From Parvibaculum sp. (GTDB lineage: Bacteria > Pseudomonadota > Alphaproteobacteria > Parvibaculales > Parvibaculaceae): 33,106 nucleotides of DNA. A model generated the notes under the pieces. It was not told the origin of the DNA, searched no databases, and was given only the letters and a program-made list of their open reading frames with translations. A program made the translations under genes and the position numbers. The stretch lies in assembly GCA_019635965.1 (NCBI GenBank), contig JAHBYK010000027.1, positions 1 through 33,106 on the forward strand, in the 5' to 3' direction. Shown here piece by piece: positions 1 through 33,106 of this stretch (within the stretch, counting starts at the first letter, position 1; each line of letters starts with the position of its first letter).

Positions 1-630
1 CTCGCGGAAGGCGGCCGTCTCCGTGAGCTTCACGAGAAGCGGGGAGACGGGCGCGGCCTGCTTGCGATAGACGCCTTTCGGGTGGCCGGTGGTGCCGGAG
101 GTGTACATCATCTGCGAGCCGAGGACGGGATCGGCGATGTCGCCCCCCTCCTCCGCCGCCACGGCGGCATCGTAATCCTCGAAGCCTTCGATGGCGCCGC
201 CGATGGCGAGTTTCGCCAAGAGGCCGGGCGCGAGCTTCGCGGCCTCGACCGAGGAGACGGGGAAACGGGCATCCGAGAGAAAGGCCTTCGCCTCGCAATT
301 ATCGACGATATAGCCGACTTCCGAGCCCTTCAGATGCCAGTTGACCGGCGTCATGCGGAAGCCGCCGCGCTGGCAGGCGGCGACGGCCTCGGCAAATTCC
401 GGCCGGTTGGAACACATGAGCGCGACGGCATCGCCCGCCTTGAGGCCGCGGCGGCGCAGCGCGCGCACCAGCGCATTGGCCCGCGCGTTCAGCTCGCCGA
501 ATGTCCGATTGCCATGTTCGGAAATGATGGCGGGCCGCGCCGGCGCCTGCGCCGCATGCCAGGCGAGCACCATGCCGGCGGCCGCCGCCTCTTCGCGCGT
601 CCACCCCTTCGCCGCTTCCGCCAGTGCCAT
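1..630 (-). CDS. Acyl-CoA synthetase (AMP-forming), N-terminal part, runs off window
   Basis: Open for 210 codons from an ATG at 630 to the window edge, so the C-terminal part is missing. It would activate a carboxylic or fatty acid as an acyl-adenylate and transfer it to CoA in the cytoplasm. The adenylate-forming P-loop motif is clear near residues 187-203 (MMYTSGTTGHPKGVYRKQ). The N-terminal half (TFGELNARANALVRALRRRG, VALMCSNRPEF) is typical of FadD/DitJ-like ligases. It is transcribed divergently from the LpxR-like gene at 776, with about 145 bases between them for both promoters. The substrate cannot be told from this part. Confidence 0.88.
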   Translation of the reverse strand, partial: MALAEAAKGWTREEAAAAGMVLAWHAAQAPARPAIISEHGNRTFGELNARANALVRALRRRGLKAGDAVALMCSNRPEFAEAVAACQRGGFRMTPVNWHLKGSEVGYIVDNCEAKAFLSDARFPVSSVEAAKLAPGLLAKLAIGGAIEGFEDYDAAVAAEEGGDIADPVLGSQMMYTSGTTGHPKGVYRKQAAPVSPLLVKLTETAAFRE

Positions 631-775
631 GTCGCCCTCCCCCGTTGTTATTGCCGGCTGCCTTGCTGGCGCCTTTTTGTTCGCTACATTCCGCGCATCG
701 ACATTGGACAGGCGAGGGCTCCCCAGCGTCAAGCTGGTTTGCGGAGCTTTCATCCGTAAATTGGGGAAATCCGGC

Positions 776-1843
776 ATGGCAATGAAGGGATGCGGGCTGG
801 CGGCCTTCGGCCTCGCGGTGGCGCTTTGCGCGGGCGCCCTGCCCGCCCGGGCGCAGGGCGATGCGGGCGGCGACCGCGCCTTCATCACCTTTCAGGTGGA
901 GAACGACCTCTTCGCCAATTTCGCCAATACCGACCGGCACTATACGAACGGGTTGCAGGCGGCCTGGCTGTCGCGGCCGCGCCACGACCTGCCGCAATGG
1001 CTTGCCGATTTTTCCTCGCCGCCGATCTATTCGCTGATCTTTCCGACCGGGAATTTCGACCGCAAGAGCCACCGCACCGGCATCGCCATCGGCCATGCGA
1101 TCTTCACGCCGGACGATACGGCGGCGGCCGCCTATCTGCCGGACGAGCGGCCCTATGCGGCCTGGCTCCACATGACCTTTTCGCTGCAAAGCGTGCGCTC
1201 GAGCAGCATCACGGGCGAAGCCTGGCAGGATCAGTGGAAGCTCGATCTCGGCGTTGTCGGCCCGGCGGCGCAGGGCGAATTCGTGCAGAACGAGTGGCAC
1301 AAGGTGATCGGCGCGAACCAGGCGAATGGCTGGGACAACCAGATCAGGAACGAGCCGGGCGTGAACCTCAGCTTCGAACGGGCCTGGCGCAGCTCCACCA
1401 TCAATGCCGAACCGCAGCGCGGATTGCAGACGGACTTCATTCCCTACACGATCATGTCGCTCGGCAATGTGCAGACCTATGCGGGGATCGGCGGCACGTT
1501 CCGCCTCGGCTTTTCGCTGCCGGACGATTTCGGCCCGACGCGCATCTATCCGGGCGTCGGCGGTTCGGAATGGTTCGAGCCGAAGGCGGCGGGCTGCAAC
1601 TGCTATCTCTTTGCCGGCGTCGAGGGGCGCGCGATCGCGCGCGACATCTTCCTCGACGGCAACACGTTCCGCGACAGCGCGAGCATCGACAAGAAACACT
1701 TTGTCCATGACCTGAAGCTCGGCGCGGTCTTCGTGCTCTGGGATGCGCGCTTCTCCTTCACGCATGTCTTCCGCAGCAAGGAATATGAGGGCCAGCCGAA
1801 GGCGGACCAGTTCGGCTCGATCTCGGTGAACTTCGCGCTCTAG
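776..1843 (+). CDS. LpxR-like outer-membrane lipid A 3'-O-deacylase (DUF2219 family)
   Basis: A 355-residue protein starting at ATG 776 (an ATG at 782 is also possible); GGGGA at 763-767 is the likely ribosome site. It has a Sec signal peptide ending near ARA-Q27, then a beta-barrel-like sequence. Residues matching the LpxR active site are visible: the N43-D44 pair in VENDLFANF, T57 in DRHYTNG, and Q171/H175 in VQNEWHKVIGANQ followed by GWDNQ. Known LpxR enzymes remove the 3'-acyloxyacyl chain of lipid A in the outer membrane. The family is clear; the lipid substrate is inferred. It is followed 76 bases later by a DUF819 gene on the same strand. Confidence 0.85.
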   Translation: MAMKGCGLAAFGLAVALCAGALPARAQGDAGGDRAFITFQVENDLFANFANTDRHYTNGLQAAWLSRPRHDLPQWLADFSSPPIYSLIFPTGNFDRKSHRTGIAIGHAIFTPDDTAAAAYLPDERPYAAWLHMTFSLQSVRSSSITGEAWQDQWKLDLGVVGPAAQGEFVQNEWHKVIGANQANGWDNQIRNEPGVNLSFERAWRSSTINAEPQRGLQTDFIPYTIMSLGNVQTYAGIGGTFRLGFSLPDDFGPTRIYPGVGGSEWFEPKAAGCNCYLFAGVEGRAIARDIFLDGNTFRDSASIDKKHFVHDLKLGAVFVLWDARFSFTHVFRSKEYEGQPKADQFGSISVNFAL

Positions 1844-1919
1844 GGCGGCCGGAGAAATCATCTTGTCTTTGCGGCGGCGGGCCGCATGATGGGCGCCAGC
1901 GCCATCGCAGGGGGACAAT

Positions 1920-3059
1920 ATGGCATCGCCGCTCATCGCCGCCGACAACATGTTCGGGCTCATCTTCGTGTTTCTCGGCCTTGCCGCCTTCGGCTTCTGG
2001 TCGGAACGGACGAAGCTCGGGCAATGGCTTTCGGGCGTGGTGCTGACGATCCTCGCCGGTACGGCGCTTGCCAATCTGCGCATCGTGCCTTTCACCTCGC
2101 CCTTCCACGACATGGTGTGGGTCTATGCGGTGAGCCTTGCCATTCCGCTGCTGCTGTTCCATGCCGATCTCAGAAAGCTCGTGAGCGAGGCGGGGATGAT
2201 GCTGATCGCCTTTGCGATTGCCGTTCTCGGCACGGTGGCGGGCGTGCTGGCGGGCTTTTACCTCATCGATCTCGGGCCGGATGCGAACCGCATCGTCGCA
2301 ACGCTCGGCGCAAGCTGGATCGGCGGGTCGATGAACTTCGCCGCCGTGGCCCAGACGCTCGGCCTCAACGAGAACGGATCGCTGATCGCCACCATGGCGG
2401 CAACGGATGCCGTCGTCATGGTGATCTTCATGGCGGCGATCCTGCTGATGGCGGGTTCGCGCGCGCTTCTCCGCTTCATCCCGTCGAAGATCATCGAGGC
2501 GGGGGACGATGGCATCGCGCACAAGGAAGAAGAAAAGCCGGTGCTCGACATGGGCGCGCTCGCCATGCTGCTTTTCCTTGCCGCCGCTTGCGCCTTTGGC
2601 GGGCGGCTGATCGGGCAGGCGCTCGGGATGCCCGGCTATTCGGTGCTGTTCATCACGCTGCTCGCGCTTGCGCTCGCCAATCTCTTTCCGGCCTATCTTG
2701 CGAAACTGCGCGGCGGTTTCGATCTCGGCATGTTCTTCATGTATGTCTTTTTCGGCGTGATCGGCGCGGGCGCCGATGTCGTGCTGATGGTGCAGACGGC
2801 AATGCCGATCTTCTTCTTCGTCGTGGTGATGGCGGCAGTGCATCTTCTCGTCGTGCTCGCGGGCGCCAGGATTTTCCGCATCGACCTTGCGGAAGCCCTC
2901 ATCGCCTCGAACGCGGTGGCGGTCGGCCCGGCGACGGCGGCAGCAATGGCGGCCAGCATGAGATGGCGGCTTCTCGTCACGCCGGGCATCCTGCTTGGCG
3001 TGTTCGGCTATGCGGTGGCGAATTTCATCGGCGTGGGACTTGCGGGGCTGCTCGGATAG
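1920..3059 (+). CDS. DUF819 family integral membrane protein
   Basis: A 379-residue, very hydrophobic protein with about 10 membrane segments. It shows the DUF819 (YjcL-like) pattern, including LGASWIGGSMNFAAVAQTLG near residue 130 and the paired segments typical of transporter-like folds. The start ATG at 1920 follows AGGGGGAC (1909-1916), a good ribosome site. The family has no established substrate; permease-like function is only inferred from topology. The acidic/basic loop around residues 196-210 is the only long cytoplasmic stretch. Confidence 0.85.
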   Translation: MASPLIAADNMFGLIFVFLGLAAFGFWSERTKLGQWLSGVVLTILAGTALANLRIVPFTSPFHDMVWVYAVSLAIPLLLFHADLRKLVSEAGMMLIAFAIAVLGTVAGVLAGFYLIDLGPDANRIVATLGASWIGGSMNFAAVAQTLGLNENGSLIATMAATDAVVMVIFMAAILLMAGSRALLRFIPSKIIEAGDDGIAHKEEEKPVLDMGALAMLLFLAAACAFGGRLIGQALGMPGYSVLFITLLALALANLFPAYLAKLRGGFDLGMFFMYVFFGVIGAGADVVLMVQTAMPIFFFVVVMAAVHLLVVLAGARIFRIDLAEALIASNAVAVGPATAAAMAASMRWRLLVTPGILLGVFGYAVANFIGVGLAGLLG

Positions 3060-3131
3060 GCCTGTTTGCTCCCCTACCCGCGACCCGCTAGAACAATCGC
3101 AAATGACATTCCATTTCCGGGAGGAAGCCCC

Positions 3132-3911
3132 ATGTCCGAGCCTGTGATCCTTGTCGAGAAGTCGGGCGCCATTGCGACCGTGACGCTCAATCGCCCCGGC
3201 GCCATGAACGCGCTGTCGCGCGAGTTGCGCAATGCCATTGCCGAGACATTCGAGGCGCTGGAGGCGGACAAGGATATTCGCGTGGCGATCCTGACCGGCG
3301 CGGGCAAGGCCTTCTGCGCCGGGCTCGACCTCAAGGAACTCGGCTCCGACACGGGCGGCATCAACGCGACGATCGGCGACAAGGACCCGGTGACCTCGAT
3401 CGGGCAATTCTCCGGCCCCGTGATCGGCGCGATCAACGGCGTGGCGATCACCGGCGGTTTCGAACTCGCGATTGCCTGCGACGTGCTGATCTGTTCGGAG
3501 AATGCGCGCTTTGCCGACACTCATGCGCGCGTCGGCATCCTGCCGGGCTGGGGCCTCAGCCAGAAGCTCTCGCGCGCCATCGGCATCTACCGCGCCAAGG
3601 AACTCTCGCTGACCGGCAATTTCCTGAGCGCACAGCAGGCCAATGACTGGGGCCTCGTCAACCGCGTGGTGCCGGCGGACGACCTGCTGCCTGCTTGCCG
3701 CAAGCTCGCCGAGGACATGCTCTCGGTCGTGCCGGAATGCCTGCCCGCCTACAAGAAGCTGATCGATGACGGCTTCGCCGAAGATTTCGGCAGCGCGCTC
3801 AAGACCGAGCGCCGCGTCTCGAGCGCCGCCAACAAGGCGGTGACGCCGGACGCGGTGGCCGAACGCCGCAAGGGCATTCAGGAGCGCGGCAAGCAGCAGG
3901 CAGGAGACTAA
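3132..3911 (+). CDS. Enoyl-CoA hydratase/isomerase family protein
   Basis: A 259-residue crotonase. The start ATG at 3132 is preceded by GGGAGGAAG; a longer upstream reading to 3066 lacks a ribosome site. The oxyanion-hole regions are present (AFCAGLDLKEL near 60-70, GVAITGGFELAIACD near 103-117). Glu111 occupies the place of the first catalytic glutamate of mitochondrial enoyl-CoA hydratase (E144 in rat). The second (E164 in rat) is replaced by His131 in the DTHARVGILPG segment. It probably works on a CoA thioester in beta-oxidation or a related route. Its stop codon is TAA. Confidence 0.9.
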   Translation: MSEPVILVEKSGAIATVTLNRPGAMNALSRELRNAIAETFEALEADKDIRVAILTGAGKAFCAGLDLKELGSDTGGINATIGDKDPVTSIGQFSGPVIGAINGVAITGGFELAIACDVLICSENARFADTHARVGILPGWGLSQKLSRAIGIYRAKELSLTGNFLSAQQANDWGLVNRVVPADDLLPACRKLAEDMLSVVPECLPAYKKLIDDGFAEDFGSALKTERRVSSAANKAVTPDAVAERRKGIQERGKQQAGD

Positions 3912-3914
3912 CAA

Positions 3915-4751
3915 ATGGAAGGGAGCGAAAGCTACAAGCGGATTGTTGAGGCCGCTCAAAAATACTTGCAAGAAAATGGTCACACCAACTCCGACAAATC
4001 GATAAGTGGCGTGGATTTAGCTACAGCACTTAAGATGAAGATTGAATCTGGCGAACTGCAGATCAAGATTAGTGAAAGCACGATCTACCAATACGTCAGC
4101 AAAGCAGCCAATGACGACTCGTCCGAGATTGTTAGCGGCGGCGCTTGGCGCGGATACTGGCTACAAGAGCAGATAGCGCAATCTCAAATAAACGCTGAAC
4201 CCGAAGAGAAAGTATCCACCGGGCAGGATGAAGAGCTGAGCTTTAAAGAGAGCGATCTTTATCCACTCGTCGAATTTTGGATGTCAACAAAGTATGACAC
4301 ATCACAAAATGTTTCGGCACTGAAGGGCGGGGGTAAATGGGGAAATCCAGACGTCATCGGTATAAGTCGGATAGAGGTTCTCGGGTCGGTTGAAATTGAA
4401 ATCGGTAGCTGCGAGGTCAAACTCTCTCACGACAGTTGGGAGATGTACGTTTTTGAGGCGGTATCGCACAAGCGATTCTCAAATCGTTCATGGTACTGCT
4501 ATCGGACAAAATTACATCAACCCCCCCCGAAGGGCATGGATGTCTATGCAGAGCGTTTCAATGTCGGGATTTTGCAGATAGTTCTGAGCGACGATCAGTT
4601 GGCTCAATTAAAACAGAAAGGAGAGGCATTTCGCTTTGTTGACAGTGTTAGAGAGATAATCCCCGCTCCTTACGAACCTACAAGTTTGGCGGCAAAGAAG
4701 AGTTTTGTTGATAGGGTGGGCTTTACGCTGAAAATTGAAAAGCCTGAGTAG
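3915..4751 (+). CDS. HrgA-like protein: N-terminal HTH-type region plus PD-(D/E)XK nuclease-like domain
   Basis: A 278-residue protein beginning 3 bases after the preceding stop. The first 80 residues are charged and helical, ending in a SESTIYQYVSKAAND segment like the start of a winged-helix (HARE-HTH/HrgA) domain. Residues 114-230 carry a restriction-endonuclease-like signature: D146 in NPDVIG, then E167-x-K169 in CEVKLS, followed by FEAVSHKRFSNRSWYC, which resembles the conserved E-K...QAVS...W pattern of HrgA/COG2958 proteins. The DNA is much lower in GC than its neighbours (it uses ATA, AAA, TTT and runs of A/T) and includes a run of eight C at 4521-4528. It looks like a recent, single-gene arrival. 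A defence or DNA-cleavage role is inferred only. Confidence 0.6.
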   Translation: MEGSESYKRIVEAAQKYLQENGHTNSDKSISGVDLATALKMKIESGELQIKISESTIYQYVSKAANDDSSEIVSGGAWRGYWLQEQIAQSQINAEPEEKVSTGQDEELSFKESDLYPLVEFWMSTKYDTSQNVSALKGGGKWGNPDVIGISRIEVLGSVEIEIGSCEVKLSHDSWEMYVFEAVSHKRFSNRSWYCYRTKLHQPPPKGMDVYAERFNVGILQIVLSDDQLAQLKQKGEAFRFVDSVREIIPAPYEPTSLAAKKSFVDRVGFTLKIEKPE

Positions 4752-4890
4752 CGGGCAAGCCCTTCGAAATACTTGGTTTTGTCGACACAAATTGCCGTCG
4801 ACACCTATTTTCGCGGCGCCACTTCATGTCTGCCCCCTTTTTCCGCTATCCTTTTCCCAAAGCCATTCAGAGCATCCGGGAGGGAAAGCC

Positions 4891-6636
4891 ATGAGCCATG
4901 ACATCGTGATCCGCGGCGGGACCGTGTTCGACGGGACGGGGGCCGCCGGGCGAGAGGCGGATGTCGCCATCGCAGGCGGGCGCATCGTGGAAGTCGGCAA
5001 GGTGGCGGGCGCCGGGCGCGAAGAGATCGACGCGAAGGGCCAGATCGTGACGCCGGGCTTCGTCGACGTGCATACGCATTACGATGGCCAGGTGACCTGG
5101 GACCCCTATCTCCAGCCCTCGACTTTCCACGGCGTGACCACCGCGATCATGGGGAATTGCGGCGTGGGCTTTGCGCCATGCAAGCCGGAACAGCGCGAAT
5201 GGCTGCTCGGCCTGATGGAAGGCGTGGAAGATATTCGGGTACGGCGCTTGCCGAGGCATCAAGTGGAGCTGGGAGAGCTTCGCCGAATAGCATGGATGCG
5301 GTGGAAGCATCGCCGCTGGCACTCGATGTCGGCCTGGGTGCCTCATGCCGCCGTGCGCGCCTATGTGATGGGCGAGCGGGCGTAGAAGCGCTCGGAGCGG
5401 CGACGGAGGCCGGAAACGGCGGAAATGGCGAAGCTCGTGGTCGAGCGCTGGAGAAGCCGGCGCGCTCGGCTTTCCACCTCGCGTACGGTGAAGCACAAGG
5501 ATGTGAAGGGCGGCTCCGCCGACGCTCAAGGCCGAAGCAATGGAACTGCACGGCATTGCCGCGCGCCATGGGCTGGTAAACGAGGCGTGCTGCAGCTCAT
5601 CGCCGATTTCAAGCAGACGGATGAGGAATTCGCGGTACTGCGCGGCATGGTGGAGCTTTCCGGGCGGCCCATGTCCATCACCATCGAACAGGACGACCGC
5701 TGGCCGACCGTCTGGAAGCGCGTGCTCGACAATATCGCGGCGGCCAATGCCGACGGGCTGCCGATCCGCGGGCAAGTGCCGCCGCGCGCGACGGGGCTGC
5801 TGCTCGGGCTCACGGCGTCGCTCAATCCGTTCATCATGCACCAGACCTTCCGCCAGATCTGGGGGGCGCCGCTCGAGCAGCAGATGAAGGCGCTGCGCGA
5901 CCCCGCGTTCCGCGCGAAGCTGCTCGCCGAAGAGCCTGCCTATCCGGCCGGCGAAATCATCGAGATGCTCTGCATCGCCTATCACAAGATGTTTTCGCTG
6001 GGCGAGCGGCCGAACTACGAGCCGACGCCGGAAGAAAGCGCGAAGGCGGTGGCGGAGCGCACCGGCAAGCATCCGCGCGAGGTGGTCCTCGACTGGATGA
6101 TGGAGCGCGACGGCAAGGCGCTGATCTATTTCCCGCTGATGAACTATCACTGCGGCAGCCTTGCCGATGTCGAGACCATGCTGACCCATCCGAACACGGC
6201 CTTCGGGCTTTCGGATGGCGGGGCGCATTGCGGCATCATCTGCGATGCGAGCTTCCCGACGACGCTGCTGACGCATTGGGGCCGCGACCGGACGCGGGGG
6301 CGCAAGCTGCCGCTCGAATGGCTCGTCCACGGGCTGACGGCGCGGAACGCGGCGCTGGTCGGGCTTCAGGACCGGGGCGTGATCGCGCCCGGCATGAAGG
6401 CCGATGTGAACGTGATCGACTTCGACCACCTGACGCTCTATTCGCCCCATATCGTCAACGACCTGCCTGCGGGCGGCAAGCGGCTGATCCAGAAGACGGA
6501 TGGCTATACGGCGAGCATCGTTTCGGGCGCCGTCGCCTTCCGCAATGGCGAGCCGACGGGTACGCTCAACGGGCGGCTGGTGCGCGGGGCGCAGAAGCGG
6601 CCCGAAGGCGCGCGGATTCCCGCCGCGGCCGATTGA
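4891..6636 (+). pseudogene. D-aminoacylase / N-acyl-D-amino-acid deacylase family amidohydrolase, frame-disrupted
   Basis: Reads in frame from ATG 4891 (MSHDIVIRGG, ribosome site GGGAGGGAAAG) to about 5235. It is in frame again from about 5585 to the TGA at 6636. The amidohydrolase metal motif HTHYDG (residues 61-66) and the C-terminal SDGGAH segment with the conserved Asp are intact. Between, the expected protein jumps among all three frames: PGTALAE (frame of 5238), IKWSWESFAE (5258), MDAVEASPLALDVG (5292), AWVPHAAVRAYVMGERA (about 5330), STSRTVKHKDVKG (about 5476), MELHGIAARHGLVNEA (5540). A TAG at 5383-5385 ends the first reading. At least eight 1-2 base indels in 350 bases, with intact flanks, suggest either local decay or a bad stretch of assembly. 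Confidence 0.8.
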
Positions 6637-6835
6637 GGACAGGCTCCCCCGCGAGATGATTTATTTTGCGGGGGGCGCCCGCCTTCCCGAACATTGCCCT
6701 AATTTGGTCATTGTGCGAGACCAGAAGGGCAGCGTTCCGGCGGATCCTTGCCCGATGCGGAACAAGGCGGGGCTGGGCCGCCTGCAGGGCGCACAGGCGC
6801 GCCTCATTCCCAGTTTCTTCCCGACGGACCGTTAA

Positions 6836-9586
6836 ATGGACAATAGCGAGAGCCCGACCCCCGAAACCGAGACACAGGGTTCCGAGGCGAAGACGAATCC
6901 GCGCTCGTGGCGCAATTCCGTCTTTGTGCGGCAGGCGATCTTCCTCTTCATCGTGCTGCCGCTCGTCATCGCGGCCAATCTGGCGGTCTGGGCGGCGCTG
7001 AACCGGCCTTACGAACCGGAAGCCTGGACGGGTGAAATCGTCGGCCTGAGCTACAGCCCCTACCGGCAGGGGCAAGACCCGCGCATGAACCGGCACCCCT
7101 CCGCCGAGCAGATCGAGGAGGACATGAAGCTCCTCTCCGGCACGGTGCAGGCGATCCGCACCTACAGCATGGTCTATGGCCAGCAGAAGATTCCCGAACT
7201 CGCCGCGAAATACGGGCTCTCCGTGGCGGCGGGCGCCTGGATCGGCCCCAATCTCGAACGCAACGAGGTGGAACTGGAGCGGCTCATCGAGGTGGCGCCG
7301 CGGCGCAATGTTGTGCGCGTGCTGGTCGGCAACGAGACGCTGCTGCGCAACGACATGCCGGTGGAGGATCTCATCTCCTATATCCGCCGCGCCAAGGCGA
7401 AGATCTGGAAGCCGGTTTCGACGGCGGAGCCGCCGCATATCTGGCTCAACAATCCCCAGCTCGTGAAGGAGGTGGACTATATCGCCGTCCACCTGCTGCC
7501 CTATTGGGAAGGCATTCCGATCAACGAGGCGGTGAACGCCGTGTTCGAGCGGCTCGGCGAACTGGAGGCGGCCTATCCCGGCAAGCCCATCGTCGTGACC
7601 GAAGTGGGCTGGCCGAGCCGCGGCAAGGTGATCCCGCGCAGGCCCTATCCCGGCATTCCCGAAGCCGAACTGCGGACGGAAGCCGTCGCCTCGCTCGTCA
7701 ATCAGGCGACCTTCATGCGCGGCTTCCTGAACCGCGCCAAGGCGGAAGACCTGACCTATTATGTGATGGAAGCCTTCGACCAGCCGTGGAAGGCCTCCGA
7801 GGAAGGCGCGGCGGGCGCCTTCTGGGGCCTCTACAACGCGGACCGGCAGCCGAAATTCCCGATGGCGGGCAGCATCAACGAGGCGCCGGAATGGCGCTTC
7901 TGGGCCTCGCTCGCGGCAGGCCTCGCGCTGGTGCCGGCGATGCTTTTCATGCTGCGCCAGCGCCATGTCAGGCCGATGGGCGTCATCATCTTCGCGGTGC
8001 TGACGCAGATCGCGGGTTCCGCCATCGCCTGGGCGGGGCTGTCGGTGACGGGGCTCTATTTCACCTGGGTCGGCATCACGGTCTGGAGTTTCCTGTTCTT
8101 CGCGCAGGGGCTGCTGCTCATCGTGCTGCTCGCCGAAGCGGTGGAATTCGTCGAGGTGATATGGACGCGGCGCGGCGCGCGGCATTTCGAGCCGTTCGAC
8201 GACAAGGCGGCGATGCCCATGCGCAAGGTCTCGATCCATGTGCCGATCCACAACGAGCCGCCGGAGATGGTGCGCGAAACGCTGGAGGCGCTGGCACGGC
8301 TCGACTACGAGAATTACGAGGTTCTCGTTCTCGACAACAACACGACGGACCCCAATGTCTGGGAGCCGGTGCGCGATGCCTGTGCGCGGCTCGGACCGAA
8401 ATTCCGCTTCTTCCATCTCGAGAACTGGCCGGGCTTCAAGGCGGGCGCGCTGAATTTCGGTCTCGAGAAAACGGCGGAGGATGCCGAGATCATCGCCGTG
8501 ATCGACAGCGACTATCAGGTGGCGCCGAACTGGCTGCGCACGCTCATTCCCTATTTCGACAAGGACGATGTCGGCTTCGTGCAGGCGCCGCAGGACTACC
8601 GCGACCGGCACGAGAGCATGTTCAAGAACATGACCTATTGGGAATATGCCGGCTTCTTCCATATCGGCATGGTGCAGCGAAACAATTTCAACGCCGTCAT
8701 CCAGCACGGCACCATGACGATGGTGCGCAAGACGGCGCTGAAGCGCGTGGGCGGCTGGGCGGAGTGGTGCATCTGCGAGGATGCGGAACTCGGCATCAAG
8801 CTCTATCGCGCGGGCTATGACAGCGTTTATGTGAACCACTCCTTCGGGCGCGGGCTGACGCCGGACACGCTGTCGGGCTATATCAGCCAGCGCTTCCGCT
8901 GGGCCTATGGCGCGGTGCAGATCGTCAAGCATCACTGGGATGCGCTGGCGCCCTGGGCCTCGTCGAAGCGCGGTCTTTCGGGCGCGCAACGCTATTACTT
9001 CCTTGCCGGATGGCTGCCCTGGTTCGCGGACGGCTTGGCGCTTCTCTTCACCACGGCAAGCATCGTGCTGTCCGCCTGGGCGCTTTATCAGCCCCATGCG
9101 GTGGCGCTGCCCGTTGCCGCCTTCCTCATTCCGACGATCGGCAGCTTCGCCTTCAAGTTCATCCGCTCGCTCTGGCTCTATGCCGTGCGCGTGAAGGATT
9201 GCAGCTTCATCGAGAGCCTTGGCGCGGGCGTGGCCGCGCTCGCGCTCACGCATACCGTGGCGAAGGCGATGCTCAATGGCATGATAACGACGAGCAAGCC
9301 CTTCATCCGCACGCCGAAATGCGAGGACAAGCCGCCGCTTGCGGCCGCCTTCATCCAGGTGCGCGAGGAGACGGTGATGCTGGTGCTGCTCTGGGGCCTC
9401 ACGGCCGGCTTCCTGATGAGCCCGGATTTCGCCGACAGCCATTCGCGGCTCTGGGTCGGCGTGCTGCTGGTGCAGTCGGTGCCCTATGCTTCGGCGGTGC
9501 TGCTCTCGTTCATCAACGTGCTGCCGTCGCTCTTCCGGCGCGACCGGAAGGACGAGCCGGCGGGCGCACTTTCGCCCGCCGACTAG
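6836..9586 (+). CDS. GH17-GT2 fusion, beta-glucan synthase (NdvB-like)
   Basis: A 916-residue membrane protein. An N-terminal cytoplasmic tail and membrane segment (about 28-55) lead to a GH17-type glycosidase/transglycosylase domain (about 65-330). Its acid/base is E167 in VGNETLLRND and its nucleophile E256 in VTEVGWPS. After several membrane helices comes a family 2 glycosyltransferase (about 462-700) with HNE, DSD (about 555), CEDAE (about 647) and QRFRW (about 686), the cellulose-synthase-type D,D,D,QxxRW set. More membrane helices follow. Such fusions make and remodel periplasmic or cyclic beta-1,3(/1,6)-glucans; the linkage here is inferred. It converges on copB with 6 bases between stops. 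Confidence 0.85.
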   Translation: MDNSESPTPETETQGSEAKTNPRSWRNSVFVRQAIFLFIVLPLVIAANLAVWAALNRPYEPEAWTGEIVGLSYSPYRQGQDPRMNRHPSAEQIEEDMKLLSGTVQAIRTYSMVYGQQKIPELAAKYGLSVAAGAWIGPNLERNEVELERLIEVAPRRNVVRVLVGNETLLRNDMPVEDLISYIRRAKAKIWKPVSTAEPPHIWLNNPQLVKEVDYIAVHLLPYWEGIPINEAVNAVFERLGELEAAYPGKPIVVTEVGWPSRGKVIPRRPYPGIPEAELRTEAVASLVNQATFMRGFLNRAKAEDLTYYVMEAFDQPWKASEEGAAGAFWGLYNADRQPKFPMAGSINEAPEWRFWASLAAGLALVPAMLFMLRQRHVRPMGVIIFAVLTQIAGSAIAWAGLSVTGLYFTWVGITVWSFLFFAQGLLLIVLLAEAVEFVEVIWTRRGARHFEPFDDKAAMPMRKVSIHVPIHNEPPEMVRETLEALARLDYENYEVLVLDNNTTDPNVWEPVRDACARLGPKFRFFHLENWPGFKAGALNFGLEKTAEDAEIIAVIDSDYQVAPNWLRTLIPYFDKDDVGFVQAPQDYRDRHESMFKNMTYWEYAGFFHIGMVQRNNFNAVIQHGTMTMVRKTALKRVGGWAEWCICEDAELGIKLYRAGYDSVYVNHSFGRGLTPDTLSGYISQRFRWAYGAVQIVKHHWDALAPWASSKRGLSGAQRYYFLAGWLPWFADGLALLFTTASIVLSAWALYQPHAVALPVAAFLIPTIGSFAFKFIRSLWLYAVRVKDCSFIESLGAGVAALALTHTVAKAMLNGMITTSKPFIRTPKCEDKPPLAAAFIQVREETVMLVLLWGLTAGFLMSPDFADSHSRLWVGVLLVQSVPYASAVLLSFINVLPSLFRRDRKDEPAGALSPAD

Positions 9587-9592
9587 GCCGCG

Positions 9593-10306
9593 TCAGAACC
9601 AGAAGCGGATGCCGAGGCGCAGCGCCGTTTCTTCGACGCCTTCGCCGGCGGCCCGCGCCCGCGATGCCGTTTCGCCCAGCGCGCGCTCCCATGTGAGCGC
9701 GGCATAGGGTGCGAATTTTCGCGTAATCTCGTAGCGGAGCTTCATCCCGAGTTCCACATCGGAGAAGCCGGCGCCGATGCCCCGCTCAGGCATGTCATTC
9801 GCATAGACATTCAGCTCCACATGCGGCTCGGCGATGAATTTCTGCGTGAGGGGAATGTCGAGCGACTGCTTGAGGCGCAGCGCGGCATCGCCATCCGTGG
9901 AGAGGAAGGCGGTCGCATCCGTTTCGAAGAAATAGGGCGCGAGGCCGGTGACACCGGCGGCGGCCCATGTCTTGCCGTCAGGCTCCGGATCCTGGCGGAC
10001 ACCGACAAGCACATCCCAGAAAGGATGCACATTCCGGCCATAGAGAAGTTGCAGCTCGGCGCTCGCCACCTCGCTGTCCGCGACCTTGCCGGAAGAACGA
10101 AGCCAGACACGCTCCACATCGCCGCCGATCCAGCCATCGACATGCCAGCGCCACTGGCCGCCATCGCGCGCGGCATAGTCAAGCTCGGTCACGATCTTGC
10201 GGAAGATGTCCGTGCCGTGATCCATCGCCACCGTGCCGGGTTCGGCGCGGGCGGCGGCAAGCGAGACGGCGAGCAGAGGAACGGAAAGAAGAACCGCGCC
10301 CTTCAT
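9593..10306 (-). CDS. copB: Copper resistance protein B, outer-membrane beta-barrel
   Basis: A 237-residue protein with a signal peptide (cleavage near AARA-EP) and a CopB barrel: YGRNVHPFWDVLVGVRQD, VTGLAPYFFETDATAFLS, and the C-terminal RLGIRFWF ending in an aromatic residue, as outer-membrane barrels do. The Met/His-rich N-terminal extension usual in PcoB/CopB is nearly absent; only MDHG remains (residues 28-31). Its ATG shares one base with the copA stop (TGATG at 10308-10304), so translation is probably coupled. Last gene of the copper operon driven from 12.7 kb. Confidence 0.9.
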   Translation of the reverse strand: MKGAVLLSVPLLAVSLAAARAEPGTVAMDHGTDIFRKIVTELDYAARDGGQWRWHVDGWIGGDVERVWLRSSGKVADSEVASAELQLLYGRNVHPFWDVLVGVRQDPEPDGKTWAAAGVTGLAPYFFETDATAFLSTDGDAALRLKQSLDIPLTQKFIAEPHVELNVYANDMPERGIGAGFSDVELGMKLRYEITRKFAPYAALTWERALGETASRARAAGEGVEETALRLGIRFWF

Positions 10307-12216
10307 CAGATGCCTCCATGCGCGGCATGGCCGCCATGATGGGCGGCGGCGCCTTCATGCGAAACGGCGAGCGGCAGGATGGCACCATCAGGCGTGATGC
10401 CGCCCTGTGCCGTTTCCGGCGGCTCGACGATGAAGCCGGTCATCATGCCGGAGACCATGTGGTAGAGGAGATGGCAGTGGAGCGGCCATGCCCCGACCTC
10501 GCGCGCGGTGAGGATTACCGAGACGGATTTTCCGGGAGGCACGATCACCGTGTCCTTCAATGGGCGATAGGCGCCCGCGCCATTTTCCAGCTCGAAGAAC
10601 ATGCCATGCAGGTGCATCGGATGCGCCATCATGGTTTCGTTCACGAAGTTGATGCGCACGCGCTCGCCATAGCGCACGCGGATGGGCGATGCCTCCTGAA
10701 AGCGGCGGTCGTTCAGCGACCATAGATAACGCTCCATGTTGCCGGTGAGACGAAGCTCCACCGTCCGGTCCGGCGCGCGATTGTCTGCGTTGGCGTGGTG
10801 GCGGCGGAGATCCTCATAGGCCAGCACCTTGGCGTCCGGCGGAAAGCCGGATGCCCAGCCGACGGGACGGGCCTCCCCTTCCGGCGCGGCGGCGGCTTTC
10901 ATGCCGTCCGGCATGTTGTGGCTGCCATGTCCTTCATGTCCCCTGTGCTCTTGCGGAGCATGGTTCCGATGCTCGCCGGGGCCATGGTCCATCCGATGAT
11001 CCTCATGGCCCTTCATCTGGTGGCCGTCGTGATTCATCATGTCGTGGCCATCGTGATTCATCATCTGATGGTCACCGTGATTCATCATGTCGTGGCCGTC
11101 GTGATTCATCATCTGATGGTGATCGTGATTCATCTGAGCGCCATCATGGCCGCCATGCGTCATGCCCATATCGGCCATGCTGAGCAGGGCGCGGGGGCGG
11201 CGCGGCGGTATGGCCGCTTCCATGCCGGGGGCCGTTGCGAGCGTTGCGCGCGCATAGCCGGTGCGGTCGACCGGTTCCGCAAAGACAGTCAGCGGATTTC
11301 CGCCTGCCGGTTCAACAATCACGTCATAACGCTCGGCAACACCGATGCGCAGCTCATCGACGGTGACGGGATGGACGTCGTTTCCATCCGATGCGACGAC
11401 TTTCATCTTCGCGCCCGGAATCCGTACGTCGAAGATCGTCATGGCCGAGCCGTTGATGAGGCGGAGCCTGACCTTTTCACCTGCCGAATAGAGGAATGTC
11501 TCGTTCTCGTCCGGCGTCTTGCCGTTCACCAGGAATGAATAGCCGGTGACATCGGCAAGGTCAGTCGGGTCCATTCGCATTGCGCCCCAATCTGCGCGGT
11601 CGCGCCATGCGGCGCCAAGACCATCGCGGCGGGCATCCCGAAGGAAATCGCCAAGCGTGCGCTTTCTGTAATTGTAGTAGCCGGGATCGGCTTTCAGGTT
11701 ATGCAGCACCCGGTCAGAATTCTCCGGCGTGATGTCGCTCAGCAGCACGACATAATCGCGATCCGAGGCAATGGATGGCGGCGCGGCGGGATCAATGACG
11801 ATGGCGCCGAGGACGCTCTGGTCCTGCGTGCCGGAATGGCTGTGATACCAGTAGGTGCCGCTCTGCCTGATGTTGAAGGTGTAGGTATAGGAAGTGCCGG
11901 GCGCGATGCCCATGAAGCCGTTGAAGCCGGGCGAGCCATCCATGACGCCGGGCAGAAGCAGGCCATGCCAATGCACCGAGGTCGGCTCGCGGGTTTCATT
12001 TGTGACGGTGATCGTTGCCTGCTCGCCTTCCCGGAACCGGAGAACGGGGCCGGGTATGCTGCCATTGATCGTCATCTTCTCGACGGTGCGGCCATCGACT
12101 TCAACAGATGCAGTCGAGACGGTGAGGCGGTATTCGCCCGCATTGGCGGGAACGGCCGCCATGACAGCGGCGAGCAGCGCGCCTGTGGCGGCGAAACAGG
12201 TTCGTGCGGAAATCAT
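10306..12216 (-). CDS. copA: Copper resistance multicopper oxidase CopA
   Basis: A 636-residue periplasmic multicopper oxidase that would oxidise Cu(I). The start ATG at 12216 follows GAGGAGAGAG; a start at 12264 adds 16 residues without a better site. All copper-ligand blocks are present: HWHG (82-85), WYHSHSG (123-129), HPMHLHG (532-538) and HCHLLYHM (580-587). A Met/His-rich insert spans about 348-437 and holds repeats of the type MMNHDGHD. The signal peptide (cleavage near ANA-G27) has no twin-arginine pair, unlike most CopA/PcoA, so Sec export is suggested. It lies 63 bases downstream of the small His-rich gene and is fused by a one-base overlap to copB. Confidence 0.95.
   Translation of the reverse strand: MISARTCFAATGALLAAVMAAVPANAGEYRLTVSTASVEVDGRTVEKMTINGSIPGPVLRFREGEQATITVTNETREPTSVHWHGLLLPGVMDGSPGFNGFMGIAPGTSYTYTFNIRQSGTYWYHSHSGTQDQSVLGAIVIDPAAPPSIASDRDYVVLLSDITPENSDRVLHNLKADPGYYNYRKRTLGDFLRDARRDGLGAAWRDRADWGAMRMDPTDLADVTGYSFLVNGKTPDENETFLYSAGEKVRLRLINGSAMTIFDVRIPGAKMKVVASDGNDVHPVTVDELRIGVAERYDVIVEPAGGNPLTVFAEPVDRTGYARATLATAPGMEAAIPPRRPRALLSMADMGMTHGGHDGAQMNHDHHQMMNHDGHDMMNHGDHQMMNHDGHDMMNHDGHQMKGHEDHRMDHGPGEHRNHAPQEHRGHEGHGSHNMPDGMKAAAAPEGEARPVGWASGFPPDAKVLAYEDLRRHHANADNRAPDRTVELRLTGNMERYLWSLNDRRFQEASPIRVRYGERVRINFVNETMMAHPMHLHGMFFELENGAGAYRPLKDTVIVPPGKSVSVILTAREVGAWPLHCHLLYHMVSGMMTGFIVEPPETAQGGITPDGAILPLAVSHEGAAAHHGGHAAHGGI
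11014..11133 (-). repeat. 24-bp tandem repeat encoding Met/His copper-binding octapeptides
   Basis: Within copA, units of 24 bases encode the octapeptide M-M-N-H-[DG]-[GD]-H-[DQ] about five times (residues about 362-401). Units ending in D and Q alternate, giving a 48-bp higher-order period. On the + strand the same units read as alternating gattcatcatctgatgg and gattcatcatgtcgtgg blocks. The near-identity suggests recent expansion or slippage. The peptide would add low-affinity Cu(I)/Cu(II) sites beside the oxidase core. Confidence 0.85.
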
Positions 12217-12279
12217 GTCTCTCTCCTCATTGCCGGAATGAAGGCGCGCAAAGGCGCCGCGCATCGCGGGGAGAGAGGT

Positions 12280-12684
12280 CTAGATCAACAGACGCGCGGA
12301 GCGGCCGTGAATGGCATCGTAGGATGAGGTGACATGCGATTGCCGCTTCGGCGGACTGCCCTGCCGGGGCGGCTGCAAAGACCAGCCTTCCGCCGCCGCA
12401 AATTCAGCGGTGACAGCAAGCGCCGGTGCCGGCATTTCATCGCGCGGCTTGGCAACGGCCGTCTGCATCTCATCCGCCAGCGCCTTGCAGGCGCATATGG
12501 CCTGACCGGCGTGGCAGGGCTGCGCCGGCGCCTCATGTGCCGCGTGATGCGCGTGTTCCGCATGTTGCTGATGCGCGGGGGCCGCTGCCTCATGTGCCGT
12601 GGCGTGACCCGCACAGGGGACCGTGCCCGCAAGAAGGAGGCTTGCGAGATAGAGAACCGGGAGCTGTAGCCTGAACCAGCGCAT
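12280..12684 (-). CDS. Small secreted His-rich protein of the copper operon
   Basis: A 134-residue protein, first gene of the copper operon. A signal peptide (MRWFRLQLPVLYLASLLLAG...) is followed by a His/Ala-rich stretch (about 27-55, HQQHAEHAHHAAHEA) and a CHAGQAICACK cluster of three cysteines near 57-67. It probably binds copper in the periplasm, but I do not recognise a named family; it is in the style of short DUF2946-like proteins found ahead of copper genes. Its ATG lies exactly 6 bases downstream of the -10 hexamer of the CueR-type promoter, so no Shine-Dalgarno is possible and the mRNA should be leaderless. No alternative start lies before the signal peptide core. Confidence 0.75.
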   Translation of the reverse strand: MRWFRLQLPVLYLASLLLAGTVPCAGHATAHEAAAPAHQQHAEHAHHAAHEAPAQPCHAGQAICACKALADEMQTAVAKPRDEMPAPALAVTAEFAAAEGWSLQPPRQGSPPKRQSHVTSSYDAIHGRSARLLI

Positions 12685-12724
12685 GAACGGAATATGGACC
12701 TTCCAGCGGGTGGAAGGTCAAGAT
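12685..12724 (-). promoter_or_regulatory. CueR/MerR-type copper-responsive promoter and operator
   Basis: On the minus strand a -35 TTGACC (12721-12716) and -10 CATATT (12696-12691) are separated by 19 bases, the over-long spacing used by MerR-family activators. The spacer is filled by a dyad at 12718-12698: ACCTTCCA, 5 bases, TGGAAGGT, with perfect 8-base arms. It matches the CueR box (CTTCC-N7-GGAAGG). Cu(I)-CueR would twist the promoter and switch on the small His-rich gene, copA and copB. No cueR gene is visible in this window. Confidence 0.9.
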
Positions 12725-12725
12725 C

Positions 12726-13568
12726 TCATCCCTTGCGGCGGACGGCGGGGGAAATGCCGGTCGGGTCGATCAACATGCCGTGGACCTGCATGTTGTGGCT
12801 ATGGGCAAGCTGGTGAAGGGCGAAGGCGGTCTGCATGGCCGAATTGCGGCCCTGCGCATCCTGGGCGGCATTCACCGCTTCCTTGGCGAGCTTGAGGGCG
12901 AAGAGCGGCTTTTCCGCGATCTTCTTCGCCAGGGCGAGCGTGAATCCGGCAAGCGCCCCGTTCGGCACGACATGGTTCACCATGCCGAGCTTTTCCGCAT
13001 CGGCGGCGGTGAGCCAGTCGGCGGTGAAGAGAAGTTCCTTCGCCTTGCGGATGCCGAGCTCCCAGGGATGGTTGAAAAATTCCGCGCCGCCGACACCCAT
13101 CGCCACCGTGTTGTCGAGGAACATCGCATCCTCGGCAGCCACGATGATGTCGCAGGGCCAGACGAGCATCAGCCCGCCCGCGATGCACTTGCCCTGCACT
13201 TCGGCGATGGTGGGTTTCGGGATGTTGCGCCAGCGCTCGCTGAAGCCGATATAGATTTCCTTTTCGCGCGCCATCTGCGCTTCGGCGCCCGCACATTCGA
13301 AACCGCACCATGTGCCGACGGTGCGGTAATCCTTCATGGCGGCATGTGCATCGCGCTCGCGCAGATCATGACCGGATGAAAAATGCGGACCGTTCGCGGC
13401 GAGGATGATGACCTTCACATCATTGTCCTGCGCGGCCTTGTCGAAGGCGCCGTTCAGCTCGTAGAGGAGCTTCGTGTCCTGCGCATTGCGCGTGTCAGGC
13501 CGGTTGAGAACGATGCGCGCAACATGCGGCGCGGGATTTTCATAAAGCAGCGTGTCGAAGCCTGTCAT
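12726..13568 (-). CDS. Enoyl-CoA hydratase/isomerase family protein lacking both canonical glutamates
   Basis: A 280-residue crotonase. The start ATG at 13568 follows GAGGGAGAAAACG; the open frame upstream to 13742 runs back into the SDR and is not used. The oxyanion region (PHFSSGHDLRE near 61-71) and the GKCIAGGLMLVWPCD segment (126-140) place it in the family. The position of the first catalytic Glu is occupied by hydrophobic residues in GGLMLVWPCD, and the second lies in TVAMGVGGAEFF with no Glu at the usual place. Simple hydration is therefore doubtful; isomerase, hydrolase or another crotonase chemistry is possible. It is convergent with nothing and ends just upstream of the copper promoter. 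Confidence 0.88.
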   Translation of the reverse strand: MTGFDTLLYENPAPHVARIVLNRPDTRNAQDTKLLYELNGAFDKAAQDNDVKVIILAANGPHFSSGHDLRERDAHAAMKDYRTVGTWCGFECAGAEAQMAREKEIYIGFSERWRNIPKPTIAEVQGKCIAGGLMLVWPCDIIVAAEDAMFLDNTVAMGVGGAEFFNHPWELGIRKAKELLFTADWLTAADAEKLGMVNHVVPNGALAGFTLALAKKIAEKPLFALKLAKEAVNAAQDAQGRNSAMQTAFALHQLAHSHNMQVHGMLIDPTGISPAVRRKG

Positions 13569-13592
13569 CGTTTTCTCCCTCGGAACGGAAAA

Positions 13593-13620
13593 TCCCCGGC
13601 CCCGGACCCGGAGCCGGGGA
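13593..13620 (-). terminator. Rho-independent terminator downstream of the SDR
   Basis: Inverted repeat TCCCCGGC / GCCGGGGA (13593-13600 and 13613-13620) with a GC-rich 12-base loop that can pair further. On the minus strand it is followed by ATTTTCC. It separates the SDR (13627-14400) from the crotonase gene downstream. Confidence 0.65.
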
Positions 13621-13626
13621 AAGCCA

Positions 13627-14400
13627 TCAAAGCGGGCCGCCGCCGTCGATGTTGATCTTCTGGCCGTTGGCGTAGGGGTTCGCATCCGACACGAGATAGA
13701 CGACGGCTGCCGCAACCTCTTCCGGCTCGCAGACATGGCCAAAGGGCTGGCGGGAATCGAGTTCGTGAATATCCATGCCCTTCTTGCCGGCGCGGGCGGC
13801 GGCGAGGCGCGAGCCCATATCGGTTGCCGTCAGGCCCGGCGCGACGATATTCGTGCGGATACCGTATTGCCGCTCTTCCTTGGCGAGCGTCAGCGCGAGG
13901 GCTTCGGCGGCCGCCTTGCCCATATTGTAGGGCCCGCCATTGGCCGACATGGAAAGCGTCGCCACCGACGAAATGATGATGATGTCGCCGCGCTTCTCCT
14001 TGCGCATATGCGGCAGGACGAGCTTCGACATGAAATGCGGCGCCATGGCATGAACGCGCAGCACGCGCTCAAGCTCCAGCGGATCGGTGTCCGCCACCGT
14101 CTGGCCGCGCGAGGCGATGCCTGCATTGTTGACGAGGATGCCGATGGAGCCGAAATCCTTCAGCACATCCGCGACCATCTTCTGGTCTTCCTCGAAATTC
14201 TCGACAGACGCCGAATAGGCGCGCGCCTTGCGGCCGAGCTTTTCGATCGCGGCGACAGTTTCCTGTGCGGCTTCCTCGTCGCGGCGGTAATTGACCGCGA
14301 CATCGGCGCCCGCTTCGGCGAGCGCGAGCGCAATGGCGCGGCCGATGCCGCGGCTTGCGCCGGTGACGAGGGCCACGCGGCCTTCAAGCGAAATCTTCAT
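13627..14400 (-). CDS. Short-chain dehydrogenase/reductase (FabG-like)
   Basis: A 257-residue NAD(P)-dependent oxidoreductase. The start ATG at 14400 (MKISLEGRVALVTG) follows GAGGAGACG. The cofactor loop TGASRGIG (about 14-21), NNAG (about 91-94), Ser of SSVATLS (about 143) and the YNMGK catalytic Tyr-Lys (about 158-162) are all present. R39-R40 after the second beta strand (NYRRDEE) suggests NADP(H) preference. It probably reduces or oxidises a 3-oxo/3-hydroxyacyl substrate alongside the neighbouring crotonase and CoA ligase. It has its own terminator downstream and another one upstream, so it is likely a single-gene transcript. Confidence 0.9.
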   Translation of the reverse strand: MKISLEGRVALVTGASRGIGRAIALALAEAGADVAVNYRRDEEAAQETVAAIEKLGRKARAYSASVENFEEDQKMVADVLKDFGSIGILVNNAGIASRGQTVADTDPLELERVLRVHAMAPHFMSKLVLPHMRKEKRGDIIIISSVATLSMSANGGPYNMGKAAAEALALTLAKEERQYGIRTNIVAPGLTATDMGSRLAAARAGKKGMDIHELDSRQPFGHVCEPEEVAAAVVYLVSDANPYANGQKINIDGGGPL

Positions 14401-14441
14401 GGGACGTCTCCTCAATGTTTCTTATGGCAGCGAGCATAAAG

Positions 14442-14477
14442 AAGCCGTCCGGGATTTCCATGCCCGGACGGCTTTTT
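14442..14477 (-). terminator. Strong rho-independent terminator after the acyl-CoA ligase
   Basis: Perfect 12-base inverted repeat AAGCCGTCCGGG / CCCGGACGGCTT (14442-14453 and 14463-14474) with a 9-base loop. A T-rich run follows on both strands (TTTTTC on plus, CTTTATG on minus). The gene it serves is the acyl-CoA ligase on the minus strand; the plus strand has no gene here. Confidence 0.85.
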
Positions 14478-14518
14478 CAGTTCCGGCCGCGCTGACGCTG
14501 CGGCAGATCGCGGCCAGA

Positions 14519-16270
14519 TCAGGCCGCGTCCTTCGAATACTTCTTCATGTCCTCGCGCAGCACGGTTTTCAGGATCTTGCCGTTCGGATTGCGCGGCAGC
14601 GGCTCGTGGCGAAGCTCGATCTTGACCGGCACCTTGAAGGCGGCGAGCAGCTTGCCGACATGGGCCTTCAGCTCCTCCTCCGTTACCTGCTTGCCGGGCG
14701 CGACCTGCACGACGGCGCCGACTTCCTCGCCCAGCACCTTGTGCGGAATGGCGACGACGGCGGCGTCCATCACGGCGGGATGCGCGTAGAGCGCGTCTTC
14801 CACCTCGACGCAATAGATGTTCTCGCCGCCGCGGATCAGCATGTCCTTGGCGCGGTCGAGAATATAGACGAAGCCTTCCTCATCCATGCGCACGAGGTCG
14901 CCGGAATGGAACCAGCCGCCTTCGGTGATGGCGGCGGCGGTTGCTTCCGGCTTGTTCCAGTAGCCCTTCACGACATTCGGGCCCCGGATCCACAGCTCGC
15001 CCACCTGACCGCGCGGCAGCTCGTTGCCCTTCTCGTCCACAACCTTGATGTCGCAGACGGGCACGGCGACGCCGGCGCTGTCGGGCTTTGCAATGTAGTC
15101 CTCGGCGAGATTCTGCGTTGTGATGGCCGAGGTTTCCGTGAGGCCGTAGCCGTTCGAGGGCTGGCACTTCGGAAACTGCTTCTTGATGCGGGCGACGAGA
15201 TCGGGCGCAGACGGCGCACCGCCATAGCCGATCGACTCGACGCTCGATGTGTCGCGCTTGGCAAAGTCGGGCGATTCCAGCACCTGCCAGACCATGGCCG
15301 GCACGCCGCCGAAGCTCGTCACCCGTTCGCGCTCGATCAGCTCCAGCGCCTGTTCGGGATTCCATTTGTGGATGATGACGAGCTTGCCGCCGCTCGCATA
15401 GGTGCCGACGAGGATCGAGTGGCAGCCCGTCGCGTGGAACAGCGGCACGGACAGAAGCGTCACGCGCTGCGGCGCATTGGGATCGGGCGCGGGCGGCATT
15501 TCGCCCCGGCGCAGGAAGGAGCGCGCACCGCCGAGCAGTGCGTTCATGAGGTTGGTGCAGATGTTGCGCTGCGTGCCGAGCGCGCCCTTCGGCTTGCCCG
15601 TGGTGCCCGAGGTATAGAAGATCGTCGCATCGTCTTCGGGCAGGAGACCCGGATCGGGCAGCGCGTCCGCCGGGAGATTTGCATAATCGGCGGGCTTGCC
15701 GACCAGCGCCTCGAAAGACTCGGCGACGCCGAGTTCGGCCTGGGGCGTGCGCACGGCAATGAGGCCATCAAGCCCCAGCGCCTTCAGATGCGGGCGGATA
15801 CGGTCGAGGCGCTCATGATCGACGATGACGACCTTCGAGCCCGAATCCGTGATGCCATATTCGAGTTCGGGGCCCGTACCCCAGGCATTGAGCGGCACGA
15901 TGACGCCGCCGATGGCGGCGATCGCCCAGAAGGTGATCGACCATTCGGGGAAGTTGCGCATGATGAGGGCGACGCGGTCGCCCTTCTTCACGCCGTATTT
16001 CTCCTTCAGGACGCGGCCGAAGGCGGTGGCGGCGCGATAATGGTTTTCGTAAGTGAGGCGCTCGCCCTCATAGACGATGAATTCCTTCGACCCGTGAGCG
16101 CGGCCCGCATCGAAGATGGCGCGCAGCGAGGGCGGCGTGCCCTTGTAGGTGCGGATGGGAACGCCGCGGATATTCACCGTTTCCATCTCGAAGGGCGTGC
16201 CCGGCGCGGTGAGGAAGGCATGGGCCTCCTCAATGGTCATGGCAGGCCATTTGCTGGCGTTCTCGGCCAT
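14519..16270 (-). CDS. AMP-dependent acyl-CoA ligase (long-chain fatty-acid-CoA ligase type)
   Basis: A 583-residue adenylate-forming ligase that activates a fatty or other carboxylic acid with ATP and CoA. The start ATG at 16270 follows CAGGGAGACGAG. Visible motifs are the P-loop IFYTSGTTGKPKGALGTQ (about 221-238), YGLTETSA, the GWFHSGDLVRMDEEGFVYILDRAKDMLIRGG hinge region (written here in pieces: GWFHSGD, DRAKDMLIRGGENI) and the C-terminal PRNPNGKILK with its catalytic Lys near residue 568. An N-terminal extension of about 40 residues precedes the AMP-binding domain. The gene ends at a strong terminator. Confidence 0.92.
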   Translation of the reverse strand: MAENASKWPAMTIEEAHAFLTAPGTPFEMETVNIRGVPIRTYKGTPPSLRAIFDAGRAHGSKEFIVYEGERLTYENHYRAATAFGRVLKEKYGVKKGDRVALIMRNFPEWSITFWAIAAIGGVIVPLNAWGTGPELEYGITDSGSKVVIVDHERLDRIRPHLKALGLDGLIAVRTPQAELGVAESFEALVGKPADYANLPADALPDPGLLPEDDATIFYTSGTTGKPKGALGTQRNICTNLMNALLGGARSFLRRGEMPPAPDPNAPQRVTLLSVPLFHATGCHSILVGTYASGGKLVIIHKWNPEQALELIERERVTSFGGVPAMVWQVLESPDFAKRDTSSVESIGYGGAPSAPDLVARIKKQFPKCQPSNGYGLTETSAITTQNLAEDYIAKPDSAGVAVPVCDIKVVDEKGNELPRGQVGELWIRGPNVVKGYWNKPEATAAAITEGGWFHSGDLVRMDEEGFVYILDRAKDMLIRGGENIYCVEVEDALYAHPAVMDAAVVAIPHKVLGEEVGAVVQVAPGKQVTEEELKAHVGKLLAAFKVPVKIELRHEPLPRNPNGKILKTVLREDMKKYSKDAA

Positions 16271-16361
16271 TTCTCGTCTCCCTGAATGTCGTTATGGACG
16301 GCATTTGCCGTCGCGTTTTCCGACACATACCGCTTTTGACGGCGGACGGGAAGCGGGCGCC

Positions 16362-17027
16362 TCAGAGACCGAATTTCCTGAGCAGCCCCGTCTCTTCCTC
16401 GATGCAGGCGGCGAAGGAGGGCCGGGCGTGGATTGCCGCGAGATAGCGGGAGAGATTGGGATAAGCCTTTGCGTCCGGCCGGTAGCCCGCATGGGCGAGG
16501 TTCACGAAATGGGTGGCGACCGAGATGTCCGCAATCGAGAAGGCGTGGCCGGCGAGATAGTCCTTCGTGCCGATTTCCTTGTCGAGCCAGGCGAAATTGC
16601 CGGGTAGCTTTTCGGTGAAGGTCTTGTCGGCAGTAGCCTTGTCGGCCTCCTTGCCCATCAGCCGGTTCACGACCATGGGGCGGAAGATGCCCATGCCGAC
16701 GGCGCCGGCGAGATCGGAATCGGCATATTCCTCGTACCAGAGCGCCTTGCCATGGGCGAAGGCTTCCGCCGGATAAAGCGCGGGCGAGGGAAACTTCTTC
16801 TCCAGATAGCCGCAGATGGCGGAGGAATCCGGCAGCGTCGCATCCGGGCCGACGCTCTCGTCGCGCAGCACGGGGATGCGCTTCAGGGGCGAGATTTCGA
16901 CGAACCAGTCCGGCGCGGGAAAGATGTTGACCTGCTCGAGCTTGTAGGCCTCGCCCTTCTCGGCGAGGAATACGCGCACCTTGCGCACGAAGGGGGACAG
17001 GCTTGCACCATAGATCGTGAGCGACAT
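16362..17027 (-). CDS. Glutathione S-transferase family protein
   Basis: A 221-residue soluble GST. The start ATG at 17027 (MSLTIYGASLSPFVRKVRVFL) follows GGAAGGAAACGAAG. The thioredoxin-like N-terminal domain has the SPFVRKV active-site loop with Ser11 as probable catalytic residue, ISPLKRIPVLRD with the cis-Pro, and DSSAICGYLEKKF for glutathione binding. The C-terminal helical domain carries the N-capping motif FSIADISVATHF. Probably detoxification or a glutathione-dependent isomerisation; the substrate is unknown. It lies 117 bases downstream of tRNA-His and 91 upstream of the acyl-CoA ligase. Confidence 0.92.
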   Translation of the reverse strand: MSLTIYGASLSPFVRKVRVFLAEKGEAYKLEQVNIFPAPDWFVEISPLKRIPVLRDESVGPDATLPDSSAICGYLEKKFPSPALYPAEAFAHGKALWYEEYADSDLAGAVGMGIFRPMVVNRLMGKEADKATADKTFTEKLPGNFAWLDKEIGTKDYLAGHAFSIADISVATHFVNLAHAGYRPDAKAYPNLSRYLAAIHARPSFAACIEEETGLLRKFGL

Positions 17028-17145
17028 CTTCGTTTCCTTCCAGCGGCACCGGTTCCGTTTCGGAACGCATTTCGATGGCGCAAGAAAACACCGCCGCCCG
17101 CGCCGGGGCAAGGGCGAAAGGAAGGGCAGAATAACGAGGGAAAAA

Positions 17146-17222
17146 TGGTACAGGCGCCCCGGATCGAACGGGGGACCTCCAGATCCACAATCTGGCGCTC
17201 TAACCAGCTGAGCTACGCCTGC
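17146..17222 (-). tRNA. tRNA-His (GTG anticodon), CCA encoded
   Basis: The complement of 17222-17146 folds as a full cloverleaf: acceptor GCAGGCG pairing CGCCTGT (one G-U), D arm GCTC/GAGC, anticodon stem CCAGA/TCTGG around loop TTGTGGA with anticodon GTG, T arm CCCCG/CGGGG, discriminator A73 and CCA. There is no encoded C73 to pair with a G-1. This fits the known group of alphaproteobacteria whose tRNA-His lacks the G-1:C73 identity pair. A T-run (CATTTTTCCC) follows the 3' end. Confidence 0.95.
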
Positions 17223-17340
17223 ACGGGGTCCGCGGCGGCCAAAGCCGACCGCGATGCGCCGGAACCTAGTGCAGCGCCGGACGAATGACAAGCCCGCGAA
17301 AGCGCCCCCGGCAAAAATCCCGGAGGCGGCCAAATCCGCG

Positions 17341-18714
17341 TTACATCAAGACGTTAGCCACGAAGATCGAGACCACGCCGAAGGGCGCGATGTAGCGCAG
17401 CGCAAAGTGCCAGAGCCGGAACCAGGGCTTATCCCCGGCATGAAGCGCCTCGGCGACCTGGGGCCCAGACAGCACCCAGCCCGCAAAGAGCGCGATCATG
17501 AGGCCGACCGTCGGCATGATGAGATTTGCGGTGGTGAAATCGAGCACGTCGAAGAGCGTCATCTTCTCCATGAAGCCGAAGCGGGCCATGGGGTGAAAAT
17601 CCGACCAGAGATTGAAGGAGAGGACGGTGCCAAGCCCCGCGACCCAGGCGAGCGCGCCGATGATGAGGGCCAGCCATTTGCGCGAGATGTTCACCCCTTC
17701 CTCGACCCAGGCGACGATCGGCTCCAGCAGCGAGATGGCCGAGGTGACGGCCGCGACCGAAAGCAGCACGAAGAACGCGCCGCCGATCAATATGCCGCTG
17801 CCGATGGTGCCGAAGGCGATGGGCAGCGTGATGAAGGTGAGGCCGGGGCCCGACGACGGCTCGAGCCCGTAGGAAAAGACGAGCGGGAAGATGGCAACGC
17901 CCGCAAGCAGCGCCACCACCGTGTCGAGCACGGCAATGAAAACGGCGGACTGGCCGATGGAAACATCCTCATCGAGATAGGCGCCATAGGTCATCATGGC
18001 GCCGAGCGCGATCGAGACGGAGAAGAAGCCCTGCCCGATGGCGGCGAGAACCGTGTCCGGCGTCACTTCGGAAAAATCGAAGGCAAACATGAAACGCATC
18101 GCCTCGCCGAAGCCATCCATGGTTGTGGCATAGGCTGCCATCGCGGCAAGCAGGATGAAGAGCAGCGGCATGAGCATGACGACCGCACGCTCGATGCCGC
18201 TTGTCACGCCGCCGGCGACGATGATGACCGTGAGGGCAAGAAAGGCCGTCTGCCAGAGAATGAGGGAGCCGGGATCGCCCACGAAGCGGGAGAAATGTTC
18301 GGCGGCGGCGGCTTCCGTGTCGCCGGCGAAGGCGCCCGTCACCGCAAGCTCGATATATTTCAGGGCCCAGCCGCCGATCACGCTGTAGTAGGAGAGCACG
18401 ATGAAGGCGCCGACGATGCCGCCCCAGCCGATCAGCAGCCAGAACCGGGCGGCCCTGTTCTCCCTGACCAGCGCCTTCATGGCGTTGATCGGGCTCTGCT
18501 TGCCCATGCGGCCGAGCATGATTTCGGAGATCAGGATGGGGAGCGCAATGACGAGCGTGGTCGCGGCATAGATGAGGATGAAGGCGCCGCCGCCATTTTC
18601 GCCCGCGAGATAGGGAAAGCGCCAGATATTGCCAAGGCCGACGGCGCTGCCCACGGCGGCCATCAAAAAGGTGAACCGCGACGACCAGTGACGCGGCGCA
18701 AAGGGAGTGGTCAT
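17341..18714 (-). CDS. Sodium-dependent transporter, NSS/SNF family
   Basis: A 457-residue inner-membrane protein of LeuT type that would import an amino acid or similar solute with Na+. The start ATG at 18714 (MTTPFAPRHWSSRF) follows GGGGAAAAAG; the open frame to 18792 adds a non-hydrophobic tail without a site. The signature of helix 1, GSAVGLGNIWRFPYLAGENG, is at about residues 22-41 and holds the broken helix that binds Na+ and substrate. Eleven or so further membrane segments follow. A short GC-rich hairpin with a T-run in its loop lies just downstream of the TAA stop (17295-17325), a weak terminator at best. The substrate is not predictable here. Confidence 0.92.
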   Translation of the reverse strand: MTTPFAPRHWSSRFTFLMAAVGSAVGLGNIWRFPYLAGENGGGAFILIYAATTLVIALPILISEIMLGRMGKQSPINAMKALVRENRAARFWLLIGWGGIVGAFIVLSYYSVIGGWALKYIELAVTGAFAGDTEAAAAEHFSRFVGDPGSLILWQTAFLALTVIIVAGGVTSGIERAVVMLMPLLFILLAAMAAYATTMDGFGEAMRFMFAFDFSEVTPDTVLAAIGQGFFSVSIALGAMMTYGAYLDEDVSIGQSAVFIAVLDTVVALLAGVAIFPLVFSYGLEPSSGPGLTFITLPIAFGTIGSGILIGGAFFVLLSVAAVTSAISLLEPIVAWVEEGVNISRKWLALIIGALAWVAGLGTVLSFNLWSDFHPMARFGFMEKMTLFDVLDFTTANLIMPTVGLMIALFAGWVLSGPQVAEALHAGDKPWFRLWHFALRYIAPFGVVSIFVANVLM

Positions 18715-18906
18715 TCGGCTTTTTCCCCATTTCACGGCACGGCCCGGACCCCCCGCCCTGTCGGCCGCCTGCCCCGGATTGTGACGGGACAATACGGAAA
18801 TCGCCAGTGGCTGTCAGGCCCGGACGGCGGAAAAGCGCCATTCCGGGGCTCGCTATCGGCCGGAATCGCCTATAGTCGCGGCCAATAACAAATGCGGGGA
18901 AAGCCC

Positions 18907-19838
18907 ATGAGCGGCCACGAGATCAGCACAGCCTATGTCGAGGCGAACGGCCTCGCCTTTGAAGTCGATATGTGCGGCGAGGGCGAGAAATTCGCCCTGC
19001 TGCTGCACGGCTTCCCGGAGAGCAAGTTTTCCTGGCGCTTCCAGCTGCCGCTTTTCGCCCGGCTCGGCTATACGGCCTGGGCGCCGAACCTGCGCGGCTA
19101 TGGCGGGACGACGCGGCCGCAGGGGCGCGATGCCTACAAGCTCGACCTGCTGCTGGAGGATGTGGCGGCGCTGATCGACGCGGCGCGGGCGCGCGGCGTG
19201 ACGGGGCCCGTGACGCTGGTCGCGCATGACTGGGGCGGCGTCATCGCCTGGACTTTCGTCCTGAAGAAGATCCGCCCGCTCGAACGCTTCATCGTGATGA
19301 ACCTGCCGCATCCGGCCTGCTTTGCAAGGCGCGGCCGCACATGGGCGCAGCTCAAGAAGAGCTGGTATGTGTTCTTCTTTCAGATTCCCTGGCTGCCGGA
19401 AAAGCTGTTCCTCGCGCGCAATGCCGAAGCGATCGCCCGCGCCTTCTACAACATGGCGATCGACAAGAGCCGCTTCCCGAAGGAAGTGCTCGACCATTAC
19501 CGCAAGAATGCGCAGCTGCCCGGCGCGATGACCGCGATGATCAACTACTACCGCGCGCTCATGCGCGGCGAGCGGCCGAAGGAATGGGACGAGCCGCCGC
19601 AGCTCGACACACCGACGCTGATGATCTGGGGCGAGGAGGACGCCGCGCTCGGCAAGGAACTGACCTATGGCACGGAAGAGCTGGTGACGGATTTCACGCT
19701 GCGCTATCTGCCGCAGGTGTCCCACTGGGTGCAGCAGGAAGCGCCGGAAACGGTGAACGCGATGATCCGCGCCTGGATCGAAGGGCGGCATGTGCCGATG
19801 GCGGGACTTGGCGGGCGGCTGCTGCTGCCCGACGCCGA

Positions 19839-19842
<4 letters not shown>
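18907..19842 (+). CDS. Alpha/beta hydrolase, epoxide hydrolase-like
   Basis: A 311-residue enzyme. The start ATG at 18907 follows GCGGGGAAAG. The oxyanion motif HGFPES (about 40-45), the nucleophile elbow VAHDWGG with Asp as nucleophile (about 105-111), an acid in the [10 protein letters not shown] strand and the base His in [11 protein letters not shown] give an Asp-Asp/Glu-His triad. An Asp nucleophile points to epoxide hydrolase or haloalkane dehalogenase rather than esterase, and HGFPE favours epoxide hydrolase. It converges on acetoacetyl-CoA synthetase; the two stop codons overlap in the palindrome CTAG (19839-19842). Confidence 0.87.
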
Positions 19843-21800
<1,958 letters not shown>

Positions 21801-21977
21801 GGGGCCGCTCCTCCTCCGCCGGAAACGGCGGCACCTTAGGAGCGGCCCGGCAGCGGTTCAAGTGCCCGATCGGGGCGCGCGAGAGCGGGGGCGACAATCC
21901 GGGCTCGCGCGCCTACCATGCTGCGGCCATAATTCAGGTTCAGTTTCGAGACACATCAAGCTGCCGGAGCGCGCCCC

Positions 21978-24059
21978 ATGTCCCGCCTGATCGCCATTCT
22001 CGCCGGTCTTCTCATCCTGATTGTCGCGATCATCGTCGCGGTGCCGTTTCTCATTCCGATGGAGACCTACAAGAACCAGGTCGTCAGCATCGTGAAGGAA
22101 CAGACCGGGCGCGATCTCAGGATCGACGGCGATATCGGCCTTTCCTTCTTCCCGAACATTGCGGTCTCCATCAAGGATGTGGGCTTTTCCAACGCCGCAT
22201 GGGCGAAGGAAAAGGAAATGGCCTCGATGAAGGAAATGCGGGCGGCGCTGAAGCTGCGCCCGCTTTTCAGCGGCAATGTGGAGATCGACAGTTTCGTGCT
22301 GGTCGATCCGGTGATCCATCTGGAAGTGAGGCGCGACGGCACGCCCAACTGGCAATTCGAGACGGCACGGGCACAGGCCGCGGCACCGGCGCAACCGGCC
22401 GCGGGCGAGAGCGGCGGCGCCGGCGTGAGCGGCTTCAGCCTTGGTGAAGTTTCGATCCGCAATGGCCGCGCGAGCTATGCCAATGCGCAGTCGGGCGCGG
22501 CCTTTGCCGCGAGCGAGGTGAATGTGGACCTTTCGCTGCCGGGGCTCGACCAGCCTTTCCGCGCCGATGGCTCGCTCGTCTGGAATGGCGACCGCATCGC
22601 CATGGATCTCAAGGCGGACCGGCCGCGCGCACTGACGGAAGGCGGCGATACGCCGGTTGTTCTCGCCGTGGCGACGCCGAAGCTCAAGGCGGATTATGCA
22701 GGTACGCTGAAAGTTCTGGGCGGGCTCGCCTTTCAGGGCGATGTGAAGCTCGACGTAACATCGGTACGCGAGCTTGCGGCCTGGGCGGGGAGCCCGATGC
22801 CCGCAGGCGACGGCTTCGGGCCGCTGGCGCTGACCGGCAAGGCGGGCGGCAGCGGCACGGCCTACCGTTTCACCGATGCGAAGATCGCCTTTGACGGGAT
22901 GAACGCGACGGGCAATCTCACGCTCGATACGGGCGGCGCGCGGCCGAACCTCAAGGGCAATCTCGATGCCGACCGCATCGATGTGAACACCTATCTCGGC
23001 AAGAGCGCGGGCGGCGGCGGGGCCGGCGGCGGAAGCGGCGGCGGCGACGAGGGCTGGAGCACGGCACCGATCGACCTGTCCGGGCTCAAGGCGCTCGACA
23101 TGGATTTCGATTTCTCGACGAAGGAAATCCTGTTCCAGCAGATCAAGATCGCCGACAGCGCGCTGAAGCTCAAACTTTCGAATGGCGTGCTCAATGCCAA
23201 TCTCTCGAAGCTCAATCTCTATCAGGGCGCGGGCGCGGGCACACTGACGGTGAACGGCGCGGGCGCGACGCCGCAGATCGCCGCGAATTTCAAACTCGCC
23301 GGACTTGCCGCGGAGCCCTTCCTCACCGATGCGGCGGATTTCAAACGGCTTCAGGGCATGACGGCGCTCGACATCGCGGTGACGGCGGCTGGCCGCTCGC
23401 AGCGCGACATGGTGTCGGCGCTCAACGGCAATGGCAGCATCAAATTCACCGATGGCAAGATCAAGGGGATCAATATCGCGCAGCTTGCACGCAACGTCTT
23501 CAACGCGGCGGCGACGGGCTGGCAATCGGGCGGCGCGCAGGACACCGACTTCTCGGAAATGGGCGGCACATTCACCATTACCAATGGCGTCCTGAAGAAT
23601 GACGACCTGCGGCTGCTTTCACCGCTGATCCGGGTGAGCGGCGCGGGCACGGTGAACATGCCGCCAAAGACGCTCAACTACCGCGTGGAACCGAAGCTCG
23701 TCGCCTCGCTCGAAGGACAGGGCGCGACGGGCACGGCACAGGGCATCGAAGTGCCGATCCTGATTACCGGCTCCTGGTCGAACCCGCGCTTTGCGCCGGA
23801 CCTCGCCTCGATGATCCAGAACCGCGAGAATATCGAGAGCACGATCAAGTCGATCCGCGAGGATGGCGGCAAGGGACTCATTCGCGGGCTGATGGGCCAG
23901 CCGGCGGAAAGCGGCGCGGCGGCGGGCACGGGCACGGAAACAGGCAGCGGCACGGCCGGCGAGAGCGCCACCGGAGGCGAAGCGGCGCCCGCGGAAACGC
24001 CGCCCGCCGAAACGCGGCCCCGGCCCGAAGACGCGCTGCGGCAGATTTTCGGGCGCTGA
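21978..24059 (+). CDS. AsmA family protein
   Basis: A 693-residue protein with one N-terminal membrane anchor (about 4-28) and a long periplasmic beta-rich body. The AsmA N-terminal signature is clear (YKNQVVSIVKEQTGRDLRIDGDI at about 32-54, in pieces: KEQTGRDLRIDGDI; FFPNIAVSIKDVGFSN), as is the C-terminal AsmA domain (LNYRVEPKLVASLEGQG, PILITGSWSNPRFAPDL). A Gly/Ser linker (about 337-353) and a Gly/Thr/Ala/Glu/Pro-rich tail (about 640-682) are low-complexity. Family members are thought to assist outer-membrane lipid or protein assembly. It is followed by a GCCCGGC/GCCGGGC hairpin at 24067-24086 without a T-run. Confidence 0.9.
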   Translation: MSRLIAILAGLLILIVAIIVAVPFLIPMETYKNQVVSIVKEQTGRDLRIDGDIGLSFFPNIAVSIKDVGFSNAAWAKEKEMASMKEMRAALKLRPLFSGNVEIDSFVLVDPVIHLEVRRDGTPNWQFETARAQAAAPAQPAAGESGGAGVSGFSLGEVSIRNGRASYANAQSGAAFAASEVNVDLSLPGLDQPFRADGSLVWNGDRIAMDLKADRPRALTEGGDTPVVLAVATPKLKADYAGTLKVLGGLAFQGDVKLDVTSVRELAAWAGSPMPAGDGFGPLALTGKAGGSGTAYRFTDAKIAFDGMNATGNLTLDTGGARPNLKGNLDADRIDVNTYLGKSAGGGGAGGGSGGGDEGWSTAPIDLSGLKALDMDFDFSTKEILFQQIKIADSALKLKLSNGVLNANLSKLNLYQGAGAGTLTVNGAGATPQIAANFKLAGLAAEPFLTDAADFKRLQGMTALDIAVTAAGRSQRDMVSALNGNGSIKFTDGKIKGINIAQLARNVFNAAATGWQSGGAQDTDFSEMGGTFTITNGVLKNDDLRLLSPLIRVSGAGTVNMPPKTLNYRVEPKLVASLEGQGATGTAQGIEVPILITGSWSNPRFAPDLASMIQNRENIESTIKSIREDGGKGLIRGLMGQPAESGAAAGTGTETGSGTAGESATGGEAAPAETPPAETRPRPEDALRQIFGR

Positions 24060-24142
24060 GACACCGGCCCGGCCTTTGTGCCGGGCTCGCGTCCCGTCTA
24101 GACTGGCGCAACTGATTCGCCGGGGACCGGACAGGCGCCTTC

Positions 24143-24394
24143 ATGATCCTGAACGCCTTGTCGACGCTGCTGAAATTCTTCATCGGGGCAGTCGCCGTGG
24201 GGGCGCTGCTCAGCGCGTTCGACATCACAGCCGAGGAAGTGCTCAGGGATATCGGGTTCACGCCCGAGAACATCCTCGCCTTTGTGCGCGAGGGGATCGG
24301 CTGGGCCTTGCCGCATTTCCTGCTGGGCGCGCTCGTGCTCATTCCCATCTGGCTCGTGATCTTCCTGCTCAAGCCGCCCGGATTCCGCCGCTGA
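24143..24394 (+). CDS. Small membrane protein, DUF6460-like
   Basis: An 83-residue protein with two membrane segments (about 8-27 and 57-78) flanking an amphipathic stretch, DITAEEVLRDIGFTPENILAFVREG. It resembles the small DUF6460 proteins of alphaproteobacteria; function unknown. The start ATG at 24143 has only a weak ribosome site. A terminator lies 58 bases downstream. Confidence 0.7.
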   Translation: MILNALSTLLKFFIGAVAVGALLSAFDITAEEVLRDIGFTPENILAFVREGIGWALPHFLLGALVLIPIWLVIFLLKPPGFRR

Positions 24395-24451
24395 AGGCTC
24401 ATTGCCACCTTGCCCTTGCGGAAGGCCGATCCGCCCCATAGAGTTATGGTT

Positions 24452-24487
24452 AACGGCGACGGGACGATCCTTTCGCCGTTCTGTTTT
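24452..24487 (+). terminator. Rho-independent terminator downstream of the DUF6460-like gene
   Basis: Perfect 8-base arms AACGGCGA (24452-24459) and TCGCCGTT (24473-24480) with a 13-base loop, followed by CTGTTTTTCC on the plus strand. It ends only 18 bases before the ATG at 24505, so if that gene starts upstream of it the hairpin could act as an attenuator. Confidence 0.75.
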
Positions 24488-24504
24488 TCCCTGGGGAGGT
24501 ATCA

Positions 24505-24855
24505 ATGAAAAAACTCGCTATCGCCGTCGCATTCGCCGTTTCAACCTTTGCAGGCGCCGCCATCGCCAATGTGGGCGCGGGCCTTGTCGGCAACACGGTG
24601 ACGCTGACCGGACCGAACGGCGTGACCAAGATCTATTACCCCGACGCATCGAGCATCGTGGTGAAGGGCGCGGACGGCGCCGAAGTCGCCGGCACCTGGC
24701 GCGTGGACGGCAACAAGATCTGCACCACGGTCGGCAGCAACCCGGAAAACTGCACCGCGGCGGTGGACGAAGCCCCGACCGTCGGCAGCTCCGGCACGAT
24801 CGAAGGCGAACAGGGCGCCGTGCAATGGGCGGTGACGGCGGGCAAGGATTTCTGA
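24505..24855 (+). CDS. Small secreted protein of unknown function
   Basis: A 116-residue protein with a clean Sec signal peptide (MKKLAIAVAFAVSTFAGAAIA-N). The mature part holds VTLTGPNGVTKIYYPDASSIVVKG and a Cys pair (KICTTVGSNPENC, about 75-87) that could form a disulfide. Its pattern of Gly/Thr strands suggests a small beta-sheet domain. I do not recognise a named family. Start ATG 24505 follows GGGGAGG. The promoter is unclear because a terminator sits directly in front. Confidence 0.8.
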   Translation: MKKLAIAVAFAVSTFAGAAIANVGAGLVGNTVTLTGPNGVTKIYYPDASSIVVKGADGAEVAGTWRVDGNKICTTVGSNPENCTAAVDEAPTVGSSGTIEGEQGAVQWAVTAGKDF

Positions 24856-24942
24856 TCCGGCATCGTCCTCGCTTTTCACCTGTTCCCGGCGCCACGCAAT
24901 TCCTAAGATCGCGCAACTGAATCGCGATTTGGGAGATGCGGC

Positions 24943-25728
24943 ATGGGACGGCTTTCGGGAAAGCGGGCAATCGTTACGGGCGCTGGCAGCGGCATTGGCC
25001 GGGCCAGCGCCCTTCTCTTTGCGCAGGAGGGCGCGAGTGTCGTCGCGGTCGACCGCGTGGAGGACGCGGTGGACGAGACGGCGGCGATGATCCGCAAGGC
25101 GGGCGGCAAGGTTCTCTCCGTCGCGGCCGATGTGAGCGACGAGGCGGCGGTGAACGGCTTTGTCGATCACTGCATCAAGGAGTTCGGCGGGCTCGACGTG
25201 GTCTATGCCAATGCCGGGATCAGCGGCGGCATGGTGCCGCTACAGGAACAGACGGTCGCCTATTGGCAGGAGATCCTTGCGGTCAACCTGATCGGGCCGT
25301 TCCTCGCCATCAAGGCGGCAAGCCCGCACATGATCAAACAGGGCAAGGGCTCGATCATCTGCACGGCATCCGTCGCGGGACTGAGGGCCAATGCCGGCGG
25401 TACGCCCTATAGCGCGAGCAAGGCCGGCGTCATCAGCCTCGTGCAGACCGTGGCGAACGAACTCTACGGCACGGGCGTGCGCGTCAATGCGATCTGCCCC
25501 GGCCTCATCGAGACCGGCATGACGAAGCCCATCTTCGACGGCGCGAGGGCGCGCGGCACCGACGACAAGATCGGCCAGCTGAACCCGCTGAAACGCTATG
25601 GCCTGCCGCCGGAAATCGCGCAGGCCGCGCTTTTCCTTGCGAGCGACGATGCGTCCTATGTGAACGGTCAGGCGATTGCCGTCGATGGCGGGCTATCGAG
25701 CACGCACCCTTTTGCCGGGCGCCGGTAA
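24943..25728 (+). CDS. Short-chain dehydrogenase/reductase
   Basis: A 261-residue NAD(P)-dependent SDR. Cofactor loop TGAGSGIG (12-19), D37 at the end of the second strand (VVAVDRVED), which favours NAD(H), NAGISGG (about 90), Ser in TASVAGL (about 143) and YSASK (about 156-160). The C-terminus [20 protein letters not shown] is typical. The start ATG at 24943 follows GGGAGATGC. Substrate unknown. Its stop is TAA. Confidence 0.9.
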
Positions 25729-25736
25729 GACGCGCC

Positions 25737-26006
25737 TCAGATACGCGCCGAGATGCTCGTGCCCTCGCCTGCTTCCGCAATCGTTGCGCGCAGCCGGCAG
25801 GGGCCGAGCGCGAAGGCGGCGACGCCTTTTTCCGCGAAGCTGACGGCATCGCCGACGGCAAACCATGTGTCGCCATCGGGGCTTGCCTCGAGCGCGACGC
25901 GCGCGCCGCCAAATTCGCCCCAGGCCCAGAAGGTGCCCGTGCCGCCCTGCCACTCGACAGCGGCGGAACTGCCGCTCTCTGTGGCGCCGTCGAAAAACCT
26001 GCTCAT
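25737..26006 (-). CDS. Small hypothetical protein, beta-rich
   Basis: An 89-residue acidic protein without signal peptide or membrane segment. It has a short beta-rich pattern (VALEASPDGDTWFAVGDAVSF, in pieces; ALGPCRLRATIAEAGEG) that recalls small structural proteins near phage tail genes, but I cannot name a family. Start ATG 26006 follows AAAGGGAGAG, a good ribosome site, and codon use fits the host. It converges on the SDR, 8 bases apart. Confidence 0.65.
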   Translation of the reverse strand: MSRFFDGATESGSSAAVEWQGGTGTFWAWGEFGGARVALEASPDGDTWFAVGDAVSFAEKGVAAFALGPCRLRATIAEAGEGTSISARI

Positions 26007-26089
26007 CGATCTCTCCCTTTGTCCGTTTACGGAGGGAGAGCATGCGCCCGGCGCAGGAGGGCGGGGATAAGTTGCGCCGGGAAATTTCG

Positions 26090-26389
26090 TCAGGCAGTGG
26101 CGGCGTAGGGGAGCCGCGTGACCGGGGCCCCGGTCATGGCGGCGATGGCATTGGTGATGGCGGGGGCCCCGCCGCCTGGCACGATCGCCGCCACCGCATG
26201 CGGCCTCACCGAGACTGGACCGCTCGCGTTGTAGCTGTAGCTCCCGACATCGGACTTGAAGGTGATATTGCCGAGATCGTCATACTCGACGGTCTTGGTG
26301 CTCCCACCCGTGATCGCATATTCGGTGAGGCGGTTCAGATCGTCATAAAGGAAGGTCTCGGCAAGGCTCTCGTTTGGCTTGAGTGTTGG
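26090..26389 (-). pseudogene. Rhs/YD-repeat fragment fused to a molybdopterin-oxidoreductase-like C-terminus
   Basis: In one open frame ending in TGA at 26092-26090, the first ~65 codons encode Rhs repeats (ETFLYDDLNRLTEY, VEYDDLGNITFKSD, VRPHAVAAI). The last ~30 codons (GGGAPAITNAIAAMTGAPVTRLP) match instead the C-terminal pattern of xanthine-dehydrogenase-family molybdopterin subunits, P-A-I-x-N-A-I-x3-T-G-x-x-[IV]-x-x-L-P. The join is near 26190. It is in the same frame as the upstream immunity gene and separated from it by that gene's TGA only. No start codon or ribosome site of its own. Read as an insertion scar: the accessory island's left edge cut into a host gene. Confidence 0.65.
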
Positions 26390-26806
26390 TCAGAGCCGCT
26401 TGGCAGCTCCCATACCGATCGGAAATGCATCCTCCTCATCACCATTAAATGTGGCGGTAGGATTTTTGATGCGGTGAACTACCACACTGGCAAGCTTGTA
26501 CGCCGCAAGCACCTCACCTAAATGCGCGGGCCCGCGCGGTGTGAGAGCTATATACTCTCCTCGATACTCGTCGTCTTCGACTATGAACAACAGCGCTTCC
26601 CCCCGACGCACGCGACCGGGAAACCAATCAGCTTCTGTCAGCCGAATATTTCTTGGCTTTGAAAAAAAATCGGGATCGCCGTCGCCGCCGATTATTTGAA
26701 AGCGTTGTCCTATTTCGAGCGATCCTGTTTTCATTTTCATTGTGGTGCACCCACTCAATGCTAACCAAAGAACTAGTGCTACGAGCCGCCACTTTCTTAA
26801 TGTCAT
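26390..26806 (-). CDS. Putative immunity lipoprotein for the Rhs toxin
   Basis: A 138-residue protein with a lipoprotein signal peptide (KWRLVALVLWLALSGC, lipobox L-S-G-C, Cys20), then FQIIGGDGDPDFF and HLGEVLAAYKLASVV. Its ATG overlaps the toxin stop by 4 bases (ATGA, 26806-26803), the usual coupling of polymorphic toxin and immunity genes. GC is lower than in the Rhs part and the host genes. I do not recognise the family; the immunity role comes from position. A lipid anchor would place it in the envelope, which suggests protection against a toxin acting in or crossing the periplasm. Confidence 0.65.
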   Translation of the reverse strand: MTLRKWRLVALVLWLALSGCTTMKMKTGSLEIGQRFQIIGGDGDPDFFSKPRNIRLTEADWFPGRVRRGEALLFIVEDDEYRGEYIALTPRGPAHLGEVLAAYKLASVVVHRIKNPTATFNGDEEDAFPIGMGAAKRL

Positions 26807-27954
26807 GGCATCATACGAAATACAGGATTTTTGACTGTGTTACGTGCGTCGGGGATCAACCACTCCGTGCCCATGCCGCTGTATGGGCCACCTCCTAGTG
26901 CAGCATTGTAAGGCTGATAGCCGGCAATTGAGCCCGGGTTTGGTGAAAACTGAACCCGTCCGCTATTGAGGTCGGCCTGTGTAACGGTTCCTTCAACATA
27001 CATCGTTCCCTGGTTCCAAGCAGGATACACCGCCAACGTATCTCGCCAATCCGCCATCAACGCCGGGTTCTCTATGCCCCACGAGACTCCATCCCACTTG
27101 GCTTTCAAACCGTCAAATACTCTGTAAACCGTGTAACGAACATTGCTCGTGACATTCTCAGAAATAACTTCGAGCGCCTCGTTTAGAATACCTATAAGTC
27201 CGCCTTTCTTGAGCCATCTGGAGAGCTTGCTTGCGCTCCCTAGGAAATCGGGTGCATCGGTTGTCGTGCCTGTTTGGCTTCGGGCGTATTGAACATTTTC
27301 GTTCGTAGGTCCTATCGCCCTTCCGACGGCATAACTGAACGCTCCCGTGACGGCACCGTTTGCGAACTTGCCCCCACCGAGGACGGAGGCGGTGCCGCCG
27401 ACGGCGGCGGACGCGGCTGCACCGACGAAGACGTTGTCGTTCGCGACGACGTCGATATAAGGCTGTGCGAGGGCAGAGAAGCCTGCGGCAAGGAAGCCGG
27501 ACTGGAAGTTGCCGCCCTGGGCGACGCTGCTCACGCCGCCGGTCAGCCCGAAGGCCACGAAGCGCTGCGAGTCGGTCCAGGCGCCTGCCTTGGCCGCAAA
27601 GCCGAGCCTGGCGAAGACCGCGCCGGATATCGCCCCTGTCACGACACTTCGCAAGTTTCCGCCTGTTATGCCGCCTGCTATGGCCCCGCCTATGGCGCCG
27701 GCAATAGTTGCACATGCGGCCGCGCAGGCCGCCGCGCCTGCGGTGCCCGATCCGTAAATGGCACTCGCCACCCAGCCCTGACCGTAAATGGCTGCGACCA
27801 CCACGACGACGATCGCTATCAGCGTCTTGAGGAACTTGCCGAGCGAGAAGTATCCCGTCGGGTCTGTGTAGGAGAGTGGGTTGTTGCCGACATAGGAGTA
27901 CCGGTTGAGGCTTTGTGTGTTTGTCGGGTCCTGGACGAAGGGATCGGCGGACAT
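26803..27954 (-). CDS. Rhs-type polymorphic toxin C-terminus (orphan cassette), possibly ADP-ribosyltransferase-like
   Basis: From the ATG at 27954, 383 residues. It opens at the end of an Rhs core (MSADPFVQDP, NRYSYVGNNPLSYTDPTGY, residues 1-35), then a hydrophobic Gly/Ala-rich pre-toxin region (about 41-215), then a variable C-terminus of lower GC (about 215-383). In the last 110 residues YRVF (R278), VSWGIENP (S291) and TEWLIP (E364) are spaced like the R-S-E set of ADP-ribosyltransferase toxins such as the Tre proteins; this is a hint, not proof. The frame stays open upstream to 28185, but the typical ARYYDPxxGRF lead-in is missing, so this is a displaced tip rather than a full Rhs protein. 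It would need another Rhs core, or recombination, for delivery. Confidence 0.7.
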   Translation of the reverse strand: MSADPFVQDPTNTQSLNRYSYVGNNPLSYTDPTGYFSLGKFLKTLIAIVVVVVAAIYGQGWVASAIYGSGTAGAAACAAACATIAGAIGGAIAGGITGGNLRSVVTGAISGAVFARLGFAAKAGAWTDSQRFVAFGLTGGVSSVAQGGNFQSGFLAAGFSALAQPYIDVVANDNVFVGAAASAAVGGTASVLGGGKFANGAVTGAFSYAVGRAIGPTNENVQYARSQTGTTTDAPDFLGSASKLSRWLKKGGLIGILNEALEVISENVTSNVRYTVYRVFDGLKAKWDGVSWGIENPALMADWRDTLAVYPAWNQGTMYVEGTVTQADLNSGRVQFSPNPGSIAGYQPYNAALGGGPYSGMGTEWLIPDARNTVKNPVFRMMP

Positions 27955-28200
27955 GGTGAGCGAGGCAGGAGATCGGTCCGGTGGACCGATCCCGGCGCGA
28001 ACGCCGATCTGCGGGGTTCTACGGGTCCGGCTTTGCCGGCCCGAGGACAGGCTCCGACGCGGCCGTTCATGTTGACGGTGAGGCGCGGTCCGCTGCAGGC
28101 GGACGAAAACCTCCGGTGGAGGTTTTCGAGCGGCGAACGCCCGAAGCGCAAGCGAAGGGCCATCGAAGGAGAGCCGCTCGACCACCGCGCCCGTCCCGTC
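27955..28200 (-). pseudogene. Degenerate Rhs core segment interrupted by palindromes
   Basis: Short Rhs landmarks survive in different frames: GAVVERLSFD (28191-28162 or so, normally followed by xWGKRR) and MNGRV (about 28070-28056, normally MNGRVYDPxxGRF). The sequence between and after them, up to SLTMSADPF, is replaced by hairpin-forming DNA. The frame containing the toxin reads through it as an Arg/Pro-rich stretch without Rhs character. Upstream of about 28200 no Rhs similarity can be seen, and 28201-28330 holds nothing I recognise. Confidence 0.55.
27971..28128. repeat. Cluster of five perfect or near-perfect hairpins (REP-like palindromes)
   Basis: GATCGGTCC-ggt-GGACCGATC (27971-27991); CGGCG-cgaa-CGCCG (27993-28006); GGGTCCGGC-ttt-GCCGGCCC with one bulge (28023-28042); GTCCGC-tgcag-GCGGAC (28088-28104); and an 11-base-arm hairpin CGAAAACCTCC-ggt-GGAGGTTTTCG (28104-28128). 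Two share the loop ggt flanked by CC/GG. They interrupt an Rhs coding remnant. They may be small palindromic elements that spread within the locus or sites of recombination. Confidence 0.8.
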
Positions 28201-28330
28201 CCGTCCTCACGATCATGCAATCGAAATACCCAACGATTGCGAAATTCTCCTGCCTAAGCTTCGTGAAATAGAAGAAGCCGAGCTCCGTTTTCGAAGGGTA
28301 AGAAATATCAATATGCCTTAGGGCGCAGAG

Positions 28331-28338
28331 GACGGCAG
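28331..28338. repeat. Target-site duplication, left copy
   Basis: GACGGCAG, directly repeated at 30725-30732 on the other side of the IS1-like element. Eight bases, as made by IS1-type elements. Confidence 0.9.
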
Positions 28339-28355
28339 GGTAGTGTCTCAGTTTG
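28339..28355 (+). repeat. Terminal inverted repeat, left end
   Basis: GGTAGTGTCTCAGTTTG, the exact reverse complement of 30708-30724. It includes the transposase stop codon. Confidence 0.95.
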
Positions 28356-29172
28356 CCAATTCGGCTATTTCTTCAAGCGTCCAGACGTGATCCGCAATAC
28401 CCGCCTGCATGGCCGGGGTAACGCGAAGCGTCTTATGGATTTTGGCGAAATTGTAGAACATGAAATGCAGGGCTACTGCGTGGGCGTGGTTCTCGATCTT
28501 CTTTGAAAAGCCGTTGGTCAGGCGAGTGAACCGGCGCATGTGCATCCGCATGGTGAGGTTCTGGCGCTCCACATAGGACGTGGAGACATGCGCCCGGTCA
28601 GGGTTGCCCGTCACCCGTTCCTTGCGGGCACCCTTGCAGACAGCCGGGCTATAGCGGCGCTGGCCTTCCGGGGCCGTGCCGTAAATCTTGATGAGGGTGG
28701 CAAAGTCCACGTCATCCCCGAATGCATCCTCTACAGCGCCCAGATAAGGGCCGTGGCCGTCGCTCGTAAGCTGCACACGGTTTGCAAGCCGGGAAGCCAC
28801 GTCCTGCATGAACTCATAGGCATATTCCGCATCCCGCCCGCCCACGAGATAGGACACGATGAGCTTGCTATCGGCGTCGATTGCGGTCCACGTCCACGTG
28901 TCGCCAGCACCTTCAGGGGCAGCTTTGGCCGTCTTGACGTTCTTTGCCTTCGCGTAGGTGAAGGACCAGATTTCATCCACCTGCACCCGCTGCGACTTCA
29001 CGTTGCGCACGTGTTCATCGTGGTAGGCGGCGCAGGCCGTCCCCACGTCCACAAGCAGCTTGGTAACGGTGTTGATGCTGACATCGGCCAGACGCGACGT
29101 GGCCCGGAGGCTCATACCTTCGCAGAGCATTCCGAGGATTTGAGCGCGCTTCTCAAGGGGCAATTTGTTCAT
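28348..29172 (-). CDS. IS1-family-like DDE transposase
   Basis: A 274-residue transposase. An N-terminal HTH (RATSRLADVSINTVTKLLVD, about 23-42) is followed by a DDE catalytic core: first Asp in QVDEIWSF (about 67), second in LTSDGHGPYL (about 138), and the Glu of STSYVERQNLTMRMHMRRFTR (in pieces: SYVERQNLTM). The C-terminal FYNFAKIHKTLRVTPAM is typical of the single-ORF IS1-type transposases common in alphaproteobacteria. The start ATG at 29172 has a GGGGC-type weak ribosome site (ATAAGGGGC). The gene lies 31 bases after the passenger gene and is probably co-transcribed with it. Confidence 0.9.
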   Translation of the reverse strand: MNKLPLEKRAQILGMLCEGMSLRATSRLADVSINTVTKLLVDVGTACAAYHDEHVRNVKSQRVQVDEIWSFTYAKAKNVKTAKAAPEGAGDTWTWTAIDADSKLIVSYLVGGRDAEYAYEFMQDVASRLANRVQLTSDGHGPYLGAVEDAFGDDVDFATLIKIYGTAPEGQRRYSPAVCKGARKERVTGNPDRAHVSTSYVERQNLTMRMHMRRFTRLTNGFSKKIENHAHAVALHFMFYNFAKIHKTLRVTPAMQAGIADHVWTLEEIAELAN

Positions 29173-29192
29173 GCCCCTTATATATGAACTTT

Positions 29193-29211
29193 ATGCTTGA
29201 CCGTCAAGCAT
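29193..29211. promoter_or_regulatory. Perfect dyad between passenger and transposase genes
   Basis: ATGCTTGAC, one base, GTCAAGCAT: 9-base perfect arms overlapping the passenger stop codon and ending 20 bases before the transposase ATG. It could be a repressor site for transposase control or a weak hairpin in the mRNA masking the ribosome site. No T-run follows, so it is not a classical terminator. Confidence 0.5.
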
Positions 29212-29992
29212 CATATTCACTTTCATCGCTGGAATTCGCATCCGAGGGTAGAGTGTTCCGCGCCCTCTCGTTACGCGCTTCAATCTCCGCCCGCTTCAAA
29301 CCAATGAGCGTTTCGGCCATCGAAAGTGCCTGCTCAGTCTCGATTGGGCCCCCGACGGAAATGCGCACAAAGCCGCCACCCTCAAAGTCGTACCGGGCCA
29401 CATTCCTCTCATCTGATTGATTATAAACAGGTTTTCCGGTATTCGGCGCTGGTGCTGTGGAGTGGCTTTGGGGGGTGCTGTGCATGGCAGGAGCCTCTGT
29501 TGAAACGGGTACTGGACCCGAATCATATGCACCGGCCTCGCGCTCTGCAAATTCGCATGTTTCGCGATAGGCGAGTATTACTGACGATACTGCGGCTGGC
29601 GCGAAGCCGTTACGAATTAGATAGTTACGCAAAACATCTTCGGCGGGCATGCGCCCCGGGAACCGCTCGGCTAGGTCCCTAAACAACTCCGGTTCGCGAG
29701 CCGCCTGCCGGATAGCCTCTGCCTTCTCCTCAGGGCTCTGAGGATGCAGGATGCACATAGCCCGGTCGCTGATTTTTATTTCGTCTCCGCGCCCTTCCAA
29801 CAAGCCATACTTTATAAGGGCTGATATCGAAGTAGCCGAAGCGCCGTTCAAGCTATTGTAGCCCATGCTTTTGGCCACAACCTCACGAGGCGCGCCGTGG
29901 GTGTGCTGGTTCTTATAAACCAGGGCGGCGCGCTGGATCGCTTCTGCGAGACTCATTGAAGGGTAGTTTGGGGAACGAACGCGCTTTTCCAC
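29204..29992 (-). CDS. Passenger protein with winged-helix-like N-terminus, unknown function
   Basis: 262 residues from a GTG at 29992, placed 7 bases after an ideal AGGAGG. Residues 13-85 (SLAEAIQRAALVYKN, YNSLNGASATSISALIKYGLLEG, ISDRAMCILHP) look like a winged-helix domain: a helix pair, then ALIKYGLLEGRGDEIKISD as wing. A helical segment (about 90-155, AEDVLRNYLIRNGFAPAAVSSVILAYRETCEFAE in pieces) follows, then a Pro/Ser/Thr linker (158-195) and a short C-terminal strand-helix unit (YDFEGGGFVRISVGGPIETEQA, cut). DNA-binding is inferred. GC is below that of host genes. Own promoter at 30051-30023. Confidence 0.75.
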   Translation of the reverse strand: MEKRVRSPNYPSMSLAEAIQRAALVYKNQHTHGAPREVVAKSMGYNSLNGASATSISALIKYGLLEGRGDEIKISDRAMCILHPQSPEEKAEAIRQAAREPELFRDLAERFPGRMPAEDVLRNYLIRNGFAPAAVSSVILAYRETCEFAEREAGAYDSGPVPVSTEAPAMHSTPQSHSTAPAPNTGKPVYNQSDERNVARYDFEGGGFVRISVGGPIETEQALSMAETLIGLKRAEIEARNERARNTLPSDANSSDESEYDA

Positions 29993-30022
29993 GGCAAGCC
30001 TCCTGTTTGCTAACGTGAAAAA

Positions 30023-30051
30023 TGTATAGGCTATCGTCGGATCGACGTCAA
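30023..30051 (-). promoter_or_regulatory. Sigma-70-type promoter for the passenger gene
   Basis: On the minus strand -35 TTGACG (30051-30046), 17-base spacer, -10 TATACA (30028-30023), close to consensus. Transcription would begin near 30016, about 24 bases before the GTG start with its AGGAGG. Confidence 0.75.
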
Positions 30052-30094
30052 CGTGAACTGTACGCGAAAAGTGCGTTAGCGACGTCCGGGGCTA

Positions 30095-30123
30095 TTGACC
30101 TCGCCCAATTCCGCGCCTAGCAT
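30095..30123 (+). promoter_or_regulatory. Sigma-70-type promoter for the leader and suppressor tRNA
   Basis: -35 TTGACC (30095-30100), 17-base spacer, -10 TAGCAT (30118-30123). It is divergent from the passenger promoter. The transcript would begin near 30130 and run through the leader ORF and two hairpins to the tRNA at 30277. Confidence 0.6.
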
Positions 30124-30155
30124 CGATTTGGGCGAATCCTCAGGAGGGCAATGCC

Positions 30156-30239
30156 ATGAGAAGAGACGTAGCCCCGGCATCCAACTGCTCACCGATGCCG
30201 GGCGCGATAACAGAAAGGCCCGTTTCTGGACCGGTTTGA
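30156..30239 (+). CDS. Leader peptide ORF ahead of the suppressor tRNA
   Basis: A 27-codon ORF (starts MRRDVAPASN, ends RPVSGPV, TGA stop at 30237-30239) with AGGAGGG at 30142-30148 and ideal 7-base spacing to ATG 30156. It lies between the promoter and the tRNA, and both strong hairpins overlap its coding sequence or begin within it. That layout resembles attenuation leaders, where ribosome movement decides which hairpin forms. Whether it is translated is unproven. Confidence 0.45.
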   Translation: MRRDVAPASNCSPMPGAITERPVSGPV

Positions 30240-30263
30240 GACGCGGGAACAGAAACGGGCCTT
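30173..30263 (+). promoter_or_regulatory. Two consecutive strong hairpins in the tRNA leader
   Basis: Hairpin 1: CCCGGCATC / GATGCCGGG (30173-30181, 30194-30202), 9-base arms. Hairpin 2: AAGGCCCGTTTCTG / CAGAAACGGGCCTT (30215-30228, 30250-30263), 14-base perfect arms, ending 13 bases before the tRNA. They could be attenuator or processing structures for the plus transcript. On the minus strand hairpin 2 is followed by TCTGTT and could instead weakly terminate the KGG gene's transcript. Confidence 0.65.
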
Positions 30264-30276
30264 GGTGAGTGCCTTT

Positions 30277-30365
30277 GGAGGCGTGGCAGAGCGGTCGAAT
30301 GCAGCGGTCTTTAAAACCGCCGGACTGTGCAGGTCTCGTGGGTTCGAATCCCACCGCCTCCGCCA
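30277..30365 (+). tRNA. Class II tRNA-Ser-like with UUA anticodon (ochre/amber suppressor type), CCA encoded
   Basis: Full cloverleaf: acceptor GGAGGCG/CGCCTCC, all seven pairs; D arm GCA/TGC with GG in the loop; anticodon stem GCGGT/ACCGC around loop CTTTAAA, so U33 then anticodon UUA (30311-30313); long variable arm GGACT/GGTCT with loop GTGCA; T arm GTGGG-TTCGAAT-CCCAC; discriminator G73; CCA. Variable arm, D arm style and G73 are those of tRNA-Ser. It differs from an ordinary tRNA-Ser(UGA) loop CTTGAAA by G35 to U35. SerRS reads the variable arm, not the anticodon, so it should still be charged with serine and read UAA and, by wobble, UAG. It lies within the IS1-like element. Confidence 0.9.
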
Positions 30366-30408
30366 TTTTCCGTGGCACCCATTACTAACATGTAAAGGCG
30401 CTGGCGCA

Positions 30409-30648
30409 CTAGTCCTTGCTCCAGCGGCTTTTTGCTGCCTTTTGCGCGATCTCGCGACGCTGTTCTGGCGTTAGCGATGCAGCGCGAGCCTTCCCGCCCT
30501 TGAGACCGCCCTCTCTGCCGAGCTTCGCCATAGAGCTTTCTTGCGGCTCGGGAGCGTCTTCCTTCTCGCCTGTCGCAATGTCTGCGATCAGCTTGGCAAG
30601 CTGGTTTGTGTCCCTGGGGCGCTTCGGTTTTTTGGCGGAATCTGTCAT
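30409..30648 (-). CDS. Small basic KGG-type protein, unknown function
   Basis: A 79-residue protein: a charged N-terminus (MTDSAKKPKRPRDTNQLAKLI), an acidic linker, then MAKLGREGGLKGGKARAASL and TPEQRREIAQKAAKSRW. The GG(L)KGGKARAxxLTPExRxEIAxKAAxxRW pattern is widespread in small bacterial proteins of unknown role and suggests nucleic-acid binding. Convergent with the tRNA gene, whose 3' end lies 44 bases away. The ATG at 30648 lacks a strong ribosome site. Between it and the right inverted repeat is a dyad, TTGAAAT-N6-ATTTCAA (30691-30710), that reaches into the repeat. Confidence 0.75.
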   Translation of the reverse strand: MTDSAKKPKRPRDTNQLAKLIADIATGEKEDAPEPQESSMAKLGREGGLKGGKARAASLTPEQRREIAQKAAKSRWSKD

Positions 30649-30707
30649 GCGTCTAATATCGCATGAGCGGAGGCGAGGCCCAATAGGGCGTTGAAATTTC
30701 TAGATTT

Positions 30708-30724
30708 CAAACTGAGACACTACC
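30708..30724 (-). repeat. Terminal inverted repeat, right end
   Basis: CAAACTGAGACACTACC, exact reverse complement of the left end at 28339-28355; followed directly by the second GACGGCAG. Confidence 0.95.
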
Positions 30725-30732
30725 GACGGCAG
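30725..30732. repeat. Target-site duplication, right copy
   Basis: GACGGCAG, matching 28331-28338. Removing the element and one copy rejoins the pre-insertion sequence. Confidence 0.9.
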
Positions 30733-31217
30733 TTGCTCCTTGCAGTCGGCTTTTGCCGAATCACTGACAGGCCGTATGTCGCTCAGTGTCGGAATCTGAC
30801 CCTCCACAAAGCGCGGGGTATGGTCCGTCTGTCGCTTACCAACAGAGGCGCAGGCCACGACAAATCGACCCCGCGCGCACGAGCGGAACAGACTGTATCA
30901 CTTCGGAGGGTGGTTCAGGTCCGGCGATAACATCCGGCCGAAAAGCCAAATAAAATCAAAAGCCGAAAAAGGGAATGGTGCCCAGGGGCGAAGTATCATT
31001 TCCTCGGAAAAACAATGCCTTGGCGCATGGTGCGACAGAAAAAAGGTCTACGTTTTCCTCGCTTTTTTCGAGGGCGATGTCGCACTTACGCCAATTCGAC
31101 CCCGGTCAGGTATCATCCCCTCGACGCTAGCGTCCCTAGCCTTAGAACCCGACGCGGAGCAGTCCTTTGCCAGGTCACCAGCTTCGTCTGATGACGGTCT
31201 CACCGGTTCTTGCGCGC
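30733..31217. other. Gene-poor stretch between two insertion sequences
   Basis: No frame shows a recognisable protein, a ribosome site or codon bias like the host genes. A 15-base tRNA-Phe-like 3' end is embedded at 30976-30990. The rest looks like leftover intergenic or decayed DNA. Short A-rich tracts around 30940-30975 and a CCTCGCTTTTTTCGAGG hairpin (about 31057-31073) are the only other structure noted. Confidence 0.5.
30976..30990 (-). other. tRNA-Phe 3'-end fragment, candidate attachment-site remnant
   Basis: The minus strand reads CGCCCCTGGGCACCA, identical as far as I recall to the acceptor end plus CCA of alphaproteobacterial tRNA-Phe. No tRNA body lies upstream. Integrating elements that use tRNA 3' ends leave such fragments at their far junction. 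No integrase is seen in this window. Confidence 0.4.
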
Positions 31218-32210
31218 TAGAGTCTTTCACGTTTTGACGGAAGCGTATCCGGCGTTGGCGAAGTAGTTTTGGCATTCGTCGGGTTGGATGGTCTGGACGA
31301 GGTGGCCGATGTGGCGGCAGGTGTCATCGATGGGGTTGAGATCGGGAGAGTAAGGCGGCAGGAACCACAACCTTGCGCCTGCTGCCTGGATCATCTGCCG
31401 CACGGCGGCCGACTTGTGGGAGCCGAGATTGTCCATGATGACGATGTCGCCGGGGTTCAGGATTGCTACGAGCTGCTGCTCGACATTAGCACGAAAACAC
31501 TCGCCGTCGATCGGCCCGTCGAAGACGCAGGGCGCGGCGAGCCGGTCACAGCGGAGCGCGCCGAGGAAGGTCAGCGTGCGCCAGTGGCCGTGCGGGGCAA
31601 GCCCTCGCAGGCGCTTCCCCTTCCGTCCCCAGCCCCTGAGCGGCGCCATGTTGGTCTTGATCCAAGTCTCGTCGATGAAGACCAGTGCACGCGGATCGAG
31701 GTTCGGCTACCAGCCGCGCCAACGCTGCCGCCGACGCGCGATATCGGCGCGGGCCTGCTCAAGGGCGAACAGCGTTTTTTTGAACCGACGCCCCTCGCGG
31801 CGCAGGAACAGCCACACCGCATTGTGCGATACCTTCACACCGCGCGCCGACAACTCGTCCTTCAGCCCATGCAGCGTCAGATGCGGCGTTTGGTTGATCC
31901 GCTCCACGATGAAGTCGCGATGCGGCTCCAGAACCCGCTTGCGATGTCCGTCCATCCTGGCTGGCGCGACAGAGCCAGTTGCCCGGTAGCGCTGGGCCCA
32001 CTTCACCGCCGAAGAAACGGCAACCCCGAACCGCGCCGCCGCCGAACGGCAGCTCTCACCCGCCTCGATTGCTCCCACCACACGCTCGCGAAGATCATTG
32101 GAAAGAGGTGCTGTCATTCGATGCTGGCCTCCTCTCCAGCCAGCATCTCGAATCACAAAATCGCCCCCTCGGGAATCCCAAACGATTCAGTCAATCAGTG
32201 AACCGTTCTA
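31218..32210 (-). mobile_element. IS630-family element, decayed
   Basis: Imperfect inverted ends are visible: CTAGAGTCTTTCACG... at 31217 and, reversed, CTAGAACGGTTCACT... at 32211 (about 21 of 30 positions agree). Both sit at CTAG, the preferred IS630 target, with TA duplicated (31218-31219 and 32209-32210). It holds one transposase gene on the minus strand with an in-frame amber and an internal deletion. Its upstream end falls on the ferredoxin stop codon. Confidence 0.8.
31227..32117 (-). pseudogene. IS630-family transposase interrupted by in-frame TAG
   Basis: From ATG 32117 (MTAPLSNDLRERVVGAIEAG) 136 codons read an HTH_23/Winged-HTH N-terminus (CRSAAARFGVAVSSAVKWAQ, LHGLKDELSARGVKVSHNAVW in pieces). 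TAG at 31709-31707 then replaces a sense codon (probably CAG) in GW-*-PNLDPRALVFIDETW. The same frame goes on to TGA at 31229-31227 with the DDE core: FIDETW, VIMDNLGSHK and PPYSPDLNPI. After NPI about 20 residues normal for the family (EQVFAKLK...) are missing, taking the third catalytic Glu with them; an Asp follows instead. An inactive transposase is likely even if the amber were read. Confidence 0.85.
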
Positions 32211-32534
32211 GTGTTGACCCTTTGGAATATGCAATACCAGACCGTTGAGTTCCGGCGTAATAGTCACCTGGCAAGCAAGCCGGCTCGCATCGGTATTGCC
32301 TTCGGCGAACTGGATGAGCCCGGCTTCCACCGACCCGGGCGCAGCCGTCCCGACGATGTCGATCCATTTCGGATCTACGTGAACATGGCATGTCGCACAG
32401 GCGCACACACCGCCGCAATCACCATCGATACCCGGAACGGAACTATTCACCGCGGCGTCGCGCGCCGTGGTTCCCGAGGCAACTTCGACCCTGAATTCAT
32501 TGCCATCAGCCTCAACGAACACAACGTCCGGCAT
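32208..32534 (-). CDS. [2Fe-2S] ferredoxin, adrenodoxin/P450-partner type
   Basis: A 108-residue electron carrier. Cluster ligands lie in DCGGVCACATCHVHVD (C40, C45/C47 region and C48-C50 within the C-x5-C-x2-C pattern) and LACQV near residue 87. This class passes electrons from an NAD(P)H ferredoxin reductase to a cytochrome P450. The start ATG at 32534 follows AAGGGAG. It lies 112 bases downstream of a CYP153-like gene on the same strand, so the two are a natural pair; a palindrome GGGCCGG-TAAA-CCGGCCC (32594-32611) sits between them. The TAG stop at 32210-32208 is the CTAG where the IS630 element inserted. Confidence 0.93.
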   Translation of the reverse strand: MPDVVFVEADGNEFRVEVASGTTARDAAVNSSVPGIDGDCGGVCACATCHVHVDPKWIDIVGTAAPGSVEAGLIQFAEGNTDASRLACQVTITPELNGLVLHIPKGQH

Positions 32535-32646
32535 ATGCAGTCACTCCCTTATTATCTGTCCCAATCCAGGTCCGCAGGTCGAAAGCGCCACGAGGGCCGG
32601 TAAACCGGCCCCCATTGCGTCGCCTTTTGCGCAGGTCAAACTGCCC

Positions 32647-33106
32647 TTAATTCGGGTGGAGCTTTACTGGCAGATGCGTGAAACCGCGAATCAAGTTCGA
32701 GTAAGTCCGCTGCGGCTCGCCAACAACCTCTACCATTTTGAATCGCTTCAGAATTTCCTCCCAGATGATCCGAAGCTGCAGTTCCGCGACACGATTACCC
32801 ATACAACGATGGATGCCGAAGCCGAAGGAAAGATGATGACGGGCTTTCGGGCGGTCGATGATGAACTCGTCTGCCCGCTCGATTACCTCTTCGTCGCGAT
32901 TACCCGAAAGGTACCACATCACGACCTTGTCACCCTTTTTGATGGCCTTGCCGCCTATTTCCGCATCGGCAAGCGCAGTACGGCGCATATGTGTCAGCGG
33001 TGTCTGCCAGCGGATGATCTCCGAGACCATGTTGGGGATCACGCTGCGATCGCGGCGCAGCTTGTCGTACTCGGCGGGAAACTGGTTCAGCGCCAGCACG
33101 CCGCCA
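32647..33106 (-). CDS. Cytochrome P450, CYP153-like, C-terminal part
   Basis: The last ~153 residues of a P450; the 5' part is beyond the window. It includes the K-helix ExxR ([15 protein letters not shown]), the [18 protein letters not shown] stretch and the haem loop [20 protein letters not shown] with the Cys ligand. The haem loop and the [10 protein letters not shown] helix are characteristic of CYP153 alkane/fatty-acid omega-hydroxylases. With the ferredoxin it would hydroxylate medium-chain alkanes or fatty acids at the terminal carbon, feeding the acyl-CoA ligases and crotonases seen elsewhere. Stop is TAA. Confidence 0.9.

Follow-up and report, generated by a model that had tools for sequence, protein, structure and literature searches.

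Allo-tRNAs (Mukai et al. 2017, reviewed in PMC7609411) are serine-type tRNAs with non-serine anticodons, one of them for UAA, which occur in environmental Proteobacteria and Acidobacteria; for some, a connection with transposable elements or toxin–antitoxin (TA) systems is suspected. The tRNA-ProX of Streptomyces and Kitasatospora (PMC11415595) likewise join an anticodon to a body of different identity, in their case a proline body, and have been described for Actinomycetes. Natural suppressor tRNA genes are also found on mobile DNA in phages, and those described in PMC10879173 reassign UAG to glutamine. RosmerTA, composed of the ImmA-protease antitoxin RmrA and the toxin RmrT, is an anti-phage TA family shown by experiment (PMC10440598), and proteins similar to its components occupy, in homologous mobile elements, the same slot between a ‘KGG’ gene and an IS1-like transposase gene in which we found a tRNA.

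The stretch of DNA analysed here (the window) is 33,106 nt long and is contig 37 of a Parvibaculum draft genome of 2.48 Mb that is 75% complete. It contains a small cassette in the order p262 (divergent), promoter with inverted repeat, 27-aa ORF, hairpin and tRNA, flanked by an IS1-like transposase gene and a gene for a small KGG protein. Its tRNA resembles allo-tRNAs in being of serine type with a non-serine anticodon, but it belongs to a defined cassette with a winged-helix gene, a leader ORF and a covarying hairpin, and its sister cassettes carry Leu, Glu-like and Arg-like tRNAs. Unlike tRNA-ProX, it occupies a mobile TA-like slot and is accompanied by a putative repressor. Unlike the phage suppressors just cited, it has a UUA anticodon, and its cassette is host-borne and gives no hint of recoded genes. 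In contrast to RosmerTA, the window cassette has neither an ImmA protease nor a protein toxin, and the candidate effector is the tRNA. Among open-licence papers, we found no description of such a cassette.

Features of the cassette and its border genes, with positions in the window
Feature	Position	Strand	Basis or remark
IS1-like DDE transposase	28348..29172	-	Pfam DDE_Tnp_IS1 33.7 bits, cut-off 24.1
p262, winged-helix N-terminal domain	29204..29992	-	divergent from tRNA; no Pfam family
Sigma-70-like promoter TTGACC-17-TAGCAT for ORF, hairpin and tRNA	30095..30123	+	1 found, 0.1 expected in shuffles
11-nt inverted repeat (putative operator) TCGCCCAATTC / GATTTGGGCGA	30101..30135	strand-neutral	surrounds -10 element
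Short ORF, 27 aa, MRRDVAPASNCSPMPGAITERPVSGPV	30156..30239	+	AGGAGG upstream (strong SD)
Leader hairpin AAGGCCCGTTTCTG (30215-30228) / CAGAAACGGGCCTT (30250-30263)	30215..30263	+	conserved, covarying
Class II Ser-type tRNA, anticodon UUA (ochre), G73, encoded CCA	30277..30365	+	ARAGORN, Rfam
Terminator-like stem AAAGGCGCTGG...CCAGCGGCTTTTT 3′ of tRNA	30394..30433	+	read from sequence; loop exceeds scan tool's length
Small ‘KGG’ protein, 79 aa, border gene	30409..30648	-	tblastn relatives

Anatomy and copies of the UUA tRNA

ARAGORN calls a tRNA-Stop(tta) with exactly the ends given in the table, the outcome that the first-pass annotation had expected of such a run (Sup-TTA), and Rfam RF00005 matches the same interval at 60.3 bits (E 7.6e-11; gathering score 29). 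Together with the stems visible in the sequence, these calls bear out the earlier reading of a complete class II tRNA with G73 and CCA whose UUA anticodon lies in the loop CTTTAAA. The acceptor stem (GGAGGCG/CGCCTCC, 7 bp), the T stem (GTGGG/CCCAC, 5 bp), the long variable arm and G73 are those of a class II tRNA-Ser, and the anticodon stem (GCGGT/ACCGC) encloses a normal 7-nt loop with U33 and a UAA-complementary anticodon, as in an ochre suppressor. The 7/5 stems differ from the 8/4 or 9/3 acceptor/T branch of allo-tRNAs and, with the UUA anticodon, from tRNA-Sec, which has a UCA anticodon and an extended acceptor branch. As judged from its sequence and conservation, the gene is well supported as a natural Ser-type nonsense-suppressor tRNA. 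The L059 counterpart of the terminator-like stem downstream pairs better than that of the window.

The same 89 nt recur without a single difference (89/89) in two other species of the genus Parvibaculum (G005 and G012; in the genome collection, Parvibaculum sp. MAG-82 and HGW-Alphaproteobacteria-11), where the module around it has identities of 91.4% and 88.4%; at those flank identities, the chance of 89/89 would be about 3e-4 and 2e-5. Further copies lie on the viral contigs L005, L007 and L010. In L005, L007, L059, L061 and L077, diverged Ser-type UUA tRNAs retain the CTTTAAA loop and are preceded by the hairpin, L062 has a Ser-type UUA tRNA with a shorter hairpin, and diverged homologues with this loop amount to at least four further loci. 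Since the identical sequence is present in two other assemblies of the genus and the same loop in diverged homologues, sequencing error is excluded, as is an ordinary tRNA-Ser. The first-pass annotation had placed the gene one change away from tRNA-Ser(UGA), which holds for the anticodon and fails for the gene body, 76% identical to the host tRNA-Ser(UGA). This identity rules out a recent mutant of that gene and, in place of the mutated chromosomal tRNA-Ser that had been implied, the tRNA proves to be the RNA component of a mobile cassette. On viral contig L004 (about 3247-3330) the window module has a decayed counterpart, in which the tRNA is broken off in the T arm near an HNH-like ORF.

The Ser-type UUA pattern was present in 2 and p262 in 10 of 385 sampled alphaproteobacterial genomes, prevalences that rest on two largely overlapping draws of 385 Alphaproteobacteria; two order-level genome searches covered just 5 and 3 genomes. 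A scan of 85k species gave nine Ser-type UUA matches, eight of them called as tRNAs by ARAGORN and four without the leader, and all genome matches were metagenome-assembled genomes (MAGs). The leaderless tRNAs belong to a planctomycete, an acidobacterium, an Alectryocaccomicrobium and a Marinilabiliales MAG (L054, L055, L056 and L060), that of Alectryocaccomicrobium adjoining a tRNA-Ser GCU. A search with the TGTC-type Ser pattern returned protein-coding matches only. Two viral contigs carry Leu-type class II tRNAs with a UUA anticodon (L008, 12347-12434; L009, 1623-1709), with no KGG or IS1-like neighbours in the DNA examined.

Leader and divergent p262 gene

The inverted repeat around the -10 element was equalled in 4 of 200 shuffles, and similar repeats above chance occur in L047, L061, L070 and L059. 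Because this putative operator overlaps the promoter, the earlier suggestion that the tRNA is kept low is plausible. Short ORFs of the M[RT]RR type with a Shine–Dalgarno sequence precede the hairpin in L057, L058, L061, L077, L047, L070, L074 and L005; relative to the hairpin-side peptide, the short ORF is out of frame in the window and in frame in several relatives. The hairpin itself is conserved 5′ of the tRNA in at least nine other loci, preceding Ser-type UUA tRNAs on viral contigs (L004, L005, L007 and L010) and in alphaproteobacterial genomes (L059, L061 and L077) as well as other tRNAs (L047, L070 and L075). Across 11 sequences, two-sided changes occur at 11 of 14 pairs, and 87% of the hairpin cells are paired vs 66% in shuffles that preserve column composition, none of 2000 reaching 87%, with the register of the 11 sequences set by hand, a procedure that favours pairing, and the test applying equally to an RNA hairpin and a DNA palindrome. 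Rfam gave only the tRNA and sub-threshold matches on the leader, with no leader family.

The divergent gene p262 belongs to no family in Pfam, NCBIfam or PHROG. The AlphaFold2 model is good for residues 1-153, and pLDDT exceeds 90 in most of the stretch 11-150. The structural matches, all of Z <8, include MarR-type winged helices at a Z of about 7 over residues 13-84; Foldseek gave nothing at E 0.001 or better. In comparisons with known antitoxins and defence proteins p262 had no match, the RmrA and RmrT components were found neither in it nor in its relatives, and searches of phages, and of viral contigs by profile, found no p262. Among three Parvibaculum copies, residues 1-155 show dN/dS of 0.00-0.03 at dS of 0.23-0.58. 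Purifying selection acts strongly on both p262 and the tRNA, and in L058 the two are retained together, yet the homologous block ends before both border genes.

The mobile element and its cargo

The transposase exceeds the Pfam cut-off for the IS1-type DDE domain, and its NCBIfam IS1 score of 63.6 bits stays below the equivalog cut-off of 100. Related cassettes in other genomes likewise adjoin an IS1-like transposase; the transposase neighbour that the first-pass annotation pointed to has proved relevant. Matches to the KGG protein were found by tblastn in L057, L059, L061, L007, L010, L073-L075 and L077 and in most IS1-like viral-contig loci, and the full gene order is shared by L059, L061 and L077. 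Between the same border genes, the p262-leader unit is inverted in L073 and L075 with respect to the window and L077, and because the cassette is found in both orientations, p262 and the RNA behave and move as one unit. The KGG genes of the window, L059, L061 and L007 end in TAG, and other copies of the family vary. Elsewhere in the window (4735-6636), an amidohydrolase-like gene is apparently split into ORFs 4735-5385 and 5425-6636 in two frames.

With the transposase as query, 80 viral-contig loci were found, and KGG lies upstream in 67. In these 67 elements the slot between the two genes usually holds other cargo, among it proteins with HTH and ImmA-protease domains, HigB, AAA and STAND NTPases and SDH proteases (Pfam Peptidase_M78 15/88, HTH_3 20/88). 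PADLOC mainly reported RmrA and also RmrT, PD-Lambda-2 and capP/capH, although a PADLOC hit on an HTH/ImmA protein may be generic. HTH/ImmA cargo in this arrangement is also present on alphaproteobacterial plasmids. The p262–tRNA cassette is thus a unit of two components, in a place that TA or defence genes fill in other copies of the element.

ARAGORN placed tRNAs in 5 of the 67 KGG-to-transposase intervals, where 0.3 were expected from the density outside (P = 2e-5); all five share the strand of the transposase and precede its start by 107-142 nt, and the ten tRNAs outside the intervals have ordinary anticodons. In the five within the intervals, body and anticodon are mismatched: L102 (Leu-like body with UUA), L127 (Glu-like with AGU), L151 (Glu-like with UGC), L138 (Arg-like with ACU) and L140 (Arg-like with GCU). 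Accompanied by p262, mismatches also occur in L071 (Leu body with GCG, an Arg anticodon) and L047 (Glu/Gln-like body with UAC), the non-Ser identities being provisional readings by eye of D-arm, variable arm and acceptor. Neither the L071 nor the L140 tRNA had a DNA-level match among phage and E. coli records, so their body types are taken from the sequence itself. L073 and L074 have p262, the short ORF and the hairpin, with no recognisable tRNA 3′ of the latter, and in L161 (about 3837-3935) an Arg-like tRNA with a long anticodon-loop insertion lies directly upstream of the IS1-like transposase; the cassette RNA may therefore not always be a working tRNA.

Possible functions of the cassette

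The cassettes with mismatched tRNAs, and the slot that they share with anti-phage TA genes, suggest that the tRNA is perhaps no accident but an effector whose disruptive action is deliberate. The reading that we tentatively favour is that it is the toxic effector RNA of TA-like or defence cargo in a small mobile cassette, repressed by p262. p262 would repress the ORF-hairpin-tRNA operon until phage infection or another stress lifts repression, whereupon the tRNA would be made and matured. SerRS recognises the long variable arm and not the anticodon, and could thus charge the UUA tRNA with serine, which would be inserted at UAA and, by wobble, at UAG, giving C-terminally extended proteins. Such a burst of readthrough would be the toxic output of the TA-like or abortive-infection cargo, and sister cassettes would act likewise through tRNAs that misread sense codons. 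Free expression should be costly, since 14 of 29 hand-picked ORFs of the window, in which host stop usage was sampled, end in TAA or TAG (TGA 15, TAG 10, TAA 4), in agreement with the earlier remark on stop codons. We speculate, a shade more cautiously still, that there is a mobile family of TA-like or anti-phage modules whose effector, a chimeric tRNA for stop or wrong sense codons, is silenced by a dedicated winged-helix repressor and released to corrupt translation.

Because the tRNA is aberrant or absent in L073, L074 and L161 and U33 is missing from the L127 tRNA, the RNA might instead be a tRNA-derived structural or regulatory molecule with no part in translation, such as a mimic with p262, a synthetase or a nuclease as its binding partner, and some allo-tRNA-like RNAs cannot be charged by E. 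coli enzymes (PMC7609411). We nevertheless consider this unlikely, as the UUA tRNAs of diverged loci have retained the CTTTAAA loop, every stem, the long variable arm and G73, and most copies also CCA. Somewhat less probable again is a neutral or mildly useful suppressor that neighbours mobile genes by chance and provides low-level readthrough or phenotypic noise. The unrelated leaderless tRNAs in MAGs would fit such a history, whereas the linkage to p262 and the hairpin, the unchanged sequence in three species and the range of mismatched tRNAs that occupy a single slot speak against it.

Two further uses of the tRNA appear very unlikely. A recoding tRNA would serve the expression of particular genes, of the cassette or the host, whose reading frames contain UAA or UAG, as the perfect match of the anticodon to UAA and the TAG stops of the KGG genes named above might suggest, but sister cassettes hold sense-codon tRNAs and the stops differ among copies (TGA, TAA or TAG). 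Candidate readthrough products of the cassette genes were rejected, the transposase, p262 and KGG having no conserved extension beyond their stops. The copies on viral contigs L005, L007 and L010 would suit a counter-defence or supply role, as an anticodon-nuclease decoy or a replenished tRNA such as some phages carry, and phage tRNAs can defeat tRNA-targeting defence (PMC11555353). That role is equally improbable, because it requires normal isoacceptors, whereas these anticodons mismatch their bodies and the tRNAs share their slot with TA and defence cargo.

Chimeric and suppressor tRNAs have been known singly; here they are recurrent cargo of one mobile-element family. The effector reading is directly testable, as the two-part cassette of about 1.2 kb can be cloned, and tRNA anatomy predicts the codon that each cassette would attack. 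If the effector role is true, mistranslation itself would be the weapon or addiction device.
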